64,000 bases of DNA, from the NCBI RefSeq assembly GCF_030160075.1, contig NZ_BSNQ01000003.1, positions 62,001 to 126,000 on the forward strand, in the 5' to 3' direction. Under the pieces are notes generated by a model. It was not told the DNA's origin. It did no database searches and worked only from the letters and a program-made list of their open reading frames with translations. Position 1 is the stretch's first letter. Every line of letters starts with the position of its first letter. Source of the stretch: Dyella lipolytica. Its GTDB lineage: Bacteria; Pseudomonadota; Gammaproteobacteria; Xanthomonadales; Rhodanobacteraceae. This document shows positions 1 through 64,000 of the stretch, one piece after another. The position numbers were made by a program, and so were the translations under genes.

Positions 1-1350
1 GCCAAGCTGCTGTATCAGCTGAGCGAGCCGGAAAAGCCGCATATCGGCGTGATCAGCAGTCTTCCCGTCATGGGTGATCCCGTACAGGGCACGCAGCCGT
101 GGACGGTGATGCGTCAGTTGCAGCAGCTGTTCGATGTGGAAATGCTTGATCAGGGCAAACTCAAGCGCATCGACAAGAGCATCGAGGTCTTGCTGCTGAT
201 CCATCCCAAGAACATGCCGACCGATGCGCAATATGCGCTGGATCAGTACGTGCTTGGCGGAGGGCATCTTGCGGTTTTCGTCGACCCCTTCGCGGAGTCC
301 GATCCGACGCCCCTGCTGGATGATGTAACGAGCGCCACGAATAACCATAGCTCCAATCTGCCGCGCCTATTTGCTGATTGGGGTGTTGCCTACAATCCCG
401 ACCAGATTGTGCTGGACCGCGCACGTGCGCTGCAGATCGAACTCGCCGGCGCGAACCTTGCTCATCCGGCGATGCTCGGTTTGGGGGCGCAGGAACTCAA
501 TCGCGACGATGTCGTGACTGCCAGTTTGCAGCGCATCAACGTTTCCTCGGCCGGTCATTTCGATCTTCTGCCCAATGCGGATACTCGATTGGTGCCGCTG
601 TTACAGAGCAGTGCCGATGCCGAGGTCGTACCGACCCAGCGCGTCGTCGAGGCGAGCAACAATCCTTCCAGTTTGCTGCAGAACTATCAGCCACAAAATC
701 AGAACTACGTGATTGCGGCGCGTTTGCGCGGTCCGTTCGTCAGCGCCTTTCCGGAACTGGCCAAGCGGCCGGGTCACCTGGCGGCATCGCCAAACAATGC
801 CGAAGTGATTCTGGTTGCTGATACCGATCTGTTGACTGACCGTCTATGGGTGGAGACCCAGTCGTTCCTGGGTCAGCCCATGTTCACTGCATTCGCCGAC
901 AACGGCGAGTTCATCACTAATCTGGTTGATAACCTCAGCGGTTCTTCAGCGTTACTTTCCATCCGCAGCCGCTCCAGCTCGCAGCGTCCGTTTACCCGCG
1001 TACTGGCGCTGCAGCGCGCCGCCGACCGAAAGTTTCTGCAGAAGAAGCAGGAGCTGGAAAGCGAACTAGCCGACACCAAACAACGACTCGGTGAACTGCA
1101 GCCGGCAAAGGGCGCGAGCGAGGCGTCGACCAGTACGGAACAGAAGCACGAGATCGAGCAGTTCTTGCAGCGCGAGCTGGAAATAAGCAAAGAATTGCGC
1201 AATGTGCAGCACCAGCTCAATGCCGAGATCGATGCCTTGGGAACGCGGCTCAAGGTAATCAATATCGTGCTGCTGCCGATGATGATCACCCTATTAGGTT
1301 TGTTGTATGGCTGGCGCCGCACGCGGCGCAACCGGCGCCAGCGCACGTGA
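1..1350 (+). CDS. GldG-family ABC transporter auxiliary protein (5' end missing)
   Basis: The reading frame is open from base 1, so the gene begins upstream of the window. The visible 449 residues match the Gld-type ABC-2 auxiliary family (GldG/YbbD-like extracytoplasmic domain). They contain the family-typical stretch that includes GGGHLAVFVDP, where the domain resembles a Rossmann-like glutamine-amidotransferase fold. A coiled coil follows near the C terminus (roughly residues 335-415 of the visible part, rich in E, Q, K and L). The protein ends with one hydrophobic helix and a basic tail (RRTRRNRRQRT). The layout suggests a large periplasmic domain anchored at the C terminus, with an ABC permease and ATPase expected upstream. 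The substrate cannot be inferred. Confidence 0.8.
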   Translation, partial: AKLLYQLSEPEKPHIGVISSLPVMGDPVQGTQPWTVMRQLQQLFDVEMLDQGKLKRIDKSIEVLLLIHPKNMPTDAQYALDQYVLGGGHLAVFVDPFAESDPTPLLDDVTSATNNHSSNLPRLFADWGVAYNPDQIVLDRARALQIELAGANLAHPAMLGLGAQELNRDDVVTASLQRINVSSAGHFDLLPNADTRLVPLLQSSADAEVVPTQRVVEASNNPSSLLQNYQPQNQNYVIAARLRGPFVSAFPELAKRPGHLAASPNNAEVILVADTDLLTDRLWVETQSFLGQPMFTAFADNGEFITNLVDNLSGSSALLSIRSRSSSQRPFTRVLALQRAADRKFLQKKQELESELADTKQRLGELQPAKGASEASTSTEQKHEIEQFLQRELEISKELRNVQHQLNAEIDALGTRLKVINIVLLPMMITLLGLLYGWRRTRRNRRQRT

Positions 1351-1444
1351 AGGTGGCAATATGTCGCAATACGCGGCCACCGGACGGAATATGCCGTGAT
1401 TTAAGCTGGACTATGGCCGTCGATGGGCGGTGTAGGTCGGGTCG

Positions 1445-2317
1445 ATGATAGCTGGCTTGCTGAAATGGATCGTTCCCTGGGAATTCTCGTGGGTGTTTCT
1501 CGCGACGTTCCTGGGCGCCTGCGTGCTGTACTGGCGCGGCAGTCGCACGTTGCACGTCAGTACTGGACGTCGCTTGGCGTTCTGGGTGGGCATGGCGATT
1601 GTCTATCTGAGCTTGCAAACGTATTTCGATTTCTACGCCGAGCATGAATTCTTCATGCATCGCATCCAGCAATTGCTGCTGCATCACATTGCGCCCTTGG
1701 TGATCATGGCGTCCTATCCCGGCTCGGTATTGCGAGCGGGGGTGCCGCTAAGCTGGCGCGTTCATCTCTTGCGTCCCGCATGGCGCTCATGGCCGTGGCG
1801 CGTGGTGAGAGCGGTGCTGCTCAATCCGGTGGTGGCGACCATCCTGTTCGTGGCGTTCGTCCTGATCTGGCTGGTGCCGTCGATGCAGACCATGGCGATG
1901 CTCGATTGGCGGATCTATCGCTTCATGAACTGGTCGATGATCGTTAGCGGGTTCGTCTACTGGTGGCTGGTGCTCGATCATCGACCACGCCCGCCAGGGC
2001 GCATGATTCCCGGCCTACGGGTGCTATCGCCGGGGATCACCATGGCGCCGCAGATTCTGGCAGGCGCCATCATTACGTTTTCCAAGGCCGATCTTTATCC
2101 GATCTTCGAGATCTGCGGTCGCGCCTTCAATTTCAACGTATTCACCGGTCAGTTGATCGGCGGCATCATCATTTGGGTGCCGGCGGCGACCATCGAGACC
2201 ATCGGTGGTTTGTTGGCGATGCGGCAATGGCTGCGGCTCTCGCGCAGTGGCCGTATTCGGCGTCAGGCGCGCACATCGCAAACGCTGATCGATACCGCAG
2301 CTGCTGGCGGCTCTTAG
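1445..2317 (+). CDS. Cytochrome c oxidase assembly factor, CtaG (caa3-type) family
   Basis: This 290-residue polytopic membrane protein shows six to seven hydrophobic segments. It has the histidine-rich transmembrane pattern of the CtaG_caa3 family (PF09678), with FYAEHEFFMHRIQQLLLHH near residues 60-80 and later LDHRPRPPG. Members are needed for copper insertion or assembly of haem-copper oxidases. The start at 1445 opens directly into the first membrane helix. The stop overlaps the convergent phosphoesterase gene by four bases. The nearby SCO and PCu(A)C genes, on the opposite strand, fit a common role in oxidase metallation. This CtaG is not homologous to the Cox11-type protein that is also called CtaG. 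Confidence 0.85.
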   Translation: MIAGLLKWIVPWEFSWVFLATFLGACVLYWRGSRTLHVSTGRRLAFWVGMAIVYLSLQTYFDFYAEHEFFMHRIQQLLLHHIAPLVIMASYPGSVLRAGVPLSWRVHLLRPAWRSWPWRVVRAVLLNPVVATILFVAFVLIWLVPSMQTMAMLDWRIYRFMNWSMIVSGFVYWWLVLDHRPRPPGRMIPGLRVLSPGITMAPQILAGAIITFSKADLYPIFEICGRAFNFNVFTGQLIGGIIIWVPAATIETIGGLLAMRQWLRLSRSGRIRRQARTSQTLIDTAAAGGS

Positions 2318-3087
2318 GGTACCGTGTGGATGTGGACAAGCCGGCGCCCCGTAAAGTGCGCTTCCGCCGGATAACCGAACGCATTGTTGATGTAGGTAAC
2401 ACCGTCCAGCGTGATATGCCGATTCACGTGGCTATGCCCGTAGACATGCATGCTGGATCCCAGCTGCCGTATTTGCGTTTCCAAAATGGTCGTGCCTAGG
2501 ACCGGATAGATCTTGCGGTGCCGGCTGGGGATACGATCCGGCATAAGATCGATGCGCGGTAAAAAGTGCGAGAAGGTGATGACCTTGCTTGCCCCTTCCA
2601 GCTCCGGCGACGACGCGTCGGGATTGCGTTCGGTGAAAAAGCGCGTCACGGCCGCATCGTCGTAGCCATCCGGCCATCGGCAGGCGCGGTAGTCAACCCA
2701 GGCGCTTTTGAGAAAACCATCGGGCTCGCCGAACGAGTAGTCGTACCAGCCAAGCAACGGCACGATGGCCAGATCATCGTGACGAAATGGCGTCATGCGA
2801 ACGCCGTATTGGGTTGCGGTTTCGCGCACGGCCGCGAATTTTTCGAATGAGTCGCGCAACCCATCGGTAGAAATCCATAAATCGTGATTGCCGGGCACGT
2901 AAAGCACGGACGCGAAACGTCGCATCAGTGTGTTGAAGCCTTCTGCCAGAAGAGGGAGCTTGTCGGAGATATCCCCGGCAAGTATCAGGACATCCCCGCG
3001 GTACTCACGCAGAGACAGCTGCTCCAGCCACTCGCGATTTGGCGCATAGTCCAGATGCAGATCAGAGACGGCAAATACACGCATCAA
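2314..3087 (-). CDS. Metallophosphoesterase (calcineurin-like)
   Basis: The 257-residue cytosolic protein has the calcineurin-like phosphoesterase signature blocks: an N-terminal DLHLD at residues 9-13, GDIS near 38, GNHDLW near 66, and a C-terminal GHSHVNRH. These provide the Asp, His and Asn ligands of a dinuclear metal site. There is no signal peptide. The family covers phosphodiesterases and phosphatases with varied substrates, and nothing here fixes the substrate. It lies 35 bases downstream of the copper-chaperone pair on the same strand, so co-transcription is possible, although a functional link is not obvious. Confidence 0.85.
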   Translation of the reverse strand: MMRVFAVSDLHLDYAPNREWLEQLSLREYRGDVLILAGDISDKLPLLAEGFNTLMRRFASVLYVPGNHDLWISTDGLRDSFEKFAAVRETATQYGVRMTPFRHDDLAIVPLLGWYDYSFGEPDGFLKSAWVDYRACRWPDGYDDAAVTRFFTERNPDASSPELEGASKVITFSHFLPRIDLMPDRIPSRHRKIYPVLGTTILETQIRQLGSSMHVYGHSHVNRHITLDGVTYINNAFGYPAEAHFTGRRLVHIHTVP

Positions 3088-3122
3088 CGGTCTGCCTTAT
3101 ACAGGGTGCGCCGAGTGCCCGC

Positions 3123-3578
3123 TTAGTTTGTATCGACGGCGTTGGCCGGACGAACCAGAAAGTGCACCGGCAACCGGCTGCCATCCGCAAAATCAAGTGT
3201 GATGTCGACGCTGTCGCCAACCTTCAATGGATGAGAAGCCTGCTGCAGCATCAGATGGTAGCTCGCCGGCACCAACGACATGTCGCCATGAGCCGGGATC
3301 ATCAGGCGCCCGATCATCGCCATGCGACTCGTGCCGTCTGTTTCCTGCAGGCTCTGATGAATCATCACGGATGCATACGCTGCACTTTGCGCGGCGACGA
3401 GCGTTGCGGCGGTGGCGCCGTTGTTCTGCAAGGTCACGTAGCCACCAGCCGGCAAGTCGCCTGGAAGCAGGCGGATCCACGCATGACTGGCGGTGACATG
3501 ATCGGCCTGTGCGGCGTGCAAGCCAGCGGTCGGAAGCAAACTGGTGGCCAGTAGAAAACCTAGGGCGCGAGGTGTCAC
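3123..3578 (-). CDS. Periplasmic copper chaperone PCu(A)C
   Basis: This is a 151-residue exported protein with a signal peptide ending around residue 22. It carries the exact copper(I) motif of the family, H(M)X10MX21HXM: His74, Met86, His108 and Met110. PCu(A)C proteins pass copper to the CuA or CuB sites of terminal oxidases, often together with a SCO protein. The GTG start overlaps the stop of the SCO gene by four bases (GTGA), which indicates translational coupling. Together with CtaG at 1445-2317 this forms a small oxidase-metallation locus. Copper-responsive control would be expected, but no operator was identified. Confidence 0.92.
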   Translation of the reverse strand: MTPRALGFLLATSLLPTAGLHAAQADHVTASHAWIRLLPGDLPAGGYVTLQNNGATAATLVAAQSAAYASVMIHQSLQETDGTSRMAMIGRLMIPAHGDMSLVPASYHLMLQQASHPLKVGDSVDITLDFADGSRLPVHFLVRPANAVDTN

Positions 3579-4192
3579 GTTGCATCTCCAGGACTCAACA
3601 GCAAATGCAGATCGTGTACCAGTTTGTCTTGCGAATCGGCGGGTGTGGCGAGCAGGCGCACCTTGCCATTGCCATCGAAAATATAGATGCCCGAGCTGTG
3701 GCTGACATCGTAGCTGCCATCGGTCTTGCCCGGCTCTCGGGTAAACGCAGCACGGTAGCGCTTGCTCAACGCCTCGATGTCGGCGGGTGAGCCGGTAAGT
3801 CCGACAGCATGCGAATCGAAGGCCGAGACATAGTCGTGCAGCACGGCAGGGGTATCGCGTGTCGGGTCGACGCTGACAAAAAGGATGCGCACTCCGTCAG
3901 ACAGTTTGCCGAGGCGCTGCATCACCACGTGCAAATGTGCCAGCGTCAGAGGACATACATCGGGGCAGTGCGTATAACCGAAGTAGAGTACGGTCACCTT
4001 GCCGCGATAGTCGGCTCCGCTGACGGCTTTGCCTTGATCATCGGTTAGCTGAAAAGACAGGTCCGGCATATGCCCGGAAATGTCCGCGAGTTGCCACGGC
4101 GGCGGCTCATCGTGGTGGCAAGCGGCGAGCAGCAGGCTGGCGATGAACACGATCGAGAGGCAGGCCAGGTGGGCGAGACGCGGCGGCTTCAT
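3575..4192 (-). CDS. SCO1/SenC-family copper chaperone / thiol oxidoreductase
   Basis: This 205-residue lipoprotein has a lipobox LLAAC (Cys25). Its thioredoxin-like domain contains HCPDVCPLT, so the copper-binding cysteines are Cys76 and Cys80. The conserved distal ligand is in YDVSHSSG (His165). These are the three copper ligands of SCO proteins, which mature the CuA centre of cytochrome c oxidase. It is the first gene of a two-gene unit with the PCu(A)C gene, which overlaps its stop codon. The family assignment is secure; donor and acceptor order is known from homologues, not from this sequence. Confidence 0.92.
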   Translation of the reverse strand: MKPPRLAHLACLSIVFIASLLLAACHHDEPPPWQLADISGHMPDLSFQLTDDQGKAVSGADYRGKVTVLYFGYTHCPDVCPLTLAHLHVVMQRLGKLSDGVRILFVSVDPTRDTPAVLHDYVSAFDSHAVGLTGSPADIEALSKRYRAAFTREPGKTDGSYDVSHSSGIYIFDGNGKVRLLATPADSQDKLVHDLHLLLSPGDAT

Positions 4193-4272
4193 GCAAAAAT
4201 CCCAAGTCAGATCCGATCAGCATACGCCACGTGCGACTTTCCATTGCTTTTTCACGACGGGGAACGGCTTTC

Positions 4273-4662
4273 ATGCGACAACTTGTCCTTCATGTCGATG
4301 GCGTGCTCGTTGGACTCGCCGGTGCCAGCGCGGTGCTGCTGGGAGCCTTCGGCGCCCACGCTTTGCGAGCGACGCTTGACGCTGCTCATTACGAGCTCTG
4401 GCATACGGCGGTGGAGTACCACTTCTGGCATGCCTTGGCATTGGCAGTTGCCGTGCTATTCGGTCGACAAAAGGCATCCCGTGTCGCTGTGTTGGCATTC
4501 ACACTTGGCATCGTGATGTTCAGTGGCAGCTTGTATGCCTTGGCGCTTGGCGCCATGCGATGGGTCGGTATTGTCACGCCCATCGGCGGTCTGGCGTTCT
4601 TGGCCGGGTGGATCGCGCTTGGGTTTGCGGTGCAGACGCAAGGCGATCGAACGATGCGCTGA
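4273..4662 (+). CDS. DUF423-family small membrane protein
   Basis: A 129-residue protein with four hydrophobic segments matches the DUF423 (YgdD-like) family. The hallmark N-terminal stretch includes GAFGAHAL, and YHFWHALAL lies in the second helix. The ATG at 4273 is preferred over the GTG at 4231 because it follows a GGGGAA ribosome-binding site and starts at the family's usual position. The function of the family is unknown; members sit in the inner membrane. The gene is 64 bases upstream of purT and may be co-transcribed with it. Confidence 0.85.
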
Positions 4663-4726
4663 AAATCTCTACTTCGCCGCACTACCGAACCCCGGCGGTA
4701 CAATGACCTATTTGCCGGAGATCGCT

Positions 4727-5908
4727 ATGAAGCCGTTTGGCACGCCGCATTCCAACCATGCTCTGAAGGTGCTGTTGCTGGGGTCAGGCGAGCTGGGCAA
4801 GGAAGTGGCGATCGAATTGCAACGTTACGCCGTGGAGGTCATCGCGGTAGACCGTTACGCCAATGCGCCGGCGATGCAGGTGGCGCATCGCAGCCATGTG
4901 ATCGACATGCTGGACGGCGCCGCGTTGCGTGCCCTGATTGCGCAGGAGAAGCCCGATCTGGTGGTGCCCGAAATCGAGGCCATCCATACGCCGACCCTGA
5001 TGGATCTGGAAAAGGAAGGGCTGCACGTGATCCCGACCGCACGCGCGGCCTGGTTGACGATGAACCGTGAAGGCATCCGCCGACTGGCGGCAGAGGAACT
5101 GGGTTTGCCGACGTCGCCCTACCGATTCTGCGACAGCGAGGACGAATACCGCGAAGCGGTGGCGGCGATCGGCTATCCCTTCGTGATCAAGCCGGTGATG
5201 AGTTCATCGGGGAAAGGCCAGAGCATTGTTCGTGACGCATCGGGTGCGCAGGAGGCTTGGGATTACGCCCAAGCCGGTGGTCGCGCCGGCAAGGGCCGAG
5301 TGATCGTCGAAGGTTTCGTGCCATTCGATTACGAAATCACGCTGTTGACGGTAAGCCACAAGAACGGCATCAGCTTCTGTGCGCCGATCGGACATCGCCA
5401 GGAAGACGGCGACTATCGCGAATCCTGGCAACCGCAACCCATGAGTCCGATCGCCTTGGCCGAGGCGCAGCGGCAGGCGGAGGCCATTGCCAGCGCATTG
5501 GGCGGCTGGGGTGTGTTCGGCGTCGAATTCTTTGTGAAGGGCGACGCGGTCATTTTCTCGGAAGTCAGCCCGCGCCCGCACGATACTGGGTTGGTGACGC
5601 TGATCTCCCAGGAGCTATCCGAATTCGCCTTGCATGCGCGGGCGATCCTTGGGCTGCCCATTCCGGTAATCCACCAGAACGGTCCATCCGCCTCGTGCGC
5701 GGTGTTGCTGGAAGGCGAGGGCCGCGCACCGCGATATCACGGCATCACCGACGCTCTGGCGGAGCCGGATACCCAGCTGCGCATCTTCGGCAAGCCTGAG
5801 GTGAAAGGCCGCCGTCGCATGGCGGTAACGTTGGCGCGCGATACCGATATCGATGCGGCCAAAGCCAAGGCGATTCGTGCCGCGAAAGCGATACGGATGG
5901 AGTTGTAG
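4727..5908 (+). CDS. purT: Formate-dependent GAR transformylase PurT
   Basis: PurT makes formylglycinamide ribonucleotide from GAR, formate and ATP, the folate-independent version of the third step of purine synthesis. The 393-residue product has the ATP-grasp layout: [12 protein letters not shown] at about residues 15-26, [21 protein letters not shown], the ATP-binding SSSGKGQS loop, and the metal-binding [10 protein letters not shown]. The ATG at 4727 is chosen because a GGAG box lies six bases upstream and the resulting N terminus matches the length of E. coli PurT (392 residues). Another ATG at 4703 would add eight residues. Confidence 0.95.
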
Positions 5909-5992
5909 AATTCGAAGAGATCCGCAGGTGACGCGCGGCGGCGATGTATCGAGATCACGACGGCGACAGTCGTTGCCGATGGGAGAGCAAGG

Positions 5993-7516
5993 ATGGAATC
6001 GACGGGTTTTGCGCATTGGCTGATCGTGCTGGTAGAGACCTTTGCACTGCTCTTTGTGATGCTAGTGGTCATCGCCATCTTGTTCGTGGCGGTGGTCTGG
6101 GTGATCGATCGCAACCAGACGCACAATTCCGTGTTGCGCAATTATCCGGTGATTGGGCATTTCCGTTATTGGTTTCTGCATCTGGGCGAATTCTTTCGTC
6201 AGTACTTGTACTCCAGCGATCGCGAGGAATTACCGTTCAACCGCGCACAGCGTATGTGGGTCTATCGCGCAGCGAAAAATTCAGAAAATACCAATGCCTT
6301 CGGTTCGACCCGCGATCTGCGCGGAGAAGGTGTGCCGTTCTTCGTCAACGCGGCTTTTCCGTCGCTGGGCGATCATCACGTCAAATCCAAGCCGGTACGC
6401 CTTGGGCCGTATGCGCGCGAGCCATATGACCACGCCTCGTTCTTCAACATTTCCGCGATGAGCTTTGGTGCGCTGTCTGCGCCGGCAGTTCGCGCACTGT
6501 CTATCGGCGCAGCCAAAGCGGGTATCTGGATGGATACCGGCGAAGGCGGCCTGGCGCCGTATCACCTCGAAGGCGGCTGCGACGTCGTGTTCGAGATCGG
6601 CACCGCCAAGTACGGTGTACGCACACCCGAGGGCAAGCTGGACGATCAGAAACTGCTGGCGATCGCTGCACACAAGCAGGTGAAGATGATCAGCATCAAG
6701 CTGGGACAGGGCGCCAAACCGGGTATGGGCGGTTTGCTGCCGGCGGCGAAGGTGACGCCGGAAATCGCGGCGATTCGTGGCATTCCGGTCGGGCAGGATT
6801 CGCAAAGTCCCAACCGGCACCTGGATATCGCCAATGTGCAGCAGCTGATGGATGCGATTGCACATATTCGCGATCTCACCGGCAAACCCACCGGTTTCAA
6901 GGCGGTGTTTGGCGGCATGGAGTGGATCGACGAGCTGTGCGACGAAGTTCATAAGCGCGGTATCGAGAGCGCGCCGGACTTCATCATTGTCGATGGTTCC
7001 GAAGGCGGTACCGGTGCGGCCCCGCAGACCTTGATGGAAGGCGTAGGCCTGCCGTTGCACGAGGCATTGCCGGGTCTGGTCGATACGCTGATCGTGAAAG
7101 GTCTGCGCGAACGCATCAAGGTGATCTGCTCAGGCAAATGCATCACCGCGTATGACGTGGCGTGGGCGCTTTCCATGGGCGCGGATTTCGTCAATTCCGC
7201 GCGCGGTTTCATGCTGGCGCTGGGATGTATCCAGTCCTTGCAGTGCAACCGCAACACGTGTCCCACCGGCATTACCACGCAGAACCCGCGCCTGCAGCGC
7301 GGACTCGTGGTGACGGACAAGAGCGAACGTGTTGCGCACTATGCAAAGAACGTCATGCATGAAGTAGGCATCATCGCGCATAGTTGCGGGGTGGATGATC
7401 CGCGCCAGCTCGATCGCACGCATTGCCGTGTGGTGGGCGATGACGGTATCTCCATACCGCTTATCAAGCTGTTTCCGTATCCGCAGACTTCCGGACAAGA
7501 AAGCTTGAGCAGTTAA
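5993..7516 (+). CDS. Membrane-anchored FMN-binding glutamate synthase-like protein
   Basis: The 507-residue protein has one N-terminal transmembrane helix (about residues 8-40) followed by a full glutamate-synthase FMN (GltB-like) barrel. Conserved pieces are FFNISAMSFGALS, DTGEGGLAPYH, IKLGQGAKPG, DGSEGGTGAAP, and the iron-sulfur cluster motif C-X5-C-X4-C in GCIQSLQCNRNTCPTG. The glutaminase domain and the GltD subunit of real glutamate synthase are absent, so this is the stand-alone FMN-binding family. Its electron donor and substrate are not established. The membrane anchor suggests contact with the quinone pool or a membrane partner, which is inference. Confidence 0.85.
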   Translation: MESTGFAHWLIVLVETFALLFVMLVVIAILFVAVVWVIDRNQTHNSVLRNYPVIGHFRYWFLHLGEFFRQYLYSSDREELPFNRAQRMWVYRAAKNSENTNAFGSTRDLRGEGVPFFVNAAFPSLGDHHVKSKPVRLGPYAREPYDHASFFNISAMSFGALSAPAVRALSIGAAKAGIWMDTGEGGLAPYHLEGGCDVVFEIGTAKYGVRTPEGKLDDQKLLAIAAHKQVKMISIKLGQGAKPGMGGLLPAAKVTPEIAAIRGIPVGQDSQSPNRHLDIANVQQLMDAIAHIRDLTGKPTGFKAVFGGMEWIDELCDEVHKRGIESAPDFIIVDGSEGGTGAAPQTLMEGVGLPLHEALPGLVDTLIVKGLRERIKVICSGKCITAYDVAWALSMGADFVNSARGFMLALGCIQSLQCNRNTCPTGITTQNPRLQRGLVVTDKSERVAHYAKNVMHEVGIIAHSCGVDDPRQLDRTHCRVVGDDGISIPLIKLFPYPQTSGQESLSS

Positions 7517-7523
7517 AGCGTGC

Positions 7524-8234
7524 TCAACTGCGACGGAGTTCCACCCAGCCTTCAGCCGTACGCACTTGCAACGGTTTGAAGCGGCGTTTGTAGTCCATCT
7601 TCGGATGACCGTCGATCCAGAAACCGAGGTATACCCACGGGATGCCTCGGCGCCGCGCGAGTTCCACCTGCTGCAGGATCGCGAAAGTACCTAGGCCACG
7701 CGCCTGTTCGTCCGGATCGTAGAACGTATAAACCGCCGATACGCCGGTAGCGCATACATCCGTGACAGCGACGGCTAGCAGACGGTCGTCCCGATGCAAT
7801 TCGAGAAACACCGTGGGGCTCCACGGTGCGGTGAGGAAGCGCCGGAAGTCGCTGGCTTCGGCGTCGTCCATGCCGCCACCGGGATGGCGGGTGCGCAGAT
7901 AGCGCGAATAGAGCACGTGCCGTTCGCTGTTGTAGCCGGCCATGCGTTCGGTGACGGTGAGGTCCGCATTGCGCTTCAGGCAGCGACGTTGCGAGCGGTC
8001 CAGCGTGAAATGCGCCACATCGATGCGACAGGGTGTGCAGGCGTGGCACGTTGGGCAATGCGGAAAGTACAGATGACCGCCCGCTCGACGAAAGCCGTGA
8101 TCCAGCGCGGCGCCGTACAGCCGATCCAGCTGCGGAGCCGCCGGGTCGATCACCAGATTCTGCGCCGTCCGCCCAACGAAATAGCCGCAGGTGTGCGGCA
8201 GGGTCTGGAACAGACGGACATGATCGGAGCGCAT
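7524..8234 (-). CDS. bpt: Aspartate/glutamate leucyltransferase (Bpt), N-end-rule pathway
   Basis: Bpt transfers leucine from Leu-tRNA to proteins with N-terminal Asp or Glu, marking them for ClpAP. The 236-residue product carries the N-terminal block with TCGYF and the CXXC-type pairs HCPTCHACTPCR typical of the ATE/Bpt fold. Its C-terminal half contains VYTFYDPDEQARGLG and WVYLGFWIDG. The ATG at 8234 is used; an upstream TTG at 8270 would add 12 residues that are not family-like. The gene is convergent with the glutamate-synthase-like gene, seven bases away. Confidence 0.92.
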   Translation of the reverse strand: MRSDHVRLFQTLPHTCGYFVGRTAQNLVIDPAAPQLDRLYGAALDHGFRRAGGHLYFPHCPTCHACTPCRIDVAHFTLDRSQRRCLKRNADLTVTERMAGYNSERHVLYSRYLRTRHPGGGMDDAEASDFRRFLTAPWSPTVFLELHRDDRLLAVAVTDVCATGVSAVYTFYDPDEQARGLGTFAILQQVELARRRGIPWVYLGFWIDGHPKMDYKRRFKPLQVRTAEGWVELRRS

Positions 8235-8292
8235 GGCTGATTCTATGACCCTCGCGGGTCGCCGTGGCAAGCGCTTTTAGTTCAGCAGCCTC

Positions 8293-8691
8293 TCAGAGCA
8301 CATGCAGGTAACGCAGCGCCAACACCATAAAGATGCCCAGGATGGCCAGCAGCACGATGCGCCGGACACGGGTCACGGTATGTTCGCGGCGGGTGTAGAT
8401 CGATTCGGCGGGGTTACGCTCGGCCTGCAGCATCTCGCCATGGCGGATCACCGGTTCGATACCCAGCTGGCGCAGCAGTTCGCGCGCCCGCGTGTAATCG
8501 TCCGCGCGGCTGATCCACACCTGCGGCCAGCTGTCGCGATTCTCGTTGCGTTGGGAATAGCTGAAGCGTTGATAGCTGGGCCGGTTCCAGTTGGAACGGT
8601 TGGTGACGGTGGTCTCGACGCCGTTTTCGGTCATGAGCGCGATAACGCGATCAATGTTTTCCTGGCGGGGTGATGTGTAAAGAAGTCGCAT
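8293..8691 (-). CDS. Small C-terminally anchored protein, possible DUF2007-like domain
   Basis: I do not firmly recognise this 132-residue protein. The N-terminal 80 residues start MRLLYTSPRQENIDRVIALM and contain VWISRADDYTRARELLRQLG. This alternation resembles the small ferredoxin-like fold of putative signal-transducing proteins (DUF2007). Residues 110-130 form one transmembrane helix preceded by arginines, so the soluble domain should face the cytoplasm. Homologues appear common in Xanthomonadales. It sits between bpt and tesB on the same strand with short gaps and could be co-transcribed with either. Confidence 0.6.
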   Translation of the reverse strand: MRLLYTSPRQENIDRVIALMTENGVETTVTNRSNWNRPSYQRFSYSQRNENRDSWPQVWISRADDYTRARELLRQLGIEPVIRHGEMLQAERNPAESIYTRREHTVTRVRRIVLLAILGIFMVLALRYLHVL

Positions 8692-8722
8692 GTTAGAGCC
8701 TGTCTAAGGTCTCCAAGTGTAG

Positions 8723-9589
8723 TCAATCGCCACGCAGCCGGATCAGGCCTTCTTGCGCGGTGGAGGCGATCAGCCGGCCATCGCGGCTGAAGATCTGCCC
8801 CCGTGCGAGCCCGCGGCTACCTTGCGCCGTCGGGCTGTCGAACGAATAAAGCAGCCATTCGTCCACCCTGAACGGGCGGTGGAACCACAACGCATGGTCG
8901 AGGCTGGCCATCTGGATGTTGTGCGTGAGGTAGGAGATGCCGTGCGGCAGGGTGGCGGTGCCGATCAGATGGAAGTCCGAGGCATAGGCGAGCAAGGCGC
9001 GATGCAGAATGGCCGAATCGCTGATAGGTGCGGTCAAGCGAAACCAGATGTGCTGGATGGCAGGCCGTTTAGCCGGATGTAACTCATCGCGTGGCCACAC
9101 TTGGCGGAACTCGAACGGGCCGTCGCTGCCCAGCCAGCGTTGCAGCTTCACCGGCAGCCGTGCCAGCTCCTGCGGCGGCACGCGGTGCATCGGCTCCAGA
9201 TCCTCTGGCGCCGGCACTTCCGGCATCGAGGACTGGTGTTCGACACCCTTCTCAGGAACCTGGAATGAGATGGCGCCATTGAGAATAGGCTGGCCGTGCT
9301 GGATCGCCACCACCCGGCGGGAGGAAAACGAGCCGCCATCGCGAGCCCGCTCGACGCTATAGACGATCGGTGCGTCGACATCGCCGGCACGCAAGAAATA
9401 CGCATGCAGCGAGTGCGCCTCGCGAGAGGGGTCAACCGTTTGTTGTGCCGCCGAGAGCGCCTGACCCAGCACCTGGCCGCCAAAGACGAAGCGCGTACCG
9501 ATATCCCGGCTCTGGCCGCGGAAAAGGTTGTCCTCCAGCCGTTCGAGCTGCAGTAGCTCGACCAGTTCATTGACGTGTGCGTCCCGCAT
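8723..9589 (-). CDS. tesB: Acyl-CoA thioesterase II
   Basis: TesB hydrolyses medium- and long-chain acyl-CoAs. The 288-residue protein is the normal length and shows the double hot-dog arrangement. The first half contains the N-terminal ELLQLERLEDNLFRGQS block and FGGQVLGQAL. The second half contains LLAYASDF, TLPHG, DHALWFHRPFR and the C-terminal SRGLARGQIF with the catalytic-region Gln. It is cytoplasmic with no targeting signal. There is nothing unusual in the sequence, and the context does not point to a special substrate. Confidence 0.93.
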   Translation of the reverse strand: MRDAHVNELVELLQLERLEDNLFRGQSRDIGTRFVFGGQVLGQALSAAQQTVDPSREAHSLHAYFLRAGDVDAPIVYSVERARDGGSFSSRRVVAIQHGQPILNGAISFQVPEKGVEHQSSMPEVPAPEDLEPMHRVPPQELARLPVKLQRWLGSDGPFEFRQVWPRDELHPAKRPAIQHIWFRLTAPISDSAILHRALLAYASDFHLIGTATLPHGISYLTHNIQMASLDHALWFHRPFRVDEWLLYSFDSPTAQGSRGLARGQIFSRDGRLIASTAQEGLIRLRGD

Positions 9590-9652
9590 GTGACCGACCC
9601 AGGATGGTGTAAGAGTGGCCCGCGATTATAGGGGGCGTCCGATACCGCTGGA

Positions 9653-10219
9653 CTATTGGCCCGTCCCAATCCGCTTCAGACCGCTGCCCGCCAGTACCTC
9701 GGCCCAGGGAAACAGCGGGCCGGGATCCAGCTTGCGGGGCACTTCCTTGCTGGGATCATCGCTAGCCGTCACGCGGGCGATGTCCAGATCTTCATGGCCG
9801 GCGATCTCGTGCAGGTTCGGGTAGTCCGTGCGCAACTGCGCAAGCAGGGCTCGCAGCGAGACGACCTGTGCTGCCGTGTAGGGTTCGGTCATGCGTTGTT
9901 GCTGCGAATCGAACCAGTTCGGATAACGCCCACGGTTGACCAATTCGATACCGATCGATGATGGGTTGTAGCCGCGCACCTGATGGGCCACGCGCGTGCC
10001 GGGTACATAGCGATATACCGCGCCGTCGCGGTCGATGTAGTAGTGGCCGCTGTTGCCGGTACCGTCTTCGTACAGCACCTTTTCACCGTATTCGCGGGCC
10101 GTCGCCAGGTCGGGCAATTCCGTGCAGTGAATCACCACCAGTGTGACCGCGCTGGCCGGGCGCCCGGGCAGTTTGGCGACATAGGGCAGGAGCTGGTCGT
10201 GAATGGTCAGCATAGGCAT
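9653..10219 (-). CDS. N-acetylmuramoyl-L-alanine amidase, Amidase_2 (AmpD-like)
   Basis: The 188-residue protein has the zinc amidase fold: VVIHCTE near residues 28-34 (first His ligand), GHYYIDRDGAVYRYV, RVAHQ, IGIELVN, then GHEDLD and RKLDPGPLFPW for the remaining ligand and catalytic region. Such enzymes cleave the muramyl-alanine bond of anhydromuropeptides or peptidoglycan. No signal peptide is visible, which favours a cytosolic recycling role like AmpD, but it is not orthologous enough by eye to name it. Two ATG codons (10219 and 10213) could serve as start. Confidence 0.87.
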   Translation of the reverse strand: MPMLTIHDQLLPYVAKLPGRPASAVTLVVIHCTELPDLATAREYGEKVLYEDGTGNSGHYYIDRDGAVYRYVPGTRVAHQVRGYNPSSIGIELVNRGRYPNWFDSQQQRMTEPYTAAQVVSLRALLAQLRTDYPNLHEIAGHEDLDIARVTASDDPSKEVPRKLDPGPLFPWAEVLAGSGLKRIGTGQ

Positions 10220-10344
10220 GCAGACAGTCTCGCATAGGCAGGTCGTTCAACGCGTGGCGCGCATTTAAGCGAGGTGTGGAGACATTGAATACATCCAGAG
10301 GGCTATCATGCGCGTCTTATTGAGCGACATTCATGGAGGCCGTC

Positions 10345-10872
10345 ATGCCCGGACACGTCATACTTTCCCACGGCTCGGACGCCGGTCCGGATGCCACCAA
10401 GGTCAGCGTGCTGGCGAAGATCGCCGAATCGATGGGATGGAGCAGCGAACGCCCGGACTACCGCGCCGACGATGCGTTGGGGCATGCAGGCTCGGTGGCG
10501 CCGCGTATCGCGCGGCTGCATGAGCGAATCGCCGCGTGCAGCGCGCCGCCGGTGCTGGTGGGCTCGAGCATGGGTTCGTTTGTCTCCGGGTTGGTGTCGC
10601 TGGAGCTGCCGGTAGCCGGCCTGTTCCTGCTGGCCACGCCGGCGCTGATCCCGGGTAACGATCTGGCGTTCGATGTGCGCCTGGATGTCCCTACGCTATT
10701 GATTCATGGCTGGCAGGATGACGTTTGTCCGCTCGACGAGATCTACGAGTTCGCCGGCCGGCGTCAGCTACCCTTGCTGGTGCTGGAGGACGACCATCGC
10801 CTGGGCGCCCATATCGATGCCATCGGCCGACAGTTCGGCCTCTTCCTGGAACAGCTGGCGAAACGCGCTTGA
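10345..10872 (+). CDS. Small alpha/beta-hydrolase
   Basis: The 175-residue product is a compact alpha/beta-hydrolase. It has HGSDAGPD near the N terminus (oxyanion region), the nucleophile elbow GSSMGS around residue 80, the acid in HGWQDDVCPLDE, and the catalytic His in DDHRLG. No signal peptide is present. The ATG at 10345 is preferred to the one at 10333 because a GGAGG box lies five bases upstream of it. Its stop overlaps the start of rlmKL, so the two are probably translated together. The substrate is unknown. Confidence 0.85.
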   Translation: MPGHVILSHGSDAGPDATKVSVLAKIAESMGWSSERPDYRADDALGHAGSVAPRIARLHERIAACSAPPVLVGSSMGSFVSGLVSLELPVAGLFLLATPALIPGNDLAFDVRLDVPTLLIHGWQDDVCPLDEIYEFAGRRQLPLLVLEDDHRLGAHIDAIGRQFGLFLEQLAKRA

Positions 10873-13055
10873 GTCCTTTTTTTGCAACTTGCCCCAAAGG
10901 GCTGGAATACCTGTTGCGCGACGAGCTGATGGCTCTAGGTGGAACGGACGTGCACGAAGCGCTCGCTGGCGTGCGGTTTTCCGGCACCCTCGAGACGGCC
11001 TATCGCGCCTGCCTGTGGTCGCGCCTGGCCAGCCGCATCCTGCTGCCGTTGGCTGAATTCGACGCCGCTTCCGACGAAGCGTTGTATGCCGGTGTGCAGG
11101 CCATCGACTGGTCGGAACACTTGGCGCCGCACGCCACGCTGGCCGTGGATGCCAATACGACGCAAAGCAAGATCTCACACAGTCAGTTTCTCGCGCAGCG
11201 AGTAAAGGATGCCGTAGTCGATCAATTCCGGCAGCGCGGCCAGGAACGTCCCGGCGTAGATACGGAAGAGCCTGACGTTCGCATCAATCTGAGACTGCGG
11301 CGCGATCGCGCCACCGTGTCCATCGATCTGGCCGGCGCCCCCTTGCACCGCCGCGGCTGGCGCGAGCAGCAAGGCGAGGCGCCGCTGAAGGAAAACCTTG
11401 CCGCGGCCATGTTGCTGCGCGCGGGTTGGCCGGCGATCTATGCGCAAGGCGGCGCGCTGCTCGATCCCATGTGCGGATCGGGCACCTTGCTCATCGAAGG
11501 CGCACTGATGGTGGCCGACGTCGCGCCGGGTCTACGTCGTTCGTATTACGGATTCCTCGGCTGGAAGCAGCACGACATTCCGCTGTGGCGCGGCCTGCTC
11601 GACGAGGCGCGCAAGCGTGCGGAAGCCGGAATGCCTGCGTTGCGCAGTTGTTTCTTTGGTTCCGATGCCGATTCGCGCATGGTGCAGACGGTCAAGCGGA
11701 ACGCGCAGGAAGCCGGTGTGGCGGGCTTCTTCACTTTGGATCGCCATGATGCGCAACACGTCGCGCCGCCGCCCGGATTGACCAACGGCCTGGTCATCAC
11801 CAATCCGCCGTATGGCGAACGGCTCGGCGATCGCGAAAGCATGCCGAAGCTCTATCGCATGCTCGGCGAAACATTGCGCGATCGCTTCACCGGTTGGCGT
11901 GCGGCCATTCTCGCAGGCGATGCCGAACTGGGGCGTGCCACCACCTTGCGTGCTGAAAAGAAGTACGCGCTGTATAACGGTGCACTCGAAACCGTACTGC
12001 TGATCTTCGAACTCCATCCGCGCGACGACACGCCGCGCGAAAGGGCGCCGCTTTCATCCGGCGCGCAGATGCTGAAGAACCGGCTCGAGAAGAACGTCAA
12101 ACATCTGAGCAAGCGGTTGGAGCGCGAAGGTATTCATGCATGGCGCGCCTACGATCAGGATCTGCCTGAGTACGCGGCAGCCATCGACGTGTATGCCGAT
12201 ACCGCCGGCGCAACGCATTTGCATATCCAGGAATACCGGGCACCTGCCGACGTTCCCGTCGAGGTGGCGAAGACGCGCATGCGCGAGATCGCCCGTGTTG
12301 CCGGCGAAGTGTTTGAGACACCCCGTGCACGCATCGCGCTCAAAACCCGCGAGCGCGGCAAGGGCGGTTCCAAATACGGCCAGTTCGATCAGCGCGGTGA
12401 ATTCATCGAGGTGGAAGAGGGCGGCCTGAAGTTCCTGGTCAATCTTTACGACTATCTGGACACTGGTCTGTTTCTCGATCACCGGCTGGTCCGCGCGAAG
12501 CTGCGTGAGCTCGCTGCGGGTCGGCGCTTTCTCAACCTCTTCGCCTATACCGCCACCGCTAGCGTTTACGCCGCCGCCGGCAATGCTCGTGATACCACCA
12601 GTGTGGACTTGTCAGGCACGTACCTCGAATGGGCATCGCGCAATCTTGCGCTGAATGGATTTTCCGGTGCGAAACATCGTCTGGTGCAATCGGATGCCAC
12701 CGGCTTCCTACAGCACTCGCGCGACCACTACGGTCTGATCTACGTCGATCCGCCGACTTTTTCAAATTCCAAACGTGCCGATGATTTCGATGTGCAGCGA
12801 GATCACGTCAAGCTGCTGCTGGCTTGCGCGGACCGGCTTAGCAGCGATGGCGTCATCGTGTTTTCGAACAACTTCCGTCGTTTCACACTCGATCACGCCG
12901 GGCTGGAAGAACGCCTGACGATCGAGAACTGGGGAGGCGGCAGTATCCCGTTCGATTTTTCGCGGCGCGCAAATATTCACGATTGCTGGCTGCTGCGGCT
13001 GCGCCCAGCTGAGGGCGAGGTAAATCCCTGGGATGGCGCCCGTGTAAAGAAATGA
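10869..13055 (+). CDS. rlmL: Bifunctional 23S rRNA methyltransferase RlmKL (m2G2445 / m7G2069)
   Basis: This 728-residue fusion carries a THUMP domain followed by two SAM-dependent methyltransferases. The RlmL part has DPMCGSGTLLIEGAL and the catalytic NPPYGERLG. The RlmK part has FLNLFAYTATASVYAA and YVDPPTFSNSKR. E. coli RlmKL is 702 residues. The family N terminus (FATCPKGLE.LL) begins right after the upstream hydrolase stop, so I place the start at the TTG at 10869, which overlaps that TGA. No ATG lies close to this position. A longer frame upstream runs out of frame through the hydrolase gene and is not coding. Confidence 0.92.
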   Translation: MSPFFATCPKGLEYLLRDELMALGGTDVHEALAGVRFSGTLETAYRACLWSRLASRILLPLAEFDAASDEALYAGVQAIDWSEHLAPHATLAVDANTTQSKISHSQFLAQRVKDAVVDQFRQRGQERPGVDTEEPDVRINLRLRRDRATVSIDLAGAPLHRRGWREQQGEAPLKENLAAAMLLRAGWPAIYAQGGALLDPMCGSGTLLIEGALMVADVAPGLRRSYYGFLGWKQHDIPLWRGLLDEARKRAEAGMPALRSCFFGSDADSRMVQTVKRNAQEAGVAGFFTLDRHDAQHVAPPPGLTNGLVITNPPYGERLGDRESMPKLYRMLGETLRDRFTGWRAAILAGDAELGRATTLRAEKKYALYNGALETVLLIFELHPRDDTPRERAPLSSGAQMLKNRLEKNVKHLSKRLEREGIHAWRAYDQDLPEYAAAIDVYADTAGATHLHIQEYRAPADVPVEVAKTRMREIARVAGEVFETPRARIALKTRERGKGGSKYGQFDQRGEFIEVEEGGLKFLVNLYDYLDTGLFLDHRLVRAKLRELAAGRRFLNLFAYTATASVYAAAGNARDTTSVDLSGTYLEWASRNLALNGFSGAKHRLVQSDATGFLQHSRDHYGLIYVDPPTFSNSKRADDFDVQRDHVKLLLACADRLSSDGVIVFSNNFRRFTLDHAGLEERLTIENWGGGSIPFDFSRRANIHDCWLLRLRPAEGEVNPWDGARVKK

Positions 13056-13118
13056 AACGCTTCAGTACAGATTAAGCGCGCCGGCCCGAACATTGAGCCA
13101 TCTTGACGGAGATGTGTC

Positions 13119-13511
13119 ATGTCCAAACGTAGTGTCGGCAAGTTCGTTGCAATCGGCCTGGCTCTTGCCTCGGCTGTGGCTCTGCCGGTTGGCGCATCTG
13201 CGCACGGCTGGGGTGGTCCCGGTTGGCACGGTGGTGGTTATGGCTATCACGGTGGTTATTACCACGGCGGCTATGGCTACCGTGGCGGTTACTGGAGCGG
13301 CGGTCGCTGGATCGCAGGCGCCATCGTCGGCGGTGCCGTGGCTGGCCTGGTGGCCGGTGCGGTTGCTGGTCCGCCGGTGTACTACGCCGCACCGCCGGCC
13401 GTGGTGTACGCACCGGGTACCGTGGTTTACCAGAGCGCGCCGGTGGTCACCACGGTGGTGACGTCCCCCGGTTACGAGACGCGCTATATCGGTCCCGCCC
13501 CCGGTTACTGA
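13119..13511 (+). CDS. Secreted Gly/Tyr/His-rich protein with a glycine-zipper segment
   Basis: The 130-residue protein has a clear signal peptide (MSKRSVGKF, then a hydrophobic stretch, ending ASAH near residue 29). A low-complexity stretch of about 35 residues made of G, Y, H and W repeats such as GYHGGYYHGGYGYRGG follows. Next is a glycine-zipper hydrophobic helix (AGAIVGGAVAGLVAGAVAG, about 63-81) and a Pro/Val/Tyr tail. Such proteins are frequent in Xanthomonadales and Burkholderia. No function is assigned. The zipper suggests membrane association or oligomers, and the histidines could bind metal, which is speculation. A strong terminator follows the stop. Confidence 0.75.
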   Translation: MSKRSVGKFVAIGLALASAVALPVGASAHGWGGPGWHGGGYGYHGGYYHGGYGYRGGYWSGGRWIAGAIVGGAVAGLVAGAVAGPPVYYAAPPAVVYAPGTVVYQSAPVVTTVVTSPGYETRYIGPAPGY

Positions 13512-13532
13512 TCGGTGCTTGATCGCGTAGAA

Positions 13533-13563
13533 ACAAAGAGCCCGGCCATGCCGGGCTCTTTGT
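13533..13563 (+). terminator. Rho-independent terminator after the Gly/His-rich gene
   Basis: A perfect 14-base-pair hairpin with a three-base loop (acaaagagcccggc / gccgggctctttgt) lies 21 bases after the stop at 13511. A CTTTTG tract follows on the plus strand. On the minus strand the stem is also flanked by T residues, so it may act for both this gene and the convergent DUF6491 gene. Confidence 0.88.
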
Positions 13564-13583
13564 CTTTTGTCCCGATGATCCGC

Positions 13584-14024
13584 TCAGGGATTCTTGCTGG
13601 GCTGTTGCGTCTTCACGCTATGGTATTGGGCTTTTGCGCGATAGCTATTGAACTGGTCTTCGCCGATCAGCCTAATCGACTGAATCGCGCAATCAGGTTG
13701 ATTTCTGGCGCGCACCTTTTCACCTACTCCGCCGCACATACGGCTACCCGTAGCTTTGTCGGACCTGCTCGGTACTAAAACCAAACCGGGGTTGCCAATA
13801 CCTAGTTTCTGGCAATCGGCTTGCAGGGTCAGCAGATAGCGCTGGTAGGGGCCTGTGCGCACGATGGCCGTTCTTGAATCCACCACATGCCACTCGTTGA
13901 TCTGATCGATGCGAATGCAGTCCCCGTAGGCCAAAGTGCTTCTTGCCGGGGCCGATTGGGCCAGTAGCGATCCCGCACTTATTGCAACGGTCAAAGTCAG
14001 CAGTACAGAAATGACGGGTTTCAT
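13584..14024 (-). CDS. DUF6491-like secreted protein
   Basis: The 146-residue product begins with a signal peptide (MKPVISVLLTLTVAISAGSLLA, cleavage near residue 23). The mature part has the DUF6491-type core: CIRIDQINEWHVVDSRTAIV, YLLTLQADCQKLG and three cysteines spaced through the domain. The family is common in Xanthomonadales and of unknown function, presumably periplasmic. The ATG at 14024 is supported by GAGGTGAC seven bases upstream; longer versions would add an unlikely N-terminal extension. It is convergent with the Gly/His-rich gene and divergent from egtB. Confidence 0.75.
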   Translation of the reverse strand: MKPVISVLLTLTVAISAGSLLAQSAPARSTLAYGDCIRIDQINEWHVVDSRTAIVRTGPYQRYLLTLQADCQKLGIGNPGLVLVPSRSDKATGSRMCGGVGEKVRARNQPDCAIQSIRLIGEDQFNSYRAKAQYHSVKTQQPSKNP

Positions 14025-14209
14025 AAAAGTCACCTCGATGCTGTGTGGATGTGCAGCAATCGCTTGAACTATCGCCGCGGCCATATTCCCGCCATACACG
14101 CATCACACAATATGAACGATGTTTGCGGCATGGTAGAGATTATGATCGCCCCTTGGTCCACCCCACACAAGGTGTATCGCAGCAAGTCCGTCCAGATCGT
14201 GCCTGTGCC

Positions 14210-15466
14210 ATGAATGTCTCCACGTTCCCAGTACATACCGAGGATAGCGTTGCGCGGTTCATGCGCATTCGTCGACAGACGCTGGCGCTCTGCGCCGGGT
14301 TGGGTCCCGAAGATCTGATGGTCCAATCGATGCCCGACGCCAGTCCAGGCAAATGGCACCTGGCGCATACCACTTGGTTTTTCGAGCAGTTCGTACTGGG
14401 ACACGATCCGGCTTACCGTTCGCTTAATCCTGCGTGGCATTACTTGTTTAACTCATATTACGAATCGGTAGGTCCGATGCACGCGCGTCCGCAGCGCGGT
14501 CTGCTGTCGCGGCCGACGCTGGACGACATTCGCGATTACCGGTCACGTATCGACGAAGCGGTAGGCGAGCTTATCGCGGCCGGTCCTGATGCTGCGCTTG
14601 CTGCACGGATCGAACTAGGCCTGCATCACGAGCAACAGCATCAGGAGCTTTTGCTTACCGACCTCAAGCATGCGTTCTGGTGCAATCCATTGCGCCCTGT
14701 TTATCGTGATTTACCGAGCGTGGTGGACGAGAGCAAATCGTTGCCCATGCGCTTCCTGGCATGTCGGGAAGGGCCGGTCGAGATCGGTCATCGCGATGGC
14801 GATGGTTTTGCCTACGACAACGAGACGCCTCGTCATCGAACGTGGCTTGCTCCGCACGCGCTCGGCAACCGCCTGGTAACCAACAGCGAATACCTCGCCT
14901 TCGTGCGCGAGGGTGGTTACCGCGAGGCCAATCTGTGGCTTTCCGACGGCTGGGCGACCGTACAACGCGAAGGCTGGCAGCGGCCGCTTTATTGGCAAGA
15001 AGACCTGTCGAGCGAATTCACGCTTGCGGGTATTCGCACGCTGGAGCCCGAGGCGCCGGTGTGCCACATCAGCTATTTCGAAGCCGATGCGTTCGCACGC
15101 TGGGCCGGCGCGCGTTTGCCTACTGAAGCCGAGTGGGAAAATGCCGCGGCTGGCCTGCAAGTCACAGGCAATTTCCAGGAACGCCACCGCTTCCATCCCG
15201 CCGCTGCAGCCCACGACGATGGTCTGCAGCAAATGTATGGCGACGTGTGGGAATGGACAGCCTCACCTTATGTGAGCTACCCCGGTTTCAAACCTCTGCC
15301 CGGTGCCCTGGGCGAATACAACGGCAAATTCATGAACGGTCAGTGGGTGTTGCGCGGTGGCTCCTGCGCAACACCGCGCGAACACATTCGCGCCAGTTAC
15401 CGCAATTTCTTTCCGCCCCATGCCCGCTGGCAATTCGCGGGCATCCGCTTGGGACAGGACCGATGA
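14210..15466 (+). CDS. egtB: Ergothioneine biosynthesis iron enzyme EgtB (sulfoxide synthase)
   Basis: EgtB joins trimethylhistidine (hercynine) to a thiol donor using oxygen and non-haem iron. The 418-residue product has the N-terminal DinB-like domain with WHLAHTTWFFE (His50 or His53) and HHEQQHQE (His140, His144), which supply the three-His iron site. A C-terminal sulfatase-modifying-factor domain follows (RLPTEAEWENAA, GDVWEWTASPY, VLRGGSCAT). The ATG at 14210 gives the expected length, though its ribosome-binding site is weak. The next gene, egtD, overlaps its stop. No egtA, egtC or egtE is near, so the thiol donor and the C-S lyase are unknown. Confidence 0.93.
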   Translation: MNVSTFPVHTEDSVARFMRIRRQTLALCAGLGPEDLMVQSMPDASPGKWHLAHTTWFFEQFVLGHDPAYRSLNPAWHYLFNSYYESVGPMHARPQRGLLSRPTLDDIRDYRSRIDEAVGELIAAGPDAALAARIELGLHHEQQHQELLLTDLKHAFWCNPLRPVYRDLPSVVDESKSLPMRFLACREGPVEIGHRDGDGFAYDNETPRHRTWLAPHALGNRLVTNSEYLAFVREGGYREANLWLSDGWATVQREGWQRPLYWQEDLSSEFTLAGIRTLEPEAPVCHISYFEADAFARWAGARLPTEAEWENAAAGLQVTGNFQERHRFHPAAAAHDDGLQQMYGDVWEWTASPYVSYPGFKPLPGALGEYNGKFMNGQWVLRGGSCATPREHIRASYRNFFPPHARWQFAGIRLGQDR

Positions 15467-16440
15467 GTGTGCAAGCTTATGTTGTACGGGACGAACAGCG
15501 TCCTCCCGATAATGCACTGTTGCAAGTTGTCCAGCGCGGGTTGCGTTCGCAACCCAAGCGATTGCCGTCGTGGTTGTTCTACGACGAGCAGGGTTCCGCC
15601 TTGTTCGAGCAGATTTGCGAACAGCCGGAGTATTACCTAACGCGTGCCGAGATCGCGTTGTTGAGCGAACACGCGGCCAACATCGCCGAGGTACTCGGAC
15701 CCGATGTTCGTCTGGTTGAATACGGCAGTGGTCACGCGATCAAGACACGCCTGCTGCTTGAACATCTGGCGACGCCAGTGGCGTGGGTGCCGGTGGAGCT
15801 TTCGTCCGAACCGTTGCGGTTGGGCATGCAGCGCATGGCGCAACATTTTCCGGAATTGCCTATCCAGCCGCTGTCGGTCGATTTCACGCGTCCCCTGCGG
15901 CTGCCGGTTCCACCGCGCGCACCACGCCGCACCGTGCTCTATTTTCCCGGCTCGACGATCGGTAATTTCGAAGAACGCGAAGCGGCGCAGTTGCTGCGCA
16001 AGATGCGCGGCGAAATGGGCGACAACGGCGGCATCCTGGTCGGCGCGGATCTGAAGAAAGATCGGGCCACCATCGAGGCGGCCTACAACGATCGTGCCGG
16101 CGTCACCGAGGCGTTTACGCTCAACATGCTGACGCGTCTGAACCGCGAACTGGGCTGCAACTTCGAGCTTGGTGCTTTCCGCCACCGCTCGCGCTACAAC
16201 GCGATGGCGGGGCGCATCGAAACGTATATCGTGAGCAAGCGGGAACAACGTGTACGTGTCGGTCGACTGCAGGTCTTGTTCCGCGAAGACGAGGCTATGC
16301 TGGTGGAATACAGCTGCAAGTATTCGCTCGAGGATTTTGCCGCGCTCGCCGCCACCGCGGGTTTAGCTGTGCAGCATGTCTGGACAGATTCCGCAGGCAT
16401 GTTCAGCCTGCAATATCTGACAAGAAGCAACGCCGGCTAA
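15463..16440 (+). CDS. egtD: L-histidine N-alpha-methyltransferase EgtD
   Basis: EgtD trimethylates histidine to hercynine, the substrate of EgtB. The 325-residue length equals known EgtD proteins. Visible features include WLFYDEQGSALFEQICEQPEYY, VEYGSGHAIKTR (SAM loop), YFPGSTIGNF and RLNRELGCNF. The ATG at 15463 overlaps the egtB stop (ATGA), which shows translational coupling. The longer open frame upstream is out of frame with egtB and not coding. With egtB this makes a minimal two-gene ergothioneine cassette. The gene ends ten bases before the convergent mfd. Confidence 0.95.
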   Translation: MSVQAYVVRDEQRPPDNALLQVVQRGLRSQPKRLPSWLFYDEQGSALFEQICEQPEYYLTRAEIALLSEHAANIAEVLGPDVRLVEYGSGHAIKTRLLLEHLATPVAWVPVELSSEPLRLGMQRMAQHFPELPIQPLSVDFTRPLRLPVPPRAPRRTVLYFPGSTIGNFEEREAAQLLRKMRGEMGDNGGILVGADLKKDRATIEAAYNDRAGVTEAFTLNMLTRLNRELGCNFELGAFRHRSRYNAMAGRIETYIVSKREQRVRVGRLQVLFREDEAMLVEYSCKYSLEDFAALAATAGLAVQHVWTDSAGMFSLQYLTRSNAG

Positions 16441-16450
16441 CAGGTGGTTC

Positions 16451-19400
16451 TCATGCCACCTTGCGGGCGCCCAATCGGATCAGGATTTCCTCGGCGCTGC
16501 GAATGCGTTCGCTGGAACCGGGTAGCTCCAGATTCACCTTCAACTTGTCCTGGCCGTCCAACTTGTAGATGCGCGGGTAATTCTGGATCAGGCGGATAAT
16601 AGCCATCGGGTCGATATCGGGCTTGTCGCGGAAAGTTACGCGGCCACCGTTCGCCCCGAAATCGAGTTTGCGAACGCCCAACGGCGTCGCCATCAGTTTC
16701 AGACCGGCGACGGCGAACAGGTGCTTGACGGCATCCGGAAGCAAGCCGAAGCGATCGATCATTTCCACCTGCAATTCGCGCAAGGCATCTTCGTCGCGCG
16801 CGCTGGTGATGCGCTTGTATAGCGTCAGGCGTGCGTGCACGTCGGGCAGATAGTCGTCGGGAATCAATGCAGGCAAATGCAGCTCCACCTCGGTTTCGTG
16901 CTCGCTGGTCAAGTCGAAATCGGGCACTTTGCCGGACTTCAGCGCGCGCACGGCGCGTTCCAGCAATTCGGTATAAAGGCCGAAGCCGATCTCCTGAATC
17001 TGGCCCGATTGCTCATCGCCTAGCAGCTCGCCCGCACCGCGAATTTCCAGATCGTGCGTGGCCAGCGTAAAACCTGCGCCGAGTTCTTCCAGCGACGCCA
17101 ACGCTTCCAGACGCTTCTCCGCATCGGCGGTAATCGACTTGCGATCCGGCACGATCAGATACGCATAAGCGCGATGATGCGAACGCCCCACGCGTCCGCG
17201 CAGCTGGTGCAGCTGCGCCAGGCCGAAGCGATCCGCGCGGTTGATGACGATGGTGTTGGCGGTGGGGACATCGATACCGGTTTCGATGATCGTGGTGCAC
17301 ACCAGCACGTTGAAACGCTGGCGGTGGAAATCCGCCATCACCTGTTCCAGCTCGCGCTCGGGCATCTGACCGTGGGCGATGCCAATGCGTGCATCGGGTA
17401 TCAGTTCCTGCAATTCGTGGGCGGTGCGTTCAATGCTGTCCACTTCGTTGTGCAGGAAATATACCTGGCCGCCGCGTTGCAGCTCGCGCTGGAAGGCTTC
17501 ACGGATCAGCGCCGCTTCCCAGGCGGAAATAAACGTGCGCACGGCCATGCGATGCGCCGGCGGCGTGGCGATCAGCGACAGGTCGCGCAGGCCGCTCATC
17601 GCCATATTCAATGTGCGCGGGATCGGTGTCGCGGTCATGGTCAGCAGATCCACTTCGGCGCGCAGCTTTTTCAGCTGCTCTTTCTGGCGCACGCCGAAGC
17701 GTTGTTCTTCGTCGACGATGACAAGGCCGAGCTGTTTGAACTTGATATCCGGCTGCAGCAGCTTATGCGTACCTACGATCACGTCGATCTGGCCATCGGC
17801 CAGGCGCTTGAGCGCCTCGTTCACTTCTTTGGTGGAGCGGAAGCGTGACAACACATCCACGCGTACCGGCCAATCCGCAAAACGATCCGCAAAATTGCGG
17901 TAGTGCTGCTGCGCGAGCAACGTAGTCGGCACCAGCACCGCCACCTGTTTGCCTGCGGTAGCGGCAGCAAAGGCGGCCCTTAAGGCGACTTCCGTTTTGC
18001 CGAAACCGACGTCGCCGCAGATCACCCGATCCATCGCACGCGGAGCAGCGAGGTCGCCCAGTACCGCATCGATCGCGTGCAGCTGGTCCGGCGTTTCCTC
18101 GAACGGAAAACTACTGCCGAATTCTTCGACCAGCTGGCGATCGATCGGCAGTGATTCACCGCCGCGCGCTTCGCGTTGCGCGTAGATCGCGAGCAATTCG
18201 GCGGCGACGTCGCGCACTTTTTCAGCCGCTTTCTTGCGCGCACGCTCCCACGCATCGCCGCCCAGCGAATGCAGCGGCGCCAGCTCCGGTGCGGTGCCGG
18301 AGTAGCGGCTGACCAAGCCCAGCTGCGCCACGGGGACATAGAGCTTGTCGCCTTTGGCGTATTCGATGGTGAGGAACTCGCCTTCCATGCCGCCCAGTTC
18401 CATCGAGACCAGGCCCTGATAGCGGCCCACACCGTGGTCGATGTGCACGATCGGCGAGCCGATGGACAGCTCGGTCAGATCGCGGATGATCGTTTCCGGA
18501 TCGCGCGCCGCGCCGCGCCGGCGTCGCCGTTCGGTGCGCACACGTTCGCCGAACAGCTCGCGCTCGGTGAGCACCGTGATCGCAGGCTTCGTCAGGGCGA
18601 AGCCTTGTTCCATCGGGGCGATGGTGATGGCAAGCCTGTTTGCATCGTCAAGGAAGGCTTGCCAGCCGTCGACGTTTTGCGGCCGCAGGCCGGTGGTGGC
18701 GAGCTGCTCAAGCAAGGCTTCGCGACGTCCCGCCGAATCTGCGGCGATCAACACGCGGCCTGGATAACTCTGCACGAAGTGACGCAGCGACGTACCCGGC
18801 TCTTCGCCCTTGCGATTGAGCGGTAGTTCCGGCGCCGGTTGTGTTCCTGCTGCAACGGCATGTTCGTGACCGCTTTCGACCACTTCCACGCGCAAGCGCT
18901 TGTTGAGTTGCTCGCGCAGTTGTTCGGGCGGTATGTAGAGCTCTGCCGGCGGCAGCACAGGGCGTTCGATATCGTGCGCGCGCTGGTCGTAGCGTTCGGC
19001 GGTCTGCACCCAGAACTGTTCGGCCGCGTCGCCCGTACCTTCGCCAAGCACGAACAGCGCGTCATCGGCGAGGTAATCGAACAGTGTGGCGGTCTGATCG
19101 AAGAACAGCGGCAGGTAGTACTCGATGCCGCCGGGCGTCACGCCTTCCTTCATGTCCTGGTAAAGCGGACAGCGACGCACATCGATCGGAAAACGTTCGC
19201 GCAGGCGGCTGCGAAACGCCTTGGCCGCGTCGTCCGTTACTGGAAATTCGCGCGCGGGCAGCAATTCCACCTTCTCGACCTGATGCTGCGAGCGCTGGGT
19301 TTCCGGATCGAAACTACGGATCGATTCCACTTCGTCATCGAACAGTTCGATGCGATACGGTTCCGCTGCGCCCATCGGAAAGATATCGATCAAGGCGCCA

Positions 19401-19900
19401 CGCACGGCGAAATCGCCTGGCTCCGCCACCTGCGGAACATGGCGATAGCCGGAAGCCTCCAGGCGCCGCTGTTCGGCAGCGAGGTCGAGCTTCTGACCCT
19501 TGGCCAGCATCAAGCCCGAACCGGTGATGTGCGAGCGCGGCGCGATCCGCTGCATCAGGGTCGCTGCCGACACCACCAGTACGCCGCGTTTTACGTTGGG
19601 TAGCTGATAGAGTGTGGCGATGCGCTGGGAGACGATTTCCGGGTGCGGGCTGAATACGTCGTAGGGCAGCGTTTCCCAATCCGGGAAATGCAGCACCGGC
19701 AGCGAGCCGGCAAAGATGCGCAGCTCATCCTCCAACGCATGGGCGCGCTGGGTATCGCGGGCCACCACCACCAACAACCCACTATGCGATTGCGCGGCTT
19801 CGGCAACCAGCAAGGCCCGCGCTGAACCGTGTGGCGGGGTCCAGAAGCGGCGTTGCTTAGGGGAGGTGGGAAGGGGCGGGTGACTGATCGGATTGGGCAT
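16451..19900 (-). CDS. mfd: Transcription-repair coupling factor Mfd
   Basis: Mfd displaces RNA polymerase stalled at DNA lesions and recruits UvrA. The 1149-residue product matches E. coli Mfd (1148). Order of parts: UvrB-like N-terminal module (LPDWETLPYD-like block near residue 75); the RNA-polymerase-interaction domain, with the family's VHIDHGVGRY just before it; the translocase motor with GDVGFGKTEVALRA (Walker A), DEEQRFG, TATPIPRTL, RADRFGLAQLHQLRGRVGRS; and the C-terminal TRCF domain. The ATG at 19900 is chosen by family length; an open extension upstream runs into an intergenic repeat. All key motor motifs are intact. Confidence 0.97.
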   Translation of the reverse strand: MPNPISHPPLPTSPKQRRFWTPPHGSARALLVAEAAQSHSGLLVVVARDTQRAHALEDELRIFAGSLPVLHFPDWETLPYDVFSPHPEIVSQRIATLYQLPNVKRGVLVVSAATLMQRIAPRSHITGSGLMLAKGQKLDLAAEQRRLEASGYRHVPQVAEPGDFAVRGALIDIFPMGAAEPYRIELFDDEVESIRSFDPETQRSQHQVEKVELLPAREFPVTDDAAKAFRSRLRERFPIDVRRCPLYQDMKEGVTPGGIEYYLPLFFDQTATLFDYLADDALFVLGEGTGDAAEQFWVQTAERYDQRAHDIERPVLPPAELYIPPEQLREQLNKRLRVEVVESGHEHAVAAGTQPAPELPLNRKGEEPGTSLRHFVQSYPGRVLIAADSAGRREALLEQLATTGLRPQNVDGWQAFLDDANRLAITIAPMEQGFALTKPAITVLTERELFGERVRTERRRRRGAARDPETIIRDLTELSIGSPIVHIDHGVGRYQGLVSMELGGMEGEFLTIEYAKGDKLYVPVAQLGLVSRYSGTAPELAPLHSLGGDAWERARKKAAEKVRDVAAELLAIYAQREARGGESLPIDRQLVEEFGSSFPFEETPDQLHAIDAVLGDLAAPRAMDRVICGDVGFGKTEVALRAAFAAATAGKQVAVLVPTTLLAQQHYRNFADRFADWPVRVDVLSRFRSTKEVNEALKRLADGQIDVIVGTHKLLQPDIKFKQLGLVIVDEEQRFGVRQKEQLKKLRAEVDLLTMTATPIPRTLNMAMSGLRDLSLIATPPAHRMAVRTFISAWEAALIREAFQRELQRGGQVYFLHNEVDSIERTAHELQELIPDARIGIAHGQMPERELEQVMADFHRQRFNVLVCTTIIETGIDVPTANTIVINRADRFGLAQLHQLRGRVGRSHHRAYAYLIVPDRKSITADAEKRLEALASLEELGAGFTLATHDLEIRGAGELLGDEQSGQIQEIGFGLYTELLERAVRALKSGKVPDFDLTSEHETEVELHLPALIPDDYLPDVHARLTLYKRITSARDEDALRELQVEMIDRFGLLPDAVKHLFAVAGLKLMATPLGVRKLDFGANGGRVTFRDKPDIDPMAIIRLIQNYPRIYKLDGQDKLKVNLELPGSSERIRSAEEILIRLGARKVA

Positions 19901-19973
19901 GGGGACGCTGCGTGGAGGGCGCAGCCTGTGTGCCGCGCTGATCAAGCGCGCAAGTGTAGCGCGTGCGGCATGC

Positions 19974-20099
19974 CCTTCTCCCTTTGGGAGAAGGTGCCCG
20001 AAGGGCGGATGAGGGTGCGAGCGGAGCGTTGAAGCGGGAAAGTTTAATTTCGCGCGAGCCCGTACCCTCACCCCAACCCCTCTCCCGGAGGGAGAGGGG
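19974..20099. repeat. Pair of inverted Xanthomonadales-type intergenic palindromes
   Basis: Two related hairpins face each other in the mfd-GNAT gap. The first is ccttctccc/gggagaagg (19974-19994, loop TTT). The second is cccctctccc/gggagagggg (20077-20099, loop GGA). Each is flanked by an ACCCTCA-type box on opposite strands, namely 'gatgagggtgcgagcg' beside the first and 'gtaccctcaccccaac' beside the second. This arrangement matches the widely dispersed intergenic repeats I know from Xanthomonadaceae genomes. It may also attenuate transcription between the two minus-strand genes. Confidence 0.75.
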
Positions 20100-20102
20100 C
20101 TT

Positions 20103-20720
20103 TCAGAGCGTTAGGCTGATCTGCGCCGTGCCGGCTTCGCCGGGCAGCATCTTGGCGACGAAGCCCAGCTCTTTGCACAGCTGCAGCATCGGGCGGTTTT
20201 CCATCAGCACATAACCCCACAGTTCGCTGATGCCGCGGCGACGGGATTCGTCGACCAGTCGCTGCATCAGCAAGGCGCCCAGGCCGATGCGCGTCCACTC
20301 GAGTTCTACCAGTACAGAGAACTCGGCGCTATTGCTGGCTTCATCGACGTAGATGCGGCCTACGCCGCGCAACTCGGCGGGCTTGACCGTTTCGTCCATC
20401 AAAGCGAAAGCTGCTTCCAGCGCGGGATCGATACGGCACAGGCGCTGCGCCATCGGCGGCGGCAACTCCGACATCGCGTGCATAAAGCGGCGACGCACAT
20501 CCTGCGGCGACAGCCGCTTGAAGCAACGCTCCATGGCAGCGACATCGCCCGGCTCAATATCGCGTAACACGAGTTCGCGACCGTCGGCCGTGTGTACATG
20601 TTCGCCTCGGGCCGTCGTGACGATGCGCGGGCTGGCGAAACGCTCGCGGCTGCGCGGCGGCGGTTGGGCGTGCCGGGAGGGGGATCCAGAATCGCGGGCA
20701 GGGGTCATAAGCATGCCCAT
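20103..20720 (-). CDS. GNAT-family N-acetyltransferase
   Basis: The 205-residue protein has a GNAT domain from about residue 48 on. Visible parts are VLRDIEPGDVAAMERCFKRL, AEFSVLVELEWTRIGLGALL (the acetyl-CoA-binding region, with R/Q-x-x-G-x-G/A degraded to RIGLGA), and WGYVLMENRPMLQLCKELGF near the C terminus. This layout, including the LSPQDVRRRFMHAM block, resembles the acetyltransferase domain attached to Pat-type protein lysine acetyltransferases, here stand-alone. The first 40 residues are low-complexity and basic, so a later start is possible; ATG codons are at 20720, 20714 and 20708. The substrate is unknown. Confidence 0.82.
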   Translation of the reverse strand: MGMLMTPARDSGSPSRHAQPPPRSRERFASPRIVTTARGEHVHTADGRELVLRDIEPGDVAAMERCFKRLSPQDVRRRFMHAMSELPPPMAQRLCRIDPALEAAFALMDETVKPAELRGVGRIYVDEASNSAEFSVLVELEWTRIGLGALLMQRLVDESRRRGISELWGYVLMENRPMLQLCKELGFVAKMLPGEAGTAQISLTL

Positions 20721-20779
20721 ACTTTAGCGTATTGTGTGCACTGCAACATGAATAAGCAGCAACTCTGGGTCTGCCCAGC

Positions 20780-21688
20780 CTAGTCGGCCACGTCCGGCTC
20801 GAAAAAGCTCCAGCGCACCTCGGCAAATTCCGCCTTCATGGCGCGTTCCACCGTGTTGATCGCGTCGATCAGGCTGAGATTGTCGGCTGTTGGCGCCATG
20901 CGCGCCTTGACCGCCACCATCACATCCGGGCCCATCTGCAGCGTAATCAGGTTGAGCACCTCGGCCACTTCCTCGCGCCCGGTGAGAAAGGCCAGCAGCT
21001 CGGCGCGGCGGCGCGGTTCCACGCCCTGGCCGATCAGCAGCGCCTTTACCTCGATCGCCAACGCGACCGCCACGACCACCAGCAGCACGCCGATGGCAAT
21101 GGTACCCACCGCATCGAACAACAGATTGCCGGTGAGCATGGTGGCGCCGATGGCCAGCGCGGCCAGGCACAAGCCGATCAGGGCGGCGAGGTCTTCGCCG
21201 AAGATCACCAGCAACTCGCTCGAACGCGTCTCGCGGAACCACCGCCAGAGGTTCTGCTCGCCGCGCGCGCGATTCACCTCGAGCATGCAGCCGCGCATCG
21301 AGATGCTTTCCGCCACGATGCCGAACAGCAGCACGCCCAGCGCCAGCCACGGCCACTTCAGCGGCTCGGGTTGGCTGAGCTTGTGCGTGCCTTCGTAGAT
21401 CGAGAACAGTCCGCCGACGGCGAAGAGCAGCATCGCCACCACGAACGACCAGAAATACAGCGCGCGTCCCCAACCGAGCGGATAGTCTTCCGATGGCGGT
21501 TTTTTCGCCTGCTGCATGCCCAGCAACAGCAGACCCTGGTTGCCGCAATCGGCCAGCGAATGTACGGCCTCGGCCAGCATGGCGCCGGAGCCGGTGATGA
21601 CAGCGGCTACCAGCTTGGCGACAAAGATCGCGAAGTTGGCGCCCAGCGCCAGCAGGATGGCCTTGAGCGAATTGGCATGGCCGGACAT
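20780..21688 (-). CDS. Cation diffusion facilitator (CDF) family efflux protein
   Basis: This 302-residue inner-membrane protein has about six transmembrane helices and a C-terminal cytoplasmic domain. Helix 2 carries AEAVHSLADCGNQ, and helix 5 carries GEDLAALIGL; these hold the acidic/His residues that bind divalent metal in CDF proteins. The subtype resembles the SLC30A9/ZnT9-like branch rather than FieF, judged by the YPLGWGRALYFWSF segment. An AAGGAG box precedes the ATG at 21688. Export of Zn, Co, Fe or Mn is possible; the metal cannot be told from sequence. Confidence 0.87.
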   Translation of the reverse strand: MSGHANSLKAILLALGANFAIFVAKLVAAVITGSGAMLAEAVHSLADCGNQGLLLLGMQQAKKPPSEDYPLGWGRALYFWSFVVAMLLFAVGGLFSIYEGTHKLSQPEPLKWPWLALGVLLFGIVAESISMRGCMLEVNRARGEQNLWRWFRETRSSELLVIFGEDLAALIGLCLAALAIGATMLTGNLLFDAVGTIAIGVLLVVVAVALAIEVKALLIGQGVEPRRRAELLAFLTGREEVAEVLNLITLQMGPDVMVAVKARMAPTADNLSLIDAINTVERAMKAEFAEVRWSFFEPDVAD

Positions 21689-21735
21689 GCATCACTCCTT
21701 GTTGCGAGCCGTGATCCGAAGATCAACGGAAAACC

Positions 21736-22251
21736 TCAACGGATACCGACGCCCACGCCGATGCCAAAGTGCACATCCGGATGCCCCTGGCGTAATTCGG
21801 CGGCAGTCCACACATGCGATTGCGCCACGCTAACCAGCGGATAGACGTATGCAGCCTGATCCACCATACCGGCGCGGTTGCCGTTGAGTTTCCCGCTGAC
21901 CGTGATCAAGGCGCCGCCCGGAAAGTTGAACGACTCGACATAGCCGGGATAGACCGCGATAAAACGCCCCGCACCATGCGTATTGGGCAGCGGCCGCTGT
22001 GAGGTATCCAGCGGATAAGCCAGAATTTCGACCTCACTGTGATCGGGGAAGTTGTGCACGCTGATCACGCTGCCGCCCCAGATCACATCGCCTTGCCCGT
22101 ATTGCTCCGGCGACTGCGCCACCTGGGCCGGAAGTGCCGCCAGCGTGCCCGGTGCGGCTTTGTAGATGGGAGCCGGTGCGCAAGCGGCCAAGGTCAGCGC
22201 GGCAACCGGGCCAAGCCTGCGCAGCAACGGAAACAGGTGACGTATCGACAT
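21736..22251 (-). CDS. Slp-family outer membrane lipoprotein
   Basis: The 171-residue lipoprotein has a lipobox LTLAAC (Cys24). A domain typical of the Slp (starvation-inducible lipoprotein) family follows, with VIWGGSVISV, EILAYPLDTSQRP, GRFIAVYPGYVESFNFPGGALITVSG and a C-terminal glycine-rich end. The ATG at 22251 has an excellent AAGGAG site; an in-frame codon at 22272 lacks one. Slp proteins sit in the outer membrane and are linked to acid or starvation stress. It is transcribed in the same direction as rlmJ, 46 bases downstream of it. Confidence 0.88.
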   Translation of the reverse strand: MSIRHLFPLLRRLGPVAALTLAACAPAPIYKAAPGTLAALPAQVAQSPEQYGQGDVIWGGSVISVHNFPDHSEVEILAYPLDTSQRPLPNTHGAGRFIAVYPGYVESFNFPGGALITVSGKLNGNRAGMVDQAAYVYPLVSVAQSHVWTAAELRQGHPDVHFGIGVGVGIR

Positions 22252-22297
22252 GACGAGCTCCTTGCATGGCAACGCTGTTGCCGGTCAAGCATCGAGC

Positions 22298-23236
22298 TTA
22301 GCGGGCTCGCTTCGGCGGTGGTAGCCGGCTTGGACGCGTTGGCGATGTAGCCGTTGTCTCGTTGTCTTGCGCCAGCCAGTCGAGCCGCCATTCGGCCGCA
22401 CGCTCTTTCGATAGCAGCCGCGCCATCGCCTGCAAGGGTTCGCGCAGTACCTGGTCGAAATTCCACGGTGCATTGAGAATGACCATGCCCGAACCGTTCA
22501 AACGCAATGGCGAATCGTCGGGATGCACCAAGAGTTCCGCGCGCAGCACACGGCGGGCGAAACCATGCTGTAAACCGCGCAAGAACGGTTGCACTTGGCT
22601 GCGCTGCTTGATCGGGTACCAAATCGCATAGATACCGGTGGGCCAGCGCTGCAGCGCGGCCTTCAATGCCGCTTCGATCAGTCGATACTCTGCTTCTTGC
22701 GCTTCGTAGGGCGGATCGATCAGCACCAAGCCGCGCTTTTCCTTGGGTGGAACCAAGGCTTTCAGTGCTTCGTAACCGTCGCGGTTATGCACGTGCACAC
22801 GGTGATCGTTGCGAAACAGTTCGCGCAGGTGCGTCGCTTCTTCGGGATGCAGCTCGCACAGCTGTGCGCTGTCGATATCGCGCATCGCGCGGGCGACCTG
22901 CAAGGGCGATCCAGGGTAAAGCTTCAATCCGTTTTCGTTGCCGGGCAGTGCGAGGATCGCATCGAGCCAATGGCGCAATAACGATGGAAGCGCACTGCTT
23001 GCGGCCTTGTCGGCTTGATGCAGATCGGGAAACAGCAGTCGTGCGATGCCGTCGCGATATTCGCCGGTCTTGCCGGCTTCTTCGCTATCCAATGCGTAGC
23101 AGCCGCTGCCGGCATGCGTGTCGATCAGCGCGAAAGGCGTGTCTTTCGCGCGCAGCGCCTGGATCAGCGCGAACAATACGCTGTGCTTCAGTACATCGGC
23201 GAAATTGCCCGCGTGGTAGGCGTGACGGTAATTCAT
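22298..23236 (-). CDS. rlmJ: 23S rRNA (adenine-2030-N6)-methyltransferase RlmJ
   Basis: RlmJ methylates A2030 of 23S rRNA. The protein begins with the family's exact-looking MNYRHAYHAGNFADVLKH. It contains DTHAGSGCY (SAM loop), LIDPPYEAQ (catalytic DPPY motif at about residue 175) and YAIWYPIK. At 312 residues it is about 30 longer than E. coli RlmJ (280). The extra length is a basic, Thr/Pro/Arg-rich tail that is probably disordered. Confidence 0.95.
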   Translation of the reverse strand: MNYRHAYHAGNFADVLKHSVLFALIQALRAKDTPFALIDTHAGSGCYALDSEEAGKTGEYRDGIARLLFPDLHQADKAASSALPSLLRHWLDAILALPGNENGLKLYPGSPLQVARAMRDIDSAQLCELHPEEATHLRELFRNDHRVHVHNRDGYEALKALVPPKEKRGLVLIDPPYEAQEAEYRLIEAALKAALQRWPTGIYAIWYPIKQRSQVQPFLRGLQHGFARRVLRAELLVHPDDSPLRLNGSGMVILNAPWNFDQVLREPLQAMARLLSKERAAEWRLDWLAQDNETTATSPTRPSRLPPPKRAR

Positions 23237-23305
23237 GGCGGTCGCGGCAGGCTGGGCTGCAGAGTATAGATCCCTGGCCTGCCGCGAACCGCTTAAACAG
23301 GCTCT

Positions 23306-23947
23306 TCAATACGCTACGGTAATCCGCTGGCGCAGGGCGTCATGCTTGTCCAGGCGGTCGAGCAGGGCGATCGCGTAATCCGGCACGCTGATGCGGCTGG
23401 CGCCGCTGGCATCGGTCAGCAGCCGGTCGCCACCGACGCGGTATGTCCCAGTGCGTGCTCCATCCTCGAGCAAGGCGGCCGGGCTGATATACGTCCAGTC
23501 GATATCGGCCTTGCTGGTGCGAAACACATCCAGCGCGCGGATCTGGGCTGCAGCCTCTGGCTTCCAGGCCTCCGGGAAATGCGGGTCGTCGATCACCTTC
23601 ACGCCCGGCGCCATCTCCAGACTGCTGGCGCCGCCCACCCATAGCAGGCGCTTCACGCCGGCACCGGGAAGCGTATCCAACAAGGTTTTGGCGGCCGCAG
23701 GAATGGTGTCGTTATCGCCGTTGCGACGCGCGGACACGCTGGCAATCACCGCATCGGTACCCTTCACTGAGGCCAACCAGCCGGCGGGCTGGCTGATGTC
23801 GCCGACCACCACGTGCAAGCGGTCATGGCGCTGCGTAAGCCGACCGGCATCGCGCACGATCGCCGTAACGTCGTGACCGCGTGCAAGCGCTTCGTCAAGG
23901 ATCGCGTGGCCGATATGGCCGGTGGCGCCGAATAGAACCAGTTTCAT
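23306..23947 (-). CDS. NAD(P)H-binding oxidoreductase (atypical SDR)
   Basis: The 213-residue cytosolic protein opens with a Rossmann motif (LVLFGATGHIGHAILDEAL), and HDVTAIVRDAGRL and LLWVGGASSLE follow. These identify the NAD(P)-binding atypical SDR family (NmrA/YwnB-like). No catalytic Tyr-Lys pair can be assigned. A GGAG box precedes the ATG at 23947. It is divergent from the LysR gene at 24061, across a 113-base gap that holds a perfect palindrome. That LysR protein probably regulates it, perhaps in response to electrophiles or quinones, which is inference. Confidence 0.85.
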   Translation of the reverse strand: MKLVLFGATGHIGHAILDEALARGHDVTAIVRDAGRLTQRHDRLHVVVGDISQPAGWLASVKGTDAVIASVSARRNGDNDTIPAAAKTLLDTLPGAGVKRLLWVGGASSLEMAPGVKVIDDPHFPEAWKPEAAAQIRALDVFRTSKADIDWTYISPAALLEDGARTGTYRVGGDRLLTDASGASRISVPDYAIALLDRLDKHDALRQRITVAY

Positions 23948-24030
23948 GACCTATCTCCGTCAGGGGAATCGATGGTGCACAGCATGCGCGCCTTGTATTG
24001 GTCGGATAAACGGATCAATAGGTAATTGAC

Positions 24031-24049
24031 TGTAAATATTTTATTTACA
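24031..24049. promoter_or_regulatory. Perfect 19-base palindrome, likely LysR operator
   Basis: TGTAAATA-TTT-TATTTACA is a perfect inverted repeat 11 bases upstream of the LysR start and about 80 bases upstream of the divergent oxidoreductase. It is AT-rich against the GC-rich surroundings and contains the T-N11-A form of LysR boxes. A TTGACT hexamer overlaps its left edge. It is the best operator candidate in the window. Confidence 0.65.
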
Positions 24050-24060
24050 ATGATGCGTGC

Positions 24061-24957
24061 ATGCAGCGCGACGTCAATCTCAACCGGCTTGCCATATTCG
24101 TTGCGTTGGTGCGTGCCGGTTCGTTTACCGCCGCCGCGGGGCAATTGGGCATGACCAAGGCGATGGTCAGTCAGCATTTGCTGCGGCTAGAGCGTGAACT
24201 GGGCGTCACACTGATCGTACGCAGTACGCGGCGCATGGCACTCACCGAGGCGGGCGCGGCTTTCCATACCGATTGCGTGCGGTTGCTCGAACAGACCGAG
24301 GCCGCCATCGAGCGAATCGGTAATCGCCGTAATACACCGACGGGCACATTGCGTTTGACGACGTCGACGGACTACGGCATGTCGGTGGTCGCTCCCGCAC
24401 TGGCCGAGTTCCGGCGTTTGCATCCGTCGCTGCAGATCGATCTGGTCATCAACGATCAGATTAGCGATCTGATTACCGAGCGCTTCGATCTGGCCATCCG
24501 CATCGGCTGGCTACGCGATTCGAGCCTACGTGCAGCGCGGTTGGGCAGCTTTCGTCAGCTGGTGATGGCAACACCAGCCTATGTTGCCGAGCACGGTGTA
24601 CCGCGGCGGCCGGAGGATCTTTCCACGCATCCGTGGATTGCCATGTCGGCATTGACGGCCCCGTTACGTTGGACTTTCACACGCGGCAGCGGCACTCGTC
24701 GCGTGGTACGTATGCGCCAGGCGATGCAGGCCAACAACGCTGCAGCGATTCGCGCTCTGGTGCTGAGCGGTGCGGGTGTATCGGTATTGCCCGACTATCT
24801 CGTCGAGGACGATATCCAGGCCGGACGTCTGCAGGTGCTGCTGGCGCAATACCGTTTGCCCGAAGGCGGCATCCACGCGGTGTATCCCGATCCGCAGCCA
24901 CCCGCGAAGGTGCGTGCGTTTATCGACTTTATGCGCGACCGTTTGGCCAAACGCTAA
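24061..24957 (+). CDS. LysR-family transcriptional regulator
   Basis: The 298-residue regulator has an N-terminal winged helix with AGSFTAAAGQLGMTKAMVSQ (helix-turn-helix at about residues 20-40), RSTRRMALTEAGAAF at its end, and an effector domain from residue 90 on (LRLTTSTDYGMSVVAPALAEF, FDLAIRIGWL). The subtype resembles CrgA/AaeR-like members next to small oxidoreductases. It is divergent from the NAD(P)-oxidoreductase gene and likely binds the palindrome at 24031-24049, controlling both genes. Confidence 0.92.
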   Translation: MQRDVNLNRLAIFVALVRAGSFTAAAGQLGMTKAMVSQHLLRLERELGVTLIVRSTRRMALTEAGAAFHTDCVRLLEQTEAAIERIGNRRNTPTGTLRLTTSTDYGMSVVAPALAEFRRLHPSLQIDLVINDQISDLITERFDLAIRIGWLRDSSLRAARLGSFRQLVMATPAYVAEHGVPRRPEDLSTHPWIAMSALTAPLRWTFTRGSGTRRVVRMRQAMQANNAAAIRALVLSGAGVSVLPDYLVEDDIQAGRLQVLLAQYRLPEGGIHAVYPDPQPPAKVRAFIDFMRDRLAKR

Positions 24958-24966
24958 GCCGCGGCT

Positions 24967-25896
24967 TCAATCAACTATGTTGTGGCTTTCGGCGGTACCC
25001 AACAGTTCGGCTTGCGCGGGTTGGCGATCGCCACGGTGCAGCAGCGGGTGCGCAAAAACAGCCATCAAAATCACCACCACACCGGCATAGAACCAGGCAT
25101 CGAGCTGGCGTTGCTCACCCAGCAGGAGAATGGCCAGCACGATGGCGTAAACCGGTTCCAGATTGGTGATCATCTGGGTGGCGAATGCGCTGATGTGGCG
25201 TAGTGCCACGAGCGCCAGCGTAAACGGCAGCAACGTACAGCCAAAAGCCAATGCCAGCAGCAATACCGCGTCGTGCACATGCGGTACTTGGAATGCCGGT
25301 CCGGTATGCGGCATGAGCGGCCCCATCACGGTGAGGAACATCGCGCCGGTACCCAACTCGATGCACGTGACAGTAAGCGGATCGCCATGTTCGACCAGAC
25401 GCTTGTTGAAAGAGCCGAACAGCGCCACGAACAAGGCCGAAAGAACGCCCACTGCGATACCTATGCGCATGCCGGCCGGCACGCCGCCGACAACCATCGC
25501 CACGCCCGGTACGACAGCGACGGCGATCAGCAGTTCACGCGGATCGAAGCGACGACGCGCCACCCAGGGTTCGATAAAAGCGAGAAAGACCGGCCCTAAC
25601 GCGATGCAGGTGGCGCCCACCGACGCATTGGCGAGTTTGATCGATGCGTAGAACGTCAGCCAATGCAACGACACCAACACGCCGATACCTGCATAGGCCA
25701 GCCGCAGCCGCATCGTCATCGCGCGCAGGCCGCGCCATACCCTGGGGATCAACAGCAAGGCGCCGGCCACCAGCAGCGTGCGCCACCACACCAGCTGTAA
25801 AGCAGGCAGCGTGATCAGTTTGCCGAGGATGGCGGTGAAGCCCCATAGCAGCACGCAAAAGTGGATTTGCAGGCGGGCCTTGCTGACGGGCTGCAT
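24967..25896 (-). CDS. DMT-superfamily (EamA) transporter
   Basis: The 309-residue membrane protein has ten predicted helices in two EamA repeats. The first contains LLWGFTAILGKLI and SLHWLTFYASIKLANASVGA. The second contains LNLEP-like TNLEPVYAIVLAILLLGEQ, a typical signature of helix 9. EamA members export amino acids or other metabolites. The substrate is not predictable. It is convergent with the LysR gene, nine bases apart. Confidence 0.88.
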   Translation of the reverse strand: MQPVSKARLQIHFCVLLWGFTAILGKLITLPALQLVWWRTLLVAGALLLIPRVWRGLRAMTMRLRLAYAGIGVLVSLHWLTFYASIKLANASVGATCIALGPVFLAFIEPWVARRRFDPRELLIAVAVVPGVAMVVGGVPAGMRIGIAVGVLSALFVALFGSFNKRLVEHGDPLTVTCIELGTGAMFLTVMGPLMPHTGPAFQVPHVHDAVLLLALAFGCTLLPFTLALVALRHISAFATQMITNLEPVYAIVLAILLLGEQRQLDAWFYAGVVVILMAVFAHPLLHRGDRQPAQAELLGTAESHNIVD

Positions 25897-26020
25897 GATG
25901 ATGAAAGCGCTAGTAGGGGATGGTCGGTCATTCTAGCTGTCTCTCAAGGCCGATCGCTCTATGACGCCCCCTCGTCGTGTGGGCGTGGCATGCTAATCGG
26001 GTTCAGTCCATGGAGCGGCC

Positions 26021-27910
26021 ATGTCACGCCATTACAAAGCGTCAGCGCGTCCCCGCCGGGTCGAACCGCGGCCTGAGTCATCGAGTCTTCGCGAGCGCCT
26101 GGCCGCCCTGCGCAACGTGCCGCCGTTCCTGCTCAGCATCTGGCACACCAGCCATTGGCTGACGCTTTGCAGCGTGGTGCTGCGGTTGGTGCGCGCCGTG
26201 TTGCCGGTGGCGACCCTGTATGTCGGCAAGCTGATTATCGACGAGGTGATGCACCTGCTACGCACCAGCGGCCCCCATCCTGATATGTCGGGATGGCTCA
26301 GCAACGGCATGCTGCATCACTTGTGGATGTTGCTGGCGTTGGAATTCACGTTGGCGGTAAGCGCCGATCTGCTCGGCCGTGTCGCCGCCATGTGCGATTC
26401 GCTGCTGACCGAGCTGTACTCCAACAGCACCAGCGTGAGGCTGATGGAACATGCGGCGTCCTTGGATCTGGAAGACTTCGAAGACGCCGACTTGCAGGAC
26501 AGACTCGACCGCGCACGTCGCCAGGTCGCTGGTCGCAGCGTGTTGCTGTCGCAACTGCTGGGGCAGGCGCAGGACGCGATCACCATCATCAGTTTCGCGA
26601 TCGGCCTGCTGGTCTATGCGCCGTGGCTGATCGTGCTGTTGCTGGTCGCACTGGTGCCGTCGTTCGTGGGCGAGATGCATTTCAACGCGCAAAGCTACGC
26701 GGTGAATTTCCAGTGGACGCCGGAGCGGCGTGAACTGGATTATCTGCGCATGGTCGGTGCGAGTGCGCAAACGGCGAAGGAAGTGAAGAGCTTCGGCCTC
26801 AACCGCTTCCTGATCGACCGTTATGCCGAGCTGTCGCAATCGATTTATCGCGCCAATCGTCGCGTCGCATTTCGCCGCGCGGGTTGGGGTGGCGTGTTTA
26901 CGACGATCGGCACGATCGGCTATTACACGGCCTATGCCATCATCGCCTTTCGTACCGTGCGCGGTGATTTCAGCATCGGCGATCTTACCTTCCTGTCCGG
27001 TTCGTTCCGACGACTGCGCACGTTGTTGGATAGTTTGCTGAGCGGCTTCTCGCAGGTGGCGGGGCAGGCACTCTACCTGGACGACCTGTTCTCGTTCTTC
27101 CGCATCGAACCAGAGATTCTTTCACCAGAAAACCCGCATCCATTTCCGAATCCCATCCGCGAAGGGATTATGTTTGAAGACGTAGGTTTCCGTTATCCCG
27201 GCGCCGAGCGCTGGGCTGTGCGTCATCTCAACTTCACCCTGCGCGCGGGTGAAGTGTTGGCGCTGGTGGGTGAGAACGGCGCCGGCAAGACGACGTTGGT
27301 GAAATTGCTATCGCGTCTTTACGACCCGGACGAAGGGCGCATCCTGCTCGACGGTCATCCGCTGTCCGACTACAGCCTGGCGGAATTGCGCGCCAATATC
27401 GGCGTGATCTTCCAGGATTACGTGCGCTATTACTTCACTGCATCCGACAACATTGCGGTGGGTCGCATCGAAGCCCGCGATGACGAGGTGCGCATCACCG
27501 ATGCCGCACGACGAAGCATCGCCGACGCAGTGATCGCGAGGTTACCCAAGGGCTATAAGCAGATGCTGGGCAAGCTGTTCAAAGAAGGCGTCGATTTGTC
27601 CGGTGGCGAATGGCAGAAGATCGCCATCGCGCGCGCGTACATGCGCGATGCGCAGTTACTGGTGTTGGATGAGCCCACAGCCGCGCTGGATGCACGTTCG
27701 GAATTCGAAGTGTTTCAGCGCTTCAAGGAACTCTCGCATGGGCGCAGCGCCGTGATCATCTCGCACCGTTTCTCCACAGTGCGCATGGCAGATCGCATTA
27801 TCGTGATGCGTCACGGTCAGATCAGCGAGATGGGCAGTCACGAACAGCTGGTCGCAGCAGGCGGACACTACGCCGAGCTGTTCGAACTGCAGGCGGCTGG
27901 CTATCGGTAG
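26021..27910 (+). CDS. ABC transporter, fused permease and ATPase (exporter type)
   Basis: The 629-residue half-transporter has a six-helix membrane domain (about residues 40-350), with a long soluble N-terminal lead. The nucleotide-binding domain follows: Walker A GENGAGKTT at 417-425, Q-loop FQDY, signature LSGGE at 526-530, Walker B LLVLDEPTAALD at 546-557, and the switch His in IISHRFST. The intracellular loops carry FGLNRFLIDRY, as in bacterial exporters related to lipid or peptide export. It must act as a homodimer or with another half. The substrate is unknown; no peptidase domain is present. Confidence 0.9.
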   Translation: MSRHYKASARPRRVEPRPESSSLRERLAALRNVPPFLLSIWHTSHWLTLCSVVLRLVRAVLPVATLYVGKLIIDEVMHLLRTSGPHPDMSGWLSNGMLHHLWMLLALEFTLAVSADLLGRVAAMCDSLLTELYSNSTSVRLMEHAASLDLEDFEDADLQDRLDRARRQVAGRSVLLSQLLGQAQDAITIISFAIGLLVYAPWLIVLLLVALVPSFVGEMHFNAQSYAVNFQWTPERRELDYLRMVGASAQTAKEVKSFGLNRFLIDRYAELSQSIYRANRRVAFRRAGWGGVFTTIGTIGYYTAYAIIAFRTVRGDFSIGDLTFLSGSFRRLRTLLDSLLSGFSQVAGQALYLDDLFSFFRIEPEILSPENPHPFPNPIREGIMFEDVGFRYPGAERWAVRHLNFTLRAGEVLALVGENGAGKTTLVKLLSRLYDPDEGRILLDGHPLSDYSLAELRANIGVIFQDYVRYYFTASDNIAVGRIEARDDEVRITDAARRSIADAVIARLPKGYKQMLGKLFKEGVDLSGGEWQKIAIARAYMRDAQLLVLDEPTAALDARSEFEVFQRFKELSHGRSAVIISHRFSTVRMADRIIVMRHGQISEMGSHEQLVAAGGHYAELFELQAAGYR

Positions 27911-27921
27911 CTGGGCGTTGA

Positions 27922-27946
27922 CCCTGATCTCGGCTGACGATCAGGG
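27922..27946. terminator. Convergent-gene hairpin, possible bidirectional terminator
   Basis: An eight-base-pair stem (ccctgatc / gatcaggg, loop of nine) lies between the ABC transporter stop and the cyclophilin stop and overlaps the latter. No T-tract follows, so termination is only a possibility. Confidence 0.4.
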
Positions 27947-28870
27947 CGGATTAGTGCGAACCGGAATATCGATGTTGCACACATCGATCTTGCCCGCGGG
28001 CAGGGTGTAGAACGCATCGCGGCGATTGCGCTTCGCTTCGATGATCGCGGCAAAGGTCGAGCTATCGGTGCGCAGCACCTGCAGCTTCTCGCGTTCGGCA
28101 GGGGGCAGGTCGGAAGCCAATGTCACCGAGATAATCGGCAGACGTTGTGCTGCCTGCGTGTAGAAGCCGAGCGGGCCGGTGCCGCGTGGAAGTCCGGAAA
28201 GATACGGCATGCCTTCGATCACGCGACCGGCGATAGCCAAGTTGCGGTCGAGTCCGCGCGGCGCCTGACCTATCACTGCGTACAACGAATTGCCATTGCC
28301 GCTATCGGGGGCAATATCGCGCGCCACGCCTACCATGCCATAACAATGCGTCAGCCACTCGCGGCCGGTGGCGGGATCGCGCGCGGCCGGAAAGCCCTCG
28401 GTGAAACCCACTTGCGGTGCGTAGACATCGCCATCGGGTAGCGGTGTCCAAGGCAGCTTGGAATCGATCGCCCGCGTGTATTCCGGCGGTAACTTGGCCT
28501 TGGCGCTGCCCAACGGTTTGATCTTGCTCTTGTCGCCGTTGTCGTCATCGTTGGGGTCGCCCCACTGGGTGACGAAATTATCCTGCACGCGGATGATCGC
28601 CAGCCCGTCGAAGTAATGTTCGTGCACCAGAGTGCGGATGTTCGCGGCATGCAGCGGGGTAAAGTCGGGCGCCAGTTCGATCACCACGCGACCCTGCGGC
28701 AATTGCATATAGAGCAGGTTGGCGGGATCCGGCGTGCGCCATTCTTCCGGCTTCGACTTCGCGATCAGTTCCTTGGCGGTCGGCGTCGGCTTCGTTGTAT
28801 CTGCCGCGGTCGGTAGAGCCAGCAGGCTGATCACGATGGCCAGTGCGATCGGAAGATGGCGCAGATGCAT
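27941..28870 (-). CDS. Secreted cyclophilin-type peptidyl-prolyl isomerase
   Basis: The 309-residue protein has a signal peptide (MHLRHLPIALAIVISLLALP, cleavage near residue 24), so it is periplasmic. The cyclophilin core includes QGRVVIELAPDFTPLHAANI, HYFDGLAIIRVQDNFVTQWGDP and the C-terminal LYAVIGQAPRGLDRNLAIAG. Long insertions (for example the acidic NDDDNGDKSK) make it larger than a single-domain PPIase. The ATG at 28870 is supported by GGGGAAG three bases upstream. It probably assists folding of exported or outer-membrane proteins. Confidence 0.85.
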   Translation of the reverse strand: MHLRHLPIALAIVISLLALPTAADTTKPTPTAKELIAKSKPEEWRTPDPANLLYMQLPQGRVVIELAPDFTPLHAANIRTLVHEHYFDGLAIIRVQDNFVTQWGDPNDDDNGDKSKIKPLGSAKAKLPPEYTRAIDSKLPWTPLPDGDVYAPQVGFTEGFPAARDPATGREWLTHCYGMVGVARDIAPDSGNGNSLYAVIGQAPRGLDRNLAIAGRVIEGMPYLSGLPRGTGPLGFYTQAAQRLPIISVTLASDLPPAEREKLQVLRTDSSTFAAIIEAKRNRRDAFYTLPAGKIDVCNIDIPVRTNPP

Positions 28871-28941
28871 GAACTTCCCCTGGAAGATGTAGTGACTTAG
28901 CACGGTATCAGAGACACCGGAAACCCGCATATCGGAGATCG

Positions 28942-30849
28942 TTAGCTAGCTTGACTCACAAAACTGGCCGTTGCTTCAGTGCGAGTGTCACCCACCGATG
29001 AACGCGCCTGACTATCGAGCCAACCCAGCCACTCACTCAGCACGATAAGCGTCCAAATCGCGCGAGCGTGATCACTGGTCCGCGCCTGGTGTTCATCGAA
29101 CAGATCCCTTGCGGCTCGAACGTTGATGCCGGCATTCAAAAGCGCCGCGCTGGACAATTGAGATTCTGCCCAGTCGCGCAGCGGCCCTCGCAACCATGCG
29201 GCCAAGGGCACAGACAGGCCGCGCTTGCGACGGGTTACCACCGATTTCGGCAAATACTCCAAGGCATAGCGCTTGAGGAATACCTTGGTGGTCAGGCCGC
29301 GGATGCGTGCCCGCACCGGCAGGGTGGCGGCGAACTCGATGACAGATTGATCCAGAAACGGAGCGCGAATCTCCACGCCGTGCAACATGCCGCCGCGATC
29401 CGCCTTCGCCATCAAGGCATCCGGCAGCGAATGCCCAAAGTCGTAACGCTGAATGGTGTCGATCAATGCCGATGGATCGTGGCGCGTATCGTCCGAGGGC
29501 GGATTGACGCCCAGTCGGCGAAGCCAATCCGGGGAGATGCTAGCGGTCCACAGCAAGTGACGCGCGAGTCCATCGAGCTCCTGGCCGCGAATAAAGCGCT
29601 TCAGCAAGAACGAAAGTGTGACCTTCTTATCGCTGGTGGGGAATTCCTCGATGAGTCGTTCCGACCAGGCCTTCATGGTTTTTGGCAGGCGCGCGTACTG
29701 ACTTGCCCAGCGGGCACCGAGGTAGGTGGGATAGCCACCGAACAACTCGTCCGCGCCTTCGCCAGCGAGCAGCACGCGCACATCCCGGGAGGCGCGCTTG
29801 GTCACCAGCGAAAGCGGTAGCCATGCAGGGTCGGCCAAAGGCTCCCCGGTGGCCTCGATCAACTCGCGCAACATGCCGGGAAATTCGTGTGCAGCGACAT
29901 TCACCGGAACGAAATCGCAGCCGAGATCATGAGCGAGTTGCGCGGCGGGTTCACCCTCGTCGAACGAGGCTTCCGAAAAACGGATGCAGTAGGCGGAGAG
30001 CTTCTTTTCAGGTCGCACGCTGCGCGCTACGGCCGTTACCAGTGCCGAATCGACGCCGCCGCTCAGCAGCACGCCGTAGTCGACATCGATATCGGTTTGT
30101 CGCGTTACCGCGTGACGAAACACCGGATCGAAGGTCTTAGGCGACGGCGCGGTCGCCGTGACCTTGCCGGTAGGGAACGTCCAATAGTCCTGGCGACGTA
30201 TACCCGAAGGCTCGACGATGATCATCTCGCCAGGGCTCACTTTGTTTATGTCTTTCACTGGGCTTCGCGGCGAGGGGCAATAGCCGGAGCGTAAATATTG
30301 AGCGAGGCCGGCTTCATCGATCTGCGGAGTGCTGTCCTGCGCCGTCAAAAGCGCCGCCATTTCCGACGCGAACCGAACCGCGTGATCCGACGCGGTGTAG
30401 TAGAGATGGCGTTCGCCGGCGCGGTCACGCGCAAGAATCAGTCGCTGATGGCGCGGATCCCACAAGGCGAGTGCGAACACGCCTTGCAGGTGTTCCAGAA
30501 AGGCGAGTCCCTTTTCCAGATAAAGCGGAGCGATCACCGCTACATCGGTGCTGAGCGTGATGTCATGCCCGGCGGCGGCGAGCGAACGCCGCAATTCGCG
30601 ATGATTGTCGATTTCGCCATTGCACGCGACGATGATGCCGGACTCGTGCTCGATCAGCGGTGGCTGTTGTTGATCCACGCCGCGGATAGCGAGGCGGTTG
30701 CTGGCGATGGCCAGGTGAGGGCGCGCGGCGAATGCGTCGCCGTGCGGCCCCCGGTGCGTCATCGCCCGGAGCATCGTTCTGCTCTTTTTGTCGAGATCCT
30801 GAATCGGATGGGCTGCATCGCGATTCAGTAGGCCGCAAATTCCACACAT
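28942..30849 (-). CDS. Asparagine synthase (glutamine-hydrolysing)-type amidotransferase
   Basis: The 635-residue enzyme starts MCGICG, with Cys2 the glutaminase nucleophile (domain about 2-210, including RLAIRGVDQQQPP and CNGEIDNHRELR). The synthetase domain has the PP-loop LLSGGVDSALVTA at 261-273 and GEGADELFGGY. Both active sites look intact. It starts 17 bases after the ArnT-like gene and ends an apparent four-gene operon with two LAB_N proteins. In such surroundings these enzymes often amidate a carboxyl on a cell-surface sugar instead of making free asparagine; that role is inferred from context. Confidence 0.88.
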   Translation of the reverse strand: MCGICGLLNRDAAHPIQDLDKKSRTMLRAMTHRGPHGDAFAARPHLAIASNRLAIRGVDQQQPPLIEHESGIIVACNGEIDNHRELRRSLAAAGHDITLSTDVAVIAPLYLEKGLAFLEHLQGVFALALWDPRHQRLILARDRAGERHLYYTASDHAVRFASEMAALLTAQDSTPQIDEAGLAQYLRSGYCPSPRSPVKDINKVSPGEMIIVEPSGIRRQDYWTFPTGKVTATAPSPKTFDPVFRHAVTRQTDIDVDYGVLLSGGVDSALVTAVARSVRPEKKLSAYCIRFSEASFDEGEPAAQLAHDLGCDFVPVNVAAHEFPGMLRELIEATGEPLADPAWLPLSLVTKRASRDVRVLLAGEGADELFGGYPTYLGARWASQYARLPKTMKAWSERLIEEFPTSDKKVTLSFLLKRFIRGQELDGLARHLLWTASISPDWLRRLGVNPPSDDTRHDPSALIDTIQRYDFGHSLPDALMAKADRGGMLHGVEIRAPFLDQSVIEFAATLPVRARIRGLTTKVFLKRYALEYLPKSVVTRRKRGLSVPLAAWLRGPLRDWAESQLSSAALLNAGINVRAARDLFDEHQARTSDHARAIWTLIVLSEWLGWLDSQARSSVGDTRTEATASFVSQAS

Positions 30850-30866
30850 CTCAAAACATGCCTTTA

Positions 30867-32366
30867 TCAGATCTGGATCAGTTCGAGCGCCTGGTCCCGC
30901 CAGGTGCCCAGGCGAGTGGCCTGGCGGACCCCGCAGCTTGTCAACGCCGGCTGCAAATCCTCAGGTTTGATGTCGGCATCGATAATCACCAGTGTAGAAC
31001 GCTCTCTGTGCAAGGCGTTACATAGCGCTTGTGCGCCTTGAGGCGAATGCCAGGGAACGCCGTAGATGGATTTGTCCAGGTACATGCGGAGCCCCCACGG
31101 CGTTTGCTCCTCGATCGAGTAGCTCTGATCCGTGTTTTCCACGAATACCACCGCCGCATACGTGTCCGGCTTCGTGATGGTGCGCAACTCCTGTGCGGCC
31201 AGACGGTTATCCACGGCGGGATGCACGTAGTAAGCGCCGATGGCCTTGCATGCCAACAGGATGACGATCCATGCAGCAAGCCATGCTCGCTGGCTCGTTT
31301 TGGTCAGATCGACGCGGTCGCGCAATGCCAGCGCCAGCATCAGCGATAGGGGCAAAAACAGCGGCAGCATATACAGCGGCAGCCGCGACTGTGCCAGGCA
31401 GAACACGATAAACGGAATCAGAAACCACATCAGCAGGAAAAGCTCGACCGAATGCTGGCTCTTCCATGCTCTCCACTTATCGGCAGACAGAGCGCTGCGC
31501 AGGCCGCGGATTAAAGCAGGCCACCAGGGGAGCGATCCCAAGACCAGCGTCGGAACATAAACGACTACCCAGCCCAGCACGCCGGCATGACGATGGTGGG
31601 CGGCCGTGAACAGGCGGTTGTAGACCTCCTCATGGAGGAAGTAGTGCAGCAGTCCCGGGAAACGCAGGATAACGATCAGGTACCAGGACAGACCCACCGC
31701 CAGAAACAGCAAAATGCCTGTAAGCGGGCACAGGCGGCGAAGTCCGCGCCAGCCGTCCCGACTCACGATGAAGGGGATCACCGCCAGCAACGGAATCAGC
31801 CCTGGCGGACCTTTGGTCAGGAACGCCAGCCCCCAGCCCAGCCACATCAGCAAGACGTAGCGCTTCCGATGCGACTCGTCATCGCCGAACGCCGCGGCCA
31901 CAAAGCCGAACATGGCCAGGGCTTCGCACAGTGTCAGGAACGCATCCGTGCTGATGATGTTGCCGGCGAGAAAGGGAGCCAGCGAGCAGCCGTACACCAG
32001 GCCCGGCAGCCACGGTTTTTCGGGTACTAGCCGCTTGCCCATCGCATAAAGCGCCAACAGCGTGAGCAGGAACGCCAGCGCATGGGGTATGCGCGCTGCC
32101 CACGTGTTGCGGCCGAAGACCTTCAGGGATGCGGCAATCATCCAGTAGGTGGTCGGCGGCTTCGAGAAATTCACCTCGTCGGGACTGTAGCCGGGCGCCA
32201 GATAGTCGCCCGAATCGAGCATCATGACGGCGGCGTCGACATAGCGCCCTTCGTCAGGGCTCCACAGCCCCCGCGTGCCCTGGAACGCAAAGCCGAGGAG
32301 GAGCCCCAGGCAAATCAGCCCGATCAGCGGCCATCGTGTGCGAGAAGCAGAGGTCGTTGATGGCAC
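30867..32366 (-). CDS. ArnT-like integral membrane glycosyltransferase (GT83/GT39)
   Basis: The 499-residue protein has about eleven membrane helices and the first periplasmic loop signature LWSPDEGRYVDAA (Asp-Glu catalytic region). GDYLAPGY and FSKPPTTYWM follow. This is the ArnT/PMT layout used to move a sugar from a polyprenyl-phosphate carrier to lipid A, LPS or protein in the periplasm. A GTG at 32366 with AAGGAAATT just upstream is preferred to a TTG at 32432. The C-terminal 100 residues form a soluble domain. Its partners are the tandem LAB_N proteins upstream and the amidotransferase downstream. Donor sugar and acceptor are unknown. Confidence 0.85.
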   Translation of the reverse strand: MPSTTSASRTRWPLIGLICLGLLLGFAFQGTRGLWSPDEGRYVDAAVMMLDSGDYLAPGYSPDEVNFSKPPTTYWMIAASLKVFGRNTWAARIPHALAFLLTLLALYAMGKRLVPEKPWLPGLVYGCSLAPFLAGNIISTDAFLTLCEALAMFGFVAAAFGDDESHRKRYVLLMWLGWGLAFLTKGPPGLIPLLAVIPFIVSRDGWRGLRRLCPLTGILLFLAVGLSWYLIVILRFPGLLHYFLHEEVYNRLFTAAHHRHAGVLGWVVVYVPTLVLGSLPWWPALIRGLRSALSADKWRAWKSQHSVELFLLMWFLIPFIVFCLAQSRLPLYMLPLFLPLSLMLALALRDRVDLTKTSQRAWLAAWIVILLACKAIGAYYVHPAVDNRLAAQELRTITKPDTYAAVVFVENTDQSYSIEEQTPWGLRMYLDKSIYGVPWHSPQGAQALCNALHRERSTLVIIDADIKPEDLQPALTSCGVRQATRLGTWRDQALELIQI

Positions 32367-32441
32367 GCGAATTTCCTTCAAAGCGCTAGCGAAGCAAAAG
32401 GGAGCGCACGGCACGTGGGTGCCTGCGCGCAAAACCGGCCA

Positions 32442-32717
32442 TCAAGGTTTCTGAGGAGATTTGTGCAGAAGTTGCAGATTGCGCAAAAAAACCAGCAAGG
32501 TCACCGTCTCGCCGATCACGAAAACCAGCTCCTGCCGATGGATGGCGTAACTGAGCACCAGCACGCCCCCGGCCACGCTCAGATACCAGAATACGCCGGG
32601 GACACGACTCTTCCCGCGCGCTTCGCTATAGAGCCATTGCACCAGGAACCTGGCGGCGAAGAAGGCCTGGCCGGCAAAGCCTGCGCCCAGCCAAAGGGTC
32701 TGCGAATCCAGCGTCAT
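32442..32717 (-). CDS. LAB_N-domain small membrane protein (second of tandem pair)
   Basis: The 91-residue protein has three membrane helices and the lipid-A-biosynthesis N-terminal (LAB_N, PF07578) pattern: LGAGFAGQAFFAARFLVQWL, SRVPGVFWYLSVAGG and VFVIGETVTLLVFLRNLQL. Its ATG overlaps the stop of its paralogue by one base (TAATG). The signatures GQ..F.ARFL.QW and P..FWY.S..GG are shared with that paralogue, and the order of the helices is the same. It lies 75 bases upstream of the ArnT-like gene. LAB_N domains belong to the MtN3/PQ-loop superfamily of small transporters, so a transport role for a lipid-linked sugar is plausible. Confidence 0.85.
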   Translation of the reverse strand: MTLDSQTLWLGAGFAGQAFFAARFLVQWLYSEARGKSRVPGVFWYLSVAGGVLVLSYAIHRQELVFVIGETVTLLVFLRNLQLLHKSPQKP

Positions 32718-33007
32718 TACGGCGCATCCTCGATGGGAGTTGCGGCACGTTCGCGCAGCCGCAATTGGAGATTGCGTGCATAGATCAGCACGCCGCAGGA
32801 CTGCCCGGCGATGAACACGGGATCCCGCTTGTACACGGCATAGCCGAGCAAGAGTGCGCCGCCGATGATGCTCATGTACCAAAAGACCATCGGTATGACA
32901 CTGTGCCGTTTGTATTCGCTATAAATCCACTGGAGCAGGAAGCGTGCGGAAAAAACGGTCTGGCCGATCAATCCCAACGCAAGCCAGCCGCTTTCTGACG
33001 TTTCCAT
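32717..33007 (-). CDS. LAB_N-domain small membrane protein (first of tandem pair)
   Basis: The 96-residue protein has three membrane helices: LALGLIGQTVFSARFLLQWI, IPMVFWYMSIIGGALLLGYA and the third helix with CGVLIYARNLQLRLRE. It is a clear paralogue of the next gene. The gene opens the apparent four-gene operon (LAB_N, LAB_N, ArnT-like transferase, AsnB-like amidotransferase). Two unequal copies side by side suggest a heterodimer, as known for the unrelated flippase pair ArnE/ArnF. Genuine LpxB is much larger and is not encoded here. Confidence 0.85.
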   Translation of the reverse strand: METSESGWLALGLIGQTVFSARFLLQWIYSEYKRHSVIPMVFWYMSIIGGALLLGYAVYKRDPVFIAGQSCGVLIYARNLQLRLRERAATPIEDAP

Positions 33008-33274
33008 CTAGGCTCTCTTGAGGTGTGTTTTTCACGTCGGCGCAGGCTTCCCCTGCCGCCGTGACGTCGTTTGCACGGTAACTATCGCGTCAAGCGTAGC
33101 AAATGTCGGTCGATATGACGCCGAAGCAGTGCCCTAAACGAGGCGGGACCCACCCCCGACCCAACCATGCACGCCGCCAGCCGAAGCCGCTCAAAGGCTT
33201 ATAAACAGGAGGTTTCACGAACTTACCGAAGCAAGTCTGGGGGTGGTTCTCGGGCGTTGCTTAGCGAAATGTTA

Positions 33275-34372
33275 TTAATTTGTAATGGACGAGGCGGGTA
33301 GGGCAGACGTCGCCTCGGCGCGATTCATCGGCTTTGGCGATGCGGCGGACGCCGTAAACAGCTTCGGCCAGGCTTCGACAACGCGCGTCGCAGCCTCCGA
33401 TGCCGAAAGCCCCTGCGTCACCAATGCGCTATTCCCGTCGCCGTAGGGGCCATAGACATTCGCGTCGGTGACGGAGAACAGACCCACCGTGGGAACGCGC
33501 GATGCCACGGACAGATGCATCACACCGCAATCGGCGCTGATCATCAGGTCAACCGCCGACATCACCGCTCCCATCCGGCGGATGCTGGTCGAGTAATAAC
33601 TGGGCCACTTCGCACCGAGCATCGACCTACCGTGCATCGGCACGATTTCCACCAGATCACACTGCGGCGCAAGCTCCTTCATCGTCTTGATAAAGTCGTC
33701 CCACCATTCTTTGGGGTAACGCTTGTTACCTGTGGCGTCGGCAAAGATGCCGATCGTGCACGTCGCATGGTGCGGCGGCAACGCCGAAAGCAACTGCTGG
33801 ATAACCGTCTTGCCGTTGGCTCGCTCGACGTCGGTCAGTCGAATATCCAGTGATGGAAATCCGAGAAATTCCCCCTGTTCGAGCGGCGAGTACCAGCGCA
33901 CAAGACTGACCGGCCGTTTGGCCATGTGTTGCGGAGCCATGGCATCGGATACGACGTGGGTCAGGCCGGCGGCGTGTTCCGAACGATCGAAGCCGACCTT
34001 GCGCCGCCCTTTGAAAATGCGAGTCAAGGTGCGGCTGAAACCCGACCCGACACACGGATCGACGATCAAGTCGTAATGCGTCTTGCGGATACGGGATATC
34101 AGCGAGAGAAAGCGGATTGGGTGCTTGAATCCGCGCCGGGGCAGGCAATAGATATTCTTCACGCTAAAGAACGTCGCAAAGACATCGGCCGCCAAATCGC
34201 CCTCCGCGACGAAATCGATTTCAGCGCCTTTGTACAGGCGCTCCAGCTCGGCGATCAAAGGCGTCATCAGCACCATATTTCCCAGCCGATGATTCGGCCG
34301 GCAAATCAGGATGCGATAAATGCCATTCCTGGGAATGGCCTCCGATGGGACGTTCGTAGGAGAGGCGTTCAA
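33275..34372 (-). CDS. Glycosyltransferase family 9 (heptosyltransferase-like)
   Basis: The 365-residue cytosolic protein has the GT9 N terminus ILICRPNHRLGNMVLMTPLI, the middle WYSPL region, and the C-terminal donor site, with ATGNKRYPKEWW and MISADCGVMHLSVASRVPTVGLF. GT9 enzymes add heptose or other sugars to the LPS core. It lies 267 bases upstream of the LAB_N operon on the same strand. In the intergenic gap I see no other gene. Acceptor and donor cannot be set by sequence alone. Confidence 0.88.
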   Translation of the reverse strand: MNASPTNVPSEAIPRNGIYRILICRPNHRLGNMVLMTPLIAELERLYKGAEIDFVAEGDLAADVFATFFSVKNIYCLPRRGFKHPIRFLSLISRIRKTHYDLIVDPCVGSGFSRTLTRIFKGRRKVGFDRSEHAAGLTHVVSDAMAPQHMAKRPVSLVRWYSPLEQGEFLGFPSLDIRLTDVERANGKTVIQQLLSALPPHHATCTIGIFADATGNKRYPKEWWDDFIKTMKELAPQCDLVEIVPMHGRSMLGAKWPSYYSTSIRRMGAVMSAVDLMISADCGVMHLSVASRVPTVGLFSVTDANVYGPYGDGNSALVTQGLSASEAATRVVEAWPKLFTASAASPKPMNRAEATSALPASSITN

Positions 34373-34625
34373 GATTCACCGTTACGAGCTGGCAGACACT
34401 ATTGCGTTTCCGACATAACCGGTCGACGTTCGCAACGTTTTTGCGATGCAGGCGGCAGCACGTCCTTCGCGGCGCAAGCGCTGAGTCTGGCGCGCCCGGC
34501 TTAGTGGGTACTTAGCGGCCTGTCGCCTTCTCATAATAGCTCATGGTGGCCGGGGGAGCGCCCAGATCGGCCTGTTTGAAGGGGTTCTGCTGGCTTAAGC
34601 AGGCCCCCACGGTTACGCCAAAAAG

Positions 34626-34654
34626 CAAAGCCCCACTGCTGAAGTGGGGCTTTG
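34626..34654 (-). terminator. Rho-independent terminator of the NHL-repeat gene
   Basis: A perfect 12-base-pair stem (caaagccccact / agtggggctttg, five-base loop) lies 29 bases past the stop of the minus-strand NHL gene. Read on the minus strand it is followed by CTTTTT. The rest of the 310-base gap (34373-34682) shows no gene that I can support. Confidence 0.85.
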
Positions 34655-34682
34655 GGCCTCAGGTCCAGGCCATTAGATGGCG

Positions 34683-35768
34683 CTAGAAGCCGAACGGCGG
34701 TGTCAGTCCCGTGAAATCGCCGATCTGCTTGGCATCGTAGGGACCGTTGAGCTCGTTGAACCCGTCGCCGGGCGAGTTGAGCGCACCTTGCTGGAACACG
34801 ATTTTTCCTGCTTTGTTGACTTCAATGACACGATCGTTGAATTGATCGCTGATCAAGGTATCGCCGTTGTGCAATCGAACCGCCCGCGTCGGTAGCGGTG
34901 TCGGGTTGCTGCCGGCCTGGGTATTGGTCAGGTATTGCCACACTACGTGGTCAGTGCCGTCGACTTCCACGATGCGGTTGTTGTTCGAGTCGCTGATGAG
35001 CGTATCGCCGTTGGGAAGGCGACTGGCAAAGGCCGCGCCGTTCACTGTGCCTTGCGCCGTGAATTGTTTGACGATCTGCAGATCAGGTTTGACCTCGATG
35101 ACGCGGTTGTTGCTTTCATCTGCAATCAGGATGTGGCCGTTTTCCAGCACCTCGCCGCTGTTGGGATTGTTGAGCTGGTTGGGACCACTGCCGGCTACAC
35201 CTGTAGTGCCGTACTGCCACACAATTTGATGATTGAGGTTGACGACGATGATGCGTTCATTGGCTTGATCCGCAATCAGCACCGCCGGCCCTGGGTGATA
35301 CGGAAAGTCGATCGTAAACAGAGCCTGCACAGGTGTATTCAATTGATTCGGGCCCGATCCTGCGACGCCTGCCTGGCCGTATTGCCAAATGATGTCTCCA
35401 TTGGGATCGACGATAAACACCCGGTTGTCGGGACAGCCGTTGACGGTATCGGAACAGCCCGGAAATCCCGGCGGCGTACCGGTGCCCGAAATCAAGGTGA
35501 GTGGGCCAAACCGTTCGGCATCGTTGGTGCCCACCACGCTGTGCGGGCCGGGAAGATCGGAGCCATTGCCGAAATGCCATACCACCTGATGCGTCTTGCG
35601 ATCGACCTCCACGACGCGGTTGTTGAACTGGTCGGCAATCAAGATATGGCCATTGTCGTTTTGTGCAGCCACCGGGTGTGCATACAGCACACTGGCGGCT
35701 ACGCCGGCCACGGCCATCGCAGTCAGCATGTGTCGAACGATTGGTTTTTGTAACAGGGTGCGTGCCAT
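34683..35768 (-). CDS. Secreted NHL-repeat beta-propeller protein
   Basis: The 361-residue protein has a signal peptide (cleavage near residue 35, before QNDNGHI). At least five NHL-like blades follow, each with a variant of GHILIADQFNNRVVEV: ILIADQ, VLIADQ, ILIADE, TLISDS and TLISDQ, with the N-R-V/I-x-E-V strand and a W-Q/H-Y/F-G strand. Such propellers bind partners or ligands and occasionally act as enzymes. Here there is no catalytic signature. The ATG at 35768 has GGAGGAG upstream. A terminator follows. Role unknown; periplasmic or secreted. Confidence 0.8.
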   Translation of the reverse strand: MARTLLQKPIVRHMLTAMAVAGVAASVLYAHPVAAQNDNGHILIADQFNNRVVEVDRKTHQVVWHFGNGSDLPGPHSVVGTNDAERFGPLTLISGTGTPPGFPGCSDTVNGCPDNRVFIVDPNGDIIWQYGQAGVAGSGPNQLNTPVQALFTIDFPYHPGPAVLIADQANERIIVVNLNHQIVWQYGTTGVAGSGPNQLNNPNSGEVLENGHILIADESNNRVIEVKPDLQIVKQFTAQGTVNGAAFASRLPNGDTLISDSNNNRIVEVDGTDHVVWQYLTNTQAGSNPTPLPTRAVRLHNGDTLISDQFNDRVIEVNKAGKIVFQQGALNSPGDGFNELNGPYDAKQIGDFTGLTPPFGF

Positions 35769-36013
35769 CGGAAACTCCTCCATGCGGGTTGTGAGGAAGC
35801 AAGTCCATCGGCGTCGCGAGCGGTACGCAAAACACGCATCGCAGAACGGCGCGAGTTTGTAGGAAGCTTTTTCGCGGACGAGCGAGACCTAGCCGCGCGC
35901 GCAGCTCCCTGTCCTTACGGGTTTGCCAATCCCCATCTTCACCAGATCGATGGGGTGTGTTGCTCAAGTAGCGTTACGAGTGATGCCTGTCACAGGCGCA
36001 AGTGTCGATATCG

Positions 36014-36706
36014 TCACCACGCATAGGAAATGCTGACGATCCAGGCGTTGCGAGTTACACCCGCGCTTGCCGGATAGCCAAAGACATAGTTGTTTGCGCC
36101 ATAAACCGTCGACCAACTCAGTTGCATGTCGCACGGCGCAAGCGCCAGGCCGACGCCCATGCGGATGTCGGAACGAAAGCGGCTGACGTGGTCGTCCGCT
36201 ACATCGCCGCCACGGCGTAGATAGCCCACGTGTCCGAACACGTACCACGGCCCCGAGAGCGTGTGGCTGTCGTTGAGTTCCGCATACAGCGCGGGATAGC
36301 CGGCGTTGAAGTAATCCGGCGCGTAATACACGCGGCCGACCAGCTGCTTGTAGGTGAGGCCAACGTAGGTTTCCGCATACGCATAAGATTCATGCCCCGT
36401 GAATCCCGTGTATCGCACCCCCGCTTCCCAACTCAGATCGGGCAGCAGGCGCTGCGCGAATCCCGCGTAACCGAGAAGCTGTGCCGCTTGAGTCGGATCG
36501 AGTCGCACGGTGGACATCACACCTCCCGCATACCAACCGCTTGCCGGCAGGTCGTAGTCAAATGCCAATTGAGCGGATGGCCGGTCATCGCTGAGAGAAA
36601 CCCCGCGAAAACGGTAATCGGAAACCAGCGTCGCGCTGCCCGTGACCTGCGCCCTGGCCTGCATCACGAACAAGGTGAGAGCGACTGCCACGACAGCTCG
36701 TAACAC
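36014..36706 (-). CDS. TorF-family putative porin (Gcw_chp)
   Basis: The 230-residue protein has a signal peptide (about 19 residues, MLRAVVAVALTLFVMQARA). A beta-rich domain opens with VTGSATLVSDYRFRGVSLSD, the mark of the Gcw_chp/TorF outer-membrane family, and ends with an aromatic C terminus (SYAW). The GTG start is nine bases after the S8 peptidase stop, so it is the last gene of the sigma operon. Members are predicted porins of unknown substrate. Being encoded with a sigma factor and a protease suggests that it is an effector or cargo of that stress circuit. Confidence 0.85.
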   Translation of the reverse strand: MLRAVVAVALTLFVMQARAQVTGSATLVSDYRFRGVSLSDDRPSAQLAFDYDLPASGWYAGGVMSTVRLDPTQAAQLLGYAGFAQRLLPDLSWEAGVRYTGFTGHESYAYAETYVGLTYKQLVGRVYYAPDYFNAGYPALYAELNDSHTLSGPWYVFGHVGYLRRGGDVADDHVSRFRSDIRMGVGLALAPCDMQLSWSTVYGANNYVFGYPASAGVTRNAWIVSISYAW

Positions 36707-36715
36707 GGGGCGTTC

Positions 36716-37996
36716 TCATCGGCGCGGCACCGAGATGGAAGCATTGGCCGTAGCGCAGTTGCACGTACAACTTCCGCTTACTCGCGCTACGGCCGCGCAT
36801 GCATCGATCATGGCTGGCCGCATTGCGACCAAGCCTAGCGCAGTTTTTGCATTCAAGCTGTCGCGGAGCTGTGCTGGTGTGATATCGGGCGAAAGCTGCC
36901 GAACCAGGGCAACCAATCCGCTGACTTCGGCCGCCGAGAACGACGAACCCGTGACGAAGTTCCACCGCGCGCCGGGCTGAGTCGTGGGGATGTCTTCGCC
37001 AGGCGCGCGCAGCGCGTCGCTGATAACCAATGACTGGGCGCGCTCATCAGCGACCGCCAATACGCCGGGATAGGATGCCGGGAAGCCGCCGTCGGTCGCT
37101 GCCTCATCGACCGCACCGACCACCGTGATGTCGCGTGACAACGCGATATCCAGGAGACGTTCGAGCAAGCGGTCATGCGGGCCGGCAAGACTCAGGTTGA
37201 ATATCTTTGCGCGACTATCCAAGGCGTACTGCAAGGCCTTCGCCAACGTGAAGCTGCTGCATGTTGCCGCAGCGTTGTCTGGCGATGATTGCCAACAGGC
37301 ACGCAGGGCGAGCAAGCGTGCATCGGGTGCAACGCCCGCAATGCCCACGCCGTTACCTTCACGGGCGACGATAATGCCCGCGACTTCCGTGCCGTGCATC
37401 TCGGCACGGTAAACACCATCGTCGACAAAGTTTCGCGTCTGCGTTACCTGACCTGTCAGATCCGGATTCGATGTGTCCACGCCACTGTCGAGCTCGGCGA
37501 TGGTGACGTTCCTGCCCGTGGTGGTTGCATGAAGTTCGGCCAGGTGCCATTGCGTGGCCGTTGGCTGCAGCCGATAAAGCGGGTCGCCTTTCCCCAGCAC
37601 GTGAAACAGCTGCATGGGTTCGACCGACTCCACCCGTGAATCCTGCGACAGCGTCTGAGTTATTTGCTGCGTCGACAATCCTGGAGCTGCACGCATGACA
37701 AAACAATCGAGCCCAAGCGCAGGCATCGGCCAGCCGCTGACGAGCTGCAAGCCGTATTCATGCGCCAGTTGCCGCGCAACGTGTTTTCGCGCCGTTTCAT
37801 CGGGCGTCGCCGCGTAGTTGCCGACGTAGCCATCCGCCGCACGCAAGTGAGGCGGCGCAACGCGCAACATGACCAGAACTTGCGATTGTTCCGCACCCGT
37901 TTCGTACCGGGCTACGGGCGCTGTCGATCTCACCGACGCGCAGCCGCTTAGGCCAAGCACGCACAGCACGATGACCGATGGCCAGGATCTGATCAT
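36716..37996 (-). CDS. S8 (subtilisin-like) serine peptidase, lipoprotein
   Basis: The 426-residue lipoprotein has a lipobox GLSGC (Cys19) and an I9-like prodomain (about 38-135). The peptidase domain has Asp170 (AELDSGVD), His201 (EMHGTEVAGI) and Ser352 (TGSSFSAAEVSG). The site of the canonical Ser is GSSFSA, not GTSMA. At the oxyanion position the usual AAGN is replaced by GAVDE, so Asp297 probably stands for Asn. A C-terminal Cys-rich stretch (SCTCNC) follows. The start overlaps the anti-sigma stop (ATGA), so synthesis is coupled. It probably acts in the periplasm or at the outer membrane. Confidence 0.9.
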   Translation of the reverse strand: MIRSWPSVIVLCVLGLSGCASVRSTAPVARYETGAEQSQVLVMLRVAPPHLRAADGYVGNYAATPDETARKHVARQLAHEYGLQLVSGWPMPALGLDCFVMRAAPGLSTQQITQTLSQDSRVESVEPMQLFHVLGKGDPLYRLQPTATQWHLAELHATTTGRNVTIAELDSGVDTSNPDLTGQVTQTRNFVDDGVYRAEMHGTEVAGIIVAREGNGVGIAGVAPDARLLALRACWQSSPDNAAATCSSFTLAKALQYALDSRAKIFNLSLAGPHDRLLERLLDIALSRDITVVGAVDEAATDGGFPASYPGVLAVADERAQSLVISDALRAPGEDIPTTQPGARWNFVTGSSFSAAEVSGLVALVRQLSPDITPAQLRDSLNAKTALGLVAMRPAMIDACAAVARVSGSCTCNCATANASISVPRR

Positions 37997-38631
37997 TCGC
38001 TCCCGCCCGCTTCCAGGTTTTCCACCATGGTGACTTCAGTGGAGCCATGCAGCATTTTTTGCGCGGCGCTCGCGCGTTCACCGGGTACCCTGAGCAGATA
38101 GGCGCCGGCTTCGGTCGGGCCGCCCACGATGCGTGCATCGCTGGCGCGCACCAGCTGACGCAATTGCGCTTCGCTGATGTGCGGGTCGAACACCACGACT
38201 AACAACGCGCCCCCACTGCTCGGCGCGCTCAGCGTGTGATAGACGGGTTGCCGATTCTGAAACAGTGCTACGCCAAGCACGAGGATCAGCGCCGCTTGCG
38301 CAGCAGCCAGCCACGCAAGTCGTCGGCCGTGACGCATCCACACGGAAGGAGAGGGCGACGGCAAGACAGTTTTGGCATTTTCCGCTTTCATTCGACGACG
38401 CAAACGATGCATCGTCGGCGCTACGTCGCCCGACGTCGCCTCATTGCCGATGTACTCATCCTGTAACGTGCGCAGCCATGATGCTTCGCGTTGGCATTGC
38501 GCGCATTCGGTCAGGTGTTGCTCCACCTGTATGCGCTCGTCTTCCGGCAGGGTTCCATTGACCCACCATGGCAAGAGGCGATCGGCTTCTGCGTGCACCG
38601 AACCTTCAAACTTGATGATCCGACCATTCAT
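37993..38631 (-). CDS. Anti-sigma factor, zinc-finger type, with I9-like periplasmic domain
   Basis: The 212-residue protein has a cytoplasmic zf-HC2 anti-sigma domain with the His-X3-Cys-X2-Cys motif (QHLTECAQCQ: His39, Cys43, Cys46), one membrane helix (about 104-124) and a periplasmic part (125-212). That part includes LLVVVFDPHISEAQLRQLV, ASDARIVGGP and GAYLLRVPGERASA. It resembles a subtilase propeptide/I9 inhibitor: a strand, a helix, then 'iv.gp....g.y.lrvp'. The ATG at 38631 has GGAGG five bases upstream and overlaps the sigma stop by four bases. The downstream gene is an S8 peptidase. Confidence 0.88.
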   Translation of the reverse strand: MNGRIIKFEGSVHAEADRLLPWWVNGTLPEDERIQVEQHLTECAQCQREASWLRTLQDEYIGNEATSGDVAPTMHRLRRRMKAENAKTVLPSPSPSVWMRHGRRLAWLAAAQAALILVLGVALFQNRQPVYHTLSAPSSGGALLVVVFDPHISEAQLRQLVRASDARIVGGPTEAGAYLLRVPGERASAAQKMLHGSTEVTMVENLEAGGSE

Positions 38632-39218
38632 ATGGCCTCCCGGCGCGACGCCAAGCACGCTTTAAGCTTGCGCCGCGCATAAAACATTCGCGTCTTTACG
38701 GTGTCGACCGGGCAACCCATGATCTGGGCGATTTCACGACAGCCGTAGCCAAAGTAGTAGGTAAGCTCCATCACCGCGCGCTGTTCGGCCGAGAGCGTGC
38801 CGAGCGCGTCGTCCAGATGCTTGCGCAATTCCTGCTGCTGCAATGCGTCGTCGGGGCCGACGGTGGTGGTGTCGATGTGCTCGCTGGAATCGACATCCGC
38901 CGGTTCACCGAATCGTTTGAGCGCTTTCAGTGATTGGCGATAAGCAATCGCCAGAATCCAGGTGGATACCTTCGCGGTGTGATTGAAGGTATACGCCTTG
39001 CGCCAGACCACCATCATGGTGTCGTCGATAATTTCCTCGACCAGCGCCGGTTGCTTCGTCATGCCGCGCACAAAGCGCTGCAGGCGCGGCTGGTAGATGC
39101 GATAGAGCTTGTCGAAGGCATCCATTTCTTCCGCAGCCACGCGGCTAAGCAGGGCAGCCTCTTCCTCAGACGAGGCACCATCGCCGCGCTTTGCCGTATC
39201 CGCCTGCCTGTCGTGCAT
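38628..39218 (-). CDS. ECF RNA polymerase sigma factor
   Basis: The 196-residue sigma-70 ECF factor has region 2 (about 30-100: FDKLYRIYQPRLQRFVRGM, EEIIDDTMMVVWRKAY, STWILAIAYRQSLKAL) and region 4 (about 130-190: LSAEQRAVMELTYYFGYGC, REIAQIMGCPVDTVKTRMFYARRKL). The ATG at 39218 has GGGAG upstream; in-frame codons further upstream have no better site. It is the first gene of the sigma, anti-sigma, S8 peptidase, TorF operon, all overlapping or nearly so. ECF genes linked to an anti-sigma and a protease usually answer envelope stress; autoregulation is likely but no promoter was found. Confidence 0.92.
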   Translation of the reverse strand: MHDRQADTAKRGDGASSEEEAALLSRVAAEEMDAFDKLYRIYQPRLQRFVRGMTKQPALVEEIIDDTMMVVWRKAYTFNHTAKVSTWILAIAYRQSLKALKRFGEPADVDSSEHIDTTTVGPDDALQQQELRKHLDDALGTLSAEQRAVMELTYYFGYGCREIAQIMGCPVDTVKTRMFYARRKLKACLASRREAI

Positions 39219-39282
39219 GGCCGCTCCCGGGGCTCCGTGCCCTTCGCGTATACGTCCATACCCTGCGCGGGCATTTTGGTTC

Positions 39283-39309
39283 ATTCGGGTGGCTTTGAGC
39301 CACCCGAAT
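39283..39309. terminator. Perfect hairpin between the LysR and sigma genes
   Basis: A perfect 12-base-pair stem with a three-base loop (attcgggtggct / agccacccgaat) lies between the LysR stop (39376) and the sigma start. There is no T-tract, so it could be a weak terminator of the LysR gene or a structure in the leader of the sigma operon. Confidence 0.45.
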
Positions 39310-39375
39310 CTACACAAAGCCCAAGGTTTGATCGCCCGATGGCATCAAAGCCCAGCCACACCGCACGTCAGCGCA

Positions 39376-40299
<924 letters not shown>

Positions 40300-40317
40300 T
40301 TATACCACTTAATCGCA

Positions 40318-40333
40318 TAGCGCCGCGGCGCTA
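40318..40333. promoter_or_regulatory. Perfect 16-base palindrome in the LysR/aldo-keto reductase gap
   Basis: TAGCGCCGCGGCGCTA is an uninterrupted palindrome 50 bases upstream of the aldo-keto reductase ATG and 49 bases upstream of the LysR ATG. Its near-central position between divergent genes makes it an operator candidate, though LysR boxes are usually AT-rich, so a different binding protein is possible. Confidence 0.45.
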
Positions 40334-40334
40334 A

Positions 40335-41378
<1,044 letters not shown>

Positions 41379-41457
41379 GCAGTAAAGATCAGCGTCGTTG
41401 TCGCGATTCAACAGATCCGGCAACACGCTTCGGAAAAACATTCAGGACAGCAAAGTC

Positions 41458-42204
41458 ATGACACAAGGTATCGAGAACAAAGTAGTTGTCATCACCGGCG
41501 CAAGCAGCGGCCTCGGCGAGGCGACAGCCCGAATGCTGGCATCGCAAGGCGCCAGCATTGTGCTCGGCGCACGGCGAGCCGATCGCATCCAGGCGCTGGC
41601 CGCCGAATTGTCCGCCAGCGGCGCCAAGGCATTGGCCGTCCAGACCGACGTCACCGATGTCGAGCAAGTCAAACGGCTGGTCGATGCCGCCGTGCAAACC
41701 TATGGACGTGTCGACGTCATCCTCAACAATGCCGGCCTGATGCCGCATTCGCCACTCGAGCGCGGCAAGGTTGAAGATTGGAACCGCACGATCGATGTGA
41801 ACATCAAGGGTGTTCTTTATGGCATCGCTGCCGCACTTCCATACATGAAAGAGCAGAAGAGCGGCCACATCATCAATGTCTCATCGGTGGCAGGCCACAA
41901 GGTGGGGCCGGCAAGTGCGGTGTACGCAGCCACCAAGACCGCAGTTCGCGTGATTTCCGAGGGACTACGCCAGGAGGTGAAGCCGTACAACATTCGCACC
42001 ACGGTTATTTCGCCTGGTGCAGTAGCGTCGGAACTAACCACCAGCGTCACTGAGCCTGACGTCGCCAAGGGTGTCGCAGCGTTCTATGAACGGTATGCGA
42101 TCCCTGCCGAATCCTTCGCGCGCATGGTGGTTTTCGCCATGAGCCAGCCGGAAGACGTCGATGTGAACGAGATACTGTTCCGTCCGACCAAGCAAGAACT
42201 CTGA
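41458..42204 (+). CDS. SDR-family oxidoreductase (classical)
   Basis: The 248-residue classical SDR has [15 protein letters not shown] (cofactor loop, residues about 14-28), NNAGLM, the catalytic Ser in ISS-like NVSSVAGHK, and Tyr-X3-Lys in VYAATK. The ATG at 41458 fits the family start ([14 protein letters not shown]). Many LysR-linked SDRs of this type act on quinones or carbonyls. It is followed by the carboxymuconolactone-decarboxylase gene after 35 bases. Confidence 0.92.
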
Positions 42205-42239
42205 CGATACGTCCTTCCATCCTGCACGGAGACTGCATC

Positions 42240-42566
42240 ATGGCTAACGAACCCACTGTCGCGCGCGGCGCGTTCGGCGACATCGCTCCGGCGCTGGCAA
42301 ATTACACCGACAAGATTCTGTTTGGGGATGTCTGGCAGCGACCGGAGCTTTCGCCGCGTGACCGAAGTTTGGTCACTGTGGCGAGTCTGGTCGCGCTTTA
42401 TCGCACCAACGAGCTACCTTTCCATCTGAAGAAGGCACTTGAGAATGGTGTCCGCCGAGAAGAACTCATCGAGCTGATGACTCATCTCGCGTTCTATTCG
42501 GGCTGGCCCACGGCCAGCTCTGCCGTATCGATTGCCCGGCGTGTCTTTGAAGAAGTACAAGCCTAG
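42240..42566 (+). CDS. Carboxymuconolactone decarboxylase/AhpD-like protein
   Basis: The 108-residue CMD-domain protein contains LFGDVWQRPELSPRDRSLVTVASLVALYR and LIELMTHLAFYSGWPTASSAV, which are the typical CMD blocks. Proteins of this type either decarboxylate carboxymuconolactone or act as alkylhydroperoxidase-like redox proteins. The AhpD CXXC pair is absent, so peroxidase activity is unlikely. A GGAG box precedes the ATG. It ends the aldo-keto reductase operon and is followed directly by a gene remnant. Confidence 0.88.
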   Translation: MANEPTVARGAFGDIAPALANYTDKILFGDVWQRPELSPRDRSLVTVASLVALYRTNELPFHLKKALENGVRREELIELMTHLAFYSGWPTASSAVSIARRVFEEVQA

Positions 42567-42579
42567 ACGGCGAACACTC

Positions 42580-42660
42580 GCGGATTACCATTGTTTGGGA
42601 CGCAGCGCGCTCAAAGTGTCGCCTCTGTGCCTGGGTGCGATGATGTCTGGTGGGAAGCAG
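42580..42660 (+). pseudogene. Remnant of an aldo/keto reductase 5' end
   Basis: Just after the CMD gene the plus strand encodes, in one frame, DYHCLGRSALKVSPLCLGAM. This closely matches the start of aldo/keto reductases ('Y..LGRSGLKVSPLCLGTM'). The similarity ends near 42655, where the sequence turns into the 3' end of the convergent beta-propeller gene. About 90 per cent of an original gene is missing, so this is a decayed or truncated copy at a rearrangement junction. Confidence 0.65.
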
Positions 42661-42683
42661 CTCGCCCGCGAGGGCCGCTTCGA

Positions 42684-43334
42684 TTACTTGCTCGCGGAGT
42701 CTCGCTTAGGGCGCCGGACGGCTCTTACCTTCCCGCTGGTGCCGCTACCGCAGAAGAACTGGTCGCGACCGTCGAACTCGAGTCCCGATACGAGGATTCC
42801 CGGCGGCATCTCGAGCGTCTCCAATACTTCTCCCGTTCGAGCATCGAGGTGCCTCAGCTCGCTCTGCTCGCCTTCCCAGGTAGCGTGCCAGAGTTCTCCT
42901 TCAACCCAAGTGACTCCGGTGACGAAGCGGTTGGATTCGATAGTGCGGAGAATCGTCCCTGTCTCGGGATCGATTTGATGGATCTTTCGTTCCCGATACT
43001 GCCCTACCCAAAGCGCACCTTCAGCCCATGCCAGACCCGAGTCACCGCCGCCGCCGGGCGCCGGGATCGTGGCGAGCACACGGCCGGTCTCCGGATCGAT
43101 CTTCTGGATGCGATCCTCGGCGATTTGAAACAGGTGCTGGCCGTCGAAGGCCGTTCCTGCGTGCGCGGCGACATCCATCGAGCGCAGCGTTTTACCGCTC
43201 GCTGGATCGAGCGCTTGCAGCTTGCTTCCGGCCGCAAACCAGACTCGCTGTCCGTCGTAGGTCACCCCACCCACGCGGTCGATACCCGGAAAGGGGCCAT
43301 ATTCGCGGACGACTTCGGCTTTTGTTCGTTTCAT
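42684..43334 (-). CDS. Cytosolic beta-propeller protein (glutaminyl cyclotransferase/YncE-like)
   Basis: The 216-residue protein has no signal peptide. It consists of repeats with W-F/V-A/G and D-P-x-T/S-G-x-x-x pattern: ALDPASGKTLRSM, KIDPETGRVLATI, QIDPETGTILRTI, HLDARTGEVLETL. This looks like a propeller of the glutamine-cyclotransferase or virginiamycin-lyase kind. The repeat count (about five) is less than a full seven-blade propeller. The gene starts nine bases after the HTH regulator stop and is presumably translated with it. The catalytic role is unknown. Confidence 0.72.
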   Translation of the reverse strand: MKRTKAEVVREYGPFPGIDRVGGVTYDGQRVWFAAGSKLQALDPASGKTLRSMDVAAHAGTAFDGQHLFQIAEDRIQKIDPETGRVLATIPAPGGGGDSGLAWAEGALWVGQYRERKIHQIDPETGTILRTIESNRFVTGVTWVEGELWHATWEGEQSELRHLDARTGEVLETLEMPPGILVSGLEFDGRDQFFCGSGTSGKVRAVRRPKRDSASK

Positions 43335-43343
43335 GCGTCCATC

Positions 43344-44564
43344 CTAGTCACTTGGCAATGGAGCGGGGAGTAACAAGGTCGTCGTGAATCCCAGCACGGG
43401 CGGAGTCATCCAACGGCGTGCCCGCCCGCGACCCAGCGACTGCACCTTGCCTGCGGCTGCAAGCGCATCGAGTGTCCGCTGCACGGTACGCTGACTGGCG
43501 CCAAGCGCAAGCGCCAAGGCCGAGCTCGACCACGATTCACCGTCAGCGAGGCAGGCGAATACGGCCGCGTTTTTCTCTTCGACGGGCTGCGCGAGCACGA
43601 CCACGTCGCGTGCGCGATGCGGCACCAACGCAAACCCTTGCTTCGTCGCGCTCACGTCGGCGAGCGTGCGAAGCAGCGTGCGAAGCCGCCCGATTTCGAC
43701 GCGTAATCGGGCGCGATGCGATTCGTCGGCGTGCTTCGCGCGGAATGCTCGCGCAACGAGTACATCCCTAGGTACCTCTCCGGGCCATGCTTCGCTCAAC
43801 GCGCGTGCGAGCGTGAACAGCACCGGGCGCGTCGTGAGAGGAACTACCGTGCGTGCTTCGCGCACGACATGACGGCACGCGTCGACGACAAGCGCTTTGG
43901 ACGCCAGTAACGCTTCAACTTCCTCAAGCTGGAGAAGGCGTTCCTCGCCGCGTACGATCAGGCGCGCCGCGGGCGTGTCTAGTATGAGAGATGCGCTTTC
44001 GACCTCCGCCGTCAGTGCAGGGATAGCGGCCTGATGCGCGGCGTACTCCGCCCGAACGAGTGCTGCGCGCGCCGTCTTCGCGCGGATACGTCGCATCGCG
44101 ATTCCCGCAACAACGAGCTCGTGCGAGGCTCTTAATGCAGGCGGGAAGGGCGTGGGGTCGAGTTCGGCGAGCGTGCGTTCGGCCTCGTCGAGGCGCCCGA
44201 TCAGGAGAAGGCGCCGAACCTGTAGATATCGCGCATGCGCGGCGTTCGCACGGTCGCCGTGCGCTTCGAGCGTCGCCTGCGCGGCGTCGAGTGCCTTCGC
44301 CGGCCAGCCGAGGTCGCGCGACACCAGTGCGATCTCGGCCTCGGCGACGACGCACCTTGCGCGAGCTACCGCTTCTTTCGGACCGAAGGCACGCGCCGCA
44401 CTTCGCACAAGCGCCTTCGCCCGAACGAAATCGCCGAGCTGCGCCATCGCGATGCCACGAAGCGCGAGCGCGGGCGCGTCGTCGCGCAAGGCGACCCGCT
44501 TCAATGCGCCGAGGGGGTCACCTGCCGCGAGTGCGCGTGCCGCGGCCGTGATCAGCGAGTCCAT
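43344..44564 (-). CDS. Multi-domain regulator: TPR-like region, winged helix, C-terminal HTH
   Basis: The 406-residue protein has an N-terminal region of helical repeats (about 1-200: ARALAAGDPLGALKRVAL, AKALVRSAARAFG). An OmpR/SARP-like winged helix follows (about 210-320), ending RLRTLLRTLADVSATKQGF and VPHRARDVVVL. A C-terminal HTH comes last (ASQRTVQRTLDALAAAGKV). It is very Ala/Arg-rich. I know of no defined family name. It heads a two-gene unit with the beta-propeller gene. The extreme GC content and Arg/Ala codon use, unlike the neighbours, suggest acquisition from another lineage. Confidence 0.7.
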   Translation of the reverse strand: MDSLITAAARALAAGDPLGALKRVALRDDAPALALRGIAMAQLGDFVRAKALVRSAARAFGPKEAVARARCVVAEAEIALVSRDLGWPAKALDAAQATLEAHGDRANAAHARYLQVRRLLLIGRLDEAERTLAELDPTPFPPALRASHELVVAGIAMRRIRAKTARAALVRAEYAAHQAAIPALTAEVESASLILDTPAARLIVRGEERLLQLEEVEALLASKALVVDACRHVVREARTVVPLTTRPVLFTLARALSEAWPGEVPRDVLVARAFRAKHADESHRARLRVEIGRLRTLLRTLADVSATKQGFALVPHRARDVVVLAQPVEEKNAAVFACLADGESWSSSALALALGASQRTVQRTLDALAAAGKVQSLGRGRARRWMTPPVLGFTTTLLLPAPLPSD

Positions 44565-44702
44565 TTAGGCGAGCTCATTTCAATCGCGCCACACTTGTCA
44601 CTCCCACCCTTCGATGGTCCGGTCGCAGTCTATCTCACGAACACCAACCAACGCGCCGGAGACAACCGGCACCGACCAGACGTGAATGTGAGGAGAAACG
44701 AC

Positions 44703-45356
44703 ATGGAAAAGATTGCTGTGTGGGGCTTTAGTTGGGTGCCGCCTTTTGCCCAAGGGCTTGTGCGCGATCTGCGCGTGCGTTGGGCGCTCGAAGAGGCGGG
44801 GCTTCCCTATGAAAGCCGGTGGGTCGGTATCGAGGAGCGAAACACCGAAGCCTATCGGCGCAAACATCCTTTTGGCATGGTGCCCGTTCTCGAATCCAGT
44901 GAAGGAACCTTGATCGAATCGGGCGCCATCGTCTATGCCATTGCCGAACAATGCGACAAGCTTATGCATCCCGGTCTGCGCATCGAAACGCTCACCTGGA
45001 TGTTCGGTGCGCTCAATACCGTCGAACCGCCGCTTTGGAATCTTTTCGTGCTGGATCAGCTGCATCAGGGCGAGGAATGGACAAAGCTGCGACGTGCTGG
45101 GGCGGTCGAAGAAGTGAAGCTTCGCTTGGCCGCGCTTTCCGAATGGCTCGACGATCGCGACTATCTGCTGGGTCGTTTCACGGCAGCCGACATTCTGATG
45201 ACAACCGCGCTGAGGTTCATCCGGCATACGGATCTGGTGGCCGAATTCCCATTGCTCGATGCCTACGTCAAGCGTTGCGAGGCTCGGCCTGCATTCCGAG
45301 CTGCCTTGCGCGACCAGATGACCGACTACGTGCGCAACGCGCCAGTCGCCGCCTGA
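44703..45356 (+). CDS. Glutathione S-transferase family protein
   Basis: The 217-residue GST has an N-terminal thioredoxin fold (RVRWALEEAGLPYESRWVG, FGMVPVLESSEGTLIESGAI) with the cis-Pro/SES glutathione site. An all-helix C-terminal domain follows (DYLLGRFTAADILMTTALRF with the N-capping box). No catalytic Ser or Cys is certain. The ATG at 44703 has GAGGAG upstream. It is followed after 20 bases by the DUF899 gene, which points to a shared stress-response operon. Substrate unknown. Confidence 0.9.
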   Translation: MEKIAVWGFSWVPPFAQGLVRDLRVRWALEEAGLPYESRWVGIEERNTEAYRRKHPFGMVPVLESSEGTLIESGAIVYAIAEQCDKLMHPGLRIETLTWMFGALNTVEPPLWNLFVLDQLHQGEEWTKLRRAGAVEEVKLRLAALSEWLDDRDYLLGRFTAADILMTTALRFIRHTDLVAEFPLLDAYVKRCEARPAFRAALRDQMTDYVRNAPVAA

Positions 45357-45376
45357 GTTTGAGAAGGAGAGAAGCG

Positions 45377-46177
45377 ATGACAAATCACAGAACCGGAACA
45401 CGCGAAGAATGGCTGGCAGCTCGGGTCAAGCTGCTTCAGGCCGAGAAAGAGTTTACGCGGCGCGGCGACGAGCTGGCGCTGCAGCGGCAGGAGTTGCCGT
45501 GGGTTCGGATCGACAAGACGTATCGATTCGACACCGACGACGGAAGCGCTTCGCTGGTAGACCTCTTCAAAGGGCGCTCGCAGCTGCTTGTTTATCACTT
45601 CATGTTCGGGCCTGACTACAAAGCGGGATGTCCGTCCTGTTCGTCGATCGCTGACAGTTTCAACGGCATCGTTGTCCACCTGGAAAACCACGATGTCGCA
45701 TTTTCAGCGGTGTCGCGAGCGCCGCTTGCAAAACTGAAAGCGTACAAACGGCGGATGGGATGGACGTTTCCATGGGTATCGTCGAGCGCTGGCGACTTCA
45801 ACTTCGACTTCAATGTCTCGTTCACGGAGGACGAGCAGCGCGAAGGACGCATCGAATACAACTACCGGCGTGGGGGCCACGCGATGGATGAAACATCGGT
45901 CCCGGAGCCCGTCGCCCCATCCGCAGCCACATGCGGAGCCGAGCCTGTCGTCCAGTTCGCAGCCGCATGCGAAACCGATGTCAATACTTACACGCGTGAG
46001 AAGCCTGGCATAAGTGCATTCACGCTCAAGGACGGCGTCGTGTACCACACCTATTCCGCCTATGCGCGCGGCCTGGACGGCGTCTGGGGCATGTACCAGT
46101 GGCTCGACCGCGCGCCTTTGGGGCGCAACGAGCCGGGCGTCTGGTGGCGTCGTCACGACGAGTACAACAAGAGCTGA
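45377..46177 (+). CDS. DUF899-family thioredoxin-like protein
   Basis: The 266-residue protein has the DUF899 layout: EEWLAARVKLLQAEKEFTRRGDEL, then RQELPWVRIDKTYRF, LFKGRSQLLVYHFMFGPDY and the CPSC-type AGCPSCSSIAD motif. The C-terminal half has YTREKPGISAFTLKDGVVYHTYS. This is a thioredoxin-fold relative. An insertion, with ETSVPEPVAPSAAT and several cysteines (positions about 195-215), separates the two conserved parts. The ATG at 45377 has AAGGAGA upstream. It is between GST and a DUF2182 gene. The specific activity is unknown. Confidence 0.85.
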   Translation: MTNHRTGTREEWLAARVKLLQAEKEFTRRGDELALQRQELPWVRIDKTYRFDTDDGSASLVDLFKGRSQLLVYHFMFGPDYKAGCPSCSSIADSFNGIVVHLENHDVAFSAVSRAPLAKLKAYKRRMGWTFPWVSSSAGDFNFDFNVSFTEDEQREGRIEYNYRRGGHAMDETSVPEPVAPSAATCGAEPVVQFAAACETDVNTYTREKPGISAFTLKDGVVYHTYSAYARGLDGVWGMYQWLDRAPLGRNEPGVWWRRHDEYNKS

Positions 46178-46228
46178 GCGCCGTCGTCGTTGTCGTAATG
46201 CAACCGAGGATCTGGAGATTTCACGCGC

Positions 46229-47020
46229 ATGACTTCCGAGCGAATTTCCCAGCAGGCATTTTTCGGTGTCTCCGCGTTGCTCTTTGCTGCCAGCGCGGCG
46301 GCGACGATCGCAGGGTGCGCGTCCATGTCGTCGATGGGCGACATGCCGATGCCCGGCGGCTGGACGATGTCGATGACGTGGATGCGGATGCCCGGACAGG
46401 CATGGCCGGGCGCTGCGATCTCGTTCCTCGGGATGTGGGTGGCGATGATGGCAGCGATGATGCTGCCATCGTTGGTGCCGATGCTGTCGCGCTATCGCCA
46501 GGCCGTCAGCAGAACAAGTGAGACGCGCCTCGCTCGGCTGACCGCGCTCGTGGCCATGGGTTACTTCTTCGTTTGGACCGTGCTCGGTATGGTCGTCTTT
46601 GTGCTGGGTGTCGCGCTGGCGACGATGGAGACGGAGCTGCCGGCGCTGGCGCGTTCCGTTCCGTTCGCAGTCGGTGTGGTTGTACTGGTTGCTGGCGCGC
46701 TCCAGTTCACCAAGTGGAAGGCCCATCACCTTGCCTGTTGCCGAGAGGCACCGACATGCTGCGCTAGATTGCCGGCGGGTGTCAGCGCGGCCTTGCGACA
46801 CGGCCTGCAACTCGGTCTGCACTGCAGCTATTGCTGTGCCGGCCCCACGATGATCCTTTTTGTCACCGGCGTGATGAACTTGCGAGCGATGGCTGTCGTG
46901 ACGGCAGCCATCACCATCGAACGTCTCGCGCCGGCCGGTGAGCGCATTGCGCAAGCCATCGGAGCCATCATCGTCGCGGCAGGGCTGCTGCTTATTGCGC
47001 TAGCGGCAAGAATCGGATGA
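46229..47020 (+). CDS. DUF2182-family metal-binding membrane protein
   Basis: The 263-residue membrane protein has six to seven helices and the DUF2182 pattern. Methionine-rich stretches fill the N terminus (MSSMGDMPMPGGWTMSMTW, MWVAMMAAMMLPSLVPM). A His/Cys-rich loop (KAHHLACCREAPTCC) and LGLHCSYCCAGPTM lie between helices. These residues are typical for copper or other soft-metal binding. The family is of unknown function. It stands 51 bases after the DUF899 gene on the same strand, which suggests joint action in redox or metal handling. Confidence 0.88.
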   Translation: MTSERISQQAFFGVSALLFAASAAATIAGCASMSSMGDMPMPGGWTMSMTWMRMPGQAWPGAAISFLGMWVAMMAAMMLPSLVPMLSRYRQAVSRTSETRLARLTALVAMGYFFVWTVLGMVVFVLGVALATMETELPALARSVPFAVGVVVLVAGALQFTKWKAHHLACCREAPTCCARLPAGVSAALRHGLQLGLHCSYCCAGPTMILFVTGVMNLRAMAVVTAAITIERLAPAGERIAQAIGAIIVAAGLLLIALAARIG

Positions 47021-47029
47021 AGCCTCCGC

Positions 47030-47881
47030 TTACGCCTTCTTCCACTCCAGCAGAAACCAGGCGGAGATGGACGATCCCGGCGCGAGATAGTGTTCCGGGG
47101 CAAGGTTGAATGCGTCGGGTGGACCGCTTTGCGGTTCTACGCAGGTGGCATGCGATGTTTCGTCGTAAACCACCCAGTGGCTGCAATCGGATGTAAGTCG
47201 AACGCATTGTCCGTGTCGATGGACGAGTACGGGCTTGTTATTGATGAAGCAGTCATCCCACGGCGCTGACGGTGGTTCCGCCAAGGGGAGGGTGGCGATG
47301 CCCTCGGCATCGCGCGGGTAGAAACCGCTTGGCTCGAAATCCAGTCGGTCGGGTTTCTGGAACCACGGATGCCATCCGATGGATGCAGGCATCGGATGCT
47401 CGCCGGCCGTCAATGTCAGTGCCATCCGCAATTGGTTCTCGCCTACTTCGATGTGCTGAGTGGCGTTGCCGCCAAATGGCCAGCGCTCGTCCTCCGGCAA
47501 TGACAGTGAGAGCGCTACGTGGTTGCTTGATTGTTCGGCGACTTCCCACGGCATCCCGAATGCCACGCCGTGTATCGCGTGATCGCCCAGGTTGAGCGGG
47601 AGCTGGTAACGGTGCCCGCGGAACCGGAAGCGACCATGACGAATGCGTCCCGCCCACGGGAGCATCGGATAGCTGCCCCACGCGATCATCGCTTCATTGG
47701 CGTGATCGTGCCCGATCAACCATGCAACACGGTCAACGAAGATCTGCGCAATACGTCCGCCCGCCAAGGGCGCGATATCGACGGCGAGCGCACCATGTGC
47801 GATTCGCAATAGCGGGCCGGGTGCGAATGGGCTTTGCGCATCGTCGCGTGGCAACACGGTTTGACCGGGATTACTTTGCAT
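47030..47881 (-). CDS. Aldose 1-epimerase-like protein
   Basis: The 283-residue protein has the mutarotase/galactose-mutarotase-like fold: GGRIAQIF, the catalytic-region MLPWAGRIRHGRF, DHAIHGVAFGMPW (catalytic His), SIGWHPWF and the Glu in CVEPQSGPPDAFN. The start is uncertain: an ATG at 47881 or a GTG at 47908. A tiny open frame spans the gap to the alpha-glucuronidase. It is probably co-transcribed with that gene and acts on sugars released from xylan, which is inference. Confidence 0.87.
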   Translation of the reverse strand: MQSNPGQTVLPRDDAQSPFAPGPLLRIAHGALAVDIAPLAGGRIAQIFVDRVAWLIGHDHANEAMIAWGSYPMLPWAGRIRHGRFRFRGHRYQLPLNLGDHAIHGVAFGMPWEVAEQSSNHVALSLSLPEDERWPFGGNATQHIEVGENQLRMALTLTAGEHPMPASIGWHPWFQKPDRLDFEPSGFYPRDAEGIATLPLAEPPSAPWDDCFINNKPVLVHRHGQCVRLTSDCSHWVVYDETSHATCVEPQSGPPDAFNLAPEHYLAPGSSISAWFLLEWKKA

Positions 47882-47981
47882 GCGGATGAAGGCTCTCGAT
47901 GTTGCCACGTTCGTCGTAGTGTAGTTCAGCCATCTTGGTGGAACGCAGGTGCGTTACACCGTTTGCAAGAGAGATCACCAT
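47871..47981 (-). CDS. Possible 36-residue coupled ORF between aguA and the epimerase
   Basis: The 36-residue frame begins with the ATG at 47981, overlaps the last seven bases of the alpha-glucuronidase gene, and ends by overlapping the first 11 bases of the epimerase ATG version. It reads MVISLANGVTHLRSTKMAEL then HYDERGNIESLHPHAK. This chain of overlaps is what a translationally coupled small protein would look like. No ribosome-binding site is clear and I recognise no homologue. It may equally be non-coding. Confidence 0.3.
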   Translation of the reverse strand: MVISLANGVTHLRSTKMAELHYDERGNIESLHPHAK

Positions 47982-50221
47982 GATGAGAAACCGGGCACGT
48001 AGCGAAATGAAAGGGACTCGTAGTACTTCAGCGAGTGCTGTGGCGGCGAGAAGCCCGGCGGTAGTGGGCGTTGGGATAGGCTTTGGAAGTAGGCGATGCA
48101 GGCATCGCGCCACCACTGCGCTTCTTTTTCCTGGATCGCCAGGAAAGCCGCGGCCTGCTGGTAGCGCTCGGGGTCGATATAGCCATTGAGATGACGCCAT
48201 GTTTCGCGCATCTGCTGCACGTCATCGACACCGTGCGTGTAATGCGCCACCAACTCGTACCACAGCGTCTGGCCGGAACGCATGCGATAGTCCCAGGGGA
48301 CGTGATGGAACCAGAGCAAGAGTTCCTCGGGCGTCTGCTTAACATCGTTGAATTGCGCAGCGATGGGTGGTGCGTATTGGGCAACGGCATCGCTGCCGGT
48401 GCTGCTGCGGTCGAAGCCGATGCCATCGCTGTCAGCGCGGTTATAGTAAACGGGCCGCCAATCGGCCTCCGACTCGCTGGCATCCCAGGGCGCCGGGCCG
48501 TAGTGATGGCCGGGGCCCATCTGATGATGCAGGCCAAGCGGTGTCATGTAATCCACCGCAGCCTCACGAGAGCCCATCATCATGTCGACGACGGGTTTGA
48601 CGAAGGCTTGGTCGTTGGTAAAGGTCATTCTTACCCAATCTTCGGCGATGAGGCGCGACGACTGCGTGGGGTTCCATGCCATTCGACCCAAGACATACCA
48701 ATTGGCCTGGTTGAAATCCGAACCGCACCAGTTTTGATCGGAGCCGACGTTCGCGTCACCCGCCACGCCAGTCAAGGCGTGGTTATCCAACGAGCCGTCG
48801 ATCACTTTTGCCACGGTAGATCCTTTGCCATGCGCCATCGTGTCCGCTGACAGCACTTCCTCGTACAAAGGGCCCAGATAGACCAGATGTGTGGCAAAGC
48901 CGAGATACTCCTTGGTGATCTGAAACTCCATCATCAGCGAGGTCTTTGGCATGGCGCCGAACAGCGGGCTGAAAGGCTCTCTTGGCTGGAAGTCGATCGG
49001 CCCGTTCTTGACTTGCAACAGCACGTTGGCGCGGAAGTGGCCGTCGAGCGGCTTGAACTCGTCGTAAGCCTGCTTGGCGCGGTCATCCGGATTCGCTTGT
49101 GAATAAACGAATGTGCGCCACATGACAATGCCGCCGCGCGGGGCGAGCACATCGGCGAGCATGTTCGCTCCATCCGCATGGGTGCGCCCGTAATCCCGCG
49201 GACCCGGTTGGCCTTCCGAATTCGCTTTGACGAGGAAGCCGCCGAAGTCCGGGATGAGTTTGTAGATCTCGTCGGCTTTCGTGCGCCACCAACGTTGTAC
49301 TTGTGGATCGAAGGGGTCGGCGGTCTTCAGTCCACCAAGCTCGATCGGCGCGCTGAAGCGAGCACTGAGATAAACGCGAATGCCATAAGGACGAAAAACG
49401 TTGGCGAGTGCCGCTACCTTTTCCAGATACGTTGGCGTCAGAATCTGGGAATTGGCGTTGGCGTTGTTGAGAACCACACCGTTGATGCCGATCGAGGCAT
49501 TGGTGCGCGCGTAATCGGTGTAGCGCGGAGCGGGCCAGTCCGGAAGCTTGAACCAATCCCAGATCGAGGCGCCGGCATAGCCGCGTTCGACGCTGCCGTC
49601 GAGATTGTCCCAGTGGTCGAGTACGCGCACCTTCACACGTGGCGAGTCGTGCAGGTCCAGATGATCAACAGGATGATTGGTCTGCAATAGACGTAGAAAA
49701 TGGAACGCGCCGTATAGCACTCCGATATCGTTATTGCCGACGATGACGGTCGCTGCGCGACCATTCACGACGATACTGCGAATCAAATAGCCTTCGTTAC
49801 CGAGACTCTTGGTATCCAGCCGCAAGCGTGCGATGAGTGGCGACGAAGCTGGCGTACCGACGACGATCGCGCCATCGCTCGTTACAGCATCCGACAATGG
49901 CGGAGCACGTCCGAGCATCCCACCCAGACCGCGTTGCAATTCCTCTCGAGTGACGGTCTGCGTCGGCGTCGCGGAGCCTATGATCAGTTGTGTGGCGTGG
50001 CTCCGATAGATAGTTGCCTGTTCGGCGGCGAGTGGGTGATAACGCAGCCATAGCTCGTATCCATCTTCGGCGTGTGCCGGTGCCATGCATAGCGCCGTAG
50101 CCAGTATCAGCATGATGACCGCGAAGGCTCTAGATAGCGAAGGATGGCGCGGGGATCTGTTCCGCGCGGCGCTGTCGATGCCTGCGCCAGTTATCGCTAA
50201 CCTATGCAAGAATGCTTTCAT
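47975..50221 (-). CDS. GH67 alpha-glucuronidase (secreted)
   Basis: GH67 enzymes remove (4-O-methyl)glucuronic acid from the end of xylooligosaccharides. The 748-residue protein has a signal peptide (hydrophobic stretch at about 32-51, ending AHA-ED). The catalytic barrel has HWDNLDGSVERGYAGAS, WDWFKLPDW, FLVKANSEGQPGP (catalytic-region Glu), DYGRTHADGANMLADV, and a C-terminal helical domain with PLGLHHQMGPGHHYGP and LLLWFHHVPWDYRM. Length is normal. Most GH67 enzymes are periplasmic or cytosolic. It is isolated from a full xylanase cluster; only the epimerase is near, so transport genes must lie elsewhere. Confidence 0.93.
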   Translation of the reverse strand: MKAFLHRLAITGAGIDSAARNRSPRHPSLSRAFAVIMLILATALCMAPAHAEDGYELWLRYHPLAAEQATIYRSHATQLIIGSATPTQTVTREELQRGLGGMLGRAPPLSDAVTSDGAIVVGTPASSPLIARLRLDTKSLGNEGYLIRSIVVNGRAATVIVGNNDIGVLYGAFHFLRLLQTNHPVDHLDLHDSPRVKVRVLDHWDNLDGSVERGYAGASIWDWFKLPDWPAPRYTDYARTNASIGINGVVLNNANANSQILTPTYLEKVAALANVFRPYGIRVYLSARFSAPIELGGLKTADPFDPQVQRWWRTKADEIYKLIPDFGGFLVKANSEGQPGPRDYGRTHADGANMLADVLAPRGGIVMWRTFVYSQANPDDRAKQAYDEFKPLDGHFRANVLLQVKNGPIDFQPREPFSPLFGAMPKTSLMMEFQITKEYLGFATHLVYLGPLYEEVLSADTMAHGKGSTVAKVIDGSLDNHALTGVAGDANVGSDQNWCGSDFNQANWYVLGRMAWNPTQSSRLIAEDWVRMTFTNDQAFVKPVVDMMMGSREAAVDYMTPLGLHHQMGPGHHYGPAPWDASESEADWRPVYYNRADSDGIGFDRSSTGSDAVAQYAPPIAAQFNDVKQTPEELLLWFHHVPWDYRMRSGQTLWYELVAHYTHGVDDVQQMRETWRHLNGYIDPERYQQAAAFLAIQEKEAQWWRDACIAYFQSLSQRPLPPGFSPPQHSLKYYESLSFRYVPGFSSW

Positions 50222-50314
50222 ATCTAGTCCAAAGTGACTACTGATAGCGATTTACTTGATAGCCGCGACGCGAGCCCTGTCGCCACGGACTCGCTGGAAG
50301 GGAAACGGCATTGT

Positions 50315-51274
50315 TCATAGCATTCGTATTTCGCGTACGCCTTTACCAATCCGTCGACGCAGTAGCGTTCGGAGCGTAACGCCGTCCGCGTAGCCAACTT
50401 GCTCGGCGATCTGATCTACGCTGTGCTTACTCGTTTTGAGCAGGTGGATGGCACGTTCAATGCGTAGATCCTGGATGTACTCGATAGGTGTTTTGCCAAG
50501 CACATCGCTCAAACGTCGCGACAAGGTGCGCTTGCTGGTTGCCAGGGCATCGGCGGCGGCGTCGAGCGTAATCGACGTATCGAGCCGTTCACGCACCCAG
50601 CGATCGAAACGTTCCACTAGCGGGTCGGCATGCGCGAGGTGGTCGGTAATGGCATAAGCGGACTGCGATGGGCGCGTATCGAATACCAGATACTTTGCCG
50701 TCAGCATGGCAAGTTCAGGGCTGTTTTGACGAATGAGCCAAAGTACCAGGTCGAGATGACTGAGCGCCGCGCCTGCCGTCAAGACAGCGCCACTGGGTAC
50801 GACGATACGATGCGCATCGAGTCGCACGTCGGAATAACGTTGGCGAAACAACGGCGAGAGCCACCACGTCGTCGTGGCTTCATGTCCGTCAAGCAGGCCG
50901 CTTTCAGCGAGTACAAAAGTGCCAGTGCACGCGGCAGCGATACGGGCGCCGCCTTTCGCCCACGCACGCAGCACGGGCAGTGCGTCGACAACATCGTCGC
51001 TACTAAGCCCAGGAACGAGCTGATCAGGCATCTTGAAGCCGAGAGCAGGAACGATGACCCATTCAGGAGTGGGTGCGTCGCAGATGTCATGCACTGGTAC
51101 TTGTAGCCCGCGCGCGCTATGCACCTGTGGCCGTACACCCACGATGGTGACTTCGAAGCGTGGGGTGGGCATGCCCGTTACCTGCGCCAGCTCGTTGGCG
51201 GTGTCGAGGGTATCCAACACCGTAGCGAGACCCGTATCGAACACGTGCTCCAAAGCAAGAACGGTAACTTTCAT
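50315..51274 (-). CDS. GlxA-family AraC-type regulator with DJ-1/PfpI domain
   Basis: The 319-residue regulator has an N-terminal DJ-1/PfpI-like amidotransferase fold (about 1-185), with IAAACTGTFVLAESGLLDG at the nucleophile elbow. A C-terminal AraC/XylS double HTH follows, with TSKRTLSRRLSDVLGKTPIEYIQDLRIERA and QIAEQVGYADGVTLRTLLRR. The ATG at 51274 is followed by the family-typical VTVLALEHVFDTGLATVLD. It is divergent from the small monooxygenase gene at 51385 and probably controls it. The amide-binding role of the N-terminal domain is unknown in this subfamily. Confidence 0.92.
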   Translation of the reverse strand: MKVTVLALEHVFDTGLATVLDTLDTANELAQVTGMPTPRFEVTIVGVRPQVHSARGLQVPVHDICDAPTPEWVIVPALGFKMPDQLVPGLSSDDVVDALPVLRAWAKGGARIAAACTGTFVLAESGLLDGHEATTTWWLSPLFRQRYSDVRLDAHRIVVPSGAVLTAGAALSHLDLVLWLIRQNSPELAMLTAKYLVFDTRPSQSAYAITDHLAHADPLVERFDRWVRERLDTSITLDAAADALATSKRTLSRRLSDVLGKTPIEYIQDLRIERAIHLLKTSKHSVDQIAEQVGYADGVTLRTLLRRRIGKGVREIRML

Positions 51275-51279
51275 GGCTC

Positions 51280-51302
51280 GATTGATATCGATATTGTCAA
51301 TC
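51280..51302. promoter_or_regulatory. Inverted repeat between GlxA-type regulator and monooxygenase
   Basis: GATTGA-N11-TCAATC flanks an internal TATCGATA palindrome, in the 110-base gap between the two divergent genes. It starts six bases upstream of the regulator ATG. An operator is plausible, but its position so near the start codon would favour autorepression. Confidence 0.4.
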
Positions 51303-51384
51303 TTGTCAGTATTTGCCGCGGGAGCGCGTTTGTACAGTGGCCTCCATTGCGGGGAGACCTCCACGCAGCCCTTGGAGAAACAAG

Positions 51385-51696
51385 ATGATCAAGCATGCAT
51401 TGTTCGTCCGGCTCGAAGCGAAGCCGGGAAAAGAGCAGGCCGTAGCGCAATTCCTCGCTGCCGGTCTGGCCATGGCAAATGAAGAGGCCACCACACCGAT
51501 CTGGTTTGCGCTGCAGCTCTCGTCCTCCACCTTCGGCATCTTCGACGCGTTCGCAAGCGAGCAGGACCGGCAGGCACACCTTAATGGCCCCATTGCACAG
51601 GCTTTGATGGCGAAGGCCGGAGATTTGCTCGCGACAAATCCAACGATCGAATCGATTGACGTACTGGGTGTCAAGAATCGGTTGCCTCACGACTGA
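51385..51696 (+). CDS. Antibiotic biosynthesis monooxygenase (ABM)-family protein
   Basis: The 103-residue ABM-fold protein (ferredoxin-like dimer) has ALFVRLEAKPGKEQAVAQFL, WFALQLSSSTFGIFDAFASE and a C-terminal strand. Such small proteins are monooxygenases, quinol oxidases or signal-binding domains. A GGAGAAACAAG box precedes the ATG. It is divergent from the GlxA-type regulator. Function and substrate unknown. Confidence 0.82.
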   Translation: MIKHALFVRLEAKPGKEQAVAQFLAAGLAMANEEATTPIWFALQLSSSTFGIFDAFASEQDRQAHLNGPIAQALMAKAGDLLATNPTIESIDVLGVKNRLPHD

Positions 51697-51742
51697 TCTG
51701 CAATACAGCCATCAGTCGGAGGTTGCTTTGACTATCGGGCGC

Positions 51743-51871
51743 TTATGCGCCCGATTTTCCGGTGGCCCGAGAGAGAGCCCACTGATTGAGTCCGGCACAC
51801 AGCACCAGCAAGAAACCCGTTGCAAAGAAGACCTCGTGCAATCCGATGCGCGCTCCAATCTGCCCGCCGAT
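51743..51871 (-). pseudogene. 3' remnant of an MFS transporter
   Basis: The minus strand reads IGGQIGARIGLHEVFFATGF then LLVLCAGLNQWALSRATGKSGA and a stop, immediately after the stop of the membrane gene at 51872, in the same frame. It has the look of the last helix and tail of a major facilitator transporter: a hydrophobic helix of about 20 residues followed by a short polar tail. No start or earlier part of the transporter is left. It is a 3' fragment from a deletion that fused it to the preceding gene's end. Confidence 0.6.
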
Positions 51872-52396
51872 CTAAGATGCCGCTGCATCGTTGGCGAGGC
51901 TCCGCATCGTCTTGGGCTGAGGACGTACCAACAAATAGAATGCGACGACATGCGTGATCATCAGCACAGGCACATAGATGATCGGAATCGCGTATGTGGC
52001 GCCTAAGTCTCCCGCACGCGCAGGAAGATCGACTTGTATAGCGTGGTAATAGTCGAGGATGAGGTCAGTTATCCCCATCAGATTGAAGGCGGCGACGAAC
52101 AGCCAAAAGAGCGGGCGTATCCTTACCGTGAGAAGCGCCAGGATGGCCAACACACCGGTTGCGAAGTCGCCGTAGGCGGCGAATGTAGCGAAGCTAGCGG
52201 GCAGGTTGGGGCTGACGACGCCTGGAAGGATGAAGACGAGCCCGAAGAAGCGGAAGCTGTGCACCGTAGCAATGGCTCGTAGCGCGTCGACTCGGTCCAT
52301 CGACATAAGTTTGGGTCTGACGTACGCGCCGAAGCAAAGCAGCCACGCGACATAGCCTAAAACGAGATGCAATCGAAAGATCGTTTCCGGCGACAT
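51872..52396 (-). CDS. Uncharacterised membrane protein
   Basis: The 174-residue protein has about five hydrophobic segments: RLHLVLGYVAWLLCFGAY, FFGLVFILPGVVS, GVLAILALLTVRIRPLFWLF, AFNLMGITDLILDYYHAIQV and TYAIPIIYVPVLMITHVVAF. I do not recognise a named family. It starts 23 bases after the methyltransferase stop, on the same strand, so the two are probably one operon divergent from the LysR gene at 53369. Its stop is followed in frame by the MFS remnant. It may be a four- or five-helix integral membrane protein of unknown role. Confidence 0.75.
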   Translation of the reverse strand: MSPETIFRLHLVLGYVAWLLCFGAYVRPKLMSMDRVDALRAIATVHSFRFFGLVFILPGVVSPNLPASFATFAAYGDFATGVLAILALLTVRIRPLFWLFVAAFNLMGITDLILDYYHAIQVDLPARAGDLGATYAIPIIYVPVLMITHVVAFYLLVRPQPKTMRSLANDAAAS

Positions 52397-52419
52397 ATTG
52401 CCTCCTATCTGTTGTTAGT

Positions 52420-53238
52420 TCACGCAGCCTCGAACACGGCGGTTAGGACGCCGAGCCGTCCCTCCATGAGGTTTCGCCCCAAGTTGCTGGCAAGCTGCGC
52501 AAAGTCCGGCCCCATCACCACACCGAGATTGGGCGAAGGTGGTGGTCCCGACGTGCGCAGTTGGGTGATCCAGGCCTTGGCGGTCTCAGTGTCGTCTTGC
52601 CAAACCCGTGTGCGGAAACCGGCACGTTCGATCACGTCTTGCGTTGCGGCCGCTGTTAGAAGAAAACTCGTTGCCGGCGTTCGCGCCCAGGGAACGGGAT
52701 AATGTGGTTCGCCGCTGTTCAAAACGACGTCGAAGGTCGCAAGCTTTCCGCCTGACTTCAGCACGCGTCGAATCTCACGGTAGAGCTGCGCCCGGTCGGC
52801 GATGTTCATCGCCACATGCTGCAGCAGCACGACGTCGAAACGGTGGTCGTCAAAGGGAAGCTTCAACGCGCTGGCGGTCTGGAACGACACCTGCTTGCTC
52901 TGTCCTGTGCGCTCGGTCAGATAGCGCGCGGCATCGACAAATGGTTCGCTTAAGTCGACGCCCGTAACCAGGCAGTTGTAGGTCTCAGCCAGAAAGCGCG
53001 CCGGTCCGCCGACGCCCGAGCCGACATCCAGAATCGACATGTCAGCGGTGATCCCAGCCAATGTGGCAAGTTCGGCAGTCGCGGCGAGTCCGCGGGTGTG
53101 AAACTGATCGAGAGCACCCAGTTGCTGGGGCGTGAGCCGTTGATCCTCAGGCCCTAGGGCAGTAAGCACCGTCTTCAGGCGCTCGGTCAGACCGAGCGCG
53201 CGATAGTGGTCGCGCACGCCATCAAGTACGTCGGTCAT
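52420..53238 (-). CDS. SAM-dependent class I methyltransferase
   Basis: The 272-residue enzyme has the class I Rossmann motif DVGSGVGGPARFLAE, VDLSEPFVDAARYL, LPFDDHRFDVVLLQHVAMNI, and REIRRVLKSGGKLATFDVVL. The N terminus RDHYRALGLTERLKTVL and 'QLGALDQFHTRGLAATAEL' are like small-molecule methyltransferases of the UbiE/sarcosine type. It is divergent from a LysR gene and in one unit with a membrane protein. A substrate cannot be assigned. Confidence 0.87.
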   Translation of the reverse strand: MTDVLDGVRDHYRALGLTERLKTVLTALGPEDQRLTPQQLGALDQFHTRGLAATAELATLAGITADMSILDVGSGVGGPARFLAETYNCLVTGVDLSEPFVDAARYLTERTGQSKQVSFQTASALKLPFDDHRFDVVLLQHVAMNIADRAQLYREIRRVLKSGGKLATFDVVLNSGEPHYPVPWARTPATSFLLTAAATQDVIERAGFRTRVWQDDTETAKAWITQLRTSGPPPSPNLGVVMGPDFAQLASNLGRNLMEGRLGVLTAVFEAA

Positions 53239-53368
53239 TGCAAGATTCCTCTAGGGCCTCAAGTAGTTATGCGGATCATGGGTCTCGATATCGGCAGGAC
53301 TCCTGATTTGCGAATCAAACGTACCATCGCTTTCAGTGAGCGACTATTCGCGATAATGTTGATGAGCC

Positions 53369-54313
53369 ATGAAGCAGAACTTCACAGTCAGGCAAGGCGC
53401 GCTCGACGGTGTCGAGGCGTTCCTAAGCGTTGCCCAGCACCGAAGTTTTCGCAAAGCGGCCGCGGAACTTGGGGTGAGTACGTCGGCGATTAGTCAGTCG
53501 ATACGTGTACTCGAAGCACGCGTTGGCGCAACGCTCTTCATACGCACAACGCGTAGTGTTGGCCTGACCGAAGCGGGCGAACGATTCCTTTCGCGCGCAA
53601 AGCCCGCCTTCGAGGAGCTGGTCGCCGCAAGCGAGATTGCGCGTGAACTCGGACAGCGGCCGGCCGGATTGTTGCGCCTCACGGTGCCGCGCTCGGTGGT
53701 GCCGATCTTGCTGGAGCCGCTGATCGCATCCTTCTGCCAGGCCTATCCCGAGATCGAGGTGGAAATCGCCGCGAGCGAAAAGCTAGTCGATCTCGCAACC
53801 GAAGGGTTTGATGCCGGCATTCGAATGGGCCAGTTCATCGACGCCGACATGGTCGCGGTGCCGATGACGCTGCCGTTTCGCTTCGTGATTGTCGGTAGCC
53901 CCGCCTATTTCGCCCGCAGAGACCGGCCCGAGTGCCCGGACGATTTGCGCCAGCACGCATGCTTGAGATTGCGACGATCCAACGGCGCGCTTGCACCATG
54001 GTCGCTCAAGGATGGCGACCACGCGATCGAGATGGCCGTATCGGGCCCTTTCATCGCTAACGACTTTCCCACCATGCTCAGTGCGGCCGTCGAAGGTGTG
54101 GGTCTTGCCCAAGTGCCTGAGCCGATTGCCGCCGAATCAGTGAGAGCGGGAAAACTGGTAAGCGTGCTGGAGCCGTTCGCGCCGATGGCACCGGGTGTGT
54201 TTCTCTACTATCCCAGCCGCCGGCAAATCATGCCGAAGCTGCGAGCTTTCATCGATCATGTGAAGAGCCGCTCGAACGCCAACAAAAATCGAGTTCACGT
54301 TGACGGCCGGTGA
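53369..54313 (+). CDS. LysR-family transcriptional regulator
   Basis: The 314-residue regulator has the HTH in HRSFRKAAAELGVSTSAISQ, RTTRSVGLTEAGERFL, and an effector domain with LRLTVPRSVVPILLEPLIAS and FDAGIRMGQFIDADMVAVPM. It is similar in kind to the LysR at 39376-40269 and to regulators of aldo-keto reductases and transporters. It is divergent from the methyltransferase gene (131 bases) and probably controls it. Confidence 0.92.
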   Translation: MKQNFTVRQGALDGVEAFLSVAQHRSFRKAAAELGVSTSAISQSIRVLEARVGATLFIRTTRSVGLTEAGERFLSRAKPAFEELVAASEIARELGQRPAGLLRLTVPRSVVPILLEPLIASFCQAYPEIEVEIAASEKLVDLATEGFDAGIRMGQFIDADMVAVPMTLPFRFVIVGSPAYFARRDRPECPDDLRQHACLRLRRSNGALAPWSLKDGDHAIEMAVSGPFIANDFPTMLSAAVEGVGLAQVPEPIAAESVRAGKLVSVLEPFAPMAPGVFLYYPSRRQIMPKLRAFIDHVKSRSNANKNRVHVDGR

Positions 54314-54352
54314 CGCGACTGTTTGTGCAAGTTTGGAAACCAGAGCGAGAGG

Positions 54353-54967
54353 CTATGCACCTGATACATAACGATTGCCAGGCACACGCCATCGCCATGG
54401 GAGATCCTTGCCGAGTCTGATGCCAATACGAGGCCCGCCCGCTAGATCTTCGGGAGGAGCCATGCCATCGCTGACGACGGTAAAGCCATCATGGGCGCCA
54501 ACCAGATCAATCCCATCTTGGGTACCGCTGATACCCATCGCCTGAGTCAAGCGACCTGGTCCACGGCATAAATCACGATCACGCGCCGCCCGTGGGCGTG
54601 CCGCGCGCATTTGCTCAAGCCCGTGGAGGGGTTCCAGCGCACGGATGAGCACACCGCAACCATCGCCCTCATGGCCACACACGCAGTTGCAGCACCAGTG
54701 CATACCGTAGGTGAAATAGACATACATATGTCCCGGTGGTCCAAACATGGTCGCATTCCGTGGCGTCTTTCCCCGGTACGTATGCGCCGCTGGGTCGATA
54801 GCACCGACATAGGCCTCGACTTCCACAATGCGACCCGCCCGGCCATCCGCTGCTGCCAGGATTTTGTTGAGCAATTGTGGCGCCACCGTGGGAGCGGGCC
54901 GATCGAAGAACGCACGTGACAACGGGGTGCCTGGCCAGCTGATCAGCGCAGTTTCTTTTTGAACCAC
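54353..54967 (-). CDS. Alkyladenine (3-methyladenine) DNA glycosylase, AAG family
   Basis: AAG enzymes excise 3-methyladenine and hypoxanthine. The 204-residue protein has the family blocks VEVEAYVGAIDPAAHTYRGK (Glu and Tyr/His of the active site), NATMFGPPGHMYVYFTYGMH, GVLIRALEP and GPGRLTQAMGI. The GTG at 54967, preceded by GGAGAA with five bases' spacing, gives the usual length; the open frame upstream adds an unlike N terminus. The family is found widely but is not universal in gammaproteobacteria. It is not linked to other repair genes here. Confidence 0.92.
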   Translation of the reverse strand: MVQKETALISWPGTPLSRAFFDRPAPTVAPQLLNKILAAADGRAGRIVEVEAYVGAIDPAAHTYRGKTPRNATMFGPPGHMYVYFTYGMHWCCNCVCGHEGDGCGVLIRALEPLHGLEQMRAARPRAARDRDLCRGPGRLTQAMGISGTQDGIDLVGAHDGFTVVSDGMAPPEDLAGGPRIGIRLGKDLPWRWRVPGNRYVSGA

Positions 54968-55185
54968 TCGAGTTCTCCCTGCGCACGCTTTCTCGGGTCG
55001 GCCCGCGAACTGCCGGAAAGAGCACGGATGGCCATGGTGTGCCATTCCAGCGGCGCTTTTGCGAAGAGAGTAGCTTACCGTGAGAAACAATGAACGCCTG
55101 CCTGAGTACCTTTCATCCAGCATCTCGACCGGCTGCGTCACATGTCGCCAGTGCCGTGGATGGCTTACGGCAAGAGAGAACACAT

Positions 55186-56127
55186 ATGCATCGCCTTGAA
55201 TGTTTTTGTAATACGAGCATTCCACTTGCCCATGGCGCTGGAGCGATCCCTGCCGTCGGATTCGGCACGTTGATTCCCAATGCCATCGCGACCAAGCAAG
55301 CCGTCAAAGTCGCGTTGGAGGTCGGATTTCGTCACATCGATGGCGCAGAGGTCTATCGCAACGAAGACGTGGTCGGCGAAGCGATGCGGGAGGCTTTTGA
55401 TGCCGGGACGGTCAGCCGAGAGGAGCTCTTCGTCACCACGAAGCTATGGAACAACAATCATCGCCCCGAGCGAGTCAAGCTTGCGTTCGAAGCAAGCCTT
55501 CGTCGTCTTCAGCTCGACTACCTTGATTGCTATTTGATCCATACGCCCTTTGCCTTCCAGCCCGGCGACGAACAGTATCCGATGAACGAACATGATGAGC
55601 CGATCTATGACTCGGGAGTAACGCTGGTTCAAACGTGGCAGGCGATGGAGCGTCTCGTGGATGAGGGAAGGTGCAGGTGCATTGGACTGTCCGACATCAC
55701 TCTGGACAAGCTAAAAGAGATCGTCGCGGTCGCACGCATCAAGCCCGCGGTGGTTCAGGTCGAGTGCCATCCTTATCTTCCCGAATGGGAACTACTCGAG
55801 TTCTGTCAGCAACATGGAATCGTGCTGCTCGCCTTCGCGCCATTGGGTCATGGCATGGAACCAAGAATAACGGGCGATCCGGTGATCAAGGCCATCGCCC
55901 AGCGTGTCGGCAAAAGCCCAGCGCAAGTCGCGCTGGCTTGGGCTGTGCAGCGCGGGACGGCACTCCTGACCACGTCGACCAATCCTGTTCACATCAGGGA
56001 GAACTTCGACATTTCCTTGCTGCCGCAAGACGCCATGCAGGAGATGAAAGATCGCATCACGACAAGCATCCGATTGAACGCAGTGGTGGAAACGGGAGTG
56101 CCCGGATTTGTTCCTCGGGGCGCGTGA
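55186..56127 (+). CDS. Aldo/keto reductase (AKR3/5-like)
   Basis: The 313-residue reductase has AIPAVGFGTL, FRHIDGAEVYRNEDVVGEAM (catalytic Asp and Tyr), FVTTKLWNNNHRPERVKLAFEASLRRLQLDYLDCYLIHTPF (Lys and His, described here in parts across about 82-120), and a C-terminal LLTTSTNPVHIRENF cofactor loop. The usual DTA at the Asp is DGA. The ATG at 55186 is preferred; one at 55090 would add an unlike extension. It is closer to the AKR3/5 branch (glucose or diketogulonate reductases) than to the AKR at 40383. Substrate unknown. Confidence 0.9.
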   Translation: MHRLECFCNTSIPLAHGAGAIPAVGFGTLIPNAIATKQAVKVALEVGFRHIDGAEVYRNEDVVGEAMREAFDAGTVSREELFVTTKLWNNNHRPERVKLAFEASLRRLQLDYLDCYLIHTPFAFQPGDEQYPMNEHDEPIYDSGVTLVQTWQAMERLVDEGRCRCIGLSDITLDKLKEIVAVARIKPAVVQVECHPYLPEWELLEFCQQHGIVLLAFAPLGHGMEPRITGDPVIKAIAQRVGKSPAQVALAWAVQRGTALLTTSTNPVHIRENFDISLLPQDAMQEMKDRITTSIRLNAVVETGVPGFVPRGA

Positions 56128-56325
56128 ACGAGGGGACGTCGGAGGGAGTGTTGTTGAGTGTCCTGGCGATCGGATGGTCATTGCCCACCATCGGTAATCG
56201 CGGAGGATCTGATCGTTCAGGCCCGATGTAACCAACGTGTCGGGAAAGGCGAAGGATAGGAGAAGAGGGCGGTGCTGCATGTCGCTGCGTCTCCTTAACG
56301 CCGTTAGAAAAAAAGGATCATCCTG

Positions 56326-57054
56326 ATGCGCCGCGCATTCTTGAACGTTCTATGGGTGGTATTAGGCTCGTTGAGTCTCTCGGCCACGGTTTGGGCGCAT
56401 GACCCATCTGCGCCACCCACAGGCAAGCTGGTGGTTGTGGAGCTTTTCCAAAGCCAAGGCTGTTCGTCGTGCCCGCCGGCGGAGTCCAATATCAACGCAC
56501 TTGCGGAAGGGCCCGGCGTGCTGGCGCTTTCATTTGGTGTCACCTATTGGGACGAGTTGGGCTGGAAAGACACTTTCGCCATGCCTGCTTACACCGAGCG
56601 ACAATGGAACTATGCGCACTATCGTGGGCGCGAGACAGTCTGGACGCCGCAGGTCTACGTGAATGGGCATACCGATCTGGTGGGTACGGATCGTACGCAG
56701 CTTGATGAGGCGATTGCGCGCGCAACGAGTGATGGACCATCCATCGCATGGAGCGATGGGAAACTCGTTATCCACGCTGCGCGCTCACCTGACGCCGCAT
56801 GCGATGTGTGGTTGGTGCGTTATGACCCGCGTACATTGCATGTAGCCATTGGTGGCGGCGAAAACGGCGGTCGTACGTTGCCACAGAAGAATGTCGTGCG
56901 TGAACTCATCCACTTGGGAACGTGGGAGGGAGAAGAGCGTTCCTTTTCAATTCCGCCTTCGTCCTTATCCGGGTTGCAGACCTCTGCGCTGGTCCAGGTA
57001 CATGCGGGCGGCGACATTCTGAGTGCATCGATCCAGAACGCGTCTCCTGATTAG
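56326..57054 (+). CDS. DUF1223 secreted thioredoxin-like protein
   Basis: The 242-residue protein has a signal peptide (ending near residue 25, before HDPSAPPTG). The DUF1223 domain has VVVELFQSQGCSSCPPAE, with the CXXC pair; WDELGWKDTFAMPAYTERQ; YRGRETVWTPQVYVNG; and a C-terminal beta-rich domain. The family is thioredoxin-like and periplasmic, of unknown substrate. It stands alone; the preceding gene is a reductase on the same strand about 200 bases away. Confidence 0.88.
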   Translation: MRRAFLNVLWVVLGSLSLSATVWAHDPSAPPTGKLVVVELFQSQGCSSCPPAESNINALAEGPGVLALSFGVTYWDELGWKDTFAMPAYTERQWNYAHYRGRETVWTPQVYVNGHTDLVGTDRTQLDEAIARATSDGPSIAWSDGKLVIHAARSPDAACDVWLVRYDPRTLHVAIGGGENGGRTLPQKNVVRELIHLGTWEGEERSFSIPPSSLSGLQTSALVQVHAGGDILSASIQNASPD

Positions 57055-57355
57055 GTTGCGACTTCGGAATCGGAAATCCAACGTCGCGATGCAAGGACAG
57101 GCGTGGAGCACCCTCGGAGCTCCACGCATAGATGTGCGCGATCGCATTGCTTGGATTCTGTCGAATGCCTCCTGTATGCCACACGGCGACAATGTGCGCG
57201 AGTTATCACTTTTCGTGAAAGTCACACTTCGAGGGTAACTCTTCTTGTAGCGAAGCGAAAAAAAGGATGGCCGATGCAATCGGTCGCCCGGAAGTACCGA
57301 AGGTGACTTCCCACGAAGTCGTCACTTTCTCATCGCTACAGTCGAGGATACACAC
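57055..57355. other. Non-coding gap with one hairpin
   Basis: No gene is supported in this 301-base gap. It holds one hairpin, gcgtggagc (57101-57109) with gctccacgc (57119-57127), about 45 bases after the DUF1223 stop. It lacks a T-tract, so it is only a weak terminator candidate. Confidence 0.5.
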
Positions 57356-58408
57356 ATGAAGAAGGCAGTATGTGGTTTGGGTTTACTAACGTTGCTCATC
57401 GCCGGCACCGTCGCCGCACAGAGCAACACATCATCGAGGGACGATCATGCGCTGATCGTCACCGCGTCGAATACGACGAAAAATACATTGCTGGTCTACG
57501 ACACAACCGGTGCGCTGCTCGAACAGATCCCCACTGGCGGTGAAGGTGGCGTCAGCGGCAACGCCGGCGGTATCGCGCAGGATCGCGACCGGCTCGCCGT
57601 CGTCAATTTTGGCTCCGGTAACGTTTCTGTATTCGGCAAGGACCTCCAACACACTGGCTTGCAGCTCGAGAAGCTGGTTCCTGCCATCACCAACCCGATC
57701 AGCGTAGCGTTTGGTCGCGATCATCTTTACATCCTCACCGCCACCAACATCGAGTCGCATCGCATCGACAGTAACGGCGTGGAATCGCAAGCGGACGGCG
57801 AAGCGCGGCTCGTGATCGGTGATGGCTCTGCCGCGCAGGTGGGCGTTCTCCGTGGTCAACTGATCATCAGCGAAAAGAGTAATGCGATCGAGACCATCGA
57901 TGTGAATGAGCAGGGTGCGGTGAGCGGATCGACCAAGCTGGTGGCTAACATTCCTTCCAACGTCAATACTCCATTTGGCCTTGCCACGCGCGGCAACGAT
58001 GCTTACGTGACGATCGCCCATGCGAACGAGGTCAGTCTGGTGCGAAACGATGCAGTGCAGATCGTCACCAGTTCGGGCACTCAATCGGCGCCGTGCTGGG
58101 TGACCCTGGACGGACCGTTCCTGTTCTCCGCCAATTCGCCCAGCCATTCCGTGTCACGGTATGCCGTCTACGGCGACAAGATCGTCCAGGACGCAGCGGT
58201 GGTAACCACCTTCAGTGGTAATCCGACAGATATCACCTATCGCAGTGACCTAGCTGCAGTCATCGACGCCAATGGTAGTGTCTCGCACGTGTCGATCTTC
58301 AACGTCGATGGCAGTGGCAGTTTCACTTTGAAAGCACAGGCCACCATCAATAGCGCAGCGACGAATGGCATCGCCATCGTTCGCCCGGACAGCGATTTCA
58401 ACTGGTAG
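57356..58408 (+). CDS. Secreted beta-propeller-like protein
   Basis: The 350-residue protein has a signal peptide (MKKAVCGLGLLTLLIAGTVA, cleavage before AQSN) and a regular run of beta-strand repeats: ALIVTASNTTKNTLLVYDTT, DRLAVVNFGSGNVSVFGKD, DHLYILTATNIESHRID, GQLIISEKSNAIETIDV and others. This is the pattern of a YncE/lactonase-type propeller of six or seven blades. No active site is visible. It may bind a ligand or a protein in the periplasm. Not recognised as a specific family. Confidence 0.75.
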   Translation: MKKAVCGLGLLTLLIAGTVAAQSNTSSRDDHALIVTASNTTKNTLLVYDTTGALLEQIPTGGEGGVSGNAGGIAQDRDRLAVVNFGSGNVSVFGKDLQHTGLQLEKLVPAITNPISVAFGRDHLYILTATNIESHRIDSNGVESQADGEARLVIGDGSAAQVGVLRGQLIISEKSNAIETIDVNEQGAVSGSTKLVANIPSNVNTPFGLATRGNDAYVTIAHANEVSLVRNDAVQIVTSSGTQSAPCWVTLDGPFLFSANSPSHSVSRYAVYGDKIVQDAAVVTTFSGNPTDITYRSDLAAVIDANGSVSHVSIFNVDGSGSFTLKAQATINSAATNGIAIVRPDSDFNW

Positions 58409-58477
58409 GGTCGCATGCGACGCCTGGCACTTAACGCATATCCCCGAACCCTGGTGCCGGTGTTGTTTGATGCCGCG

Positions 58478-58520
58478 GGTCGGTGTCACGTTTCCCGGAT
58501 AGCGGGGTGTGACACCGACC
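58478..58520. terminator. Strong hairpin between convergent genes
   Basis: A perfect 12-base-pair stem (ggtcggtgtcac / gtgacaccgacc) with a 19-base loop lies between the convergent beta-propeller and decarboxylase genes and touches the latter's stop. No T-tract follows. It may serve as a bidirectional terminator or RNA-stabilising structure. Confidence 0.55.
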
Positions 58521-58521
58521 T

Positions 58522-60246
58522 TCATGCCGTCAATTGCGATGTCGCAGGCCGGAGCTGCACACCTTCACGGTGTTGCGGACCGGTAGGACCGTAGTCCAGC
58601 TCGGCGCCCAGGTTGCTGCTTCGAGTGACCAGGGCGGGGGCGTCGCAGGAATCCATGATCGATTCGACGAAGATCAGCGTGTCGTTCGGCGTGCCGAGGG
58701 CGTTTTGTAGATCCGCACCGGTTCTGACTACGAACGATCGCGCCGAGGTGTCAGGACGTAGCACTTTCGGCAAACTGGCGTAGGACCAATTGGCAACGTC
58801 GTTGTACGGCTCAGTCTTGCCGAGGTAGCCACGTTCGATGGTGTATCCGCCGTTGTTGATCAACAGGATCACCGGCTTGTGATCATGTCGCAGAATGGTC
58901 GATAGCTCCTGCGCTGTCACCTGGAATGAACCGTCGCCGATCAACAGGATATGGCGACGTTCCGGCGCCGCAGTCAGCGCACCAAGCAACGCTCCGACCG
59001 AATAGCCAATCGAACCCCAGTTGATCGAGCCTATGAATGTGCACCCCGGCGGAAGCTTGAGGCCGAGAAGAGAAAATGACGTACCGTTGTCGACATACAG
59101 AACATCACCCGGGCGCAAGTAGCGTTGAATAACCGGCCAGTAAAAAGCCTGAGTCAGCTTGGCATTGGCGTCGATGTCTGTGCTCGACATTGCGGCTGCC
59201 ACAACATGTTGCGGCGCGCGATGACTGACCTGGGGAACGGCCTCGATGACGCCACGGAGTACTTCCTTGAGCGTCACCGCTTGATAATTGTCATGGCCAA
59301 TATCCAACGAGTGCGCACGGGCATGGATCGTGTTGGCAGGGAGCGAAGCCGAGAAATCACCCGTAGTTACTTCGATCGGTCGGTAAGCGATAGCGAGCAG
59401 ACAATCACTGCTCTCGATCGTCTCGCACACACCCGGCTCGCTGGCCTTGCCGGCGTACATGCCAACGTAATGCGAGAACGATTCATCAATTACACCTTTG
59501 GCCGCGTTGATCACTGCGACCGGAGCCTGCAGCTTGTTGGCCAGATCCATGAGTTCGGAAGCAACACCGAACCGATCCGCATCCGTATCAACCAAGATCG
59601 CCGGCGACTTTGCCGCAGACAGGCGTTCCGCGACCGCAGCGACGCACGAACGCAACCGTTCCGGATCGCTCGGCGGCTCGGCGAGCACAAGCGGTGCTGC
59701 GGGCACTTCGATATCGAGATAAGCGATATCGGACGGAAACTCCATGTACACCGGAAGCTTCTCTCGCCATGCAGTGAGGATAAGGCGATCGATCTCGGTG
59801 ACCGCATTGCGTGGAGTGATCCGCGCCTGCGCCACCGTCACCGGTTTGTACGCATTGAGAAAGTGATCAAAATTTCCATCCGCCATGGTGTGGTGCATCC
59901 CCAATCCGCGATCGATGGATCTCAACGGTATCGAGCCGGCGATGCAAATCACTGGAACGTGTTCGGCGTAAGCACCACCCACCCCGTTGATCGCGCTTAA
60001 GGGGCCGACCCCATTCGTGACGAGGAGCGCACCCAATCCGTTCAATCGTGCATAACCATCCGCCGCATACGAGGCAGTCAGCTCGCCGGTGGTACCGATC
60101 CATTTCATTCTCCCCGCGTCGTGCAGTTGCTGCAGCACGGTGAGGTTGTAGTCCCCAGGAAGGCCGAACAGATGCCGAATGCCGGCCTCTTCAAGACGGC
60201 GAAGAAGGAAATCGCCGATTTTCATTCGTTGGATGTTGCTTGCCAT
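58522..60246 (-). CDS. Thiamine-diphosphate 2-keto acid decarboxylase (pyruvate/indolepyruvate type)
   Basis: The 574-residue enzyme converts a 2-keto acid to an aldehyde and CO2. It has Asp32 (GLPGDYNL), Glu55 (GTTGELTASY), the tandem His118-His119 (MHHTMADGNF) and the ThDP/Mg site IGDGSFQVTAQEL with INNGGYTIERG. These are the decarboxylase-specific residues (the HH pair separates it from acetolactate synthase). Candidates are pyruvate, indolepyruvate or phenylpyruvate; the sequence does not decide. An indolepyruvate role would give indoleacetaldehyde, relevant to plant association. It is a single gene between non-coding gaps. Confidence 0.9.
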   Translation of the reverse strand: MASNIQRMKIGDFLLRRLEEAGIRHLFGLPGDYNLTVLQQLHDAGRMKWIGTTGELTASYAADGYARLNGLGALLVTNGVGPLSAINGVGGAYAEHVPVICIAGSIPLRSIDRGLGMHHTMADGNFDHFLNAYKPVTVAQARITPRNAVTEIDRLILTAWREKLPVYMEFPSDIAYLDIEVPAAPLVLAEPPSDPERLRSCVAAVAERLSAAKSPAILVDTDADRFGVASELMDLANKLQAPVAVINAAKGVIDESFSHYVGMYAGKASEPGVCETIESSDCLLAIAYRPIEVTTGDFSASLPANTIHARAHSLDIGHDNYQAVTLKEVLRGVIEAVPQVSHRAPQHVVAAAMSSTDIDANAKLTQAFYWPVIQRYLRPGDVLYVDNGTSFSLLGLKLPPGCTFIGSINWGSIGYSVGALLGALTAAPERRHILLIGDGSFQVTAQELSTILRHDHKPVILLINNGGYTIERGYLGKTEPYNDVANWSYASLPKVLRPDTSARSFVVRTGADLQNALGTPNDTLIFVESIMDSCDAPALVTRSSNLGAELDYGPTGPQHREGVQLRPATSQLTA

Positions 60247-61002
60247 GGGGGACTCCTGGGCCGTTGAAGGAATGCGGCGAAAATTGGGCCGCGGGCCGGG
60301 GGAATTCCCTGCACGAAGGTATCGGTGACTTACCGAGCCATCGGCGTATCGGGGTAACTCCGAGAAAATCGCCGTTATTGCTGACGACTTTCATCATTGG
60401 ATCAATCCAATGTCGATGGTGGCTGGCCGGGCCAACGCCGATCCTAAGACCCCACTCTTAGCGACTATACGAACATCAGGATGGCGTTCAAGTTGAACGC
60501 TGACGGTTTGGCACGAAACTGTATAAATCTTTCGGACAGTCCTTGTGTGGCACGTCGGTTGCTTCGAGTGCCATCGGCAATACTGCGCGTAGCACTTCGC
60601 ACAGATGAAGAATACTTTAGATCTTGCAAGCCATTTGCTAGGTATGTCGCCAAGACAGCCGAGGTGGCCGATGGCCGCGCAATGCTTGTTTTAGAAACGT
60701 GTCGCTGATGGTCTTCGGTATGACTGCTGCGGATTCCGGTCGGGCTGAACAGGCAGTCCAGGCAAGCGGTGTCCGTAACTCCGGCTGTGAGTTTTGTATC
60801 GAAATGTTTCAGAGGCCGCCTGAGACACGTTCTGATGGCTTTTGGCCCCTCCCGGACATAGTCGGGATACGTCGCCGCGGTTTCCTATGTGCACAGGGAA
60901 GCGCTTCTTGAAAAGTAGGAGCGTGGCTAAAGCCATCAGCGAATGGCTTTTTTAAAAAACATCATCAAATGACTGCCCAGTCAGTCTGTAGTGGAGTATT
61001 TC
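60247..61002. other. Long gap without a supported gene
   Basis: This 756-base stretch between divergent genes has only a short 75-codon frame (60481-60708), whose product I do not recognise. Its composition looks like neighbouring coding DNA in places, so it may hold decayed gene material. It contains a REP-like element near 60915 and a small hairpin (ctaaga / tcttag) near 60453. No promoter or RNA can be assigned. Confidence 0.45.
60915..60953. repeat. REP-like palindrome (GTAGGAGCG type) with T-run
   Basis: The stretch begins GTAGGAGCG, then TGGCTAAAGCCA, the hallmark of the REP family in Xanthomonadales and Pseudomonas. It continues into a hairpin aaagccat (60929-60936) with atggcttt (60943-60950) followed by TTT. 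It may thus also stop transcripts, and it sits 50 bases upstream of the SDR gene. Confidence 0.5.
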
Positions 61003-61863
61003 ATGTCGAAAGTTTGGTTGGTAACAGGAAGCGCAAGCGGCTTGGGTCGTGACATCGTCGGGGCGGCCTGCGCGAGCGGCCACAAGGTTCTCGCCACCGC
61101 GCGAAACACGGGCCCGCTCGCTGAGTTGTGCGAGCAATACGGGGAGAACATCTTTACCACGCAACTCGACGTCACGAATGAAACCCAGGCGCAGGCGGCC
61201 GTCGCCTTGGCGGTTGAGCGCTTTGGACGTCTTGATGTTCTGGTGAACAACGCAGGCTACGGTGATGTCCGCCCCTTTGAGGAAACCAGTTCGGCGGATT
61301 TCAAAACCCTGGTCGACACCGTCTTCTATGGCGTCGTCAATCTGACGCGTGCTGCGCTGCCGATCATGCGCACACAACGTAGCGGAACGATCATCCAGAT
61401 CTCCTCCGTGGGTGGGCGCCTCGCCACCGCCGGCTCGGCGTCGTATCACGCGGCGAAATGGGCGGTCAGTGGATTCACCGAGAGTCTGGCGCAGGAGACC
61501 GCACCCTTCGGAGTCAAGGTGGTTGCACTGGAGCCAGCGGCCATTCGAACAAACTGGGGTACGCGTGCGACACAGCAGCGGCCGGCGATCATGCCGGACT
61601 ATGAACCATCGGTTGGGGCGGCCATCAAGTCCATGGAGGGTCTGTGGGGTAACGAACCCATCGATCCCGCGCGCGTCGCGCAAATTCTGCTGTGCCTCAT
61701 CGATGCCGAGCAGGTACCTGCGCATCTCCTCATCGGCACTAGTGCTTGCGAATATTACGCGATGGTGGAGGCTCATCGCTCCAGTGAAGCCAAGCGCTGG
61801 CGGGATATCAGTCATTCGGCTGATTTCAACGCAGGACCGATTCCATCGGTTCCTACTGCCTGA
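61003..61863 (+). CDS. SDR-family oxidoreductase (classical)
   Basis: The 286-residue SDR has VTGSASGLGRDIVGAA (cofactor loop), NNAGYGDVRPFEE, the Ser of QISSVGGRL and the Tyr-X3-Lys of SYHAAKWAV. The C terminus is longer than the core fold, with VGAAIKSMEGLWGNEP, as in SDRs of the DltE/YbbO-like type. The ATG at 61003 has GTGGAG upstream. A TetR gene, now broken, follows on the same strand; it probably once regulated this gene. Confidence 0.92.
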   Translation: MSKVWLVTGSASGLGRDIVGAACASGHKVLATARNTGPLAELCEQYGENIFTTQLDVTNETQAQAAVALAVERFGRLDVLVNNAGYGDVRPFEETSSADFKTLVDTVFYGVVNLTRAALPIMRTQRSGTIIQISSVGGRLATAGSASYHAAKWAVSGFTESLAQETAPFGVKVVALEPAAIRTNWGTRATQQRPAIMPDYEPSVGAAIKSMEGLWGNEPIDPARVAQILLCLIDAEQVPAHLLIGTSACEYYAMVEAHRSSEAKRWRDISHSADFNAGPIPSVPTA

Positions 61864-61961
61864 CGCCGATTAGGGCCGCCACGGCTCGTCTCCCCGGTGG
61901 TCGCTTTGTGACCCGACCCGACTAGCCCATTAGTAAGCCTTGCCGCGTCGCGGCCACCATG

Positions 61962-61976
61962 TGTACAGTGTATACA
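61962..61976. promoter_or_regulatory. Palindromic element TGTACAGTGTATACA at the broken TetR gene
   Basis: The sequence TGTACA-GTG-TATACA overlaps the ATG of the broken TetR gene and contains the perfect eight-base palindrome TGTATACA. It has the form of a TetR operator, consistent with former autoregulation. Confidence 0.4.
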
Positions 61977-62277
61977 TGAACTGCCTGACGACTCCCGAAA
62001 AGATTCTCAAGGCCGCGCACGCGCTGTTTGAGCGCGAAGGCACCGACGCGGCGCGCCTTTCGCTCACCTTCAATGTCGCACTCGACGCCGTGATCGAAGG
62101 CATGGCCCAAGGCTTGTTGAAGCAAGACGATCCGCACGACGTCACGATGACGATCTGGGCGCATCAGCACGGCTTGATCGCGCTCTATCGGCCGGACGTT
62201 TCAGCTATGACGAGGCGCAGTTTCGCGCCTTCTACTTGCAATCCTTGAGGAGGTTGCTCGATGGCATCGAAGCATGA
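61976..62277 (+). pseudogene. Broken TetR-family regulator (internal deletion and frameshift)
   Basis: It starts as a TetR protein (MNCLTTPEKILKAAHALFER, EGTDAARL). After only 28 residues it jumps to C-terminal-domain sequence (NVALDAVIEGMAQGLLKQDD, TIWAHQHGLIALYR), with the DNA-binding helices and about 80-100 residues missing. The frame then shifts near 62195: the second frame continues GRFSYDEAQFRAFYLQSLRR and ends LLDGIEA at the TGA at 62275-62277. The gene overlaps the next start codon. It cannot make a DNA-binding protein. Confidence 0.8.
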
Positions 62278-63718
62278 TTATTCCGCGCTGCAGACTTGGT
62301 TTGCAGCGACCGTCCTCTCTGCGCTGTGCTGGTGGTTCGGTAGCGGTATACATCCGGAGTGGTGGCTGACATGGCTCGCACCGTTGCCCGTGCTATGGCT
62401 CGCGCCACGGGTTCAAGCGCGCTGGGCCGCCTTGTCGGCTTTTATCGCGTATACCGCAGGCTCGTTTAGCGTCTGGACTTATCTCCACACGTATATCGGC
62501 TTGCCTTGGTTTTTCGATGTATATGCGATTAGCGCATCGGGCGTCATGTTGATGCTGTGCGTGCTGCTGTATCGGCGATTGCTGCTGCGCGGCCATACGC
62601 TGGCCGCCGCACTGGCGGTGCCGACGATATGGGTCGCCATCGAATACGTCACTAATCTGCTTTCGCCGCACGCCACGTTTTCCAATATCAGCTACACGCA
62701 AATGGATGCGCTGGCCGTCATTCAAATTGCGGCGATAACCGGCATTTGGGGCATTGGTTTTCTGTTGCTGCTAGTGCCCACGGCCATCGCGTTGCAGGCG
62801 ACGCCGCGCGCTTCCAAACGCAGCCGTGTCACGGTGGCTGTACTTACGGCTACTTTGGTGGCCGGCACTGTGGCGTATGGCGGCTGGCGACTTCAGGCTC
62901 CGGCGACCGGAACGATGCGCATTGGCCTGGTATCGCTGCAAAAGCCGGCCGACGCCACATTGAGCGAGCCGAAGGGGCAAGCTCTCGAAGCACGTTACAT
63001 GGAAGCATTCGGTCGTCTCGCCAACGACGGCGCACATATCGTGCTGGCTCCGGAAACGACATTCGCCGCCGCGGATACGAGCATTCCCGCGTTTTCCCAA
63101 ATGGCGAAACAGCGCGATATGATCGTAGCTTCCGGCATTGACTTCTACGGCGATCCGCACGGACATCGCAACGTGCTGATGGTGTTTCAACCTGGCGCCA
63201 CGTCTCCGGCCACCTACAACAAACACCATTTGCTCCCCGGCATGGATCCTTTTATACCGGGCGACAACTACACCATGCTTCAAGGTGACCCGCGCATCGG
63301 ATTGGCGATCTGCAAGGACATGGATTTCCATGACATTGGCGATGCTTATGCCGCGCGTCGTGCGCAACTATTGCTGGTGCCTGCTTCGGATTTTACCGTG
63401 GACGGCTGGCTACACAGTCGCATTGCGATCATGCGTGGCGTGGAAAGCGGCTTCGCCGTCGCACGCGCCGCGCATGCCGGCCGGCTCACGCTCAGCGACG
63501 ACCGCGGTCGTGTCATGGCGGAAGCTTCCAGCGAAGCTGGCGATGCCGAATTGGTGGGTGATCTTCCGCTGCACGAAACGCACACGTTTTATGCACAATG
63601 GGGAGACTGGTTGGCATGGTTGGACTTGATCGCGCTGACGGCATGGCTGGTATTGGCTTTCATTCCGCACAAAGCACCGGTAGAAAGCCCCGGTCAAACG
63701 CATCCGGCTCGCGCTTGA
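62261..63718 (+). CDS. Apolipoprotein N-acyltransferase-like (nitrilase-fold) membrane enzyme
   Basis: The 485-residue protein has about seven N-terminal helices (1-205) and a periplasmic nitrilase domain (about 218-455) with the triad Glu265 (LAPETTF), Lys321 (YNKHHLLPG) and Cys351 (LAICKDMDF), equal to Lnt of E. coli. A last helix follows near 460. It is close to the Lnt fold but diverges in the region between the helices. Its start overlaps the broken TetR gene. A true lnt probably lies elsewhere, making this a paralogue that may act on another acceptor; that is inference. Confidence 0.82.
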   Translation: MASKHDYSALQTWFAATVLSALCWWFGSGIHPEWWLTWLAPLPVLWLAPRVQARWAALSAFIAYTAGSFSVWTYLHTYIGLPWFFDVYAISASGVMLMLCVLLYRRLLLRGHTLAAALAVPTIWVAIEYVTNLLSPHATFSNISYTQMDALAVIQIAAITGIWGIGFLLLLVPTAIALQATPRASKRSRVTVAVLTATLVAGTVAYGGWRLQAPATGTMRIGLVSLQKPADATLSEPKGQALEARYMEAFGRLANDGAHIVLAPETTFAAADTSIPAFSQMAKQRDMIVASGIDFYGDPHGHRNVLMVFQPGATSPATYNKHHLLPGMDPFIPGDNYTMLQGDPRIGLAICKDMDFHDIGDAYAARRAQLLLVPASDFTVDGWLHSRIAIMRGVESGFAVARAAHAGRLTLSDDRGRVMAEASSEAGDAELVGDLPLHETHTFYAQWGDWLAWLDLIALTAWLVLAFIPHKAPVESPGQTHPARA

Positions 63719-63791
63719 ACGAGTCAGAGTCGGCACTGACTCGGGATTCAAACGTTCGAGCAATTTTTGTGGTAGCGGTGGTCATATGAAA

Positions 63792-63822
63792 GATCAGGAT
63801 GCGCACGACGCGCATCCTGATC
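63792..63822. terminator. Strong bidirectional hairpin after the Lnt-like gene
   Basis: A perfect 13-base-pair stem (gatcaggatgcgc / gcgcatcctgatc, five-base loop) lies between the convergent Lnt-like gene and the minus-strand TetR-like gene. On the minus strand it is followed by TTTC. It probably ends both transcripts. Confidence 0.7.
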
Positions 63823-63893
63823 CAGCCGTTCACTTCTTCTAGCCGTTACCGAAGAAGACTATCCGTCGCAGGTCGGGACGCGTTTCGCGCAGA

Positions 63894-64000
63894 CTAGCTC
63901 GCGCCGGCAGGCGCAAGCCTTTTAAGCCCACTCGCCACGATGTCGCTGAAGACCGTTGGATCGCCATAGGCTCGTGCCGCCAACATCGCGCCATACACCA
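63894..64000 (-). CDS. TetR-family regulator, C-terminal end (partial)
   Basis: The minus strand enters the window open and reads VYGAMLAARAYGDPTVFSDI then VASGLKRLAPAGAS and a TAG at 63894-63896. This matches the last helices of TetR proteins with the AcrR-like C-terminal domain ('GA...ARA..DP..SD.IL..G...L'). The rest of the gene is outside. The hairpin at 63792-63822 is its probable terminator. Which gene it regulates is unknown. Confidence 0.65.
   Translation of the reverse strand, partial: VYGAMLAARAYGDPTVFSDIVASGLKRLAPAGAS

Follow-up and report, generated by a model that had tools for sequence, protein, structure and literature searches.

A subtilase prodomain-like periplasmic domain in a membrane-bound anti-sigma factor encoded beside an S8 protease in Dyella lipolytica

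Zinc-finger anti-sigma factors are released by regulated intramembrane proteolysis in the systems of RseA, with DegS and RseP, and of RsiV, with signal peptidase; to our knowledge, the trigger is unknown for most ECF sigma factors. We analyzed a four-gene operon of Dyella lipolytica lying in a window of 64,000 nucleotides (the whole stretch of DNA under analysis: contig NZ_BSNQ01000003.1, positions 62,001 to 126,000 of the forward strand). Like the RseA and RsiV systems, the operon pairs an ECF sigma gene with an adjacent anti-sigma gene, whose product has a zf-HC2 part in the cytoplasm, a single membrane helix and a domain in the periplasm; unlike in those systems, this last domain resembles a subtilase prodomain, and the operon includes a gene for a subtilase. 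A dedicated co-encoded protease tied to an ECF sigma switch also occurs in Craspase, which is linked to an anti-sigma-like target; Craspase, however, is cytoplasmic, RNA-activated and caspase-like, and we know of no prodomain-like domain in it. It is described as the TPR-CHAT protease Csx29 of a CRISPR system (PMC10028731). Free-standing subtilase propeptide-like inhibitors have been reported, namely SUB1-ProM (PMC6993865) and POIA1 and YIB2 (PMC10580911), and in these, as here, a prodomain fold is encoded apart from the protease. SUB1-ProM, as it is described, has a helix-capping Glu and a tail at its C-terminus (PMC6993865), and by alignment the domain resembles it in both; in contrast to the free-standing inhibitors, the domain belongs to a regulator of transcription, and the hydrophobic plug is absent from most of its copies. 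The genetic context reported for ECF54 includes subtilase, carboxypeptidase and CHAT proteins, and a subtilase beside an ECF sigma gene is common to both cases, but ECF54 is described as controlled by proteolysis without an anti-sigma factor (PMC8999054). In the literature searched we found no description of a protease-sensing gene switch of the kind proposed below, and the trio of sigma factor, inhibitor and subtilase, in which the outer part of the inhibitor resembles a protease cap, points to a hitherto unreported route from a protease to gene activation.

All four genes (sigma, anti-sigma, S8 and TorF) are carried by the minus strand (Table 1). The initial annotation had the first three genes overlapping by ATGA and the porin-like gene following after nine bases, and the sequence agrees on each point: TCAT stands on the plus strand at 38628-38631 (sigma/anti-sigma junction) and at 37993-37996 (anti-sigma/S8 junction), so that both overlaps are ATGA, and TorF starts 9 bases past the S8 stop. 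The anti-sigma factor is made up of a predicted zinc-finger sigma-binding part, one predicted membrane helix and a prodomain-like periplasmic domain. Its zf-HC2 match (E 1.4e-8, 35.1 bits against a cut-off of 22.2), encoded beside an ECF sigma gene with the ATGA overlap, places it among the zinc-finger anti-sigma factors. C-terminal of the membrane helix there is a juxtamembrane Y-x-T-L-S at residues 131-135, whose Tyr131 is nearly invariant (at least 90% across 32 aligned relatives). The protease belongs to Peptidase S8 by its fold and D-H-S triad, with catalytic residues D170, H201, N267 and S352 all present, and the best PDB matches of its whole model were pro-subtilisin E and fervidolysin.

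Table 1. Features of the operon, in coordinates of the window
Feature	Position	Strand	Basis
Putative ECF-type promoter, TGAACC-N15-GGTAT, ~40 bases upstream of the sigma ATG	39258..39283	-	Exact match
ECF sigma factor, 196 aa	38628..39218	-	Pfam Sigma70_r2 and Sigma70_r4_2; NCBIfam sigma70-ECF
Membrane-bound anti-sigma factor, 212 aa, ATG start	37993..38631	-	zf-HC2 at residues 15-47
Single membrane helix of the anti-sigma factor, ~residues 105-126	38254..38319	-	By eye from the sequence
Prodomain-like periplasmic domain of the anti-sigma factor, ~residues 141-205	38017..38211	-	PF22148 match; AF2 topology; PDB propeptide matches
Free C-terminal tail of the anti-sigma factor after Glu204, 8 residues	37996..38019	-	Tail lengths over 70 aligned domains
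S8 subtilase, 426 aa, putative lipoprotein (by eye)	36716..37996	-	Peptidase_S8 E 1.3e-26
Own prodomain of the S8 protein, ~residues 38-133, E-H-E-E-H-E order	37598..37885	-	AF2 model
TorF family putative outer-membrane porin, 230 aa	36014..36706	-	TIGR02001 E 3.3e-19; PF09694 (TorF/Gcw_chp) E 2.4e-15

Residues 125-212 of the anti-sigma factor had been read as an I9 propeptide. The likeness to a prodomain is borne out by PF22148, by profile comparison and by the predicted fold; the I9 assignment is not, lacking any PF05922 match, and the domain extends over residues ~141-205 instead. A genome scan with Inhibitor I9 (PF05922) came back empty at E 0.001, and I9 does not appear either when the Pfam matches of the anti-sigma factor are followed up to E 1. 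Our results support instead the fervidolysin-type PF22148 (Fervidolysin_NPro-like) as the nearest family. Against a curated cut-off of 21 bits, the anti-sigma factor scored 20.1 as a whole protein, 22.2 as a domain and 21.5 in the genome scan, where its domain was the only PF22148 match up to E 1. With a threshold of E 0.01, the same family also matched 18 of 48 anti-sigma domains of relatives, the best at 1.6e-6; among 24 operon S8 proteins, 5 matched at E 0.1, counted irrespective of position in the chain, the best at 0.0042. Aligned with hhalign to two kinds of S8 prodomain, the anti-sigma domain scored 27.1 and 21.6, and none of 150 column shuffles reached either score (maxima 20.4 and 16.3). 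The segment of helix 2 and strand 4 fits the S8 prodomain in a single register (mean BLOSUM +12.7 over 22 loci, against -6.5 to -18 at other shifts).

The AF2 model gives the periplasmic domain a beta-alpha-beta-beta-alpha-beta topology (E-H-E-E-H-E; block pLDDT mostly 95-97). Fold comparison with the PDB superposed it on the subtilisin propeptides 1spb_P and 1scj_B (target TM 0.68; rmsd 2.3 and 2.0), so the predicted model is prodomain-like, as the initial annotation expected; its further claim that the S8 protein carries a similar prodomain of its own likewise agrees with the AF2 prediction, in which both have the same topology. By topology and superposition the modelled domain thus has the subtilase prodomain fold, though one common to the wider ferredoxin-like class: unrelated proteins match too, NikR and ribosomal protein S6 among them, and the fold alone is not specific. 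A Foldseek search with the model returned no match better than E 0.001, and when the PDB was searched by sequence, using the profile of the domain, no propeptide was returned (best E 0.38); the propeptides emerged by fold comparison only.

The linkage of anti-sigma and S8 genes, proposed from this locus as an unusual design, turned out to be widespread, being conserved across Proteobacteria. Neither of the two refuting conditions of the initial annotation that were examined, on fold and on linkage, came true. Of the 60 neighbourhoods read, 45 have S8 beside the sigma/anti-sigma pair; the set comprises 20 family neighbourhoods hand-picked from the match list to cover its clades, 20 of 22 non-family matches (G327 and G240 were left out) and 20 of the 39 matches of a further set. 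Outside the class, S8 stands beside the pair in 13 of 13. By hand tally over the zf-HC2 genes of 30 genomes, S8 lies within 3 kb of 14/16 genes with the domain and of 1/22 without it, in control genomes that were selected for holding the domain and with less than 3 kb on one side of four of the 22 control stretches. On re-reading, none of these 22 genes had a domain match up to E 1 and 19 had a sigma-like ORF; the sole control gene with S8 (G717:C6) is divergent from its sigma gene. Reciprocally, an anti-sigma gene adjoins 12 of 15 S8 genes carrying the matching prodomain. In the survey searches scoring was limited to 12-14 first-look candidates per genome, which makes missed cases likely. Three domain loci, all in one family, have no neighbouring S8, and two of their genomes have no S8 match at E 1e-5. 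In one case an S8 gene stands beside a sigma/anti-sigma pair that lacks the domain. Caspase genes adjoin the domain copies of some relatives, and other neighbours also occur. Catalytic D, H, N and S are complete in 67 of 71 S8 entries (59 of 63 distinct ones). Judged from these sequences, the prodomain-like domain is kept beside an S8 protease whose catalytic residues are preserved in many proteobacterial lineages, which supports a genetic tie between the two across Proteobacteria.

The last strand of the domain carries a Glu (Glu204) that, by alignment, would sit where subtilisin propeptides cap the enzyme helices; in the BPN' propeptide the helix-capping residue is given as Glu69 (PMC6993865). 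In an alignment that includes many near relatives, this column holds E or Q in 34/35 type-1 S8-linked rows, Glu in 5/19 type-2 S8-linked rows, and E or Q in 0/9 rows of the caspase-linked set, where L091, L093 and L094 were placed by clade, without a caspase match of their own. The commonest tail past the Glu column is 8 residues (17 of 35 type-1 rows), the same as follows Glu69 in the 77-residue BPN' prosegment, and 13 of 19 type-2 domains end within 5 residues of the column. Known propeptides are described as plugging the enzyme pocket with a hydrophobic residue (PMC6993865, PMC10580911); the beta2-beta3 hairpin of this anti-sigma factor (GPTEAGAY) has none, and at any hairpin position tested at most 6/35 type-1 and 8/19 type-2 rows have one.

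We infer, at slightly less than an even chance, a protease-coupled sigma/anti-sigma module in which S8 would recognise the prodomain-like domain and make the first cut. In the resting cell, the periplasmic domain would shield the linker and keep the site-2 protease off. An unspecified envelope signal would lead to mature S8 freed from its own prodomain, which would bind the anti-sigma domain like a prodomain, with the sheet on two surface helices, Glu204 capping and the tail directed towards the active site. S8 would then degrade the domain or cut the juxtamembrane linker (site-1 cleavage), intramembrane proteolysis would follow, and the freed sigma factor would fire its own promoter, giving more anti-sigma factor, S8 and TorF in a feedback loop. 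Against simple docking stand the caspase neighbours, the two genomes that have the domain but show no S8 match, and the absence of the plug from most sequences.

Two comparisons addressed the specificity of the domain-S8 pair. Partial Mantel tests on tree distances over 56 loci gave r 0.28 for domain and S8 given sigma, 0.23 for the zinc-finger part and S8 given sigma, and 0.29 for domain and sigma given S8; since these do not single out the domain-S8 pair, we did not use them as support. Among 22 loci, the domain was no more similar to the S8 prodomain in cognate than in non-cognate pairs (1163 of 5000 permutations reach the similarity). A ferredoxin-like domain whose only role is to respond to another input or to obstruct the site-2 protease, with S8 as an ordinary co-regulated target gene, would fit how common such folds are (NikR and S6 again), the occurrence of the domain where the genome has no S8 match, and the presence of other neighbours. 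Yet among the 38 zf-HC2 genes S8 stands beside domain carriers and almost never beside the rest, the reciprocal linkage is nearly complete, and coincidence would have to explain why the profiles of the domain and the S8 prodomain agree in register; we consider this explanation unlikely, if deserving of some weight.

The domain could also be a propeptide-type inhibitor that silences leaked or mature S8 at the inner membrane, S8 being an effector of the regulon rather than the activator of sigma, and another site-1 protease answering the signal. The Glu in the helix-cap position and the BPN'-like tail length speak for this, and separately encoded propeptide-like inhibitors are known, as reported for SUB1-ProM (PMC6993865); however, most type-1 rows lack the plug, most type-2 partners have only a very short tail, and such an inhibitor is not expected to act on the caspases beside related copies. 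We judge this account unlikely as well. Subtilase prodomains are described as folding chaperones (PMC10580911), and a prodomain-like periplasmic domain might help secreted S8 to fold at the membrane, with sigma reporting its folding or export state. This we regard as highly improbable, since S8 carries its own predicted prodomain and a second one is not needed.

Were S8 indeed to act on the anti-sigma factor through this domain, the protease's own inhibitory cap would have been reused as a sensor, and in many genomes the S8, caspase-like and TorF genes would gain a suggested function. Because the operon itself seems to point to the input enzyme, for which the anti-sigma factor offers a recognisable docking shape, the signal step could be tested with two purified proteins. 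More tentatively, and with the balance somewhat against it, a subtilase prodomain built into a membrane anti-sigma factor may have founded a receptor class spread over Proteobacteria, in which free protease is the signal and is read by a copy of its cap; after a swap to caspase, the cap would have lost its subtilase-binding Glu.

The operon is preceded by a conserved, putative ECF-type promoter, the sole convincing copy found in its own genome. Over 20 related loci the pattern was exact in 10 and within one mismatch in 18, at a nearly constant position, a count that is not independent because the motif had first been read by eye from 14 loci. In the D. lipolytica genome the pattern had 2 exact matches, as many as its reversed control; when the pattern was made stricter and one mismatch was allowed, it had 4 matches and the control 3. 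Besides the operon there were 3 genomic promoter matches, with no convincing target gene at any of them; one sits antisense within an usher-like gene.

The most economical account of this operon is a protease-coupled switch, in which the operon-made S8 subtilase would recognise the prodomain-like periplasmic domain of the anti-sigma factor (about residues 141-205; below, the domain) and would make the first cut. A full-text literature search, with preprints and most subscription journals outside its scope, returned no account of an anti-sigma factor with a prodomain-like domain. Among published cases ECF54 comes closest: its genes are described as lacking an anti-sigma factor and as lying near subtilase and CHAT genes (PMC8999054). 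The coordinates read agree with the layout in the initial annotation: the sigma/anti-sigma and anti-sigma/S8 junctions are ATGA overlaps, and 9 bases separate S8 from the porin gene. The genome has two such operons, the one in the window and a paralogue at G000:C3:2168578; the two named relatives recovered by sequence are both Dyella (L004, L005).

Coordinates of the operon genes, the putative promoter motif and the caspase-domain neighbours of related loci
Feature	Position	Strand	Basis or remark
ECF sigma factor	39218-38628	-	Pfam + NCBIfam
zf-HC2 anti-sigma factor	38631-37993	-	Pfam + NCBIfam
S8 subtilase	37996-36716	-	Pfam + NCBIfam
TorF family porin	36706-36014	-	Pfam + NCBIfam
TGAACC-N15-GGTAT, putative promoter motif	39258-39283		upstream of sigma
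Caspase-domain (C14) proteins close to anti-sigma domains of this kind	L071:7111-8475, L097:9973-11913, L147:5953-6804		two with Sel1 repeats

The domain was found in 22/369 genomes sampled from Gammaproteobacteria and 36/398 sampled from Pseudomonadota; within Rhodanobacteraceae, the full-length anti-sigma protein had matches in 86/147 genomes, only part of them checked for the domain. We read 60 neighbourhoods: 20 chosen from the family, 20 from the rest of the class, and a phylum set of 20 (one family member, six class members and 13 from outside the class). Conservation of the anti-sigma/S8 order in other genomes, named by the initial annotation as a check, was evident: S8 adjoined the sigma/anti-sigma pair in 15/20, 14/20 (six misses, one of them where a contig stops) and 16/20 neighbourhoods, respectively, including 13/13 from outside the class.

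We tallied by hand 30 genomes selected because the domain is present. S8 lay within 3 kb of 26/33 domain places; seven of the genomes had only one S8 match, and in each of them it was the neighbour of the domain. As a control, among the 38 zf-HC2 matches in these genomes, S8 was within 3 kb in 14/16 with the domain versus 1/22 without it; a search of those 22 genes up to E 1 recovered the domain in none, leaving the same single gene with S8. S8 prodomains are of two kinds, type 1 (W-P), to which the one in the window belongs, and type 2. The reciprocal search, with only the type-1 prodomain as query, gave 15 places in 13/369 genomes, 12 of them adjacent to a domain-bearing anti-sigma gene. At two more, L177 and L179, sigma is accompanied by an anti-sigma-like gene; the profile misses its C-terminus, which by eye shows the same pattern. 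The remaining one (L180) begins at a contig end. Gene order is scrambled at one related locus (L149:4348-6808; sigma forward, anti-sigma reverse, S8 forward), and at another (L162:4358-6828) S8 is divergent from a sigma/anti-sigma pair in which the domain is absent from the anti-sigma factor.

A Peptidase_C14 gene near the domain was confirmed in all three relatives tested (L071, L097, L147), and inspection by eye showed a caspase in L092 and L157 too. A protease gene stays nearby even when its family changes, which favours proteolysis of the anti-sigma factor. Two alternatives, a domain that acts as a tether or inhibitor and a generic plug with S8 co-regulated, appear less probable to us than the protease-coupled switch. 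Family f92 has three domain copies without an adjoining S8, and an S8 search at E 1e-5 came up empty in two of these genomes. S8 was not found in the stretches read at L086, L150 and L155 (the first two also in longer stretches, L163 and L164), where caspases were sought by eye only; L155 carries a pair of prodomain-like anti-sigma domains, one on each strand and separated by about 0.6 kb (5448-5951 and 6531-7268). The S8-less copies L074, L079 and L081 keep the Glu of the Glu204 column and have Trp at the end (2/3 genomes without an S8 match); at least L074 and L081 lie, by eye, beside Gfo/Idh-like and carAB-like genes. In L091, L092, L094 and L097 an OmpA-like gene stands first, as judged by eye.

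The initial annotation had described the domain as I9 propeptide-like. I9 itself was without a match and was rejected; the likeness to a subtilase prodomain stood, through PF22148 (fervidolysin N-terminal prodomain) and the predicted fold. PF22148 scored 20.1 bits against the whole protein, just below its cut-off of 21, with the match at the C-terminus, 22.2 bits against the excised domain and 21.5 bits in the genome scan. It was matched at E 0.01 by 18/48 related anti-sigma domains (best 1.6e-6), and at E 0.1 by 5/24 operon S8 proteins (best 0.0042; the match table gives no position in the protein). An AlphaFold2 model of a 95-residue anti-sigma piece, with 48 relatives as input (mean pLDDT 86, and 95-97 in blocks spanning most of the core), has strand 24-31, helix 37-46, strand 50-53, strand 60-66, helix 67-79 and strand 83-88. 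Foldseek against the PDB aligned the model with subtilisin propeptides (target TM 0.67-0.68, rmsd 2.0-2.5) and POIA1 (0.62), NikR and ribosomal protein S6 also being among the matches, none below E 0.001; querying PDB sequences with the domain profile brought up no propeptide. The similar prodomain that had been claimed for the neighbouring S8 was recovered in its predicted model with the same order of elements, and the best PDB matches of that model were pro-subtilisin E and fervidolysin.

Using hhalign, 70 anti-sigma domains scored 27.1 against 33 type-1 S8 prodomains and 21.6 against 18 type-2 prodomains, and 0/150 column shuffles reached either score. Across 22 loci the final helix and strand of the two agreed in a single register, and cognate pairs had no extra similarity over non-cognate ones. 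The resemblance therefore seems to reflect common descent, or a likeness shared class-wide, and not mimicry between individual partners.

Glu69 and Asp71 of the subtilisin BPN' propeptide cap two surface helices in known complexes, with the tail in the active site (PMC6993865, PMC10580911). The Glu204 column, aligned to the BPN' cap position, holds E in 32/35 and Q in 2/35 type-1 S8-linked domains, and E in 5/19 type-2 S8-linked, 4/7 unlinked and 0/9 caspase-linked ones, L091, L093 and L094 having been placed in the last set by clade alone. Eight residues follow Glu204 in the window; this tail is exactly 8 in 17/35 type-1 rows and 5-11 in 33/35, and 13/19 type-2 S8-linked domains end within 5 residues of the column. 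Position 206, where BPN' Asp71 would fall, is Leu, and most type-1 rows, unlike known propeptides, have no hydrophobic plug in the hairpin. Tyr131, just outside the membrane, is almost invariant; its neighbourhood is, by inference only, a candidate site-1 region.

The putative promoter motif was exact in 10/20 related loci and within one mismatch in 18/20, always 639-679 bases 5' of the anti-sigma start. Elsewhere in the own genome there was one exact match, antisense within an unrelated gene, and the reversed control gave two; judging from these motif counts, the regulon may hardly extend beyond the operon. TorF-like genes occurred in 10/62 loci screened, directly 3' of S8 in eight (two of these outside the class), which suggests a four-gene unit. 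Pfam assigned Gcw_chp to four of seven downstream candidates (L077, L141, L142, L146) and not to L176, L177 and L179. S8 orthologues of the window's clade share a conserved Cys-rich C-terminal tail (C-x-C-x-C, many ending PRR; 36716-36790 in the window). Downstream of the operon, the following ORF in this orientation (34683-35783) encodes a secreted-looking repeat protein in which 'ILIADQ-NNRVVEV' units recur; by eye it resembles a beta-propeller.
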